64,000 nucleotides of DNA from Larus michahellis (taxonomy: Eukaryota > Chordata > Aves > Charadriiformes > Laridae). Location: contig NC_133910.1 of assembly GCF_964199755.1 (NCBI RefSeq), positions 3,432,501 to 3,496,500 on the forward strand, in the 5' to 3' direction. The position numbers were made by a program, and so were the translations under genes. Under the pieces are notes generated by a model. That model did not search any database. It worked only from the letters and a program-made list of their open reading frames with translations, and was not told where the DNA came from. Below, piece after piece: positions 1 through 64,000 of this stretch. Positions within the stretch are counted from its first letter, which is position 1, and the number at the start of each line of letters is the position of its first letter.

Positions 1-3000
1 CTCTGTCTCTTACTCTGCCGTACTGTTTGCCTTCCACCATCCAACTTTGTTAGCACATTCTTGCACTGACAGTTCATCTATTTGTCACAGCTTCTGCTGA
101 GCATACTTTGATCGTTGTTTTAGCAGAGCCTTTTTATGATTATATGTGTTCATTAGGATGCCAGCGAGGTCTACAAGTCTTAGCATCTCATCTTGTTTCA
201 TACCGTAGCTAAAACTTGAAAGAGGTTCCTAATTGAGTTCCCCAAACCTGGTCTCAGACTGCTGCCTTGATGTGGGGGTGGACTGAGGCAAAAGCAGCAG
301 GTGACCTCGATTCTTTCTCCACAAACAGAGCGCGTCGGGCCGGCACTCTGTCATTCAGGCGTTCATATAAGGCAGAGGGACATTATGGCTTGTATACATA
401 CATACCATGGTAACATGGATAACAATAATCCAACTGCTTCAGGGGCTGGGTCAGGGGAAGAGGTGGGAAGGAGAAGAATAGCGCTGTGAAAACTTTTGCT
501 GGAGATCAAATAGCCTCTGGTACTTGGCTTAATTCAAAGGTTACGGTGTTTGAGATTTCTGGCAAGTAAACAACATATTCCCCCAGAGAGGCTGGAAGGA
601 GCCCAGGGATACTGGGACCAGCCCCAGAGCATCAGGAATGACTGTGGAGGATCCTGGGCAGGTCCAGGAGGCCCTGGGAGAGACCTTCATCAGCCCCAGA
701 GGTGCCCAGACGTGACTAGGACACATGTATGGCTCGTCCTCCACATTCAAAGCCAGAATGTGGGAGGTTTATGCAGTTTACTTCAAGATAGCTGAGTAAC
801 GCAAAGGCATCAGGGTCCAGATTTATCCCACCTAATTATAGACATTGATTTGAATAGCTAACTCTGGGCTGCGGTGACAGCAGAGGCAGCGGAAAGGGAT
901 GGCTCGGCCCACTCCAGCTCTGAACAGCCCTCTGCCAACACCTTGCTGTTCTCTCTAAGGGTGCTTGACGTGACCAAATCAAAAATCTCAGAATCATTTA
1001 AGTATCAAAGGCAGCTGGGATGAATCCAGATCAGACTTGCTTAAGATTTCATAAGAGGCTGTAACAATCAGTAACGACAGCTTTTTCTCCAGGATGTGAT
1101 GCCATCTCTTCAGAGAAACATAAAAAATGGATACTGTCTTCTCTCTGATTCAAAAGATGGAATGTAGTCCAGTCTTGCCTGTGTTTGGCTGTCTAGGAAA
1201 ATACACTCAGCACAAATTCTCATCAAGGTGTGCTCAGAACAGCGTTAACAAGCTTCTGCGCTCATGAAGCCCTAAAACCCATCCCTAAAATGGAGCAGGA
1301 GGAGCCACTGCGGGGCTAGTCGGAGGTTTGCTGGTATAAGTGCTGCTGTATTTAATGCAGTTACAGGGTGTGGTTTTTTTCAGCCAGGGCCAGAAAGCAA
1401 AGGACTGCGCACCAGTGACAAAGATCTATTTCCTTACTTTGTTAGAAACCAGGAGCGTTTGTAGCCGGTGCTTCTCACAGCTTGTGCTTCAGCCGGCACT
1501 GCCTTTAATGTTTGGGAAGCTGTTTGGTAACGTGTAGACCGGGAAATGGTCACCACCCCCAGTGTTCCCAGTGGCACCAAGAAGTGGAAATACTCTGCTC
1601 AGTTAAGATTTGCAATATCTACCTCCAAAATGCTGGCAGGATCGCGCCCAGCAGAGCAGGGGATGGTACCCCATGGGGTAGCTAAAACTTCGCACCTGCA
1701 ATGGAGCTTCCAGAGGTTTCCCTGGGAAGTTCAGCCACCTAAACATCTATGGGCTGTGAGGCATTTCAAATTATTCATGCAACGTTTATTTTTGCTAATT
1801 CTATCCCAGTCAGCTAGTACTTCTGTTCTTAGCTACATGCAGATCCACAGGAAATGACAATTCTATTTTAAATATTTTTGCATTTTTTAAATTAAAGTAA
1901 AATGCCAGTACTTCTAAGCTCTCTGTGAGGAGGAACACAGCCAAGCTGCCAGGCATCTCCATGGAGAGCTGCTGGAGCTGCCGACCATCTTAGCCCTGCG
2001 ACTTCTAATGCTGTGGCAGCCCAGCAACCTAATTAACGCGTACCAGAAGGTGAGCTGGCAAGTGACGAGGCAGGTTTCTGCCAGAACCTTGTCTCACACG
2101 AAGCATTCCTTCAAAGGCACACCAGCTGTATGAAACACTGACAATTGGGCAAATTCTGGCAGAAAAAAAATGCACATTCCATGGTCCTGCCTGAGCAAAA
2201 TGCTTAAGTGTGTTTCTATTGTCGTTGGTTTTGTGGGCAGCCAGCACAGAGTCGGTGCTGCAGATTCCTGGGGCAGGGAAGTGGTGGGCAGCTGGAAATC
2301 AATTGGGATAATAAGGAAGGGAACAGCTTGACCAAGGTGCGGAGGTACGTGGCTCCCACATCATGTTTTCATTGAAGACATCTGTTTTATCTGGTATTTG
2401 ATTTCTTTGAAGGCTCTTCTCAAACCCTGCTGCCAGTGACAAGCAAGGAGGTTTCACCTCATTTAGGTGCTTCTGAATTTCCCATCTGTGAGTTTGCTGT
2501 ATTGATTAATGGCTGTAACAGGGATACTGGAAAACATTAGGGGCCGCTGTTACCAGGCCAAAGTCCCTGGGTATAATCCAAAGAAATAGATGGTGAAATT
2601 GGAAATTGCATTTCTGTTTTGTTGAACTATGTATTAGTTATTTTTTAACTGTTTATTGCAATTGCTTATGATCTGTTGTGTGTTTTTTTTAACTATCTGT
2701 ACTGCTTTCAGCATGGAAACATATTTTACTGTGAATACAATTGGTTTGAGCAGAGTGGGGAGATACTTCCTTTAACTTTTGAGCATTGCATTCCCCTTTT
2801 ACTGAGCCAGTGTTCTTTACGTGCTATGGGGTATATAGAGATCATCACTCCCCTCGGCAGACAGCAATAATTCTTCTCCTGATGCTTACTCAGCAAGATA
2901 GCAGTCTGCGTCTCTGAAATAGCATCCTAGTCTAAACTGAGCCGAGTACCTGGGGCTGGGATGGCGTTGGGGCTGGCAGGAGCCCAAACAGAAATCACAG

Positions 3001-3339
3001 AACTAATTCTGTTTGTATAGGTAAAAATGTGAAGCCCTGAGTTCAAGAGGGGGACACTGCAGAACGCCTGTGGGTGGAAGCCTGTTGCCAGAACTGAAAA
3101 GCTTTCGGTGCTGGGGTCATTCCAGGTTTATGGTAACACTGAAGTATGGCGCGGGTATGTGCAGACCTTTTGTCATTCTCGTCTTTCTGACTGTTACTTC
3201 TAAGGATAAACAATACTTTGTTTTCTAGAAATTATTGCTCCTGAGAGACTGAAGTTACTGAAGGCGAGGGGCTGCTTCCAGAGACTGGTGAGTGAGAGGT
3301 GCAGTTGTGGGATTCCTGCTTGAGAGAAGCAGGAACAGC
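1..3339. other. Intergenic, no gene recognised
   Basis: Short chance reading frames occur on both strands, the longest about 103 codons at 1546-1857. None shows splice sites, GC-rich third positions or a family motif that I can recognise. I see no tandem array or RNA gene. Confidence 0.5.
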
Positions 3340-3650
3340 TGAAAGGGATCAAGCCACAGGTCCATCCAGGCCAGTATCTTGTCTCTAATGATCAGCAGCA
3401 GTTGACGAGAACAGGGCAAACATAAACGGATGTGGCAGGTGGTTCAGGCAGTTCTTTAGCCACAAGCAAGTACCTTTTGGTTTAGTACCCCCAATGGATT
3501 ATTATGAATTTATCTAATCACCTTTTGCAGCCGTGTAAACTTTTGGCATAAACAACCTCCTGTCATGGTGAGTCCCACGGTTTAACCACAAGCTGTGTGG
3601 AAGAAGAGCTCCTTCCATTTGGTTTGATGGTTTCCACTGAGCTCCTCAGT
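3340..3650 (-). repeat. Ancient LINE (CR1/L3-like) 3' remnant
   Basis: The stretch reads like the reverse complement of an old amniote LINE 3' end. It has a block resembling 'ggtccatc..gccagtatc..tgtc', then AT-rich filler, then a 'catggtgagt..ccac' segment followed by 'tgtgtggaagaagagctcctt'-like text, as in reptile CR1/L3 copies. It is heavily mutated and its boundaries are approximate. It sits alone in intergenic DNA. Assignment is by remembered pattern only. Confidence 0.4.
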
Positions 3651-5545
3651 TCACAAGGCAGCCGTGAGCCTATGACTTCAAAGCTTGCACTCAAGAGATT
3701 CCTAACCATTGTCAGTGATTACCATGAAACAGAAAGTAATAGCATACCAGCATTTACTGGATGTAAGGTTCAGCATTAATTGGCAGTTTACGTCTCCTTC
3801 ATGTTTAAAACCAGTGAACTTTGAACTCTGTTCCCATAAAGTTTCTCTCATTCAGTTCCACAGCTCCAGCGCTGTACGTTGTCCAGCGATAAGCCCTATA
3901 GGTATTGCCTTCTTTCACTCAGGAGATCTGTTTCTCTGGAGAATTTCCACCAAGAAGCGGTGACTAATTCGATCATGAGGTGCACATATGGTAACACCCC
4001 CTGCTGTGAACAAAAATAATCTTTCCTTCACACAAAAGTTGATTTTATCATCCCTCTGTCTCTCTTAAACCTCCTCCTCTTCATTCCCAGTGCAGTCCTC
4101 TTCCTATTAGGGATTATTCTTTCTCCCTCTTGTTTCCAAAATAGCCTCATCCATGCTCCATGCTAGTGCCCAGCCCACCTCCCTGCATAGAGGTCTTCTT
4201 CCACTAATGCCACAGCTTCTTAAATCACTGATTAAGGCTGCTTTCACATCCCACGCAGAGAGAGCTTCCACACTGCAGCGTGTCTTTCATTTATGTCCGC
4301 ATCAGGAGTCTCCTTGACAAGCTTCCAGACAAGCCTGCTTGCTAATTTATTTGATTTGTGGTGGGACCAGCTACTAGCTGTGCTGGAGATGTCCTGAGGC
4401 TTAAGGCGCTGTCCTGCCAACCTCCCTCTTGTGACTAATCCCTGTCATTACACACCCAGGGGAGCAGCAGTTTACACTGTTTATGACTTGAACAGGGGAT
4501 GTGAAAGCACCCTACTGCAGGTAGGCTCTGAGTACCTCGTACCGAGGGCATGGTGGAAACCAGGTCAAAGACACCTCTTCTGCCTGGTCTCTTCTGTGTA
4601 CGAGCGCGCAGCGATGTTTGCACTTGCAAAGCATCAAAACACTTTGCCTTGCCTGGGTTTGACGGCATTGTGAAAGGACTTCTGTGTTAAGAGAGCTGTG
4701 GCAAAAATTGGGGTTTTACTGATCCCAGTATTCATTCGGGCTTGTTCTTCTGCTAGCATTTCCATCTACTTCAGGGTGTTCTGAATTAGCTCTCGAAGTA
4801 GGAGTGACAGTCCATGAGGTAGGATATAAACATCATATGGCTTCCTACTTCTCTGGAAGATACTCAGATACGTGATCATAGGCATGGTATAAGAAATAAA
4901 AATGTACTGATCGATCTCTAAATCCAGCCATCCTAAAAGGCATTCCTCTCATGTTCTGCTGGATTTGCTCCACCAGTGGCTGTGGATTTCGAGTTGTTTC
5001 ATTATTGTAAGAGCCCCAAAGAACTGAAATGAGTGCAAGCGCCTGGTGCTGGACGTTGTTTCTACACTTGCTATTCCAGAGGCCTTCCCTTAATCGCTGA
5101 ACTGGCTGTCTCCACAGGCGGGGCGATATCTCAAGGAGGGGAGGAGTTACAATCACTGCATTGCTAATGAGAAGCTGGAGCTCAGCCATATGACGAGTTT
5201 TGCAAAGTCCTTGAAGCATGCATGACCTTCTCACAAATTGCCAGGCTAGGTGACAGCACCTGGTAGGGAGTCCAGTTCTATGAAATCCCAGTGAACTAAT
5301 TAATCCATAAGCATCCTATGAAATACCTGTGTCTCAAAGAGCAGCATTTATCTACAGCCCTGCCTTGGGTCCAGCCAGGTACTGAGAGGGCAGTTAGGAC
5401 TCCTACAACCGCAGGAGGCCTGGATGCGTGAGAACGGGGAGGAAGAAACAACTCCAGTCCTGTGGTGGTGAACTTCTTACTGCAGAACTGGAGTACAGGC
5501 AATAAACCGTTATTTATCTAAATTTTCGTGGTAATTCATTGGTAG
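3651..5545. other. Intergenic, one unassigned 129-codon minus-strand ORF
   Basis: No gene is recognised. The only notable item is an open minus-strand frame at 4845-5234, discussed among the findings. Pyrimidine-rich stretches around 4020-4140 look like ordinary low-complexity DNA. Confidence 0.45.
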
Positions 5546-5549
5546 AACT

Positions 5550-6412
5550 CGAATGGGATGTACTGGTTGGGAATGCTGCCATACAGAGAGACCTGGCCAG
5601 GCTGGAGAGTTGGGCAGAGAGGAATCTTATGGAATTCAACAAGGGCAAGTGCGGGGTGCTGCACCTGGGGAGGAATAACCCCCTGCACCAGGACAGGTTG
5701 GGGCTGACCTGATGGAGAGCAGCTCTGTGGAAAGAGACCTGGGAGTCCTGGGGGACAACGGGATGACCATGAGCCAGCAATGGGCCCTTGTGGCCAAGAA
5801 GGCCAATGGCATCCTGGGGGGCATCAAGAAGAGCGCAGCCAGCAGGTGGAGGGAGGTCATCCTCCCCCTCTGCTCTGCCCTGGGGAGGCCACAGCTGAAG
5901 CACTGGGTCCAGTTCTGGGCTCCCCGGGTCAAGAAGGACAGGGAACTGCTGGAGAGGGGACAGCAAAGGGCTACCAAGGTGCTGAGGGGATGGAACACCT
6001 CTCTGATGAAGAAAGGCTGAGGGACTTGGGTCTCTTCAGTCTGGAAAAAAGACGACTGAGGGGGGATCTTATCAACGCTGATAAATACTGAAAGGGGGGG
6101 TGTCAGGAGGATGGGGCCAGGCTCTTTTCGGTGGTGCCCGGGGACAGGACAAGGGGTAACGGGCACAAACTTGAGCATGGGAAGTTCCACCTCAACATGA
6201 GGAGGAACTTCTTTGCTGTGAGGGTGGCAGAGCCCTGGCACAGGCTGCCCAGAGAGGTGGGGGAGTCTCCGTCTCTGGAGACATTCCAACCCCGCCTGGA
6301 CGCGTTCCTGTGCCACCTGCTCTGGGTGACCCTGCTCTGGCCGGGGGTGGGACTGGGTGATCTCCAGAGGTCCCTTCCAACACCCACCAGTCTGTGATTC
6401 TGTGAATCCATG
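5550..6412 (+). repeat. CR1 LINE, 5'-truncated, sense on plus strand
   Basis: The plus strand encodes the C-terminal part of the CR1 ORF2 protein in several broken frames. Recognisable blocks are 'VERDLGVLGDNGMTMSQQ' near 5730, 'REVILPLCSALGRPQLKHW' near 5850, 'EKRRLRGDL' near 6045 and '[17 protein letters not shown]' near 6240. The copy ends with the usual CR1 3' text ('ggtcccttccaacac', then 'tctgtgattctgtgaatcc') at about 6412. It is the longest CR1 fragment here, about 860 bp, and is inactive because the frame is interrupted repeatedly. A long antisense frame over it is a shadow. Confidence 0.93.
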
Positions 6413-7099
6413 ATGCTTTGGAAATGGTATAAACTGGAAGAAAGACAGGAGCCAATATATTCCTGCAAACATGCTGAAATGAAATTTAGGCAGCTCTAGC
6501 CAGCAGCAGGTCAGCTAAGCTATTGTGTTTCTGGAGCTAAAATAGAGAAAGTGCTTTCTGGTGTCAATTTTTATATCTAATACTTTTGATTTCCTTCTTA
6601 TTGATACTTGCTGACAGCAGCAGAACTGCAGTTACATGTGAGCAGACATTATCTGTCAGAAGAGCTCTCCCATGGTTCAGCCCGAGTGAAAAGCGAGGGC
6701 GCTGTGCATAAACATAAGGAATTTATGGACAGTTAGAAAACCCTCAGTATTAATCATTTCCACAATTGCGTTGTAACCAAAGGGCTGCAAGAATCTTAGT
6801 TTCGGAGTGAGTGAGTTAATCTAGAATCTCCTTTTAAGTAGATTTCTGCTGTCCAGGTAATCGGGGGATTAATTCTGCAAACATACATAGTCTGACATGA
6901 AGGAGCCGCTTCCTTAGAGAGCTGGGAGAAAGGAATATGTTACTTCTGTTAACTTCCGTTCTTCTCATAGGTTCCAAATTTTGTTATTTTTTGCCTTTTT
7001 TTGTGACTAAAAACACACTTCAGGGCTTTTAAAATACCAATCTGGCTCATTGCCTAGTGAATACGTCTATAAGTGTTTTTCTGCCAGACAGAAAGACAA
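6413..7099. other. Intergenic, nothing recognised
   Basis: AT-rich non-repetitive DNA between two CR1 copies. No splice-flanked open frame or RNA gene is visible. Confidence 0.5.
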
Positions 7100-7100
7100 C

Positions 7101-7400
7101 CATAGAATGGTTCGGGTTGGAAGGGACCTTAAAGCCCACCCAGTGCCACCCCCTGCCCTGGGCAGGGACACCTCCCACCAGCCCAGGTTGCTCCAAGCCC
7201 CGTCCAACCTGGCCTTGAACCCCTCCAGGGATGGGGCAGCCACAGCTTCTCTGGGCAACCTGGGCCAGGGGCTCACCACCCTCAGAGTGCCGAGTTTCTT
7301 CCTGAGACCTAATCTAAATCCCTCCTCTTCCAGCTTGAAGCCATTACCCCTCGTCCTATCACTATGTGCCTTTGCAAAAAGTCCCTCTTTGGGGATTTTT
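7101..7400 (-). repeat. CR1 LINE 3' fragment, minus strand
   Basis: The copy starts at its 3' end with 'catagaatggttcgggttgg' and continues with the standard CR1 3' text ('cccagtgccacc', 'gggcagggacacctccca'). Read on the minus strand it encodes the usual C-terminal ORF2 segment ('[18 protein letters not shown]'). It belongs to the same young subfamily as the copies at 20362, 42338 and 45542. Confidence 0.93.
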
Positions 7401-10125
7401 GATGATACGCCCCATCATTACTACCCATTCCAAGCCCAGTTCACCTGCTAACCCGAGCTGCTGGGGGCTGCGGCTTGGGGTGGGCAGCACAGCTGTTACG
7501 TGAGAACACGTATGCCTGCCCCTGCCTGCCCCCGCGACCTGCCTGCAGGAAAGCACTAGTAGCAGTATTTGGAAGGAGAGGGATGGGAATGGAGGGAGTG
7601 GAGCTGCCACCTGCAGCGTGTGGACCACTGGAGGAAGAACTTCAGCCATCAAAATATCACGCTGTATCTTTGATGAGAACAGCAGCTTTTACCTCAGGAG
7701 TTTAGGATCTGCTCTAGATCAAGCGGTTGTGGGTTATCTTTGCATCGCAGAGCGGTGGCTCAGTGTCTGATGGTGGCTCAAGTGTCATGGATTTAATGGG
7801 GCAAGTTAAGCCATCTGTGCGTGCCATCACACAATACAGCTCAGTGGCAAAAGTAAAGTGTCAGGAGGACATGCTGAGCCTCTTGCCTAATTGCTCACTT
7901 ATTATCTGCATGGAAGTCCCAAACCTTCTAAACAAGAGCTTGGGGAAGTTCCAGACACTGTCCTTTTGGAGCCTGTGATCTAGTATTCAAAATCAAGAAG
8001 ACATAATGACTGAGCAGGCCAGAACACCTGGACTCCTGGAGTTCCTGGCATCTCTCTGGCTTATTTCCATTTATGAGAGTGGTAGGATTCTTCTTGGGCA
8101 GGTCGCAAATCTCAGCCAGGAATCCCCCAGTTCTCCTGTGTGCTGACAGGTCACAGAGCCAGAGCTCTGGTTAATGATTGCATTTCCAGCTGTGGGAGGA
8201 ATGAAGTCTCGGGAATTTCCCTGATATCGCTGACTCGCTGATAACCTCTTTTTTTTTTTTTTTTTTTTTTTTTTCTATGCAGGGTTGCCTGAATCCCTCC
8301 TACCTTCTTCAGATGGTTTGAGCAAAGAACACATCAAAGATGTAGACATGTCTCTCATCAACTAAATACCAGCAGCCAGGTTATCTGAAGTAATTTTCTG
8401 CCTGCCTGCCACTGGGAAGAAAGTGCCTTCGGGGGTTCTCATTGTGTACCCCGAAAGTACACAGCATAACAGCTCTTGAGTAAACAGAGGCCAAATCAGC
8501 ATCCCCCATCCTCCTCTCTGTATTCACAATAGAACCCCCGCTTTGTTCTCTTGCCAAGAATAACACAGACAGTCTATTAAAACATCTTTAATAACATGAT
8601 ATAATTAAAAATATCTAACGTGCAACTCAAAGAAATTAATATGGAGCTTGTTTAAATCTGTTTCCACACCCCTCCAAACTTGACTGACAGGTTCCAAACC
8701 TTCATTAATTGTCCAGAAAATTTATGAATACCCCAATATTATAGGGGATAGGAGAGTGTTCTACATATTAGTTGGGAGCACAAGTAATTAATAATCAGAT
8801 TTGAAAGGATTTGTGTGCCATGGTAGCTTTAAAAATCCTGCAAGGCACATCACTGCATCTGTGAGCATTTAAATTTATGTTTAAAGTGGTCTGAAATGAG
8901 TAGGAGACACTTATCCCTTGGGCTTTTAACAGCCTGTGCATTTAAGTCTCTGAAGCAATCCAAGAAGTGAACTCTAAATGCTTCAGTCAAAGGACAGTGT
9001 TAGTCTGAATCCATCCCTTTTCTTCACAATAACACGGGGGATTTATACAGCACCTCATCCTTTAGATAAGCAGAGCAGAGCAGAGGAGCTGGAATGATTG
9101 CCACGTCCCAGAGGAAGCCTGAGCATTGGATTAGAAAGTAAGTCTGGTCAGAGTCTAATACGAAAGTCATTGGACTGACAATTAGGAAAGCTCCTGTTCC
9201 TGGGTCTGCTCTTGTCTAAAGGACAATATTAGATGAGATACTTCACTTTCAGAGTCAGCGAGACAAGCAGTTCAGTGCAAATGAATGAACTGGGGAACTT
9301 CAGCTCAGCATGCACCCGGTTTTAGTAAATGTGAAACGAAATGTGTTAATTCAAGTCCTGGTTAAAGAGTTTAAATTGGCAATTTTAACCCTGCATTCCC
9401 ATGACTCAGCTGAGACAGGAACTCAGCTGCACTTCTCTGCCCTCTGTTTCTCGTTTGATGCTCTGCACATTTGGTAGAGACCAAGACCAAAGCCCATTGC
9501 TTTTGAAGGATTCTCGCTCAGCAGGAGCATTCACTGCAAGGGACACGTGGATACTGTCACTGAGGCGGAAGAACAGGCAGATCAGTGGTAGCAGGCAGAA
9601 AATACCTGCTTTCTTCCTGAGAACATGGAAGGAAGCTGGCTGTTACATTCTGATTATATTGTAATTCTGTTCCAGTCTTCACTAGTGGCGATACTGCAGA
9701 TAACATCTCTTGTGGGCACAGAAGAGGACAGAGCACCGTTTTCAGACACCAGCTCTCCTGATTAGACAGGATTATTCAATATTAACTTTACAATAGCTCA
9801 GGGCCTGCCTGCTCAGAGGCATCATTTCATTAGGTTGACGTGAGTAATCTCAGCTGCAGCCCAGGCAAGATCTGCGCAGGCTGTTCTCATTTGGACATTT
9901 GAACATTTGCTTGCCATCCACCGGGAAGCACAGGCTTCCTGCCGAGCAGGCTCTGTTGTCTCAAAGTACAGTAGTGCAAGTGTTAGCAAGCTGAAATAAG
10001 GCAGGGAGGCTCTGGGAGTCCTGCAAGAGAATCGCTGGTGTCCTCCAGTGACTTACACCTGCGTGATTTCTGTATGTACCCTCTTAACTGCCCTCTGGCA
10101 AGAGTATCAAGTCCCAAAATAATGG
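7401..10125. other. Intergenic downstream of the NTPDase gene
   Basis: This lies downstream of the NTPDase stop codon on the minus strand, so part may be its 3' UTR. I could not place a convincing minus-strand AATAAA close to the stop. A 26-base poly-T run occupies 8249-8274. The section from about 8570 to 8900 is noticeably AT-rich. No other gene is supported. Confidence 0.45.
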
Positions 10126-13100
10126 TCAGTTGTCATCAAAAACACTGCTGTTCCTGTTACTCAAGCTGTTTTCCTTGACCATCACTCGGTAGGAGATGCG
10201 CATGAAAGAGCCAGTGAGCAGCGTGACAAAGAGGATGAGGAGCAAAGACCAGACCCCTGGTTCAATCCCCTTGAGGAAGCTTGGGCTGTCCTGGGGGATG
10301 GAGTTGGTGAGGCTCAGCAGGTACCCGAGAGTCCAGCCAGAGGACGTGCCACCCATCTATTGAAATAAAAAGGAGGAGAGGTCAGAAGAGAAGGAGACAG
10401 CCTGGACCCCAGCTGTGTTTCTGTGCACAGGCCCAAGGCCTCGTATATTTTATATGAGACTGATACAAGGATTAGGCTTGAAATTAAGAGCTCTCCCACT
10501 CTCAGTGCCCTGAGTGCGCTAATAGGCCTTAATTGCCCTGACCAGCCTCACCTGGCACTTCCACCCACCCCCTCTGCCCATGGGCCTGGGAGCTCCATTT
10601 AAGCTCAGGCTTGGGCAGTTCCCTCTTTCCTGAGCTGTGCTGGAGGTGGGTGCTGTTCCTTCTCCTGCTGACTGCCTGGTTTTCCCAGATGGACCTCAAG
10701 TCTACGTTGTGGGGAGTTCTGTCTCTGGCCCTGTGAGCCTAGGAGCCTCAGACCTATGTTGCAGGTAGCTTGTCTCTGGCTTTCCGGAGTGGGCTCCCTG
10801 CGTGGACCCTGGACCAACCTTGTTATCTTGCCTTGGTCTGATCATCACCGTGTGGCTGACTGAACCGCTGTCGCTGATGAGGCCCTGCTCAGTGGGACAT
10901 TGCCTTGCTGGTGAGTAGAGGAGAGGTCTGGGAATAGGCTTTCTTGCCTTTTCTGAAGGGGAGGACTTGAATCAAATCCTCCTTTCCTTGGGGCCTCCAG
11001 ATCCTGAAGTAATCCCAGGCCTTGTAATCCAGTTATAAACCCTCACTAGTACAAAGGTGATTGCAAAGAGGCAGGGCAGCATCTTTTGGCTCAGGAAATA
11101 TTATCAGTGGTTTGTCCTTAGCGTTAAGTGGTGACCAAGCCATACTTCCTTCCCCATTGGGCACAGACTCTTAAAGATGGTATGGCTTCACATAAGGTTT
11201 TGTCCCGTCTGTTTTTCAGCGAGGACGAGCTTTCTAGCTCTCTGACACTGGGTTTTTTTGCTTATCATAATTGTGAATTTATTTTGCAAAAAAATGTTGC
11301 AGGAGAAACCTAGCTGCTTAGGGCTCGTAGGGCTGGAGACAGGTTGGCTGTACTGAAACCAGCGCTCCCTCCTAATTGGAAATACCACTGACCTTCTTCT
11401 GGAATGCAGTCCAAACAGAGCCGTCAAAGTCAAAGCTGTATCCCTTTGTACTGAGATGAAAGATGAAGGCAGACACAACGCAGTAGTCAGCAAGTGTATG
11501 CAGGCTTGTTTGGGACTCCTTGACCAGCTGGTGTTGTTTCCAAAAGAAGATGGGGCGGCGGAGGGGAATAAAAGAAGTAAATATTCAGTAGCTGAATTTC
11601 AGGCCTGCTGTAACCTTTCCTTTCCTGCTATGGGACTGGAGGAGGGGGTTGTGTCCTGTGCAGGCTGAAACCGTGTTTCCTGCACACCCTGGGCTGTGGT
11701 CTGGGAACCAGTGTCATCTCTTAGTGCCTTTGTCCCCATCTCATCAGAGACCAGGCAGTCCCAAGCGCAGCAGGGCTGGCAGCCAGGTCTCCTACAGTTG
11801 TCTCGCAGGTCAACTGCTTGGTTTGATTCTCTGCTCTCTAATGAGGTTGAGCTAATGCTGCATCCTTTCTCTCAACAGGAGCACCAACAAGATCTTTCTC
11901 TTCTATGCAGAAGAGAAGGCTTTAGGGAACAGCTTGTGGGCTTTGCTACCCCATTAGCAAACCCTGTAGAAATTGTCCTATTTGAATGTTACTGTGGATG
12001 CTTGTTCAGTGTAGTTGTAAATGGGGGTGACCTCATAAGCTACCGACTGAGGGGAAGAACTTACAAATTCCCCCATCTTGATCTCCGTGGGCCCTGGTGA
12101 AATGGGAAAGCCCCTGGAGTCTGAGCAGATGTGTTCCTTGTACTGAAGGAGAGGAGGATAACAGGATGACTGAGGTGATGTACAGGAGTGAATAGGCAGC
12201 CTTCCTGTTTACTCCTTAATATGCAGTAAACAGTACTGGTGGCTTTTCATTTAATTAAGTCCAGGTGTTACCAGCAGCAGCTGGTATTTGAGAGGAAGGA
12301 AAATAAGTGAAGCCTGTTTCCTCAATGTTTAAAAAAAAAAAAAAAAACCCAAACCAGGCAAATCCAAGTTTTCCCCTGAGGGAGACAGTAACTTATGGTT
12401 CTGTCAGTCGGAACCACATGGGCTTTTACAACAGACCATTCCTTGCTTCTCACTCTCCTTGTGCACTAAGTTATTCCACAGTTACCTCTTTGACGGACAT
12501 TCCACAAAGCCTTTTGACTGCCTGGCCCAAGTCAGGAGAGGGTACGGTTTCTCTCATGAAGTCCATGGCCTCAGAAATCACCTACAAGAGGAGCAGAAAC
12601 AATCATCAGGCTGGACTCTGCTCTATGTCCTTGCATTGCATCTATAGGAAAGTAAGTGGCAGCAGCTCTGGGGTGCGTTGCCAGGGTGCCCTGTCTGTGT
12701 GCTTGTGGTGGTGCCATGGGTGCAAGGAAGACAAGCAGGATCTGTTACTGTCTGGAGATGGAAACTGGACTGTTTCTAGCTTCCGTGCAGCTGCCTTCCT
12801 GGCCCTGCAGGCAGGACCTTATGCTCCTTGGGACCATGTCCATGGGAGGCTCTCAGGAGCAGGGAGCTGGGGAGATTTCTGTAATTCCTCCCTCTGAAAT
12901 GCACTCAGTTTTTCCTAGGATTTTGAGCTGGTCCTGGCTTAACAACCCGATAACTTTGGACACTAGATTCAGGGTCTCAGATATAAGCATGCTTGCGGTG
13001 GGGCATGTCCAGATGTTTGCCAAGGGAGTGGCAGAGGATCTTCAGCTTCACCACAGACTTATTTTGGGGAAGACCTGCTCAAAAGACAGCTCCTGATTGC

Positions 13101-16100
13101 CCTATCCTGGCTGGCTCACACAAACTCCGTTATGGCTTTGTGGAGCCCCGAAGTTTGTCTTGCAGGCAAACATTGCTGAGATGTGGATGAAGAAAGCCCT
13201 ACCGCAGTCATTAGTGGGAAGCTGTGGTCCATGTTTGAACAGCTTTGTGTTGATGAGAGGGAGAGAGCAGGGCACATGTGTGCAGCGTTAGCCAGAGCAC
13301 TGGCCCTCTTGGCTAGCAGAGGGCACAGCATGGCTGTTCCCACTGTATGACCAAACTGGTCCTATTTCATGCATTCTCCATACCAATTGCCTACCTAAAT
13401 GTAAATAAGAACCCACCAGAAACCTGGTCCGGAGGGGCTTGAAAACACTGCTGGGGGAATGCTCGAGGAAGCTGCAGGAAGAGGAAGAGTTGAGCAGGTT
13501 TTGCATGAGTCTCATACAGGCGGTGGGATTGCCGGAGCCGGTGATGTTGAAGACCTCCTTAGGGCCAGGGATGTCCCACGTGTCATTGCTGACAGCACAA
13601 GGCCCAGCATGCACCGATTGCCACTGCACTTCCCGGGAGTAGGTGAGGGGCCAGCAGGGATTAGTCACAGTTTTAGCACTTCTCTGATCCTAGAGAGGCA
13701 GAATAAAACAGGCAACAAGAGAGGACATTGGCATCCTAGAGGTTCACAAAGGAAGACAAAATGTAACACAGTGAAGAACAGTTTTCCTCAGGCACCACCA
13801 CGTTGTAATTAAGCTTACGGTCTGCAAAAGGTTTGCCAAACCTTATCCCAGCCGGTCAACTGCAAGACTGATGCAGCAGGTTCCCAGCTCCAGCGGAATT
13901 CAGGGCAAGCTGCGATGCTGGGACCTGCTGTGGGAGGCTGAGTCGTCCCAGCCCTACCTGCTCTCCCTTAGCCCAGAAATAAAATTTCAATGAATCCTGT
14001 ACTCTTTCTGGTTGCAAGAAAGAGGCTGTTCTGGTCTGCCTTCCAAATGTCTCAACCCTGGAAGAAGCAGTGTTTCTCATCTCTTGGAATTCCCCAATAT
14101 AACTGTGATGAAGTGGGTCTCCATGTGGGACATTCGGGTCTCAGGTAAGGGGAGGTGGGGTTTATAGGGAGGCAAGTGGATGGGCAGCAAGTAGTTTATT
14201 TCTGAGCAATTCAGTTTTGGTGGAGGCTAAAATGATTCCTGAGTTTGCATCAGATCCTGCCGCCTCTCCCTCAAATTAAAGTTTGTAAGAACCAAAACAC
14301 CTGCGCATTTTCAAAGTGAAATATTGCTCTTTTAAAGATTGCTTCTCAGCAAAGGACACAAATACCCCAAATGGAAGATCCCAGTTGGTTCCTGGGTGCT
14401 GCTGTTTAGGCTCCTCTTCTAGGACGGAGGAGCAGTTCAGAGGAGCCAAGGGAAGTCTCTGCTTCTCTCCACGCTGAAGGTGATCTTAGCACCTCTGGAG
14501 AGCAGTTCTGTGCTCGTGTGTATTAAGTAAGGAGCCAGATGGAGCCTGCAAGTAGGATATTCTTGCATCGGTGCCTGTGTGTCTGCTTGGAGGGCATTGG
14601 TTTGGGCATAGAGAGTATGTTTTGCAAATGCACTGGCATTTTTTAGATAGATGCAGATGCCCTCTATTAAAGACAGTGACGTTCTGCCCATTAGCAGCTA
14701 GCCTGTGTGCAACTGTCATTTAGTGATGTTGTATCCAGGAGCCTTGCAAATGCCCCTATGGCAGATACTCACTTGAATGAGCACAGAGAGCAGGCTGCTG
14801 CGGAGCTGGTCCGTGCCGTGGCAGGGGCAGTGGTGAGTGTACACGTTGTGCGTCTTCCCATACAGCTGCAGCCTCACTCCTCCTTTCGGTGCCTGGTTTC
14901 CTTCTTCCACCTTGAATGTGAGCTGTGCTGAAGTTCTTCCCACGGACAGGACTCCTGCCGTCCCCTTCCCGGAGGGGACCAACTGTCCTCGCCAGTCGTA
15001 CTGACACAAAAAGAACCAGAGAGATCAGTTCTTAAGACTTCCACATCTGGGTCGTGGTCAGATGCAAGCATTATTGCACAGAGAGAGAAAGCAGCTTTCT
15101 GGTGCAGTACAGCCCAACTGTTTTTCTTTTTTTTTTTTTTTTTTTTCCCCCCACGCAGGACATAAGGATGCTGAACTGGTGGCTTTGGAGGGAACAGAGG
15201 AGCCGTTGTACAAGTACATCTGCACAGAGAGCTCCCCACAGCCAGCAAGAGCAAACAGGGCCCACCACTCTGGGTGGCTGTTCAAGCTACTGGTCTCAGC
15301 AGGTAGGAACAGGGGAGAGAGGGTGGTGGTGGGGAAATGGGAGGGAGGCTTCCAGGTGGGCAGATATGGGCTTCAAGTGCTGCCTTGATGCTAAAGTGAT
15401 CCTCCTGTCAGAAGAACCCTGTGGTTTCATCTCCTGCAGTCTTGCAGAACTGATTTTGGCAATGCTGAAGTTAGTAGTTTAGGTGGGTGTAAGCTCTCTG
15501 TCCCCAGCTGGGGAAAGCTGTGTTGCTGCCAGCAGGGCTGGCAATTCCCTAACCAGTGCGTGCTTGCTGCTGGTTATCAGAACTGCCTTTCACTTCACTA
15601 ATGTGGAATAGCTCAATCAAACCCACCTTTCTCTTGGCCCTTGAGTTCTTCTTGAGACCCTTTGGCTTGAGAAGCCATGGGTAGAGCAAGGAAACTTAAA
15701 TGTATTCTTTTTGTTTAGCAAGTGCCTTCTGAATACAGACCAGGTCTCTATGCTGGGGACGCCCAGCTCTACTCTTGCTAGTGTCTCAATGAGAGGAAAC
15801 TTGATGGGCTTTTGTTTTGGCAGCAAAAGACTCTGCTGCTCTGTCCACCATCCACAGGGTGTCCCATGGGACAGATGGACTGCAGTGGCAATCCCACAGC
15901 ATGGCACAGACGTAGCATGTACAGACAATGCCTGTTTGACAGTGGTGCTGAGCTAAAGCTGTAGGGACTCGGGGCACTGGAGTTCTTGTTGACACCCCAG
16001 GGCCAGGCTATGGAAGGTTATAGAATAGAATCATAGAATTGTCTAGGTTGGAAGGAACCTTTGAGACCATTGAATGCAACCATCAACACTGCCAAAACCA

Positions 16101-19100
16101 ACACTGAACCGTGTCCCTCAGCACCATGTCTGCCTGGCTTTTAAATACCTCCAGGGATGGCGATTCGACAACTTCTCTGGGCAGCCTGTTCCAATGCTTG
16201 ATAACCCTTTTGGTGAAGTGGTGCTGAGCCAGAGCTGCAGGGACTCAGGGCTGCGGAATTCTTGTTGACACCCCAGGGCCAGGCTGTGTAAGGTTATCCA
16301 TGTGAGCATCCCAGATGTGCTGCCCAGAAAGCCTCACATCTGTCAGGGCAACTGCATGGACATGTCCATGAAATGCTATATTAGAGGTTTGGTCCTTCAG
16401 CCTAGTTTTGACCATCTTACGTTACGTCCCCCGGAGCTGGTGTTGGATAGAACTTGCCTTCTCTAAAAGACAGCAGAAGCTGTGCTTAAGCACAGTTTGA
16501 AGTACAGGGCTTCAACGATCCTTCCACAGGTCTCTGTGGCTGTTTGCTAAAGGGAGTTGTGCTTAGCTCAGTTCTGTACTCCCCAGGCAGGATTGTCCTT
16601 TACCTTGAAGAAGTTCTCCAGGACATAGTTAACAGCAACCCAATTGAATGCTTCCTCATCTGGACTGGACAGGATTTGTGCTCCCTGAAAGTCAAAGGGG
16701 GATGACTTCAGGGCCACAGTCAGGGCTGCAAGGAGACCGTCAGCGCGGGTGAGATTTGTGAGGCTAAACAGAAAAGAAAAAGAAGGCACATCTGTTGTTA
16801 CAGGAGCCTGCCAGGAGCAGCCTGCAGTGGGGGCACAGCTGCAGGGCTTGCTGCTGTGCTCCCCACTTCAGGTAGTAGCACAATGACAATCCCACTCCTG
16901 CTGCTACTTCCCTCTCCCCTCGCATGACACTGGGGTCAAGAACAGCAGAGGGCCAACTTGAGCAGTTGTGCCACCATTCAAGAATTTGGTTCTGCCACTG
17001 AGGGATCCTGTGGTCTTGCCAGCTGACCTGGGCCCCTCCAGTCTTTACTTTTCCCCAGTGTCTAAAAAGAAATAAAGGTCCCAGTAACGAGGTGACCAAG
17101 AACAGGGTCTGGAAAAGCGAGTATGATAAGATGGATCTTCCCACCATCGCTCCCAACCTGCTGACAAGAAGCACCCCTGCACACCCATGTGGGTTTTCAC
17201 CTAAACTGAAAACACCTCAGCTTCCAGACTGACAGATATTTCCCCAAGCACTAATTGCAAAGGAGACTTTACACGGACTGGTAGCAGTAGCAAGACTGTC
17301 CTCCTCATGGCTGCCTGGGGGGACAGTATGGAGACACAGCCATGCCATACTCCCCTCGAGCGCGTGGGGACCTGAAGAAGGTTTACCTGACTAGCAGCTT
17401 AGGGATGAAACACACTGCAGAGCAGACAAGGTGAGATGCATTTACAGAATGATCCGCATGGCATGTGCTGATCTCGGGGTGTGGGTTTGCAACATTCACT
17501 CACTTCAGCTGCCCCGTGCTGGCGGTTGCTCCCAAGTAGAGGGGCGTTTGGCTGTGCAGCTCTGCCGGGATCTCCTCCTGGGCATGGTTCAAGCATAGCT
17601 CCAAACTCTTCCCTACTTCCTGAGGAGAATCTGAGTGGTTGGAGATTCTCAGACCTGAGGACCAGGGGAAAGAATGACATTTTCCAAGGAAAGACATGGG
17701 AGAAGTGTGAGAGCTGTTACCCAAGAGGTTGCTGTCCTAGGGCACGGTTAAAGGCGGGACCTGTCCCAGGCAGAATGAAGGAGTTCCTCCGGGTAGCCAT
17801 CCTGCTAAAATGTGGTACAGGGAGCAAAACAGCACATGCATGTAAATCCCACATGGCACACAGAGAACCCTAGCTCTGCTGCTGAGACATCCTGTAAATG
17901 ACCACGGTATCAGCTGATGCTGTCTCAGCCCACAGAGGAAGAAACGTGGCTTTAGCTACTATAAAAGATAAGCCAGCAGACACACTGCCATGCAGATAGA
18001 GCCGAAGCTGATGTGTCAGCGCTTTCCGCTTCCTCTTGTGTTGGTGGAGGTGGCTTCTGAGCCCCACGCCTGCAAGCAAAGCACCTCTGCTCCAGAGGAA
18101 GCTGGCGCTGTGTGGGGAGCAGCTGTGTGCAAGCCTTGACTCATCTGTCCGGCAAGATTCAGTGAGGTCTGAAACGCTGGTTTTGAACTACTACCCAGAA
18201 GGAGCCGCACTTCCCCATCCTCTGGCCCACTTGCCTTCCTGGCTGCGCGACTCCCTCACCATGTGCTTTGCTCTCCTGGGCCCTGTGTAGGGCTGAGCTG
18301 CGGCTTCCCTACGGCCGCACAAAGGCTGTCACCACACTGCCATGCAGACCAGGGACCACTACCCACATCTAGGAGAGAGACTTGTCTGGACCTCTTGCTG
18401 CTGCTGGCACCTGCAGCAGCAGGTTCAAGTAAGTCTTCAAGCACCGAGCTGGAGTTGCTGATTTTAACCCAGGCAGTGAACGTGGCTGCAGTGAAGGGAC
18501 ATCTATGATAAGGTTTCAGGGAGCCCTTACTGCACCTTCTGTATGTGGTTTGTATTGCTTACAGTCTGCAAGGGCACAAACCTTCTTCCCTGCTGCTTGT
18601 GCAGCTGCCCTCCCACAGCACACTGCTACCGAGAGTTCAGGGTTTCCCGGCATCCTGCTATAATCAGGCTTCAACTTCAAAGCATGATTGAGAGACAGGG
18701 AAGGAAAACCCCAAGCATTAATGCATGAAACCCTTTCAGCTGGCTTTGGCAGGGCTGAACCGATTCAAACTAGAGAGGAAGACCCCAGTATTCTCCAAAA
18801 TGTGACACCTAAGACCAAACTGAACTCATGCTTGTGCTGTCAAAACTTGCATAGAGGGTTGGAGTCTTCACACCTCTGTTGCCCTGGAGCTACCCCACTT
18901 TCTGCTAGAGTAGTCAGGAGGAGGCAGAGGGTACCAGGAGTCACCCTGCAGCCAGACTTGTGTCTGTTGCTGTTTGCTGTCTCACCTGAGTGAGGAGCTC
19001 AGCAACCTTGGCTCTGCCTCCCATCCATGTGGACATCAGGACCAGCCCCTCTGTGTGCTTCCCTGCCTGCAGCAGGCCAAAAAACCTGTCACCTGCTTCT

Positions 19101-22100
19101 GCTGAGTGCTCTGACATCCAGCCATGTACGGCTAAATCTGCCTGTGTTGAGAAGAACCATGCTGAAAATAAGCAGCCTGTGCTCCACAGCGCTATTTCAG
19201 TGTACAGCTAGATGATACAGGAGCCGAGGAAATTGCAGCAATGGTCCATGCACAGATCTCTAGGTTTCCACCCCTCCCATGCCAGTCCCACAGACCACCG
19301 AGCATGAATTGGGCACCTTACCTTGCACAGGACAGGAACTACATTCCCTGATCACCCCGGTCTTGTTTGCCTTGGTGGTGGTCCACTGGTAGACGAACAG
19401 GATGGTGCGGGATGGGCCAGCATCCAGAACAATGCCATACTGGAAAAATCCCAAAACACTCTAGGTAAACACCACTGAAGGCATGCTGCTTTGCTATTGT
19501 AGGGTTACTCAGCATTGTGTAGGTATTCTGGGTAACCCCCGGGCCTGCACTGCAGTATTTGAGTTAGCTTTTTCCAGGCAAAGAAAGGGTGAAGCCAGAA
19601 GATGGTGTGGATTTGCAGGGAACCATCTGCATTTCTGAATATACATGAGGAGCGGTAGGAGTGGAGAAACACCCAGAAATACGTCAGAGCTGCAGTGGCA
19701 TGCTCTGTAGGTCTTCCTGAAACCAGTCAGAGGGCTCCCGCTGAGAGCTGAGCCACCTGGAGCTCAGGAAAAACAGGTCCTAAAGCGGTGGGAGATGGCA
19801 CTATACAGGCTCTCAATTGACTCTGGGACTCAAACTGCTGCTGGATTGGTTTGCTGAAGAGATAAGGATTTCGTGCAGGAATCGGAGCGCTGTGGCTTGC
19901 TCCGGCTTCTGAGGAAGCTGAGACTCCCATGTCCGCTTGACGCCCAGCTGCAGAGGTGGTGCGACACGGGCTGGGTTTGCCCCTGTGGGAGCTGAGTGTG
20001 CTGGGACCAGCCAGCACATACACTGTCCGACACAGCAGCCCTGAGGAGACCGAGATTATGTCTTGGCAGAAACAGCAGCAGCAACCATAAGATTTCCCAA
20101 CACCTTGTCCTCTGACAGTTCTTCTCCTACTGCCTAGCAGTGAGGCCGAGGGCTTTCTTAGTCTCTTTGCAGCCCAGCATCTGGTCTGTTTGGTGCAGCT
20201 GAGCCTTGCTGAGCTGCACCTCCTATGTGAGGTTAGGAAATGAGAGACCACACTCGGGTACCTGCAGCACGGCTCTGTGGCTGGTTTGGATGTCCCCACG
20301 CTCAAAATAGCCCTGGTGCTGGCCTATGGTGTCCTCCTTTCCCCCCTGTGGAGCTCCTCTCACATCAAGGCAGGCTGAGAGTGTTGGGGGGGTTCAGCCT
20401 GGAGGCTCCGGGGAGACCTTAGAGCCCCTTCCAGTCCCTAAAGGGGGCCTACAGGAAGGATGGGGAGGGGCTGTTAGCAAGGGCATGTAGCAATAGGATG
20501 AGGGGTAATGGTTCTAAATGTGAAAGATGGGAAATTTAGATGAGATCTGAGGAAGAAATTCTTGGCCATGAGGGTGGTGAGCCCCTGGCCCAGGTTGCCC
20601 AGAGAAGCTGTGGCTGCCCCATCCCTGGAGGGGTTCAAGGCCAGGTTGGACGGGGCTTGGAGCAACCTGGGCTGGTGGGAGGTGTCCCTGCCCAGGGCAG
20701 GGGGTGGCACTGGGTGGGTGTTAACGTCCCTTCTGACCCAAACCATTCTATGGTTCTATTACGTGACCCCAAACTGGGACATCTCCTACACAGACAGGAA
20801 AGAAATTAGTGAGATCTGGGGGGTACGTGGTGGTGCGTGGCCTAAGCTGTATCTTGCACAGAAATAGTTGTAGCTGTGACTGAGTGGGAGGAGAAACCTC
20901 CTGAGAGGTTGATATTAACAGTCAGGAGGGTTTTAGCACAAGACAGAGCCTGGCTGCAGCCTCTGAGGGAAGCTGGCTGCCTGCTTCCCTCCTGGGTGCT
21001 CCCAGCTGCACCAGACACAGCGCCCGGGACAGGAACTGGTGGGACTGGAGCTGGAGCAGAAATGCGGAAGGAGGATGGAAGTCCCTGCCTGAGCCTGCTG
21101 GCACCCTCCCACAGGAGTGACAGCTTGTATTTCTCGCAGGGACATGTCGGCTGCCGCAGAAGAGGAAGAAATGAATGGTATTGGTGGAGAAACATGGATT
21201 ATTTTTTTTTTCCTGCTTCACAAAATGAGAGGCTGCTGCTGGGAGCGCAAGGGAGAAGAAGGGATCACTGCGTTTCTGCCTCAGCTTAACACCAGGAAGG
21301 GCAGAGCATGGAGTAATGAGGGGTTTTTTTAATCCAATTTTGGTTCTGAGAGGAGCGTAGAGGAAGGGTAGTATCTCTAAACATGCAGGTTAACCTACTT
21401 CTGTTTGATTATACCATAACGTGCCACTGATCTCACCTCAGCAGCGGGTGCACGAGAGGCAGAGCGGATGGGCATTAATCCCCCCCTCACCAGGCAGATC
21501 TGACCCCGCTGCAGAGAGCAGGTTGGCTCTTCGGTTAAAATCAAGACAGGACAGAAGAGGAGAAGGCATGGAAGATAATTTACTGTTTTTTGGGTTGTTT
21601 GGTTGGGTTTTTTTGGGACAGAAACAGCAGTTCAGGGCCAAATTCCATCTGACTTTCAGGAGGGACCTAGCTCTTTCCCTCCATGGACACCACTGGTCCC
21701 TTGTCGCTCTGAGGTAGCTCCTGACATGGGCTGCATCTCCTCAGCCTGTGGTGAGCATCTCTGCTGGATGATACCCAGCCTGTATTCCCTGACCAGCCAA
21801 AGGAGTTGCCTTGTTTTTGCCTCGAATATCTACAGCATGTTGCAGGATGCAAACCCATCCTCGCAGCCTTGCTCTAGTCCCCTCCTCAAGCTTGTTGTTT
21901 CGGGCTAGTAACTAACTCAGTAGTACAACGAATGTAAAAAGCAATAAAACACAACAGGTTTTAGTTTAAATGCCCACTTGCAAAAGGGAACAGGAAGCTT
22001 CTCCTTAATAAGCAGCCCCGCAGAGGAGGAGAAGGTCCTCTGCTTATTGCCCCGCTTGACCCCCAGCCTGGCCACCCCTTGGGTGGGGGGACACCCTTAC

Positions 22101-22214
22101 CTTGGTCCTGGGAGGAGCGACGGGCACATCTTTAGTGGAGACGCAAAGCAGCACGATGCCCGTCAGTCCCGCTACGATCACCAGCCAGGGGGGAAGGAGT
22201 TCACGCCAAGACAT
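10126..22214 (-). CDS. ENTPD2-like: ENTPD2-like NTPDase with eroded active site (9 exons, 501 aa)
   Basis: NTPDases are cell-surface enzymes with two membrane anchors that hydrolyse extracellular ATP and ADP. Exons in transcript order: 22101-22214, 19322-19439, 17504-17654, 16604-16763, 14773-15000, 13417-13689, 12486-12581, 11393-11527, 10126-10356. Every junction is GT-AG and phases match, giving 501 codons without a stop (human ENTPD2 is 495). N-terminal anchor is residues 7-25 and C-terminal anchor about 459-477. The start ('[14 protein letters not shown]') and 'LNLTN' after ACR2 favour ENTPD2 over ENTPD8. The apyrase regions are damaged: ACR1 is DAGPSRT (44-50), ACR2 GATASTGQL (119-127), ACR3 [10 protein letters not shown] (160-169), and ACR4 '[12 protein letters not shown]' has lost its key Asp (Ser200). 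ACR5 [11 protein letters not shown] (432-442) is intact. Most structural cysteines remain; one in exon 6 is missing. I infer a full-length, probably catalytically dead protein. Confidence 0.88.
10500..10915 (+). repeat. Possible LTR-like avian interspersed repeat
   Basis: GC-rich block inside the last intron of the NTPDase gene. It has 'gggagctccatttaagctca' (a CATTTAAG TATA-like core) followed by pyrimidine-rich text and ends near 'cattgccttgctggtgagta'. The pattern resembles an avian repeat with an LTR-type promoter, but I cannot name the family, and no paired copy is present in the window. Boundaries are approximate. Confidence 0.3.
12331..12347 (+). repeat. Poly-A tract
   Basis: Seventeen consecutive A residues within intron 7 of the NTPDase gene. 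No retroposed sequence recognisable to me precedes it. Confidence 0.8.
15121..15146 (+). repeat. Poly-T tract
   Basis: A 26-base tract, all T except one C, in intron 4 of the NTPDase gene about 120 bp upstream of exon 5 on the minus strand, where it reads as poly-A. Confidence 0.8.
15942..16021 (+). repeat. 80-bp direct repeat, copy 1 (flanks a CR1)
   Basis: This block begins 'gtggtgctgagct' and ends 'ggccaggctatggaaggtta'. It matches 16218-16297 at roughly nine positions in ten by eye. The two copies sit exactly on either side of a CR1 fragment inside intron 4 of the NTPDase gene. Confidence 0.85.
16022..16217 (-). repeat. CR1 LINE 3' fragment, older subfamily
   Basis: Starts 'agaatcatagaattgtctag' (CR1 3' end in reverse) and runs through 'tacctccagggatgg' and 'ctgggcagcctgttccaatg' to 'ttttggtgaag', where it is truncated. 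It differs from the young copies elsewhere in the window and is flanked by an 80-bp direct repeat. Confidence 0.9.
16218..16297 (+). repeat. 80-bp direct repeat, copy 2 (flanks a CR1)
   Basis: Partner of 15942-16021, with the same start ('gtggtgctgagcc') and end ('ggccaggctgtgtaaggtta'). The 5' boundary coincides with the truncated end of the CR1. Confidence 0.85.
20362..20760 (+). repeat. CR1 LINE 3' fragment, plus strand, in NTPDase intron 1
   Basis: Sense copy that reads through 'aataggatgaggggtaatgg' and the ORF2 C-terminus ('[18 protein letters not shown]') to a 3' end 'cccaaaccattctatggttc' at about 20757. It is close to identical with the copy at 45542 in reverse orientation, including the uncommon 'gttaacgtcccttctgaccc'-type tail. 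Confidence 0.93.
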
Positions 22215-22281
22215 GAAGCGCTTTCTCCTTTCGCAAAGAATCAAAAGAGGAAACAGCGGAGCAGCAAACTGACAGTGGCTG

Positions 22282-22326
22282 CTTTTTATAACCTTTAAAA
22301 AGAGGAGAAAGGCGGGGCCGGGGCCA
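22282..22326 (-). promoter_or_regulatory. TATA box and GC box of the NTPDase gene
   Basis: On the minus strand a canonical TATAAAAAG lies at 22290-22282, 68-76 bp upstream of the ATG at 22214. GC-box-like text (GGCCCCGCC) lies just upstream, around 22311-22326. This predicts a transcription start near 22255 and a short 5' UTR of about 40 nt. An intact core promoter argues that the gene is still transcribed despite its eroded catalytic motifs. Confidence 0.6.
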
Positions 22327-22327
22327 G

Positions 22328-23376
22328 GCTCTGACTTCAGCCCAGCCCCAAGCCACAGGGACCACAAGGAGCGCGTGGGCCAAGCTGCGATGCGTCAGGC
22401 ACTTCTCCCTTCCATCCCTCCACACAGTAAATAAAATGACGGCTTCATGCCTGTTCCAGTGCTAGCTTTGCAAAGGCATCGGTGCAACCTCGAAACTGCC
22501 CCAGGCAGCGGGGCTGAGGTAAACAGAAATGTGGGGTTAACTCAGCTGTGTAATAAGCAGAAAGCAGGCAAAACTCATCCGTTTGGTATGCTGCGCGTGG
22601 AAATACCAAACTCCCTGTCACTGGGTTTACTTTATATCTGCGTGCTCCAGGGTGGACCTGGGGTGTTTCCCTCAAGCACGTGTCCATCGGGTTGGGGCAG
22701 AGCGTGAGCGTTCTGCCCAGTTCCTTCAGACTGCTCCTGCCTCTTTGTTCCCTCTCAGGTGGCACCTGGGACAGGAGAACGTCTACACATTTGGGTTTCC
22801 ACCCGCAGGAGACTCTGGCTGGTTTGGTCTTTGCTGTGGAGGAGGGGATATGGCAGGGGCTGCTCGGGTCTTTTGCCCCCAGAAGGCCAGTGTAGGTGCC
22901 TGTATTCCCCTTCCCGACAGCCTCCCCATGAAAGGTAGCCGACCCTCAGACTTTACAAAACACGCACCCGCTTTCTCGTTTCCGGTGCCACGAAGACATC
23001 CCTGAAACCAGAATTTCTGAAGAAAAATGTGTTAGTCCCAGGAGAGATGCTTCTTTCAGGCTGTCCCCATCTGTTTCTCCGTGACAGAGTCTAGGAATAA
23101 AAGTGCAACTTCTTTAAAGAAATATTTCGGTTTGTGCGAGCTGGAGCATCTATTGGCAAGGCTATCTTGTCCCCACCAGAGGACTTCAGCCAGGCCTCCG
23201 CAGAGCTAAAGGAATGACATGAATGATGCCTTCTTGGTCTTGCAGTGGTATTTGTAGACACATCTATTGGTCTTAGAGTTGTTTTAAGCAAAGCGCCAGG
23301 ATTCCCTCATCTTCCCGCAGAGTTTAGACTCCAGTTCAGATTTTGCTGGTCAGCAACTAGAATGCATCTGCAGATG
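22328..23376. other. Divergent spacer between NTPDase and NELFB, unique part
   Basis: Unique sequence upstream of both genes. No exon is recognised here. Apart from the NTPDase promoter elements at its left edge I see no clear regulatory motif. Confidence 0.45.
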
Positions 23377-23654
23377 TCCTGTAGTGACAGGATGAGGGGC
23401 AGCGGTTTTAAACTGAAAGAGGGTAGATTTAGGTTGGACATAAGGAAGAAATGTCTTAGATGAGGGTGGTGAGACCGTGGAACAGATTGCCCAACGAAGT
23501 TGTGGATGCCCCATCGTGGGAAGTGTTCAAGGCCGGGTTGGGCAGGGCTTTGAGCAGCCTGGTCTAGTGGGAGGTGTCCCTGCCCAGGGCAGGAGGCTTG
23601 GATTGGGTGATCTTTAAAGGTCCCTTCCAACCCAAACCATTCTGTGATTCTTTG
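23377..23654 (+). repeat. CR1 LINE 3' fragment, plus strand
   Basis: Sense copy with 'gtgacaggatgaggggcagc', the protein segment 'GFKLKEGRFRLDIRKK' in the plus frame, and a 3' end 'caaaccattctgtgattctt' at about 23652. It is somewhat diverged. Confidence 0.92.
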
Positions 23655-24529
23655 TTTTTCTTACACTTGGGCTGACAGTGCTCTGCTTTGCAAAAGAGAC
23701 AGGGATTAAATTGCCAGAGTGCTGACAATCCTCCTTGCCCCTGCTCTCGCGTCTGCCTGGGGGGACAGGCAGGCTTTCAGGTGCTTTGCTGGGAAGGATT
23801 TGTGCAGCATTCAGCTTGCTGCAGTGCTGCAAACAACACAGGAGCCCCAGGCATCCTCCTGTCTCAAAGAAATGCTGCGCGTGGGATGGGTGGAGCGGCT
23901 GCTCACACTGTGGCAGTTGGCTGGTGGCTCGTGCCCGTGGGCAGGTCACAGTAGTTTATACCGATATCGCGATATATCATCAGCACCTAAGGATATCCAA
24001 CAGCCATGGTGGAGCTGCCAGATCCTGCCATGGTAACGCCAGTCGTGCTGTGTTCCATCAGCAGAGCAGCATCCACCTTGAGCCGTGCGGGGGCTGCTTC
24101 TGCAGCTGGGACACGGAGAGAGGGATGAAGGACCCATGGCTGGGAACAGCGGAGCACGTCCATTCTGTTGTCTGGGTGTCGGGGTTCTGTCGACAGACCC
24201 AAGTCGCTTAGGGGGGCTCTAAAACACATAGGTTTTGCCTCGATAGTTAAACTAACTGGTGGGCAGACGCCAAAGGGGTTTCTGCGGTGGCTTGGACTGA
24301 TGCAGCTCTGTACAATCCTGGCGCCCGGCTGCAGATCTCATGAAGGACAAATTAGGGTGCTTTTTTCCCCCCACTCTGTAGCAGCTATCCTGGAAGTATG
24401 GGCCTGCCAAGGTCAAACCGCGAAGGGGGAAAGGCCACTTCTCCTTTGTGAGACTGTTTTTGGTTGCGTTTCTCATTTTCATTGCTGTCTGCCAGGGATC
24501 AGCCAAGTGCCGAGGGATGCCTCGTGCAC

Positions 24530-24903
24530 CCGCAGGAATCACACAGAATGGCGGGGGCTGGAAGGGACCTCTGGAGACCATCTCCAACCCCCTGCCAGAG
24601 CAGGGTCACCCCGAGCAGGCTGGACAGAATCACGTCCAGGTGGTTCTGGAATATCTCCAGAGAAGGAGACTCCACAGCCTGTTCCAGGGCTCTGGCACCC
24701 TCACACTAGAGACGTTTTTCCTCATGTTGAGATGGAATTTCCCGTGTTCCAGTTTGTGCCTGTTGCCCCTTGTCCTGTGGCTCGGCACCACTGAAAAGAG
24801 TCTGTCCCCATCCTCCTGACACCCACCCTTTAGATATTGATCAGCATTGATGCGATCCCCTCTCAGTCTCTTCCTCTCCAGGCTGAACCCAGGTTCTCCA
24901 GTA
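24530..24903 (-). repeat. CR1 LINE 3' fragment, minus strand, upstream of NELFB
   Basis: Begins 'ggaatcacacagaatggcgg' and proceeds with 'ctggaagggacctctggaga' through to 'cctctccaggctgaaccca'. Reverse-strand CR1 ORF2 C-terminus and 3' UTR. Ends about 350 bp before the NELFB start codon. Confidence 0.9.
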
Positions 24904-24911
24904 ACCCCGAC

Positions 24912-24985
24912 ATTGAATCACAGACTCCTCTAGGTTGGAAGGGACCTTTAAAATGACGGATTCCGACCATCCGTGCTTCCGAAAC
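24912..24985 (-). repeat. Short CR1 3' end abutting the NELFB CpG island
   Basis: A second, much shorter CR1 end: 'attgaatcacagactcctct' followed by 'aggttggaagggacctttaa'. It breaks off at about 24985, where GC-rich CpG-island sequence starts. Confidence 0.75.
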
Positions 24986-25460
24986 GGTGTTAGCGGGGCA
25001 GTGTACCCCGGCCCACGGCCCTGGGGCCCGGCCGCCTCCCCCAGCGCTCAGCCGTGGCCACGGCGGCTGCTGTGGGCCCAGGGGCCGCGGGGAGCCCGGG
25101 TCTCCCCCCGGCGGAACCTTCGTGCGGCGGAACCTTCGTGCGGCGGAGCGGGTTCCGCGGGGCGAGGAGGAGCGCCGGGCTGCGCCCAGTGGAGCGGGGC
25201 CGGGGGGAGCCGTGGCGGGAGCGGGCCCGGCCGGGCTCGGGCAGGCAGCCATGTACGCGGGGCTGCAGGAGCTGGGGGTGGCCAACGGCGAGGACCTGAA
25301 GGAGACGCTGACCAACTGCACGGAGCCGCTGAAGGCCATCGAACAGTTCCAGGTGGGGCGGGTCGCCATGGAGATGCCCAGCGCCCGTGGCGGGGGTGCA
25401 CCGGGGCCCGTGGCGGGGCCGCCCGTGAGGGGCCGAGGCTGTGGGGTGGTCGAGAGCAGG
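24985..25460 (+). promoter_or_regulatory. CpG island promoter of NELFB
   Basis: Very GC- and CpG-rich stretch spanning the NELFB upstream region, exon 1 and the start of intron 1. No TATA box is apparent, as expected for a housekeeping CpG-island promoter. Two tandem copies of a 16-bp unit (25112-25127 and 25128-25143, core 'cggaaccttcgtgcgg') lie 108-139 bp before the ATG. A long open frame through this island on the plus strand is a composition effect. Confidence 0.75.
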
Positions 25461-28400
25461 AGAAGGCCCCAAGTGTGGGTCTGTTTTGTGGTATTTATCT
25501 CTTTTTATTTTATAACCAGTATGGCTTTAGTAGTCCCTGCTGTCGTTTGGTGGCTAGCGGAGCCGGCTAACCCCCCACGGCATCCCTCTCTGGTGTTTGT
25601 GTTGGCAGACAGAAAATGGAGTGCTCCTGCCCTCGCTGCAGTCGGCCCTGCCCTTCCTGGACCTGCACGGCACCCCCCGGCTGGAGTTCCACCAGTCGGT
25701 GTTCGACGAGCTGAGGGAGAAGCTGCTAGAGAGGGTCTCTGCCATCGCTTTGGAAGGGAAAGTCGAGGAGAGGTTTGTCTTCAGTCTTGTTGGTTATTCA
25801 GAGTGAGCTGGGAATTTTCTGTGAAAATTAGTTACAGTGGACGAATGACTTATGCAAAAGACAGATAAGTTCCTGAGGGGTCAAGTTCCAGTGGCTTTGA
25901 GATGAGCCACTTTGTCCTATGCTGTAACATGGTACTTAGTCTCTTGCTCTTACATGTTTTCAGGTACAAGAAGCTGGAAGATCTCCTAGAGAAGAGCTTT
26001 TCCCTGGTCAAGATGCCTTCCATACAGCCTGTGGTGATGTGTGTCATGAAGCACTTGCCCAAGGTAAAACCGCTCCGCCGGTTGGGCTGTTCCGTTACAT
26101 CTCTGCTGTGTAGCTTCTCTTAGCTGTGCTGACGGGTGGGCTGCACGCTCCATCTGCAGACCTTCTGCAAGTTTGTCGTTCGGTGTTAGGAACTGACTGA
26201 AGATATACTGGATTCTTGTATCTGGGAACAACTTAGTAGACCAATTCAAAAAGCATTTTACATTTTCATAATCAGCTGAGACTATTTCCCTATTTTATTC
26301 AGTATATGCAGCTTCTTAAAAGTAGTCAAATTCACTGGTAGGTGAATTTTTCCACAGCTGATTTAAAAATCTACGACAAGTGGAAAAAAAGATTTGAAGA
26401 ATGCAACCAGAAATAGCCAGGGGTGAGATTTGGATTTGTGAAACAAAAATCTCTGAGTAGCATTATTAAAAGCATCATATTGTACTTAAGGTAATGGATT
26501 CAAAACCGCTACTAGAACTTATAAGTTACTGAGTTTTGAAACATCACCCCAAATCTTAGCATCGTAGGTTTAAAGGAAGTCTTAAGTGTCTTAGGACTAT
26601 AGCTTACTGTTACAGGAGTAGGGAAGGCAAAAGATGGGTCTGTGATACTGCTTGTTGTTTAATTGCATTGTTGTGCAAATTAGGCTGCCTGAGATTATGA
26701 TTTAGATGTCTTCTGTAGCCAGTTACTTCTTACTTGGACAGTCAGGCAGGTAAGTTGCTCTGCAGTTTGGTAACCGCTGTGTTGATCATAGGTCCCTGAA
26801 AAGAAGCTGAAGTTAGTAATGGCCGATAAGGATTTGTATAAAGCATGTGCAGTGGAGGTGAAGCGCCAGATTTGGCAGGATAACCAGGCTCTGTTTGGTG
26901 ATGAGGTATCTCCGCTGCTGAAGCAGTATATCCTGGAGAAAGAAAACATTCTCTTCAGCAACGATATTTCTGTCTTGCACAATTTCTTCAGCCCGTCTCC
27001 CAAAACAAGACGTCAAGGCGAGGTAAGGACATGCTCATGAATGGAATTAATCAGCTCTCAGTCAATCTTGTCAAATAACAGAGTGTCCATTTCGCCCACC
27101 CAACTTCACTGCTAAAATTGTTTGGCTAGACAAATTATTTGTAAGAAATACCAGGCTGCTTTCTCCCACGTATCTTGATGAAAGCAACAGGAATTATTTA
27201 ATAGTTACTCAATGCTGTGTAATAATTCATTTATGTTTTAAACTGTTTATGAGCTTTTAAAAAAAAATAGCAAGGACAAATTTTTTCTTTTATTGCTCGG
27301 TCTGGCTTTAATACCCCTCAGCTGTTGTGAAGGATAAGCATCTATCAAATCAGTTTAAATATCTTAAATTTCTATTCTTGCGACTTTTTTTTAGCAGGAC
27401 ATAACCTGAGAAAAGCTTTTTTTTCTTGGTAAAGATGGAAAGGGATATTGAAAGTTGTAGCTAAGGTGGCATTCATAAAAGCTGCTCTTTGAATGGAATT
27501 ACATGAAGTGGCTGAGCTGATCCAACACTCAGCCGCAGGAAGGGCACAGGTGCTGCTCCTTCCCTCCCTCCCTGTAGCTCTGGCAATTATCAGACCTTCC
27601 ATGAGCTGATTCAGCTCAATAATTGCTACAGAAACTCTAGCAAATAAAACCAGAAAGTAGTTTTCCAAGACAGTGAGTTGGATCTGCTCAAAGAAGAGAT
27701 CAGCTGGCACCAAAGCCATTGCAAGGAGATGGGCTGGGTCACACAGGCATGTTTGATGTGGGGGTGATCAGTGTCATAGGTGTCAGGCGTGGGTCTCTCC
27801 TCCTGGCAACAGCAAGCCATTACGCTGGTTCAGCTATAATGTGTTGCTTTACCTCCGGGGGCTTTTGCTCCAAAAGGGAAATACCAGAGTTTCTGTAAGG
27901 GCCTTGCTATCAAGAATGCAAAAGAATTGCAGTGATGAGGCAGTATAAAGGTTTAATTTCAGAGAGGGTAGCACATCTGTTACTTTGGGCGTTGGTTTGG
28001 GTCTGTTTTGCTTTCAAAAGCCCATTTAGCGTAAGTGCTCTGGTGCAATTTACTTCAGGTTTACATTGCAGACTTGTGGTTTCATGCCAGCTGGCAACTA
28101 AGCACCACACATAGAATCATAGAATTGTTAGGGTTGGAAGGGACCTTAAAGCTTATCTAGTTCCAACCCCCCTGCCATGGGCAGGGACACCTCCCACTAG
28201 ATCAGGTTGGTCAGAGCCCCATCCAGCCTGGCCTTAAAAACTTCCAGGGATGGGGCTTCCACCACCTCTCTGGGCAACCTGTTCCAGGTTGCTCACTCCC
28301 CTGCAGTGGGATAGGGGGGAGAATTGGAAGGGTAAAAGAAAGAAACTCATCAGTTGAGATAAAAACAGTTTAATAATTAAAAAGAAGGAAAAAAAAAAAA

Positions 28401-31400
28401 AAGGAAAAAAACAACAGAGAGGAAAGTAAAACCCAAAAGAAACAATCAATGCAAATGAAAACCATTACTCACTGCCAACTGACCGATGCCCAGCCAGTCC
28501 CTGAGCAGTGGCCCCCCGCCGCCAACCTCCCCCCCAGTTTTATTGCCGAGCATGACACTGTACGGTCTGGAATATCCCTTTGGGCAGTCGGGGGCAGCTG
28601 TCCCAGCTGTGTCCCCTCCCAACTTTTTGTGCACCTCCAACCTGCTCGCTGTCGGGGCGATGTGAGGAGCAGGAAGCGCCTTGGTTCTGTGTAAGTGCTG
28701 CCCAGCAGTAACTAAACCAGCTCTGTGTTATCAACACTTCCCCGTACAAATCCAAAACGTGGCCCCGTACAAGCTACTGTGGAGAAAGTGAACTCTATCC
28801 CAGCCCAAACCAGTAGAAGCTTCACCTTCATTCTTGTGCCTGTAGCAAGAAGGTAGGTAGAAATAGAAAAAGAATTCCAAAGAAAAGTGAGTTTTGCTCA
28901 GGTTACAATTGTAAATTATATTCATCAATAATAGGTGCTGCTTCTTACCTGTTTCATGTAGCTGAGCACCTTATTTTACAAATGCTTCAATTTCCTTCTG
29001 CAAGAGAGCTTTTTTCTTGACATTCTGTATTCTTTCGTTATGGCTATGAAACTTTTGATGAACTTCTCTTGAACAAACGCTCTTGGATATCTTGGTGTAA
29101 ATCAGGAACTCATGTAAATGCGGATGTTTCAATCTTGATAAATCATGTAAAAGAATTCAATGTTTTTGTGTGCGAAATAACAGTATCTTGGTACTGAGCG
29201 CACATTTTTTCTGCTTTGAGTTTAGGTGGTTCAGAAGCTGACGCAGATGATTGGGAAGAACGTGAAGCTCTATGATATGGTGTTGCAGTTTCTGAGAACC
29301 TTGTTCCTTCGGACAAGGAATGTTCATTACTGCACGCTACGGGCAGAGCTCCTGATGTCGCTGCATGACCTGGAAATCAGTGAAATCTGCACTGTTGACC
29401 CCTGTCATAAGGTATTAATCATGTGGGACAGATAGGAGTATTACTGGAGAATTTTCTGTTTCACCCACTCCTGTGCGTACCTGCTGCCCAGCAGGACTTC
29501 AGCCCAGAGACGATGACTCCTCTCTATGAAGAGGGTTCAGACCTTGAATCCAAAAGTCATCTTATATTCCTTGGAACCTCAGGTGAAAATTTCATCTTGG
29601 TTAACCAGCAGCTTGCTTTCATTTCATAACCCGTAAATCACTCAGATTTATGGTACTTGTGCAGTGTTAAAACCAACATCTAATCTGACCTATGTAGGTG
29701 CTGCAAAAAATAATCAAAACCACTATCTAGCCCCAGGTTCTTAATCGAACCTTGCTTCCCTCCCTGCTGTGCCTGGTGTGATATACTCCATCTGTCAGTA
29801 AACTGTGTGTGGAACATTAAATACTTTGGATCTTGAATTCTAAGAAAACATTAAAGTCCTAAAATACTGGGGGGGTGACAGATGAGGTGTTAATGTCACA
29901 CCAGCATCTTGTTACTGGTCCTTTGTCTGTGGTCAGCATCACTCTGATCTAGAGCAAAGCTTTTTCTCTTAAGGAATGTCGCTAAGTTTTATGTGTTCAG
30001 CTTATAGAGAATATGTCCTAGAGTGATGATGTTACCGCATGTGTTTTAATGTCTTCTGATCAAGAGTCCCCAAATCAGTATACAGACAGTGACTGAATAA
30101 AAAAGGGCAAATTCTTGTTCAAGTTGCAGATCATTTTCAGCGACCTTATTTTGCCACTGCAAAATGCAGTGACTTCTGCAAGGAAAGGAAGCCACGATGA
30201 AAGCATTTCAGAAAATTCAGCAAGTTGTTCTTTTCTGACAGCTGAAATGTTGGGGGAAAACATGTTGTTTTCTGAAAGGGGGAAAAAAGCCCTTAATTTT
30301 AGGTCGGATAAAACATTTCACTTAACTGTCTTTTTTTCAATTTGATAATACAGCTCTAAAGCAGAATAACCTCCACTGCTAATATCCCCTACTTAGAGGG
30401 GATATTCTTAGTAATTATTGCTCAGTGATGCTGCTTCTTTGTCAGCCTCATACTTGTGTAAATACACCTCAGTCAGGTGTGCTGGGCAGCGATATATTTT
30501 ATACATGCTGCTTCTTTAATTGCCAGGAAATGCCTCTTTTGGAAGGAGAGAAAGTGACACCAGGTAAACTTACCTTGGTATCTCTGACCTGCTTTTGGAA
30601 TGTTTATTTCAGACCTCCTCCGTAATAGTGACCAGCTTGCTACCATAGCTAAGAATATGAATACAATGTATTAATTCCGGATACTTGGAGGTCATTCGAG
30701 CCGGTTTTCTCTGACATTGTTTATGTTATTGCTGGTTTACCGAGTTGCTGTGGTTCATAAAGCTTTCTCCTTTTTTATAACAGTTCACCTGGTGCCTTGA
30801 TGCTTGCATTCGGGAGAAGTTTGTGGACAACAAGAGAGCTCGGGAATTGCAAGGCTTTCTGGATGGAGTGAAGAAAGGGCAAGAACAAGTGTTGGGGTGA
30901 GGCAGTTGGGCTGTTTATTGAGAAACTGAAAATGGGTTCTTGGCAGTCATGACATCTGACGGGTGTTGTAGGTGTTAATTCTTCCCTAGAGCCAGCTAAC
31001 AGCCAGCAGCCTTTCTGCGCGGTCACATCCAGTACACTTGTGAGCACTGACGCACTGGGGCATAGCCAGACACGTTCTGGTGACGTAGCTTGTACGGTTG
31101 AAGTTACCACCCTTGAGTCTCCCCTGTGGCCTGGTAACTGACTGTGGGAGATCTGCTTGATTTCAGTGCAGAAGACCTTTAGTAATTGTTTTGGATAACA
31201 CACTCTTTCAAGTCAAAGAAATAACATTCATGGTGTTTTGACAAGGCAGGAGAAGGTTCGTCAGGTGGACACCTGTAGGTAACAAAAGACAGAAATTCAG
31301 GTTTTAGATTATCATAGTGAGGGTATTGTTAGAGTACTTGCCCTGTGTCTGCCTCTCTTCTTAAACTCAGCAGCGTGTGTGTTTATAAAAATATAGTGTA

Positions 31401-34400
31401 CACAGGCACAGTACTTTGATGTTACATCTGGTAGTTGACAGGATTACAAGAAAGAACAGTCTCAAACATCTTATTCTAGTGAAACGCACTGGCGTCCTAT
31501 GGCTGGATATGGAACTGTACGGTAGGGTTGTTTGTTATGTATGACATGTATTTGATTTTTGCTTCTCAGGGACTTATCCATGATCCTGTGCGATCCCTTT
31601 GCCATTAACACCTTAGCCTTGAGTACCATAAGGCACCTGCAGGACCTGGTTGGGCAGGACACCTTACCCAGGGTGAGTGTCGCAGATTATGTACTTAATC
31701 TGAACTGTAGTCTTAATTGAAAAAATAGCATTCATCAACAAAGGGCTGGCACTGTACAAGAAGTACAATTAAGTTCTCAAATGCTTGTGTAAATTGAAAT
31801 AAGGGAAATGTGATGCTGCCTATCCATTCGTTGCACATACTTTAGAGCTCAGCAGGAGCACTGTTTGGAGATGGGCGTTTTGGAGTTCTCTGAATTGGCA
31901 AAGAATTCTTTGCGTGTCTCATTCTGTCCAAACAGCTATGCATGTATAGAATCATACATAGAATATGTGCCTCCCTGCTTTGTCCTTCCATCGGTTTGCC
32001 TGACAGCAGCAGGCTTTATTCCCTGCCACGGTAAATACGATGGATTAGTTTACGCTGTTCTGGTCTGTTGGCTGCGATATAATACACTTCCTGCAAGTAG
32101 TGTCTGCAGGAGGTGCTTAAGTGTTAAAGGAGGGTAGCCTTACAGGTGTCTGAACAGTGTGAGGCATTTGCTGGTTTTATCCCTGAGTTACTTAATCCAA
32201 CAGTAAAATTTAACAACTTCCTCATGACAGTTTAAGACTGAAAATTGTTTTCGTTTCAGGGCACAGTGATAACAAAACCCCATTGTCGTTCTTACACACA
32301 CTTTCTCTTACTTCTGCTTTCTGTCCTGTGACACACTATATTTCAGTGTACTAATTTGGCAGGACATGCTTAAAAACGATGTGATCAGATTGGCTGCATA
32401 CTTCTTGGCATGTGTATAACATACAACATAAAATGTTACATAAAACCGTGAACCCTCAGGTGTGTCTGTTATTTGATTCCATTTGAGCCATCAGTTGTCG
32501 ATTAAATCAGAGAGTACTGAATACCTCTAGCAGTCTTCGATAAAGCTGCTAATCCAGGAGAGCTTTGAATGTAAACAACTACTTCCAAATAAATAGCTAT
32601 ACGTGCAACTTGTGGAAGATCAAAATAGCTGTTTTTCTCTTTCCCTTAAAATTCGAGGAAAGCCCGGATCTGCTGCTGCTCCTTAGGATGCTGTCTTTGG
32701 GACAGGGGGCCTGGGACATGATTGACAGCCAAGTCTTCAAGGAACCAAAAATGGTGAGCCATTTTGATATTTAGAATTTAACACATTTAATGAAACAATT
32801 TTAGACTTGTTTATCATTTTATTGCATCCCTGATTTAACGTTCATTCTGCATACCTCTCGTCATAGCTTTCTTAGAAAAAAACATGTAAGTGGTCACAGA
32901 GCAGCAGCTCAAGTGGATGTGCGGTAAACTTCATTTACCTCTTTTTTTTATTTATGTGAATGCCTGGCCCTTACTGTTTTAAAATCAGACTGTACCTGTA
33001 TTAAATTCTGCACTGGTTGCTCATTGTTGCTGGGAACTTCTACAATACTGACAAGTTTGTAAAGCACCTTTTGTATGAGGAAAGCAGGATTTCAGAGGCC
33101 GGTCTGAAACTCTGGTAGCAGTGTAGTAGCTTTTCATTGACATGAAAAATGTTTTTTTCCCTTCCAGCTATCTGTTACAGGAGTTTTGTGTAGTGCCACA
33201 TTCAGCTACAATCTTTCCATGCTTTGGAAATTGCCCGGTATTATAGGCAGCCCTAGCGTAGCCTGGGAGCAGGTTCTGCTCAGGTGGTGGCAGGAGGGCT
33301 AACCATGGTGTTGCACAGCAGGACTGTTTCTCAAGAGAAATTTGCTCTTTCTGTTCTGAACTATAAAGCAGCAAATGTCTACCTAGGGGGACACTTGAAG
33401 TCTCCAAAATAAATATTACTGGCTGATTGCACGTTTAAATTTACCGTAGGAAGGGTGTGCGTTAATACCAGATTGTAACAGCGAGGGTGGCTAGCACTGT
33501 AATTTGACATGCAGAGGTGCTCTCATGAATCCCTTAGAAAGAAACTGTGAATGTTTTTCCTAAAGGGAATCTCCAAATCTGTATTTAAAATCTGTTTTGT
33601 TTGCGATTGCCACAAGCTGTAACCTCACACTCTGTGAATCTGATACAACATAGGCTGATCTGCCTTGTGTGAGGAGATGCTCTTTATTGTTGCTATTCTA
33701 GCTGTGCATTGATCCCTGACAGTTTAGGGAATGAACAAAATGATTTGTAATTCTTGATGAAAGCAGTTTGGTACCATCCTTAACATGCAGTGCTTGCAGC
33801 AGCATTGGAAAAGGTCTCTCAGAAGAAATGCTAACTAATTGTCAAAAGAACGGATTTGAGCAGGAGCATTTCTGTAGATGAGGCGAAGTACTGTGTTCCC
33901 AATTACCAGTGGAATGTGTAGAAGTGAATTATTCAATAACTTTGGCTGGAACTGGATGTCTGACAGCTTGTTTTCCGTAGCATAGGATGGGGCTTGTGTT
34001 GCCTCAGTGTTACAGCACTCCAGGACCATTAGGTGGCATGAACTGATTGATGAAAGTGTTGTTCTTTTCCCTCTGTTCTTCCATCCCTCTAAGGAAGTTG
34101 AGTTGATCACGAAGTTCTTGCCTATGCTGATGTCCTTCGTGGTGGATGACCACACGTTCAATGTAGATCAGAAACTGCCCTCAGAGGAGAAGGGACCAAT
34201 TCCCTACCCCAGCACCATTCCTGAAGCTTTCACCAAGTACGTAATCTGCTTTCCTGGCTTTGTACATATAGTCTTGTTGCCAAAGCCGAACATCAAGGAG
34301 CCAGCCAACAATGACAGGAAAAAATACTGTATGTGGTAAAACAAAGACTTTCTTGGGGCAATAGTTAATCACAGTTAATCAAGCCTGGACTTTTCCTTGA

Positions 34401-37400
34401 GCAGAACAGGTTTCCACCATGATCCCTCAAATAAAATTTATTTACATAAAAGAATTATTTCTTGTAATGATCATTCTTTTGGCAGATTGAATATGAAAAT
34501 ATTTGGCATTACTGCTTTCGAATATGCTGCTTGCGTAGCTTCCCAAGCAGGGAATGATGAGTGTTTGAGTGATATTTGGGTGCACCTGGATAAGGGCCCG
34601 TGCTTGGTAGTGAAGAGCGCTATTGTAAATTGTAAAGTTGGCATTTTTGTCACACAGATGCTCATTCTCTGTTGATAACCTATCACTCCAGAGGCGTCAA
34701 AAAGATAAATAAGACTTCTATGTCCTCTGTTGTATTCAGATCTTGCACTAATTTCCAGCACAATTCCTATCTGTGTGCCAGAATCTGGAGTACCGTATCC
34801 GCGTAGTTGTACTGTCCTCTATGACAGTGTTGATACTTGACCTTTGGGAAACTAAAAGAAAACAGTATTGGACTTTGTATTATTTTTGAGTATTTGGGCT
34901 GCTTCTAAAACCCGTTTTGAATAGCATTTTTACCATTAATACTATTATAAATGTTCACAATCAAATCCAACTGTTTGATTGTGAGACAGCAAAATGTTTG
35001 CTGAATGGCAAATTTTTCTGGACCATGGTAGTGAACATAGTGATGGTCATCTACTCAGTCCCTGAGTAGCTGCTCTTCAGTGGATTTGAGGTCAGCCACT
35101 GCTGTAACTGCTTGATTGCTATCCAACAGTATTTTAAAACCTACTTTTTAAAAATCTGTTTTCGCTTTATTGATTAAGAAACTCTGTTTCTGCCGTAACA
35201 GATTCTTGCAGGAGAACAGAATAGCTTGTGAGATTGGGCTGTATTACATCCTTCACATCACTAAACAGAGGAACAAGAATGCTTTCCTTAGGCTCCTGCC
35301 AGCACTAGGTAAGTTTTTGTCTTGTCTCTATTCTATAGCTGTTTACCTTCTATTGGACACCAAGGAGGCAGGTAAACCTGGAGTGAGAGTGGTTTCAGCA
35401 TCAAAGATGTAATGGTCTGCCTTGGCTCTTCTGCTGAGGCCCTGCAGAAGCGTTTATTTTTGTCTGCAATTAGGATGCTTTTCTGCTGATCCGAGAACTT
35501 AGGGATAGTGACTGAAGGTCAGTAGTTGCTTAGGACAAAGGCTGTGTTAACAATGAGATTAGTTGCGGACTGTTTGGAATGAATCTGAAAGATAAAAGAG
35601 CAGGTGGCTTAATTCTGCCACTGCTCGTAGTAATTGCAGGTGGACAGGAATTCTTGGGACTTGGCTTTGTGTAGCGAAAAATCCTGTAACAAAACAGGAC
35701 CACACACAGCCTTAAATTCTTCCCTGGGATTACTTTCTTCACTGACTTCTCTGGGGTAAGTTGCAGGAGAACTCTGAAGCAATCTTAGGAATTGCAGCTC
35801 CCAGTAAAGGTGGTGGGGGTTCACTTCCCGCTCCCTCACCCCAGCTCTGGTGTTCTTTGAACCCTTTGCTGAACTGGCAGCTCATTTACATGAGTTTTCC
35901 ACTGGTAAGTGACTTGTGTCTGCTCACTGCAGGGTCTGAGGAGTGCAGGGAGGTGGATGTGGCCATGAGCAGCGGGTGGTGGAGAAGGAGAGCGGGGGAC
36001 TTAGTGATTTTGGCAGGAGCAAGCTGCTCTGTGACTTCAGTCGTGGTGGAGACATGGGCTTTCTGTATATTCTTCTCACCCCTCTGCTCCTAATCTTTTA
36101 TGTCTGAGAGATCAAAGCCATCTGCTCGGGCTACCTGTTTTAGAAGGAAATCTCACTGCCGAGTTTTCAGCAGGAACGTCTGCTGTGTAGTCAGGTTTTG
36201 GCACATCCTTGTCAGTCTCAGTCTCTTTCCTTTTCATGTTGTACAGTTGAGACATTCAGTGACTTGGCCTTCAGTGATATTTTTCTACATCTGCTTACTG
36301 GTAACCTCACGCTGCTGGGTGATGAATTTGCACTGGAGGAGTTCTGCACCAGTCTCTTTGATGGCTTCTTTCTCACTGCCTGCTCAAGGTAAATCTGATT
36401 TTCCTCGGGGGACGTGAGTTTACAGGATACATGAGACTTTGAACTGTACTTTAATAGTTCAGCAAACTCTTCATGTATAGTGGAAATATTAGCCTGATGC
36501 TGTTTTTCTTTGAGGAAAGCCTTATATTTTGTGATCAAGTTTTTATCAGCAAAATTTATAAGTGTTGATTATGAATTATTACCTGAACTCTTAATTCCTT
36601 ATTCATAAGTTGGAGTTGCAAAAGACAATATCCTTCATGTTTTGCAGTAGCTCTGAATATGAAGAGTTAACTCCAGCTCTTTGCAGTGTCAGCTGCACAC
36701 AGAAAATCTGTTTGTATCTGTTAAGTCAGTGTGGTTCAAGTGCTGGCCTGCAGACCAGATCTCTAACCTCCGCAAAGCTTACCCCAAAGTGACTAGAACT
36801 GCCGTGCTGGTGCTGCTACCGCTTCCTCCGTGCGTACAAAAGAACAAACGTCCTCTGCGGGACGGGCCATGTGCACATGCAGGAGAGACCAGCTGCTGCC
36901 ACATGCTGCAGTTTGTGCTTGAAATCCCCCCCACCTTCCTTGTGATTTCTACACTTACTCCACTCCTGTTGAATAATTACATCAGTTGCTTGAAAGATAA
37001 GGCAGGGTTAGCACTTTGTAGCACACAGGCTACAATTCTCAGATGTTTTGGATAATTGTAACAAAGCTGCCAGGCTGTGGGTGTGTGAATTATTCTGATA
37101 CTGTTGCTGTAGGTTTCTTGCTCTCAAGATGGTGTTAGTTTCTATTAGTTACTCTGCTTTAAAATTGCTTTTTGCAGAAAGGAGAATGTACACAGACACG
37201 TGCTAAGACTGCTGCTTCATCTGCATCACAAAGTGGCACCTACCAAACTAGAGTCTCTCCAGAAGGCTTTGGAACCCACCAAGCAGGTAAGAAGGGAAGC
37301 ATGAGAAAGGGAAAATTAATTGCAAATGGAAGCAGCTGGCTTTCCAGACGTTGCTCAATAGAACATGAGCTCTGCTTTCCAAGCGTACCAATTTGTGTCT

Positions 37401-37681
37401 TAATTACCTTGTAACTTCCTCTTTCTGTGTTGGTTTGTGTTAAAACGCAAAGGGTAATTGCATACTTAGTGTTTGAGCTAGTGGCAGCTCGAATGAAGTA
37501 TGACTCTTCTGTTTTTTTTCCTTCCCTGATTCTCGTTCTGCAGAGTGGGGAGGCTGTGAAGGAGCTTTACAACCAACTCACTGAGAAACTGGAGCTTCGC
37601 AAGCCAAGTCCAGCCGAAGTGACTGAGACTCCCTCCATGGAACTGCCCTTGCCCACTGTGCCCACACCAGCCTCACGCTGA
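25251..37681 (+). CDS. NELFB: Negative elongation factor complex subunit B (13 exons, 577 aa)
   Basis: NELFB (COBRA1) is a helical scaffold subunit of the nuclear NELF complex, which holds RNA polymerase II in promoter-proximal pausing. Exons: 25251-25352, 25609-25772, 25964-26063, 26792-27022, 29226-29411, 30784-30896, 31570-31672, 32658-32753, 34094-34236, 35202-35308, 36247-36388, 37178-37286, 37544-37681. All introns are GT-AG, phases agree, and they sum to 577 codons plus TGA, close to the 580 of human NELFB. The match to human is near-perfect in many blocks: 'GLQELGVANGEDLKETL' at the start, 'MKHLPKVPEKKLKLVMADK' across exons 3-4, 'VKRQIWQDNQALFGDEVSPL' in exon 4, 'LRTLFLRTRNVHYCTLRAEL' in exon 5 and 'GQGAWDMIDSQVFKEPKM' in exon 8. 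The tail is less conserved (Ser/Pro/Thr-rich). The start follows the human 580-residue form. It is divergently arranged with the NTPDase gene, about 3 kb apart. Confidence 0.97.
28072..28825 (-). mobile_element. Solo ERVL-type LTR, minus orientation, split by a CR1
   Basis: Lies in NELFB intron 4. Reverse-strand text matches a common avian ERVL LTR: start near 28822 'ctactggtttgggctgggat', then blocks for 'tcaacacttccccgtacaaa', 'cccaactttttgtgcacctc', a TATA-like AATAAAA near 28545, 'gttgagataaaaacagttta' near 28350, and an end 'gccagctggcaactaagcac' near 28085 (plus-strand text quoted). The last about 40 bp are separated from the rest by a CR1 at 28111-28291. No internal retroviral genes are present, so it is a solo LTR. 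I could not identify a target-site duplication. Confidence 0.8.
28111..28291 (-). repeat. CR1 LINE 3' fragment nested in the LTR
   Basis: Starts 'atagaatcatagaattgtta' and runs through 'gggacacctcccactagatc' to 'cctctctgggcaacctgttc'. LTR sequence lies on both sides (the 'aagcaccacac' end left, 'gctcactcccctgcagtggg' right), so the CR1 inserted after the LTR. About ten LTR bases look lost at the junction. Confidence 0.88.
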
Positions 37682-38689
37682 GCTATGTCTGTAGTGAGAC
37701 AGGAGAACTAACCTCATGCTCTGCAGCGTGAAGGCCCCGTACTGCCTTTCAAATGTCTCTGCCTACAGGGTGGAAACAAAAAAAAGCCACTGAAGCTCTT
37801 TCAGGAAACACTGCAGTTTACCCAACTCGCTGGCTCTTGCTGGTTAGAAAACTCCGTATGCAGTGCATCGCAAAGGTTTACTTTTCTTAAAGATAGCTGA
37901 GTGTCTTCTTGTAGATCCACTTCAAATCTGACTGTACATTTTTTTTTTTCAAAAACAAAATGCATATTTTTAAGCTTGGCATCTTGTTTTTTTTTAAAGT
38001 CTACTTTAAAAACTGATCAGTGAGTGTTTAATTATGGTTGAGCAGGTAGCGTGAACTTCTGCAGGCTACCCTTAGCTTTCTTTGGCCGTTAGTTTGTTCC
38101 TCTGGGTCTCTGGAGAAGATGGTCACCAGAAGGAAATGTCAGAGGAGATAAGCTCCACTGATACAACTTCCCATTTGAGGTTTTAGCTCTTTTGGTACAT
38201 GCTAAGACGTGCTGCATTAGTCGGAGATGTCCAGCAGTGTCCCTAGACTGAGAAGCCATCAACAGCCATCTTCTGGGCTAGGCTTTTGCAGAGAAGGCCA
38301 GAAATGGAACTATTCTCTCCCCTTTTCTCCCCACTTTTCTCCAAAGGAGCGGCTTGAAATGAGTCCTGGAGCCAGTGAAAAAACCCAAAACTAGCATATT
38401 CCCCAATGACAGTGGGGTTTGAGTGTAGGTGGAGTGAAATTCTGTCCTTGACAAAACAGCCTGTTCTTCATGGCTCATTTGTGTTGCTGTCTGTACTGTT
38501 ACAGTTCATTCCTGTTCTGCTTTTGTTGCTGGCTCAGTATTAGCCTCAGGTAGAGCGTACAGGAAGATGGGCATGGGAGAAGAACGAGTCGTGTGAGTTT
38601 ACAACGGACTTTACATGGATTTCAGCAGGTAAAGAAAAAGAATCTTGACAATCCCCTGTAAGCAAGAAGCTGCCTACCTGAATTATTCT
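37682..38689 (+). other. NELFB 3' UTR and downstream intergenic DNA
   Basis: Sequence after the NELFB stop codon. It is T- and A-rich between about 37930 and 38030, as typical 3' UTRs are. No standard AATAAA was found in the first few hundred bases, so the cleavage site is not placed. No other gene is seen. Confidence 0.4.
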
Positions 38690-39230
38690 GAATCGCAGAA
38701 TAGTTTGGGTAGGAAGGCACCTCTGAGGGTGCGTGCTCCAGCCCCGACTCCGAGCAGGACCAGCATAGGTGAGCTCACTCAGGGGCAGGACTTTTATATT
38801 TACCTTTGTTGAGTTTGATGAGGTTTCTGTCGGGCTGTTTCTCCAGCCTGTTGAGGGGGTCCCTTCGAACAGCAGCCCAGTGCCTCTGCCATGCTGGGAA
38901 CTTGTATTGTTTGCAAAGGTGCTGAGGGCGTGTGCTGTCTTCAGGTTGCAAATAGAGGCATTAAACAATATTAGCCCCAGTAATGACCCCTGAGGAATGC
39001 CATGAGTAACGGGCTGCCACTTGGACTTTGAGCTGTTGATCTGAGCCTGGTGTCCTGCCAGTTTTCCGTGCAGTGATCTGAACTGCATCAAAACCATTTG
39101 GCCTTATGGATCCTTCAGACAGTTGTGCCAAAAGCTGTTCAAAGTCAAGGTGAGCTGCCCACTGCGCTTCCCCCATCCACCAGGCCAGGCGTCTCTTCGT
39201 AGGTTATTGGGTTTGTCAGGCACAATTAAC
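38690..39230 (-). repeat. CR1 LINE with internal deletion, reverse transcriptase remnant
   Basis: On the minus strand the frame contains the CR1 reverse-transcriptase block 'WQPVTHGIPQGSLLGLILFN', followed by 'LSTFANNT', a mutated form of the CR1 'FADD' catalytic motif, and a degraded 'MKFNKGKCKVLHLG'-like stretch. It then jumps to a CR1 3' end ('cagaatagtttgggtaggaa' at 38697, plus-strand text). About 700-800 bp of ORF2 is therefore deleted. Inactive: the catalytic aspartates are replaced. Confidence 0.75.
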
Positions 39231-42200
39231 CCTTGGAATTTACCCAGCCATGTCCTGTCACTTTTTTGTCGGTCTGTTTCTGCGTATGAGGTTTGGGGTT
39301 TTTTTTCCCCGTCACCCCTCGTTTCCTGGGCCTTGAGCACTCCCAGTGCCAAATCATGTCAATGAGGCTTTTCCATTTCATGAGAAAGAAACAGACACTA
39401 GTTAAGTAGAGGTGGAAATCCCTCCCCAAAGCTGCCGACTCCCTCTTTGCCTGGTTTTCTTCTGGGTTCTGGAGGGCTGCATGAGGAAAGCGAGTGTCGC
39501 TTCTCTTCATCACCTTGGTGCTTCGTTTCTCCTCTTATGCAGGGACTGGTCTGTATCTTGTGAGAGAACTGGGAGGGCGGGTTGGGTTTGTGTGTGTGAC
39601 AAGGGCACTGTCCTCCAGCACACGCTGCCTTTGTGCACCTTAACTCCTGGGGTCAGCATTGCCTTTGGCAGGCTCTGGGCAGTCCTGGCATCTGACTTGC
39701 TGGAAACAGGAACTGGGTATAACAATCAGGTCTTTCTTGCTTAGCTTTGTTTTTAAACTGTTTAAACTGTCATGGTAACTTACACTAAATAACATCCCAC
39801 GCTGCTGGCAGACCTTTCGCAATGAACTTACTCAGGCCCATGCTCTGCTTAGACTTAAAGGTTATTTTAGGTTTGCGTTGGGGATTCTCTCTCTCACTAA
39901 AGGTTTCCCTTGCACCGTGTGCTGACTTGGTACTATCCCACAGCACGAGCTTCTTGGAAGCCAGGCTGACTCTGTGATTTACTGCTTGGTAGAAAGACGC
40001 CTTGTGTTCCAGCCGGTACCCACGGTACTGAGATACATGACTGATACATGACCCCCAGTACTGAGATACACGATAAGTGATTTTTTCCCAGGTTTTTAGA
40101 TCCATAGAGAAATTGAATCACAGAGTACCAACTGGCATTACCTCTGCTGGTGGCTGCTTCGGCTGAGGAGGGGAAATCTGGGCAGCGGGGAGTGGGAGTA
40201 GCTGCCAGTCCGTGTCTCCTGGCTGCCTTCTGCACAAAGATGTGACGAGGAGACGCTTTTCAGAAAACATTGTTTTAGTGGTGAACATCTTGGTCTGTTT
40301 CCGTTCTTTGAGATGAGAACGGTTTCCCTCCAGTGCCAGAAATGACACAGGCTCCTGTTGTACGTGTAAACCCTCGCGGAACCCGTGGCAGGAGCGGGCT
40401 GTGGCTGGGTGCGGGATGCTCGCTTACATCCGCACCGGGGCCAGGACATCCTTGGGTTCTCTCCTGGGCTTCCCGCTTGGAGCCGCTGGCTCTCCTGCTC
40501 CTCCGGGTGCTGTTGTGTTGGATGGGTGCAGCCCTGTGGCACATTGACCAGGTGAAGCACAGCTGGACTGTGTTAAGAGAATTCCTTTTTTTGTTTTTTT
40601 ATGTTTGTTTGGGTTTTTTTACGATCCGCAGGCCTGCGTACATGACCGCCGCCGGGGTGCTGTGTGGGGTGCAGTGCAGTGGGTGCGCACTAGAGGGGGT
40701 GCCCTCCCCGGCGGCCCTGCCCGTCCTGCTGCTGCTGCGTGAAATCCCTGGAATCGCTCCCTGGTTACACTTATGTCACGGTTTGTCTTTACAACAGGGG
40801 TGTGATACCTGTGTGATAGGAAAAAATGGTGCATTCTCTCCAAACCTGCCGTGCCTGACTGGAGAGTGGATTTTTACCATGAATTATAATTAGGTTGAGC
40901 GATCTGATCTTCTGCGTGTGCTTTTCCTGAGAGATCGGAGTGACCAGTAGCCCAGAGAGGTTCTTCACGCTTTTTGGATAGGTAACGTTTAACTGCAATT
41001 TTACGTTGAGCTGTGAAACGGACACTTTGGATTGAGCTAGGTTAGAACATTGATAGGGCACTGCGACTGCAAGAGTCGATAGACGTAGCAGCCAGTTACT
41101 GAGGCCTGTGCTAGCGAGGAACCAGGTCTTATATAAAATTAGTGGAAAAGACGATTACTGTAACGAAATATTATTTACTGCCAAGCTACCTGACACCCAA
41201 CGCGTGCCTGGCATCGTTTCAAAACAGCCAGATTCCACTTGACATATCGATTTGATGCCGGATAGCTCTGTGTGGACCGAGTTAAAAGGAGACCAAACAA
41301 ATCTCCTCGGCCAGAAAGAATACGAAGACCCCCCCGGATACCCCTCAGCTATTGTGAGGCCTCTCCGCTCTGCTGGGAACTGTTTGTTTTTTAAGCGATT
41401 CCTGGCCTTCTCTTTATACAGCAGCGTAAAGGAAACCTGCTGTAGGTTTAACTTTGAAGATAAATGAATTAATGTGAACATAGTGCTGAAACAGGAGCGT
41501 GTTTGGTTCGGGAGTCTGGTTTCAGTTCACGGTGCTGGTCGGGGGTGTCTGCTCTGCTGGGGGTGCGGTACCAGAGACTTCCTTGGTGTACAAGAATGTC
41601 AGTTCCCAAAGGAAGGTGACGGGTGATCTTGACTCTCTTGCAAGCACTTTAAGAAAGGAAACACCTGAAATCCAGAGGAAATATTTTTTCCCAGTTTCTG
41701 TGCATTTAACTGCAGTCCAGAGCAGTGGAATTTCCTAACCGACAGGGCAGAGAAGGGTGTTCGTCTAACCTCAGAAATGGGGTTGAATCGAAAGAGAGAG
41801 CAGGTGTGAGGGAGACCTTAGAGGTTTCTCCCTGAGATCAGACGTGGATTCCAGCAGCGAGTACCACGTGGGGAGGAAGCGGCAGGACACATCCTGCACC
41901 CGGTCGGTTTGATTCCTTTGCTGAGCTAAAGCGGACAGATTTGGGAACACGTGTGCCCTCCACGTCTGGCCTGTTGTCTTGCAGAGGTGAACACAAAACT
42001 GAGGTTGTCCCGAAGTTCACCCTGTGGTCCCCACGCGCCTGGCTCTGGAGCACGGCTCCCAGCCGGCCAACTGGGGTCTGCTCTGCTGGGGTGGAGGGAG
42101 CTGCCAGCTCGCTCGCTGCTCCTTCGGCGATGCAGCTCTGCCTTGGTGGTGGAGTGGACGGCTCTTTGCAGATGGAGAATTGTCAGCGATGGCCAGGGAG

Positions 42201-42337
42201 CAGCTTTCACCTCCCAAGGCTGGGCTGGCCTTGGCACGGCCCTGCATAAGGGAAATGGTGCCTGACGCTCACCTCCCCCATCATGCCTTTTACCTGTAAC
42301 GCTAAAAGCAAATATCAATCCCCTCTTGTTCCTGTCA
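39231..42337. other. Intergenic, no gene recognised
   Basis: Several overlapping frames of 70-190 codons occur in the GC-rich parts (40,140-40,890 and 41,930-42,300). They overlap on both strands, lack splice context and resemble no family I know, so I treat them as composition effects. Confidence 0.45.
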
Positions 42338-42526
42338 TAGGATGGTTTGAGTTGGAAGGGACCTCAAGGCCCATCCAGTTCCACCCCTGCCCTGGGCAGG
42401 GACACCTCCCACCAGCCCAGGTTGCTCCAAGCCCCGTCCAACCTGGCCTTGAACCCCTCCAGGGATGGGGCAGCCACAGCTTCTCTGGGCAACCTGGGCC
42501 AGGGGCTCACCGCCCTCACAATAACG
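42338..42526 (-). repeat. CR1 LINE 3' fragment, minus strand
   Basis: Begins 'cataggatggtttgagttgg', contains 'gggcagggacacctcccacc' and ends after 'gggccaggggctcaccgccc'. Same young subfamily as 7101, 20362 and 45542, but shorter. Confidence 0.92.
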
Positions 42527-45500
42527 AATGCTTTTAATTTCATGTCTCGAGTAAAGCTGCTTCAGGTAAAGCTCAATTTTTTGGCCAAAGCAAGGAGCAG
42601 GGCATCAGGCTTACGAGCGAGCGGCCCTCCTCTCCTTCCCAAAAGCACTCTGGAGTGGCAGAGGTGGGTTCCTGTGGGGAGTCCCTGTGCTGCCCCAGAC
42701 ACTGTCCCAGCATGTTCCTGACTAGTGGCACTTCAGGGAACGGCTCTGAAAATACATCAAAGCGGGCCTGCTCGGAAAAATTACTGACAAACACAAAAAC
42801 CACAGCACATCCTTTCTTGAACGTTTAAAGCTTCAAAAAGTAAATTGTCGGGTTTTTTGATCTTAGTAACTTCAGCAGCCGTGGGACCACGGAGAAGCAT
42901 CCACGGTGTTTTCACGTGATGTGTCCTTCGTTATCTCCTGTGCTGTACCCATTCATCACCAGACAACAGGAGGAGGACTGCTGGTCCTGAGGGCTTCCCT
43001 GGGAAGGGACAGAGGTTGTCAGTCCCCGAGGAAACAGCCTTCCTCATCCTTTCTCCTTACTGCTGTAGTGCCCGGGGAGCCACCAAATTGTTGTTGCTAT
43101 GATTTCAAAGGCTGGCTACTGGGGCAGTGTGGGGTGGAAGCAGGTGGGTGCATCTTCCTGGCCCGATGAGACTCCTGCTGCGGAGAAGCGCAAAACTGCA
43201 CAGTAGGTGCTAGTTCCCAACGTGCACCTTCGTCTGGTGGGAGTGGGAGGTCAAACCAAGGCATGATGTGACCATCACCCTGGTTGTCCTGGGCTGTTGG
43301 GGGTCCTCAGCATCCTGGCTTTGTGGTTCAGCAAGTCTATTCCTGCTCCCCTGCAGCTCCCTGGGGCTGGGGTGACACTTTTGTCTTTGGTTTACTGCTG
43401 TCTCTTGGGGAAGGGAGGTCTCTTCACTTGGCAGACGCTTGCTGACCTGCTGCACCAGCTCAGACGTGCTGTGAGATGTGCCCGACCTTGAAAAATCTTC
43501 CTGCAGCTCCCCAGGGGGGTTGCTCAGGGGATTTATCCAGGAGGAAGGAAAAGAGGAGCGGTGGGAGACCAGCACGCTCCTTGCCTGCAGAGCCACACCA
43601 CAACCTGGCAGGCGGGAAGAAGACACTGGTGTGGTTCTTAGCGATGGCGTTGGAGCGCCTTGGTGACATCTGCTCAGGTCCTGCTTGGCTGGAATGTGCT
43701 CAGAAAGAACGCGAGCATTTTACCTTAAAAAATAAAAAGGTATTTTAGTACATCCCTACTACTTAGGTGCCTACTTTCCCGCTGACATCCATCCAATTGA
43801 GGCATTTAAACCTTGGACTTTGATAAAGGACCATGTGTTTTCACCCAGTGCCTTTAGGAGGAGTCTCAAAGATTTAGACATTTTCTCTCTCGCGCCTCCT
43901 TTGCTCTGAAGCAGTGGGAGGACAACAAGGGAACCGGGGAGCTTGGTGGGTAAGGTATGGCTACTGCTACGGCAGAGCGTTCAGGAGTCTTTCTTCTGGG
44001 GAACCCTTCGGTTGTGCTGTGGCCTCGGGAGGATCGTTAGGGGTGCAGCGAGGAACCCCATTGCACCGATTTCCACCCGTAAAAGGAAGCCTCTTGTTGA
44101 AAAAGATGGCTGGATTCTTCCAGCTTGAAACGCCTGTGCTTTTCTGGATTAAACCGAAGTTGGTGGAAAAGAATAGCCATGAAATCATCCGCCTGGAGAG
44201 CGCTGGTTGCCAACTTCTGCTTTCCAACCCATTGACACTATTTCCCAAATAGTCCCACAGAAGCCACAGCTGGGACCCTTGTCAGGGCGGGCTCTGCTGG
44301 GCTGTGACTTAAAGGATAATAAGAGGTGGGGACCCAGCATTTGGAAGGCATTGTCATGCGTCTTCACGAGTCTGAACGCTCAAAAGCATCTGCCTGTTGG
44401 CAGAACACCCTGTTCTTAGTGCTGTGGGCAGTGGATCCATTGGAAAAGTGGTGGGGAACAATGGGCTGTGGTGCAGATGGCTGGGGGGAAGACGGACATT
44501 TAAAAGGAGCGTCTAACAAAGCCTGGAGCAGATGCTGCACAGCAGAAAACTGAATTACCGCTCTCCAAGATACTTTTCTGGTGGAGCTGCTGTATGGTTC
44601 AGGCTTTACAGTTGCGTTTAGGATGATTCCGATGAGTTGTGGGTGGTGGGAGACTTGGTGTGTGGCTTCCCCTCTAAGCAAGGATCACCTTACGCAGCTT
44701 CCTTGGAATGTATGTCTTGCTTTGGCTTTGGAAGAGTTGTATCTGGCCCAGAAAATGAAGTGACGTGAAAAATCTTGTTAATTCCTTTTTCAGAGAGGTT
44801 CAGCCATGTGAGGCTGGAGAACGCCATGGATTTTTTCCCGTAGGTGTATATAAAGGTGCTTGCGGCTGCTCTAAATGCTATGTTAGATCCCTGTGCGCTG
44901 GGGCTGCGTCTCAGCCAGAGGGAGGTGGTGGGTGCTGGGGGGTGACCATCGTCAGGGCTGTGTGGGGCAGGAGCGGTGCCGCAGCCTGTGCCCGAGAGCT
45001 CTGGGTCTCCCCCAGAAGCAGAGAGGAGACTGAACAGCACAGGGTGATTCGGAGAGTTTCTGGCCTTTTTTGCAATTTTGATGGATGACACACAGATGCT
45101 GCTTTATGTTTTCTTTTGTACAGCGGTAAGAAGTCTGTCCTGGCATACAAATGCCATTATTAATACAGCTGTCTCTTGGGAGAGATGTCTTGATGGAGCA
45201 GCGTTTCAGGAGGAGTAAGTATTTCTGCAATTATCCTTGCAGCTCTGATAGATCCCACTGTGACCACAGAGCTCCCTGCACTCTCCAGCTTGCTTTCTCA
45301 CCTTAATTTCCCCGTCAGGCTGTTATGTGAATAAGGGCTGAGCCCAGCAGGGCTCGTGGACTAGTCCAAGCTCGGTCCCCGTGGCTCTGAACCCACAGAC
45401 ATGCCGTGGGTACCCTTGCCAGCACTATCCCTCCCCAGATCCAGGCTCAGCATTAAAAACAAGGAGTAAATCAGCTTCTCAGAGCTTCAGGTGGATGTAA

Positions 45501-45540
45501 AACAGGGATTAAGGGCAACTCCACCCAAGTTCAGGTCGTG
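42527..45540. other. Intergenic, no gene recognised
   Basis: Mixed-composition DNA with chance frames on both strands (for example 43210-43626 minus and 44765-45088 plus). I see no convincing exon, RNA gene or tandem repeat. Confidence 0.45.
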
Positions 45541-45541
45541 T

Positions 45542-45962
45542 AGAATCATAGAATGCTTTGGGTTGGAAGGGACGTTAACACCCACCCAGTGCCACCCCCT
45601 GCCCTGGGCAGGGACACCTCCCACCAGCCCAGGTTGCTCCAAGCCCCGTCCAACCTGGCCTTGAACCCCTCCAGGGATGGGGCAGCCACAGCTTCTCTGG
45701 GCAACCTGGGCCAGGGGCTCACCACCCTCATGGCCAAGAATTTCTTCCTCAGATCTCATCTAAATTTCCCCTCTTTCAGCTTAAAACTCTTACCCCTTGT
45801 CCTATTGCTACACTCCCTCATAAAGAGTCCCTCCCCGTCTCTCCTGTAGGCCCCCTTGAGGGGCTGGAAGGGGCTCGAAGGTCTCCCCGGAGCCTTCTCT
45901 TCTCCAGGCTGAACCCCCCCAACTGTCTCAGCCTGTCCTCACAGCAGAGGGGCTCCAGCTCT
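45542..45962 (-). repeat. CR1 LINE 3' fragment, minus strand
   Basis: Starts 'tagaatcatagaatgctttg', continues through the shared ORF2 C-terminal segment, and reaches further 5' ('cttctccaggctgaaccccc', 'cctgtcctcacagcagaggg') to about 45962. It is the closest relative in the window of the copy at 20362. Confidence 0.93.
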
Positions 45963-48900
45963 CAACAAGTTGAGGACACATCAACTGGGTTTCAGCTCTG
46001 TGGTTACTCCAGACTTTGCTGTTCATGGACAGTCTCTGCGTTCACTGCTCTGTCCCAGGTCCTCTCTCCTCTACGTCTTGTCCTGGGACACCTGGCACTT
46101 GCTGCCATCATCTTCAGGTCCATCGTCTCCTCTGCTGCTGTCTCCTCTCCCTTATCTGATCCCAGGCAGTGCAAACGGCAGAGATCTTTCCCATCTAGGT
46201 GAGGGCAGGTGCCTTAACCCTTTCTTCCAGCCGGGTCCCTGAGGGAGGCTGACGCTTTTATGGCCAGGACGTTTGGCCATGCCCCGTGTTGGTGGCTCGG
46301 CTGGACAGAGAGAGGGGTGATGTGTGGCTGTGTGTGCTCAAGCCCCAGTTCCCTCTGCATTTAGAGCTGGGTGGCCTCTGCCCGGGCACAAAGCACAGCT
46401 CACCTGGGGTGTTGAGGGACCTGGGGCTCACACACCTTGTGACCAGCTTCTCCTTGTCTATTGTCTATCTCATGTGCTGGGAATTCACTTGCAAACCGTC
46501 TCTAGTTTTGTACGTCAGCCCTTAATAATAAGATTTTTTTCTGGCAGGAGACACTGCTGTTGGAAAGTTTCTTGCTTTCTAGGGGAGTCGGATTTTAAAC
46601 CTGGCCAATACCAGCTTCTGTAGTGCAAGAAGGGCCATCAGCGAATAGAGGAGTGTCCATTAGCGTGTAGAGATCGCACTAAAGATAACGAGGTCAGTCC
46701 AGCTTGAAGGATACCTTCACAGAAAGCAACAAAACCACCTGCGTGGGTGGATTTTGGCCTGCTGGACCTGCAAGGGGGGTTTGATGAGAAGGACGAAGCT
46801 GAACAACTGGATGCAGCGAAACCACCTTCCTTTTCTTGCAAAACAATTGCACAAGGGGCAAAGGTACCTCACCTGGGCTCGCAGGCTGCTGCGCTGAGGT
46901 GAGTCCATGGCGCTGCTGCTCCTGGTCAGCAGGGCCTGTGCTCAGGAAAGAGGAAAAGCAGCAGTATCGGACCCAGAAGTGACTATCGGTGTCTTTCTCT
47001 CCTCCTCCTCCAGGTTCTGTGAATGTCAGCTCTATGGCAAGGAAGGAAGGAAGATGATTCCTGTAACCAGCCGTCCAGCTTGAGTCAGACCGAACCCTTG
47101 CTGGTTCCCGTGCTGTTGTCATAGGAAAAAAAAGTCCAAAACTCAGGGGACTATTATTATTATTATCCAGTTTTAATACTATTTTTTTCCCTCAGGCTAG
47201 CACCAATTTGCTGTGCCAAGGCTGTGTTGGCTGATCAGGGTTAACAGAATTAAAAAGCGGTGAAATGTTTATAAAATCCTAGCGATGAGTCATCAGCAAT
47301 CTGATACAAAGCAATCTGATGATGAAGAGCACAAGTTTCATTTTACTGCTTTTTCAACCACATTTGTAGGTAGAAGCAATTAAAAATCCTCAGAAGAAAT
47401 ATGTCTCAGAGCATCTGTTCTTTGTCTTTTGGTAACTGTTGACTCGTATGAGGCTCTGGAAGGTGCTGACAGACTCTGCAGTACCTCTTTTTCTTTTTAA
47501 CTCTGAACATCCATTTTCCTGACCTCTTTGAAGGCTGGGATCTGCTCTCTTCTGGCTCTGTTGGCAGTTGTATTTCCACTTTCCCCTCTGGTTCCAGATC
47601 TGTTTGACTTCTTCTGAGCTTAGGAAGGAGACATTTCATGCTAATGAGGGAGGAAAGAGAGAGAGATGTGTCCTCAGGAGAAGTTTATTCCCATGAACTG
47701 CACGTGAAGCCTCGTTTGAGGTGTCAGAGTCCCTGGGCCAGAGTCATTACTGACTCGTGAAACGAAGCCTGGGTAGCAACAGCAAAACATCTGGTCCAGT
47801 AGGTCACAGCCAGTTACCAACCCACGGCCTGCTCCAAATGAGCACCGTGGTCTCCGTTTAATCTCTAATGAATAATCGTATAATTACAGAGGGTTTTTAT
47901 GAGCCGGTTCCTTGAAGAGCGGCCGAAGGGCAGAGCAGAGAATCTGTTTTCCATCTCGCCTGTCCCGGCAGGACGCATTCATGGGCTTTGGCTGAGGACA
48001 AGTGTGTATGGCGATGCAGGAAGGACCCCTGCAGCTCACAGGGTCCTGCTCGGGGTATTTAAAGACACCAGACCTTAGGACCTCAGAGCCACCTTTACTA
48101 GCACTGCATCTACGTGGAGGTACTTCCACTTGCAGATGCTTGTGGCCTGACTGCTACCTGTGGGGGATCGCTCTATCTTCTGGATGCCACAGGAATTTTG
48201 GACCATTTGGTCTATAAAAGGAGCTGCTTGGCCTGTGTGGGGGAGGTTTGATGTTTCCAGTCCCTGACTATCCTGTTAGCTAGAGGAATCCCTGCAACCT
48301 TTGGGCCCCATACAAGGGGAAAGCAGGTCCCTGTCTTTTCAGCGAAGCTCAGAGTTTCCTTCTAAAAAGCCAATAATTGCAAGAGGTCAAACACGGTTTA
48401 GGTCAACCCTGATTTACTGTAACAAAACAATTCTTGCTGCATTTCTGTGATGCAGGTTGGAGATTGTGTGAGTTTCGGGTCAACGTGAGCCTTAGGAAGG
48501 GTGGGTTTTCCAGTTTGTCAGTCAGTTACGCCATCTTCCAAGTGGAGGAATGGGGCGATGGGTGCTTCCAAGGAGCCTGAAGGAAGGTGATCTTTGGTGT
48601 TGCAGTGCGCCCTTGGGGCTGCAATGAATATAAATGCTAATTGGCACTTAACTACCTCCATTTTTAAAAAATTTTTAGCAGTAAAAAGGACTAGATTGTC
48701 ATTCAGCAAAGAGGGAAATAGGCCCTGAGTAGCAGAATGACATAATCCTGTTCCTCAGTGCCCAAATACACAGCCCAAAGGAATGGGAACGCTGCAGCAG
48801 TCAGGCTTGCAAGGAATGAAGGGTGAGTGACTTGAGTGACCACTCAAGTATCCTGGGTTTTCCTTCCAGCCCAACTAGCTGGACTGAGTGCCTTGGGCAA

Positions 48901-51890
48901 GGGAACTTGGCTTCATTTCCACCCTGGTTTCACACAGGAATTGCAAACCCGCACATGCTGCTGCTTCAGAACGAGGTGTTATCAGTGCTCAGCTATGTCA
49001 CCATTCCTTTTGCATCTGCTTAAACTGTGAGTTGAAAGAGTTGTCCTCCGCACGGGTTTCTGCCCCACCAAAACTGGGGCAGACTGCTTTGTATCCCAAA
49101 GTCTGCTTTTCATTTCCTTCTGTCCTTCAGCGCCTGCCTGAGTTCCAGACTCTGTGGTATCATCTCTGGTCCTGCTTCCCTCTCACTTCAGACTTGGGGA
49201 ACTTTTTTCCATGCCACTTCTTCACACAGCCTTCATCTGTATTTGACCTACTTGTCATTTTTGTAGAGTTGTCTGAAAACAGCAGGGGAGAGAGATGATG
49301 TATCTGAGGAGTGCTGGCTCTTAATTAAAACCATTTGCAGAAGAATGGACAACTCGAGAAGCAGATATAGGCTCTGGTCTGCAGGTGAGGTCTGTTTCAG
49401 CCTTCAGATACCTATGTTACGCGGTAGTTTTCTATGCATGTTTTATTGGCATATCTGTCCTGTAATGAATGACTATCAAAGTGTGCAACAGCCCAGTTAA
49501 TATTTGCTCCAAACCCTTAGGAGTCCCCAGTGAGTTCGCTAACTGCTTCTTGGCCCTGCTCAGAGGTTGTCTGCCCAAATTGGAGGACTTGCGCAGGTTC
49601 TTCCCCTCCCACCACACCTCTTGAGGATGACCCTTGGGCTGAATTTATGCACCCGCGCGGACTCGGGGGGCAGAGGGGAAACACCTGAAGCTTTGTGGGA
49701 AAGGTCTCAGGGTGCTCCACTGCTGTTGGGGGGGTCCTGTACCTCCTGTACCCGCCGGCTGCCGGAGGGGCCCTTCAGCACCACGGCCAGCTCCCGCCCC
49801 GCCCTGCCCTCCCAAATTGGGCTCCCGTCACTCTAAAATCAGCTTTTCCCATCCCTTTTTTAAATCGTTTGTCAAAGGACTTACAGCTTGTGACTAGTCA
49901 CCGAGCTGTTTGGAAACCAACCGCAGTAATAAGAGCTGTTGGCTCTGGCAATAACTCACGGGCTGTTGGCTTTTCTACCTTATCTAGCGTCAAGGATGAA
50001 TTGGTGAAATTTTTTACAAAAAAAATTTGTATGTTGAAGTTCAGATAACTTTTTATAGACTCCAGAAGATTTTCAGACCTAGGCGATGTTTGTTTGAGTA
50101 TTGAGGATGGTAAAAGAGCAGAGGCGATCTGCAGTCTGTTGGGATTTAGAAGAGCATTAGTCAATCGAGCTGTAATGTTCGACAACAAACAGACTTTTTT
50201 TAAATGCTTTTGTATTCATGAGATGGAGCACCTAATACAAAACTGGTTAGTTGTAATGAATTATCCTGCCGCTCTTACCCCAGTAATTTCTCTCTTTGAT
50301 TTTGTGTAAAGAGCTGTTCTCCTCTGAACAAAGGAGTCACATTGTCTTTACTCATTAAAAATTGCATATGTATAAAATATCAGTGTTGTCTTTAGTCTAA
50401 AATCCCTCACTATGTATGACTTGTACCATACATCAGAACCCATCTCCCGCAGCCTGGCAACTGTCTCTGTTGCTATAGGAACGGCTCCACTATCCTTTCA
50501 TGGAGAACCTCAAGTATTCCCATTTTCGTAGCTGCTAGAACACCTCCAGCCCTTGCTTGTTTCATTCACTTGCTCACTCCCATCCACGAGCTCTTCTCCT
50601 CCCAATTTAGAGAATTACTCAGCACTTCTGGACTCATAACTGAAAGAACCTTAGTTAGCTGAAGGAAAGTCAGACACAACTTTGAGGTGCACATTTGACT
50701 GGGACGTTGATACTGCCGTTGGGTTTATTTAATATGCAGATGTACTGTGTAATTAGTATCCCCTAATGAGCATTAAATTTGTACTTTAATAGAAAACTAT
50801 CAAAATCCCTGGCTTCTGCACATGGATCTGCAGTTATATACCAAAGGACAAAAGTTTCTGAGAAACTTCTAACCTCAAGTGTTAAACCCGCAGGTAACGT
50901 AACCTGAGTTAGCTGAGAAGAAGCTTCCTTGTGGTAAGTTTATTGTAAGGTTATGCAGTATGTGGCTGTCATACCTATCCTTTAAGAGTTGCTGGAGCCC
51001 GCTCCGTGTTAGGGAGCGAGCCCAGGGGTCCATGTGCTTGTGTTGGAGCTGTGGAGTTGAAGATCAGGAGGGTGGCTGTATTTGCCCCTTATCTGGGCCT
51101 CCTTTTCTGCACTGAATTGACACAGCTCCACCAGGCAAAGGTAGGTTGTTCAATCTGGCTTCTAGATGATCCTGATAATTAAATAGTTGCTAAAGGCTTA
51201 TTGTTTCCTTTATGGAAATATTTCACTGGAATAACATGAATTTTGAGTAAGGTGGTCTTAGGAACACCTTTTTGGGGCATTTTTCTTTGTTAGATTTATA
51301 CAAGTGCCTAACCAAGCCTAGGTTATGTTTTTATACTGCTAGAAATACCAGGCACATGTATCGCATCATGTCCTGGAGATCTCCATGGGGGAAGGAAGGG
51401 AGAGAGCGAAGGGGATCTGGTGTCACGACCAGATCTGAGTTGAACAGGGTCCTACGCTGCTAAACAGAAAGAGGTCGAAGGGCTGGGAGAGGAGCCGTGG
51501 TGCGGAAAGGGCTGGAAGCTGTGGCACCAGGGTTTTCCGGCACATCGCGTACCCCACCAGCGCTTTACTGCTGGAGAAGCAGCAGCTGAAGGTTTAGGAA
51601 AGCGATAACAAGGAGGAGAACAAAATAAGAGCGTGAGAAAAGCGCGCAGAAGAAAAGACTTCTCAGCTGCAAAATACTCAGTAACACTCCCAATCAACAT
51701 TGGCTCAGCGCAGCCCCAAATCCTGAGACGCTGGGAAGAGACAGCTCGGAGATTCCCTAGTCATTGACTGGGGTTTTTAATTTATTCTTACAGCCAGACA
51801 GTGCTACCGTTGCCGGCTTGTGGGCACGGCAGCCAGCTCCCCCCGCCTCCCCCCGCCACCAACCCAAGGGGCGCTGCCGAAGCGGGGCTG
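45963..51890. other. Intergenic; one weak candidate exon at 47406-47640 (minus)
   Basis: Mostly featureless. A short ATT repeat lies at about 47153-47167 and an AAGG run at about 47041-47054. The section 49870-50420 is AT-rich and non-repetitive. One minus-strand open frame with a strong upstream acceptor is described in the findings. No gene can be assigned. Confidence 0.4.
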
Positions 51891-51897
51891 CTCCTGC

Positions 51898-51905
51898 CAT
51901 AAAAG
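51898..51905 (+). promoter_or_regulatory. TATA-like box CATAAAAG
   Basis: CATAAAAG follows a C/G-rich stretch (51,838-51,897) and is placed to give a transcription start near 51,930. It would serve the candidate small gene whose open frame begins downstream. A seven-codon upstream frame (51969-51989) with a good Kozak context lies in the predicted leader. Confidence 0.45.
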
Positions 51906-52235
51906 TGTAGGAAGCTGATGGCTGCAGAGTAATGCAGACAAAGCAGGAGTGAGAGGGAGACAAAAGGGATGGAGTCCCAGAAGATGTGATCCACCCCGTT
52001 AAAGGAAACGTCCGTAGCCTCTGCAGCTGTGTTTATGCTGCTTCACACAATAGGCACCAGCCTCTCATCCCCCCCGGGGGATTTTTTTACAGCATTAATT
52101 CACTCTGCACAAAACCCAGCCTGCAAGGCTCCTCTTCAGCAGCGACCTTTCCATCCCTCCAGCTCCCCCCCTTCCCGAGAGCCCTGCCCGCCAGAGCTGC
52201 ACCCCTCCGGCCGACCTCCCGGTGCTCTCCATCAA

Positions 52236-55200
52236 ATGTCACCTGTACCCAATGAAGCAGACCCCGAAGTGCCACGAATGGATCCCAGGATTCTTATTTT
52301 CCTCCTCTACGTGATGATCCTTCACGAGCTGGTGAGCGGCTGGATGGAGTACCAGAAGCAGATAGCCAAGCCGAAGAAGCAGGCGGGTCCGGTTTGGTCT
52401 TCTAGGTGAGTTAATGCCTATTATGTTTCCAAGCGGTGACTAGCTCAGGTACGTTCTGGTGGGGAAGATTGCCTTTTGTGTACGTACACTGGTCCTTCTA
52501 GGTGTGTGCGTGTGTGTATCATCTGTTGTGTATTAACGCACAGAGGTAGGATTAAGGTCTGTTAATCTTTTGATCCTGTATTGTCTGAACATACCATGCA
52601 TTTGACACACTCAAAGATAAATATGCCCGTGATTCGGGTTTTTTTTTTGGTTTTTTTTTGTTTTTTGTGGAAATGTGCTGTAATTCAGCATGTTTGCCGT
52701 GACTCAGGATCCCAATCCACATACCTGGAAGAGAAAAATGTGGGTAGCGCAGGGAGCAACGCTTCATGCATGATATTCATCAATGAGGCACAAACCTCTA
52801 GAGACTTTGCAATCGGAGTATTTCATGTTAAATCACTAGCGTGCATGTCACTATCTCGCCGTCTCCTCCCACTCTCTGGGCTGTGCCCGCTACACTAATC
52901 CTTCCTTGTTTTCTGCCCAACAACAAAAATGAGCTGTAGAAATAAGGACGTAAAAGAAAAACGCCGCGTGTCCTTAAAATTTGGATATGTTTCTGCAAAC
53001 ATTGTTCTTGTACTGTTCACTTGTAATAGCATTTGGGGTAAACGCGGTCTTAATATTGTTGCGGGTCTTATAATGAAAGATATCTTGACAGCTATCCATC
53101 GGCTGCGTGGTTAGAAACTTGTGCCCTGGGACCCAAAATTCACCTCCTGATGGATCTGAGGCAATGGCATGCCAACACCTCGTAGCTTTGAACCTAAAAA
53201 GGTGCCCGTGACCCAGTTTGCTCCAGAGCTGACAGCTGCAGCGCGAGCGCACAGAGCTTACAGCTCCCTCCTTATCCTAATCCTCTGCCGGCCACAATCC
53301 CGGCCGCGATTAAAGCCCCGCCGTGCTGGGTGCTGCACATACGCACCCCAAAGGGGTCTCCAGAGGCGAGACCTCCCAGGGCAAGCGGTTCTGCAAGGAG
53401 GCACCCGCCGCTTGCTGAAAATCAGTCACCAGCAGATACCAGTCCCTTCGTCTGCAGTCCAGGGATGAATTCTCTGGCTGAATTTCCGGAGCAGCAAAGC
53501 TGAACTGCACCTTGCACTGTCTTGTACAAGTAAAACGATTTGCGCTGGGAATGCAGCCACGGGTGGAGTCAGCTCCGGTGCAGAAATAGCTTGAAAGCAA
53601 TGGGCCTGGCTGGATGATAATTGAGGTTAGAGGCAGATTTCTTGGCTGTCTTCAAGGAGGAGTGCAGGGGGGCATCGGACAACACTGAGGTCTGAGGTAC
53701 CACAATGCTAGTGAAAGGATGTAATGCAGAAAACCTAATGGAATGATTTTATTTACTAGAGGCCACCAAACAATTTGCATCAAGCAGCCAGGATAATGTC
53801 ATAGGACTGATTTATTTTTTTGAAGAGAACCTAGGGGATTAGGTATCCCACCAAAACCAAACATCTGTTGGGGCTGCCATCTAACCCAGCTTCATCTGGG
53901 GAGGTGGGACCAAGCCGGATGGCTCGCACAGGGCCCTGTGCCCTGGGGTCATCCCAGCCATCCCTGCCGGAGCTGGACGTGTGGCTCACCCCTCCTGCTG
54001 TCACAGCAGTCTTGGCCCACCCCGTCCCTGCCCTGATACCTGTTCTCACTGCTCCTCTGGCCAACTCCAGCCGCTCTGGGAAAGCAGAGCCACCACATCT
54101 GTGTGTCACACGGATCGTTCACAGACTGTACCACAGACAGGCGGAGCTCCACGGCCCAAAGAACCGGAAAACTACAGGATGAATTGGGATCCTCTTAGTG
54201 GGATTAAGAGTGTCCTGTGTGGACACCTTGATTCTGATGCAGCCTGGGCTCATACACCCCCGCTGGGATAATGCTGAAGCTTTCTTGTGTGACGAGCCCC
54301 CGAGGCCAGGTTTGCCATTGCTGAGAGAGCACAGCTGGAGCCAGATGTTCACCCTCCAGTATAGGCTCGGGCTTAGAAAACGCTCAGAAATGGTTGCCAC
54401 AGCTGTAGCCTGCTTCTCCAAAACGTTCAAGCCATGGCTCAGCGGTGCCAAAAAGCTTCCTCATGGTTTGTGTTAGGCTGGGAGCACCACGGCACAAAGC
54501 CAGTTCAAAAGGGAGGTTCACACCAGTTGGTTTAATGCTGGAGCAGGTACCATCCCTCCCTGGCAGCCCAGTCTGCGGATCACCTGCCCTCTCGCAGCTG
54601 ATAACGGCGCCAGCATGAAAGCATAAAGCAAGCCGTGGTATCGGCTTTGATTTGATTGTCAGAAAGCGGCTGTACGCCCACACCTGCACCAGATTGAACG
54701 CGGGGATCTGGGGCACCCAGCCGAGCGCAGCCCTGGTGTCAGCGCGGTGGAGCCTGATGGCTGCTCCCACCACGCACGCAGCCACCGCGAGCTGGGAGGA
54801 ATGAGAGCACGGCGCTGGTGCGGTCTCGGATCCCAGGATTGTTGACTTTTAGGAAGGATTTGCAGACATTGCCAAGGAAGTGACCCCAAGCCTTCCCCTA
54901 AGAGCTTAAACCTGAGATAGCAGCGAGGCAGACCTCCTTGGAAAAGACGGATGTAAGGCCACCCTGATTCCCAGCATGGCCTGGAACTGGGCCAGCGTGT
55001 AGAGGTGAAGCTTCATCTCCTGCCACAGGGCCTGAGCTGCCACCTCCCTGGCCTATTAAAAGTAATTAACTCGAAAACCAATTAGTTATAAAGCAGCAAC
55101 CTAATTAGGACACGGGAGAGCTGCCTCTTGACTGTAGCCCCAGCACAGGCAGGGATTTCTGGGCTCTTCCTCCTTTTGTGGATGTTGAATAGTAACAAGC

Positions 55201-58102
55201 TCTGTTGTAAAGCAGCTTTTTCTCACATTCACAGCTTTCCCCCAGCTCTGTCTTCCTCCGCTCCTGGAGTGGCTGGCGGCTCCCCCGCTCCCGGCCTCCA
55301 TTCATCATCCTATTCTGGTGTCCCATGTCACTTCTGCTCTCCACTAGCCTCTCCTCTCTGTCCCACCGCTTACGGGCACAGGGGAAAATGATAGCTGGAT
55401 GCTTTTTGTTGACAAAGCTACTGGGGATCACAGGAGGAACGTCTCGGGGCAGGATCCCTAGTCGCCAGCCGCAGAAATCACCACTGCACAGCCCTTTTTT
55501 TAGGAATGGGGAGGACACGTGCTTCACCCCGCGTGAATTTCACTGCAAATTCCTGCAAACACTGTTGTGCCCAACATCACCCTCTGCACTGGCAGGAGAA
55601 TGTGCTCGTTCACTGCACCAGTCTGTTGCAATCTTTGCAAAAGCTAGATATAAAAACGGGTTGTGAAGGTGTTAGCCGGGAGGAAGGAAAGAAAAGGCTG
55701 GGACACAGCGTGTAGGAAGAGTGGGAATGCCCAGGGCAAGTGGGCCCGAACATTAAGTCATCCTTGAAGAGCCCGACGTGCTCAAGCCCGGCTGCTCCTG
55801 CAGCCGAGCCAGCTCTGCTGGACTGTCCTGGGCGCCTCTGCACGTGGCGGCGTTGACCGTGGGGTGGTTGGTTCGTGGGGTGGTTGCTCACACCCTGGAT
55901 AACCCCCCCCGAGAGAACACAAACTGTGACAGGGGTGGCAAAAACCCAAAGAAGTGTGAGGTGTGCACGTTGTTTGGTTTAGTGGTTTTAAGGAAAACTG
56001 CTCAAAGGTATTTGAAGGCTTTGAAGAGCCAAGGGGCTTGGTTTCAGTGACCCATCTGGACAGAGGGTCCCTGGGGCTCTGACAGGCTGTTTATGGGGTT
56101 CGGAGCTCACACTTGTGCACTTGACGTTCAGCAGATGTTTCCAGGACCTTCAGTAGCTGGGACAGAGAGGGTTCCCATCACCTCTTCAGGTGCGTGGGAG
56201 AGGATCACCCCTGGGTCTCTGCAGTCCAGGCACCTTGAGCACCAGGGTCTGCAGCAGGATCCAGCACTGGCCCTTCTCTCGGCAGCAGTGGTGGTTGAAA
56301 CACTTTCTGCTGATCAAAATTCCCTGTCCTTTTAGGAACCTCCATTAGATGCAGATGTGCCCCAGCTCTGACCTGCACCAGTAACAATGTCTCGCTTTGT
56401 TCCTCACTAGCAACGCCACCAGATCAAGTCACTCCAGCTTCTCCAGGCCTCTGGTCCACTCGGTGCGCAGGGAGAGGTACAGGGACTGGAGGAAACCGGG
56501 GCGAATCATCCGCAAAGCGTGAGGCTGCATCTGTTGGGGAGCGTGGGGAGAGATTACTGAGCCAGAGGCACTCATCCCTCATGAGATCTGCACCGACTCA
56601 CCACCTCGCAGCAGCAGCAGGAGAGCATCCTCCAGGCACCGTGATCTGCAACCTGCAGCTTTCTCCTTTGCACTGAGCCTGGCACAACCAAGAAGGAACG
56701 AGCCCCTTTCTCCTGGGAACCCATCCCTGCGCGGTGAGGAGCCGTGTTGGAGACACCTCTGAGAAGGAATGAGCCCCTTCCTCCTGGGAACCCATCCCTG
56801 CGCGGTGAGGAGCCGGGTTGGAGACACCTCAGCCAGCAGCGGGATCGCTGGAGGTGGGACAAAGCTTTTGCGACCTGACGCAGCAAAGTGACTTTACTTT
56901 ATTCTTCCAAAAGGGTCGAGTAGATTTCTTGGGGGAAGAATGAGATTTGCTCCTGCGTGGGCAGCCCTGGGAAGCCTCCAAATGGTTTCAGTCTCCTCTG
57001 AGGACTGAAAGAACTCCCCAAGACTGCGTGGCCAGTAAGCAGCATTTCCCAAAGTGACTGGAAAGTCTTTGGTGCCCAGTTTGTCACCGTTCCCAGGAGA
57101 ACATCCCTCCACTGGCGCACCCAGAAGTCAGGACACTTTGGAAATGCCGCCTCCCCGTTAAGTCTCATTCACCGGGAGTCTGTAAATTCTTTTTGCTGTT
57201 TTTCTTCACCCTTGTTAGATGAGTTACTCCGGGGTGGAAGGGGAAAGCCCCCTGAACCAGTGACTCAGAGTTATGCCACCAAATGCAATTTACTGCAATG
57301 ACCTTGTAATTAGATTTCTTGGGAGCGTTCCCAGCCCTCGAGCCAGATGTAAGAGCGACTTTCTAATGAGCAGATAGATGGGAAAGGAATACAATATTGC
57401 TCTTTTATTAGAGTCTGTGGTTTAGGCATGAAATTAGATTTTAGAGGCAAAAGTCAGTTGTGGCGTCCTGCCGCCCCCCGTAGCGGTTGCACACGGGGTG
57501 GGAATCGCCGAGCACTGGAGGGATTCTGACACTGAGCTCCTCACAGCAAATGTCCACGGCCAAGCTGCCTGCTTTATTTGCTGAACATAATGTTTGGCTC
57601 AAACGCAGCCTGTTTTTCTCGTTGCCAACCATTTATAAACCTGACTCAGGCTCACAGACGCATTATCCAGAAGCAGACAGGGAAGGGAGTCGGAATAGAT
57701 TATGCATTCATTATCCAGAAGTAGCCACCAGATACGTTTGCACATTTGTCTGCTGCTCAGTTGTTTGCAAATTGTTCCTGTCGGTTGACGCTGTGTTTGT
57801 TCAGTCACCCACGGCAGGAACCGCCTGGCCCAAGGCAGAGCTCTGCACCTGAGCACCCTGACCCCCCGTCCTGCACATGGGGGACGTGAGGGGCTGGGAT
57901 TCGTCTCCTCCAGGGTTAAACATCAAAAGAAAGCTGGCCCAACCGTGCTCTTGAAGTACCCAATCCTCTACCCCAAGCAGGCTGGATAAATAACTTGATG
58001 TAGACCTCTACTCTTAGGGAAGAAGAAGTTTTTGCCTTGGGAGATGAAGTTCATGCCTCGTGTTCGGATATTTTTGGAAAAGGAGACAGGAGTAGCAGTT
58101 AA
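52236..58102 (+). CDS. Candidate small membrane/secreted protein, two exons (84 or 70 aa), unrecognised
   Basis: I do not recognise this protein. Exon 1 codes from ATG 52236 (alternative in-frame ATGs at 52278 and 52035) to a perfect donor AG|GTGAGT at 52405/52406. Its codons after 52278 are strongly GC-rich at third positions, unlike surrounding DNA. The 52278 product starts MDPR, followed by a short hydrophobic run 'ILIFLLYVMIL' and then a Lys-rich, polar part ('YQKQIAKPKKQ'), so it could be a signal peptide or a short membrane anchor. I pair it with an exon whose acceptor is at 58016-58017 ('ctctactcttag'). The phase fits (AG+G), adding an acidic tail 'REEEVFALGDEV..' and a stop at 58100-58102. 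An AATAAA lies 515 bp further on. Exon 1 is likely; the pairing over a 5.6-kb intron is inference. Confidence 0.42.
54684..56530 (-). pseudogene. Broken maestro/MROH-like HEAT-repeat gene remnant
   Basis: Exon-like pieces on the minus strand with GC-rich third codon positions. One spans 56408-56530, with acceptor CCAACAG and donor A|GTGAGG, and is 41 codons long ('RMIRPGFLQSLYLSLRTEW'). A second starts at 55052 after 'ttttaatag' and reads 'EVAAQALWQEMKLHLYTLAQ', then needs a one-base shift near 54970 to continue 'SVFSKEVCLAAISGLSS'. It meets a TAG at 54900-54898 and continues 'GHFLGNVCKSFLKVNNPGIR', then shifts frame again near 54795 to 'SQLAVAACVVGAAIRLHRAD', ending at a GT donor at 54684. 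The order of residues resembles the C-terminal HEAT unit of maestro (Gly-Lys..Gly..Phe, then Arg..Ala..Leu..GQLA). I infer an old disrupted copy; assembly error is the alternative. Confidence 0.4.
56691..56830 (+). repeat. Tandem duplication, 71-bp unit, two copies
   Basis: Copies at 56691-56761 and 56762-56830, both beginning 'agaaggaa(c/t)gagcccct' and both containing 'gggaacccatccctgcgcgg' and 'tggagacacctc'. Only a few differences separate them, so the duplication is recent. It lies in the intron of the candidate small gene, just 5' (minus strand) of the MROH-like exon. Confidence 0.9.
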
Positions 58103-58616
58103 CGCTTTCTGCACATTTCAAAGCATCTCTGCAAAGATGTGCCTCAGCTCTGTGACGCTGTGGCTGTTTCCCGAGGCGTCCACTGCCTATCCCAATACAC
58201 GCAGGTACATCCACAGGTAACACAGCAATGAATGGAGAAGGTGGCGGGAGGAGAAGTATTCAGGAAGCATTTCTGGGTGGTGGGGGACTTTGCTTTCGTC
58301 GAGCTGAGCCTGCCCTGGTCTTACAGGGGACGTGCAGCTGGATGTTCTCCCTGCTTTTCTGCTAGAGTGTGTGTGAATTTGCTGGGAGCACTTGCTGTGC
58401 AAAAAGTGTTTAAATTAGTGACTGAAGTGGTGCAGGGTAGGACTGGCCTCAGTGCACAAGGTGGGCTCCCAGCCTCAACGGGGACAGAGGGACCCGATCG
58501 GGGCAGGCAGGTGTCCTGACTGCTGCACCCTTAAGGAACAGTGAAGGGACAGGAATGCCTTGCTCTGCTGGTCGCGTGCTGGATTTATTCCTGTAAATAT
58601 CTTCACGTTTACTTCC

Positions 58617-58622
58617 AATAAA
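58617..58622 (+). terminator. Polyadenylation signal AATAAA
   Basis: AATAAA in the context 'cttccaataaactctttta', followed within 20-30 bp by G/T-rich sequence ('atggtgtttagattgtctcc'). This is the usual arrangement of a functional cleavage site. It would end the candidate small gene near 58,640. Confidence 0.45.
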
Positions 58623-58640
58623 CTCTTTTACTTATATGGT

Positions 58641-60620
58641 GTTTAGATTGTCTCCGTTCTCATTCAGGCTTTGCACCTCTCTCTACTGGTTTTGGCTTTC
58701 CCAGCCTGGGAGCCAGCAAAGGTGGTGGCTGGAAGCCACCACCGAGGGACAGCTGGGAGTCTAAGGGGTGATCCAGTATAGCTAAAAGCGTCTTTGATGC
58801 TGAATTTATTGCAGAAAAGTTTGTTCTCTTGTCCTTTATGCAGAGGAACATGTGACTACAAACCAGAGTCTTGTTTCGGATGGCTGTAGGCTTTGCTGTG
58901 GGTTTTTTGCAAATATTCAAGTTGCTCTACAGCTTTGTTGGAGAAAGTCCTGCCCAAGAAACGCACCTCGTGGTGGGAGCTGATGATGGCGCAGAGCTTG
59001 GGATCCACCAGTCTTCAGTGGTGTGGACCCCCAGAGACCTGAGGGAGTGATGCAACCCAATGGCTTGAGTCCGGACCCCGCGCAGGGCTCACCTTCAAGT
59101 GGGTATTTGCACAATTAACTAGGTTGACCGAAGGTCCAGGCTAACAAGGATGTAGTCAAGGGTGGCCAGCTTGCATCTTTCTGCTGAGGGTTTGGGCCTG
59201 ATTCAGCGCTCTCACCCTGCTGTTCCTCCATTGCACCCTTGGCCACACATTGACCCCTGTGCCGGGGAGGGGGGTGACTACTCAGCGAGGAAGTGCTGTG
59301 CCGTGACACCACGATACACAAGAAATGGCTCCGAACAGGAACTCTCAAGATTACACACCCCGTGCACTCTAGCCAGCAACATCTCCAACACACAACCAGC
59401 ACAGCCCCTGCACTCAGCTGTGCTCTTTATTATAAAGAAATAAAGGAACAGCCCCCCTTCACCTTCAAAAAAGAAATGAACACAGCAGTGACTGTAAGCC
59501 CTGCCGCAGCCCCTCGCCCCAGGGCAGGGTGTGCAGTGCTTCTCCTCAGTGCAGCGCAGCGCGATGGAAGGAAGTCACCTCATGTGGCTTCAGATGGCGT
59601 TGGATGGAGTTCCGGGGCGGGAGGCTGCGGGGGCTGTTGGCTCGGCTCTAAATAGACTCTGTGGGCTGGAGGCCGTATACTAAACCACACTTTTCTTAGA
59701 AACTTTGCTTTTGGCTTGAAGTGGTTCTGATAATTTTCCAACCCTTCCCCGGTGAGTCAGGAAAGCCCCAGTCACCCCGGTGCTGGCTGCTAGCAGGAGC
59801 GTTCAGGGAGGTTTTAAGGCATCAAGGTTTGACCATCGGTGGAGTAACCTTCCTGCAGGGACTGTGTCCATCTCACCACAAAGAGTTCATTGGGATCAAG
59901 CATCAGGATTTCACCCTCTGGGCTTTTAGTCTCAGGTGTAGATGTTGTCCTGCCTTAAGCAGCAAAGGGTTTGCACAAGTTAGAGCTGGGGGCTGTGAGT
60001 TTCTCGAGTTGGGCTTGGACAAGAAGGCTGCCGGAGTCACCACACCGGAGATCGTCTTCTGAATATCTCAGCAAAGCCCTTTGGGGGGTTTCTTTTGCTT
60101 GGGAAAGACGCAGGGAGACAGTTTCAGAAATTCACATTTTCTGACCTAGAGCATGATGCTTGTTTGGAGTATTTGGTGTGACTCAGGGGCCTCCCCATCC
60201 AGATCTTACGATCCCACCGAATGTGCAGCTTTTACTGAGCCAAAAGAGGAAACAGCACCCTAAACCTGCTGGGTTTAAAAGCTGCAGCTGAGGTCTTGGC
60301 CTGGGTCAAACTGGAGAGCTGAAGCCCTCCCTTTGGTGTGAAATTTGGCCTTTGAGGTTACAGCTACTCACATCTATTCGTGTCCGCAGTACCTGCAAAC
60401 CCTGACTGACTGTGCAGCTCATCCCACGAGGCCCCACCACTGCGGTCGCCAACCTGCCAGCACTCCAGCAGTTTGGGGGAGCGGTGTCACCTCAGCCCTG
60501 CTGAGCTCTGCACCCCTCGATGCCTCCTGCTGCGGCTGCACCCCGGCGCTCGGTGGAGTCAGGCTGCGTTTCGCCTGCACCCCTGACTTGCAGGGACTGT
60601 GCTCCACTCACTGGCTCTCG
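58641..60620. other. Intergenic, nothing recognised
   Basis: Mixed sequence with short chance frames. A further AATAAA occurs at 59439-59444 but has no supported exon upstream. Confidence 0.45.
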
Positions 60621-60624
60621 CTGG

Positions 60625-60695
60625 CATTATGGTTGGCCCAGATGATCTGAAAGGTCCCTTCCAACCTAGGCGAGTCTATGATCTCCTAGACCTTC
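60625..60695 (+). repeat. Short CR1 3' end, plus strand
   Basis: 'ggcccagatgatctgaaagg' followed by 'tcccttccaacctaggcgag' and 'tctatgatct' is a sense CR1 terminus of about 70 bp; no further ORF2 sequence precedes it. Confidence 0.85.
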
Positions 60696-63430
60696 CCCCG
60701 GTGAGAGCAAGCCCAGAGGCTCCAGCTCTTGGAGGATTTTGAGCAAAAGCAAGCTGTTCTCCTAAAGCAGCTGCTGCTTTTCCTGCCTGTGGTTCTCCGA
60801 GCTGTTTCAGTTTCGCCACCACTGCTGAGATCTCCTTTCCACCGTACAACAGGGGGCCACTGGAGCTTTTTCCTGCCCATCAGTTCTTCTTCTCTCGGTG
60901 CATCTGAAAGAGCTCGGATGCTTCTGCTGCCCTGCCATCAGCTGCACCGCGGACCGACCCTCGTGGGAGGACGGGGTAAGTCTCCCCTGTGGCTGCGTGC
61001 CATGTTTTATTCGTATTCTGTTTTAACAGGAATCAGTTTCCGAAGGCAAAGCTCTCCATGGCTGTAATGCCAAGCAATGCTGTTGAGGTTTCATCAGGGC
61101 TGAAACAGGTGAGGGTTTTTTACATAAAGATCGGGCAAAATCCCTGGAGTGCTCAGAGACACAGGGCTGGATGCTGGGCCTGATTCCTTCTCTTCACATC
61201 CAGATTAGCTCTAACTCTGCTGCTGTTTTCCAGCTAAGTGTGTGGCCAATGGCTCCTGTGATTCACCTTCAAGTTAAGTGAAAATTAACTCTTTTTTTCT
61301 GCTTTGCCTTGATAAGCTAAAGCAGATTTCAAATTTTTGAGTGATTCTGAGGTGTTTTCTTCTTACGGCTCAAGATTTCCCCTCTCACTCGGAGATCCTC
61401 TGCCTCTTTCATTAAGAAATTATTGCCTATATTAAAACTTGCTTTCTATACAGTGGGCATCAAATCCAGGCCACGGCTAGTGTGGGGAAAGCGAAGCCCA
61501 TGGCCTCGTGGAGTTTTGTCACCCTGAGAGCTGAGCTGGTCGTTGCTGCCGCAGCGGTTCTGCTTTGGGTAGAAAGGAGAGGATCCACTTGTCACCAGCG
61601 TGGCTGCTCCCTGCGACGGGGTGGGATTTCTGGAGCTTTGTGGATGATGTTGCCAGAAGGCAGCAACGAACCATTATTAAAAAGTCCTTAATTTGGAAAG
61701 ACCCACTTTTTGGGAAAAGTAGTGAAAGATAGAGGAAAGCAAACAGCTAATGGCTGCATAGCTGTAACAACTTCTCTGCATTAGAAGCCACTGTCTTTAG
61801 TTGATGGCTTAGCAGATAATAATTAACTTTCCCAGTTTTACCAAAATGGGAGTTAAAGGCTAGATTAAGGAAATGACACCCTCTTTCAGCCAGGCTTAGG
61901 GAAGCCCTGGTGAGGACGAGCTGGTTCTTGATCCCTCCTGAGCTGTTCAAGCCACATTCCTTCATCAGCCACCTTCACCAGCCCCCCGGAGCACACAGGA
62001 AGGTGCAGTTTACTTGCAAGTTTCTCGGGCCGACCGAAGCCAGGAGAGGCCGAAGGTGCCTCTGTCTAAAAACACATCATCCGTAAAAATGCCTTCAAGC
62101 CTGTTTTCTCCCCAGGGTCTGTCCCACATCGCTCGGGATGCAGTGAGGAGCAGGGAGCTGTGACTGCAGCAGGGCAGGCTGAGAGCATCTTCCCGGAAAA
62201 GGCTCGTTACATGGAGCCATTATCCCAACGTGGCCCTGAGCCTTTTGGGGAGATGCTGGGATGCGACATGGTCATGCCCCAAAGGCAGAGTGAGCGAGGA
62301 CCAGTACAAGAGCCAGGGCATAATTCCAAGTGCTTAAACCTAATCAAGAGTGTCTGATTTCAGAATCATCCACATATGGATGTGAGGCTCCCAAAGGGCC
62401 AGGGAAATATTTTACTGCTGGGGAGACACCAAGGGGCTTAAAAGCTGCATCCCAACAAGGGACAGGCTGGGTGTCTGCCAGGCAGAGCTCGGTGCTGCCG
62501 TGATGGTCTCGCTCCTGGCCCTGCCGCCGCTCCTGCCAACAGGATCCTGGCACAATTTTGGGTCACCCCATGGTTGTGATAGTGCTCAATGGAAAGAGCA
62601 GCTTTGGAGGATGCTGTGCCCCCAACCAGCCTCCCAGCTGTTAGTGCCACCAGCAACGAAGAGGTATCTAAAGGGCGTGATCTGGCGTGGGTGGAGGGAG
62701 CAGCATCTGCCACCTGCCCGGTGGTGCTCCCTCCAGGAGAGAGACCCAACGCACGCAGCAGAGATGCTCCTTTGACCAGGCTGTGAATAAACAGCAGCAC
62801 CTCGTACCCAACAGGGTGTCCTGCTTGGTGGGACAGTGGGAGAAGTTTGGGTACGGCAGCCGAGCAAGGATGACAGAGGGTGCACGGGGGCCGCTCCGCC
62901 TGCAGGGCTGGCAGCGGGAGTAGGTTGGTGAGACACTTCCCAGCCACGCTGTAACAAACCCAGCTGAAACAATTGTAGTGTGGGTGATGCTGGGATCTCA
63001 CGAGTGATTTTAAATGCAGAGGCTTTTGGAGCCAAGCAGTAACAGCATCATCTGTTTCATCTTCCCCCATCAGCAGTTAGCAGTGGTGAGCGGTTAAGCT
63101 GCTCCTGTGGTCCTTTGTAGCCCTTTCATTGTCCTTTGCAGCACAATTAGAGAAAGTCAAGCTGAGCATGGCAGGCTCCAGTCGAATTCTCATGGGGTCC
63201 TATATTTGTATGTGAAAAGCAAGACTTGGCCCCTTGCACCTGACAGGTCTTCTCCTGTGGAGACTAGGATAAATCGTGGTCAACTTTTGGCCATGGATCT
63301 TCAGGATCAGGGATCATTTGAAAACCTGCCTCTGCTGCTTCAACCGCTGTTGCCTCTGATCCTGCTCAGCCTTAAGGTGGTGATTTGGGGTGGTTTCACT
63401 GCTTTTTCTTTTCCACCCCACCCCTTGCAG
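60696..63430. other. Intergenic or 5' intron of the GPCR gene
   Basis: No coding exon is recognised. The GPCR's coding exon begins after an acceptor, so an untranslated first exon may lie here, but I could not identify it. A 210-codon minus-strand frame at 62438-63070 is judged spurious. Confidence 0.4.
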
Positions 63431-64000
63431 GTCAGCACAGAGGGTTCTCCTGAGTCCTTGGAGCTGCTGGCCTCCCTCACCTCCATGAACACCAGTGTGG
63501 ACTGCGTGCCCCAGGGGCTGCACCCCGCCATCCCTGCCCTGGGAACCCTTCTCCTGCTGGGCTGTGTCCTGCTGAACGGCATGAGCTTCTGGGTGTTCTG
63601 CTTCCGCATCAAACAGTGGGATTCAGGCATGATCCTGCAGGTCAGCCTGGTCCTGGGAGATGTCCTGATCATTCCTGTTGCTCCACTCAGGATTTCCTAC
63701 CTCAGCCTCGGAAATCAGTGGCCATTTGGGCAGTTTCTCTGCCAGCTGGAATTCTTCCTGGACAGCATCCACATTTACAGCAGCATCTATTTCCTGACGC
63801 TCATCTGCATTCACCGATACTTTGTCGTTGTACGATACAAGAGCAAGTCCCTCTGGAAGAAGAAGAGCTTCTTGAGAAAGCTGTGCTTGTTCGTCTGGCT
63901 TGTCCTCATTGTCCAAGGGCTGCCTTTCTTCTTTGTCCTCAAGACTTCAGCTATCGATGGCTCAGCAAAATGCCTAAATATTCATCAGTTAGAGTTGTCC
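63431..64000 (+). CDS. Class A GPCR, partial (first 172 residues, TM1-TM4 and start of ECL2)
   Basis: Exon begins after a strong acceptor (pyrimidine tract then 'ccccttgcag' at 63421-63430). Chosen start is ATG 63485, giving a short N-terminus with an N-glycosylation site (N2-T-S) and Cys7, like other small rhodopsin-type receptors. TM1 is about residues 16-40 with Asn31; 'LNGMSFWVFCFRIKQW' resembles GPR35/HCAR-type receptors. TM2 is about 49-68 with Asp59. 'NQWPFGQFLC' gives the ECL1 Trp79 and disulphide Cys86. TM3 ends H110-R111-Y112 in place of DRY, as in several P2Y receptors. TM4 has Trp138, and Cys163 is the ECL2 partner. The frame stays open to the window end with TM5-7 beyond. It belongs in the delta branch of class A (P2Y/GPR35/hydroxycarboxylic-type); the exact orthologue and ligand are unknown. 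Confidence 0.88.

Follow-up and report, generated by a model that had tools for sequence, protein, structure and literature searches.

An open NTPDase gene with altered catalytic motifs raises the question of whether its product is still an enzyme and, if not, what has kept it. The gene considered here belongs to Larus michahellis and runs from 22214 to 10126 on the minus strand of the window, the whole stretch of 64,000 nucleotides that was analysed. Rebuilding the exon model yields the nine exons and the 501-codon frame claimed in the original prediction, with 8/8 introns of the GT-AG type, consistent phases, and 501 amino acids followed by TGA without an internal stop:

22282..22290, minus strand: TATAAAAAG, a match by consensus only, lying 76 bp upstream of the start codon
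22101..22214, minus strand: exon 1, encoding the N-terminal cytosolic MSWRELLPP and the first membrane anchor
19322..19439, minus strand: exon 2, carrying ACR1
17504..17654, minus strand: exon 3, carrying ACR2
16604..16763, minus strand: exon 4, carrying ACR3
14773..15000, minus strand: exon 5, carrying ACR4
13417..13689, minus strand: exon 6
12486..12581, minus strand: exon 7
11393..11527, minus strand: exon 8
10126..10356, minus strand: exon 9, carrying ACR5, the second membrane anchor, the tail, and the stop codon

The eight introns rule out a retrocopy origin, and a pseudogene is rejected by the absence of stops, frameshifts, and missing introns from the 501-codon frame within the window. 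The encoded protein matches PF01150 (GDA1/CD39) with 191.1 bits (cut-off, 24.9), a Pfam search with E up to 0.001 returning no other domain; its best solved relative is rat NTPDase2 (9.6e-97), and structure comparison, in the scope of Foldseek's own best chains, assigns it the NTPDase fold.

The phylogenetic tree places the gull gene in a clade of 65 sampled rows (64 clade members plus the gull sequence; SH-aLRT, 100), beside tetrapod ENTPD2, comprising (i) 52 bird rows, from palaeognath, fowl-like, and neoavian birds; (ii) 10 turtle rows; and (iii) 3 crocodilian rows. Some bird rows do not represent distinct species (P0016 and P0017 share 99.8% identity), and two of the turtle rows counted, P0123 and P0127, are incomplete. 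Fragments, isoforms, and duplicates were left out of the tree and counts (P0052-P0058, P0060, P0067, P0068, P0071-P0073, P0124-P0126, and P0128); among these, P0055-P0058, P0060, P0067, P0068, and P0073 also lack the ACR4 Asp, and P0052-P0054, P0071, and P0072 are without the ACR4 exon. Clade relatives display full frames on contigs of up to 3262 nt, which hints at spliced transcripts. No orthologue beyond turtles, crocodilians, and birds was seen among the matches listed (120 rows, of 150 and 1261 hits, with candidates limited to about 8000), and the tuatara and squamate rows are named ENTPD2.

By sequence and tree, the closest known protein is ENTPD2/NTPDase2 (rat, PDB codes 3CJ1 and 4BQZ), likewise a two-anchor glycosylated GDA1/CD39 protein; nevertheless, the clade is separate, lacks the ACR4 Asp and Tyr350, and carries S48P, and the gull retains its true ENTPD2 at another place on this contig (L009), with intact motifs and grouping with bird ENTPD2. 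The search for separate ENTPD2 and ENTPD8 genes also disclosed three ENTPD8-like copies with ACR4 intact, these gull paralogue rows being rough joins of tblastn pieces in which single odd letters, as in ACR2, are not trusted. Although annotated as ENTPD2-like, the gene is therefore not the ENTPD2 orthologue, as it lies in a separate clade and the gull's own ENTPD2 groups elsewhere, nor a replacement of ENTPD2, as an intact-motif ENTPD2 is present in the genome.

The catalytic motifs were located with the exon model and the clade alignment, and the deletion junction with the clade alignment:

19404..19424, minus strand: ACR1, DAGPSRT, with P in place of rat S48 and R in place of rat H50
17512..17532, minus strand: ACR2, GATASTG
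16640..16660, minus strand: ACR3, DEEAFNW, in which Glu164 equals rat catalytic Glu165
14923..14946, minus strand: ACR4, SVGRTSAQ, in which Ser200 stands where rat has Asp201 and Arg203 where rat has Gly204
12569..12570, minus strand: junction of a clade-wide three-residue deletion (rat F348-Y349-Y350)
10303..10338, minus strand: ACR5, near-normal

The altered motifs are all as first described, and neither the gull gene nor its clade possesses the intact ACR1-5 with both DXG Asp residues that are expected of the family. We take Glu165 to be the catalytic base and R245, A347, and W436 to be nucleotide contacts, the borders of the five ACRs being likewise taken in part from general background. 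On sequence evidence, an essential catalytic residue is lost in all sampled orthologues: the ACR4 Asp (rat D201) is absent from 65/65 clade rows and present in 38/38 ENTPD2 rows; canonical NTP hydrolysis is presumably absent. S48P occurs in 61/64 clade rows, and the Gly204 position is occupied by Arg, Glu, Lys, or Asp in 23/65. Tyr350 is deleted in all 62 clade rows that can be judged, having residues on both sides, the remaining 3/65 being gapped more widely; the three-residue deletion was absent from the original prediction. Relatives on both sides of the bird-turtle split carry the key lesions rather than intact ACRs, which rules out a private mutation or an assembly error. Retention of the catalytic Glu holds for the gull protein but fails as a clade rule, the position being Lys in 24 of the 52 bird rows. 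Ser48, Gly203, Gly204, and Tyr350 are named in PMC5803232.

Among the ectodomain columns invariant in ENTPD2, 2/12 active-site and 37/124 other columns are changed in the clade (Fisher p, 0.91), counts that do not support preferential decay of the pocket; since the active-site columns are not changed more often, the whole ectodomain has drifted and not the pocket alone. Within birds, pocket columns are more variable (0.146 vs 0.073; p, 0.01). Relative to ENTPD2, changes across 12 lineages are 1.40 times as frequent in the ectodomain but 0.47 times as frequent in the anchors plus tail, a shift that recurs within birds and within turtles. By these comparisons, constraint has shifted away from the ectodomain and onto both membrane anchors and the tail:

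22140..22208, minus strand: TM1 helix, residues 3-25 (AlphaFold helix 3-25 in the 99% identical P0001; hydrophobicity peak)
10192..10260, minus strand: TM2, residues 458-480 (AlphaFold helix 458-488 in P0001; constraint)
10129..10191, minus strand: cytosolic tail with YRVM, a candidate YxxPhi motif (clade tail comparison)

Hydrophobic windows from about residues 7 and 459, together with the modelled helices 3-25 and 458-488, predict one anchor at each end, the architecture of cell-surface NTPDases and the arrangement originally proposed. Near the N-terminus, MSWRELLPP is found in 58/65 clade rows, and the tail YRVM in 63/65 compared with 1/38 ENTPD2 rows, a YxxPhi motif arising in 25% of shuffles of the gull tail. 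The YRVM sits very near the membrane. The expectation of most structural cysteines and many glycosylation sites is borne out: nine of the ten cysteines common to ENTPD2 ectodomains are kept in the gull protein, rat C328 being lost, and eight N-x-S/T sequons are present, one of them (N494) within the cytosolic tail. The gull protein contains two extra cysteines, C71 and C239, found in 47/52 and 52/52 birds, respectively; the sequon N305 occurs in 51/52 birds, 0/13 turtles and crocodilians, and 5/38 ENTPD2 rows.

Several explanations compete for this pattern. A relic drifting under weak constraint toward a pseudogene, expressed or not, would account for an ectodomain faster than that of ENTPD2, and its losses would be invisible in protein databases, which show survivors only. 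Nevertheless, in such a database, where broken genes are not listed, full-length frames are open in all sampled birds, turtles, and crocodilians, without the stops expected of a young pseudogene; a simulated neutral frame is broken by 0.1-0.2 substitutions per site, the whole-protein rate is just 0.85-2.25 times that of ENTPD2 of the same species, and the membrane parts are slower than those of ENTPD2, so that drift is highly improbable. At the protein level, the frame appears to be held under purifying selection. A hydrolase that is still active but has changed its chemistry or its substrate, using Asp45, Glu165, Ser206, and a rebuilt ACR4 on another phosphate ester or metal site, draws on the persistence of Asp45 (62/64 clade rows with a residue there), Glu165 (28/52 birds, 9/10 turtles, and 3/3 crocodilians), and Ser206 (61/65, with Gln208 in 55/65), and on turtle ACR2, ACR3, and ACR5, which are mostly normal. 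According to PMC3829800, ENTPD5 G201A leaves activity unaffected, a tolerated Gly to Ala change whose assignment to ACR4 is made in this analysis and not by that paper. The universal loss of D201, the Lys at Glu165 in nearly half of the bird rows, the deleted Tyr350, the Gly204 position replaced in 23/65 rows, and the departure of constraint from the ectodomain nevertheless render such an enzyme improbable.

A nucleotide-binding decoy or sensor, with hydrolysis lost and ATP or ADP still bound at the cell surface, would be compatible with the retained NTPDase fold, with Trp436 in 65/65 clade rows, and with most of the ACR1 loop. However, birds are without both faces of the base sandwich, Tyr350 being deleted and Arg245 replaced in 51/52 birds (Arg245 is not invariant in ENTPD2 either, 32/38), the Gly204 position often bears a charged residue, and the pocket still varies within birds, leaving little likelihood for this role. 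Because of the first two changes, the nucleotide-binding function suggested in the original prediction is weakened, and binding by the clade protein appears unlikely. A role in recognition or adhesion at the surface, or as a signalling receptor, exerted through ectodomain contacts and the tail and unrelated to other NTPDases, gains from the bird sequon N305, the bird cysteine pair, and the conserved tail, but the ectodomain is the fast-changing part and Pfam gives PF01150 only; we regard it as unlikely.

A dead, selected, membrane-centred protein is the probable answer, and the retained pseudoenzyme with a non-enzymatic role originally proposed gains support from the common lesions, the open frames, and the separate ENTPD2. 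An ENTPD2 duplicate would have lost the NTPDase reaction before the bird/crocodilian/turtle split and would have been retained ever since as a pseudoenzyme. The ectodomain, folded and glycosylated, may act as a passive cap, with TM1, TM2, and the tail contacting a membrane partner; the strict conservation of the anchors suggests such a partner protein rather than an enzyme, and the YRVM tail is a candidate sorting signal. That the protein is a dead subunit in mixed oligomers with active ENTPD1, 2, 3, or 8, tuning their activity or surface residence, has a little under an even chance. The more general proposal, that the common ancestor of turtles, crocodilians, and birds turned the duplicate into a lineage-specific non-catalytic NTPDase subunit or membrane adaptor, is put forward tentatively, at slightly lower probability; its two helices would join it to active NTPDases, or to some other membrane protein, whose activity or endocytosis it would set.

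Dead paralogues of a membrane enzyme selected for membrane contacts and trafficking are exemplified by the iRhoms, membrane pseudoenzymes that nevertheless belong to another family with another fold. Within the GDA1/CD39 proteins, ENTPD5/mt-PCPH (PMC3829800) shows effects in cells with undetectable NTPDase activity, but it is an oncoprotein version of an enzyme that is normally active and not a retained germline paralogue. A literature search, with most subscription papers outside its scope, returned nothing on catalytically inactive or pseudoenzyme NTPDases, nor on bird ENTPD8 with ENTPD2; for ENTPD2-like it gave a single listing, on mouse bladder. Among the best 20 of 370 papers listed on mutagenesis of the ACR4 Asp, none consulted dealt with that change.

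A gene that annotation calls ENTPD2 or ENTPD2-like thus appears to be a dead NTPDase kept by selection in birds, turtles, and crocodilians, and the label ENTPD2-like in a bird or reptile genome is no proof of ATPase activity. The clade offers a natural test of an open NTPDase question, the reason for two membrane helices that affect activity, as its helices stayed, and tightened, once catalysis was lost. If the proposal is true, turtles, crocodilians, and birds would possess a layer of purinergic control apparently missing in mammals and squamates.

The gene was rebuilt with the same outcome as in the original prediction, a stop-free frame of nine exons in compatible phase, and its setting within the window is as follows.

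22214-10126 (-): NTPDase-like gene, nine exons, 501 codons, zero internal stops, GT-AG boundaries at 8/8 introns
19322-19439: exon of this gene encoding gull C71
14773-15000: its exon 5, which holds apyrase conserved region 4 (ACR4) and C239; 228 nt, a whole number of codons
~25250 onward (+): gene head to head with it, N-terminus MYAGLQELGVANGED, from which we take it to be NELFB-like
20474-20755, 23307-23660, 5639-6514 (-), 45544-45846 (+): similar reading frames (NHRMVWVGRD...LEPLQGWG...) in introns and flanks of the gene, probably old interspersed repeats
63098-64000 (+): P2Y-type class A receptor, continuing past the window end into locus L019 (C19:3496201 on)

The receptor, whose best solved matches are P2Y2 (141.8 bits) and P2Y4 (134.8), lies ~41 kb from the NTPDase-like gene, and this adjacency of a nucleotide-receptor gene may be chance. 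Isoforms lacking the ACR4 region are listed in databases for Gallus, Callipepla, Alligator and Pelodiscus (P0052-P0054, P0071, P0072). Birds have gained two cysteines (rat NTPDase2 positions 72 and 240), which turtles and crocodilians do not have, and have lost rat C328, a possible rewiring of a disulfide.

The gull protein, with GDA1/CD39 as its sole Pfam match and rat NTPDase2 as its closest solved structures, is 99% identical to that of the kittiwake Rissa tridactyla. Among the best 120 of 150 matches in a search of 5.8 billion proteins, many birds carry the gene (~70-99% identity), followed by near full-length turtle and crocodilian sequences (~53-60%) and then by ENTPD2 (34-49%); a leatherback turtle query returned the identical set with further turtles, ENTPD2 again coming next (best 120 of 1261 matches). 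Public annotation calls the gene ENTPD2-like or ENTPD2. In a quick-method tree of 108 sequences, with the genome's own ENTPD1, ENTPD3 and ENTPD8 as outgroup, the 65 members of the clade (52 bird, including the window, 10 turtle and 3 crocodilian) fall on one side of a single branch (SH-aLRT 100); their stem is long (0.8) and arises somewhere among the tetrapod ENTPD2 sequences. The separate normal ENTPD2 and ENTPD8 that the prediction proposed to look for are both present: a true ENTPD2 (L009), clustering with bird ENTPD2, lies at C19:1.51 Mb, ~1.9 Mb from the gene, and three ENTPD8-like copies, named by tree and similarity (L010, L011 and L012, C19:2.16-2.19 Mb), keep an intact ACR4 DLGGASTQ, L010 and L011 being almost identical in opposite orientations. 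The clade gene and ENTPD2 occupy an equal-sized contig in 10 of the 15 species with sizes listed for both (Rhea, Coturnix, Accipiter, Morphnus, Serinus, Melanerpes, Pelodiscus, Chelonoidis, Dermochelys and Carettochelys), and sizes differ in Columba, Pitangus, Eurypyga, Mesitornis and Chaetura, each with at least one gene on a contig <2 Mb; the gene therefore appears to be an old duplicate that shares its chromosome with ENTPD2.

Active-site lesions were counted in an alignment of the 65 clade sequences, 38 ENTPD2 and the genome's own ENTPD1, ENTPD3 and three ENTPD8-like copies (rat NTPDase2 numbering). The ACR changes read in the gull recur in its relatives: ACR4 Asp201 is absent from 65/65 clade sequences, replaced by Ser, Ala, Thr, Leu, Ile or Val, and is kept in 38/38 ENTPD2 and 5/5 of the other controls, while ACR1 Ser48 is Pro in 61/64 and Ser in 43/43 controls. 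Phe348-Tyr349-Tyr350 are deleted in all 62 clade sequences that have residues flanking the site on either side, and the gap is wider in the other three; these positions are occupied in 38/38 ENTPD2 (position 350: Tyr 33, His 4, Phe 1), and Ala347 is Glu or Asp wherever the clade aligns. Being common to birds, turtles and crocodilians, these changes would most simply be older than the split of these groups, more than 250 million years ago. Unlike them, other changes depend on lineage, including Gly124Ser (52/52 birds, 3/3 crocodilians, 2/10 turtles), Gly169 (Asn in 47/52 birds, Leu in 3/3 crocodilians), Arg245 (replaced in 51/52 birds and 7/10 turtles; Arg in 32/38 ENTPD2) and Gly204 (Arg, Glu, Lys or Asp in 23/65 clade sequences). 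The catalytic glutamate is indeed kept in the gull (Glu164), but its retention is not a clade rule, because Glu165Lys occurs in 24/52 birds.

In published work, the DXG Asp of ACR1 and ACR4 interacts with metal in productive NTPDase structures (PMC12489842), the base is sandwiched by Tyr and Arg in the rat enzyme (PMC8004787), ligand-contacting residues in NTPDase2 docking include Ser48, Gly204 and Tyr350 (PMC5803232), and in ENTPD5 the Gly-to-Ala change G201A was harmless and W177A abolished activity (PMC3829800). We strongly infer from the sequences that ordinary NTPDase activity has been lost in the clade.

In simulations without indels, 13% of copies still had an unbroken frame at 0.05 substitutions per site, falling to 0.7% at 0.1 and to 0/400 at 0.2, and protein identity among birds and to turtles indicates divergence deeper than these levels. 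Among eight species that carry the clade gene as well as ENTPD2, the protein-level clade/ENTPD2 distance ratio was 0.85-2.25 over 28 pairs (1.07-1.66 in 25/28); the pairs share branches, and the gull ENTPD2 is a rough join.

Table. Protein-level changes per site, counted by parsimony with the species tree held fixed, in 12 matched lineages, four of which (woodpecker, crane, passerine, crocodilian) pair related species instead of one species
Region: clade; ENTPD2
N-terminus and TM1 (first membrane anchor): 0.47; 1.40
TM2 (second anchor): 0.78; 1.43
Tail: 1.36; 2.27
Ectodomain: 1.83; 1.31

The membrane-to-ectodomain contrast was reached in 0/5000 site permutations across the 12 lineages. The (membrane + tail)/ectodomain ratio was 0.24 in the clade vs 1.18 in ENTPD2 for six birds alone (0/5000), and 0.37 vs 0.94 for five turtles alone (2/5000). 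MSWRELLPP stands near the N-terminal start in 58/65 clade sequences and GSF.RI.YRV at the second membrane exit in 59/65. The membrane part thus appears to be the region under strictest selection after catalysis was lost. ENTPD2-invariant active-site columns had not changed more than other invariant columns (2/12 vs 37/124, p 0.91; 7/21 vs 32/115 with a wider active-site list, p 0.39), a result that counts against a simple story; within birds they are more variable (0.146 vs 0.073, p 0.01).

NTPDase oligomers are needed for full activity, and the two transmembrane domains matter for function and regulation (PMC7954995). The likeliest mechanism, and the simplest, would be that of an inactive subunit whose helices pair it with a putative partner, either an active NTPDase or some other membrane protein, the ectodomain serving as a cap. 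Loss of the base-binding side chains makes less likely both nucleotide binding, which the original prediction had offered as a non-enzymatic role, and with it a nucleotide sensor. Beside helix pairing, a conserved tail YxxPhi motif (mostly YRVM; 63/65 clade sequences vs 1/38 ENTPD2) could serve trafficking, a role weakened by its appearance in 25% of shuffled gull tails and its closeness to the membrane. The only clade members without it are two hummingbird proteins (P0044, P0051).

A literature search, mostly outside subscription papers, found no account of this bird, turtle and crocodilian clade; the nearest precedent found is the inactive ENTPD5/mt-PCPH oncoprotein. Judged by its sequences, we rate the clade as a branch of pseudoenzymes within the NTPDase family.
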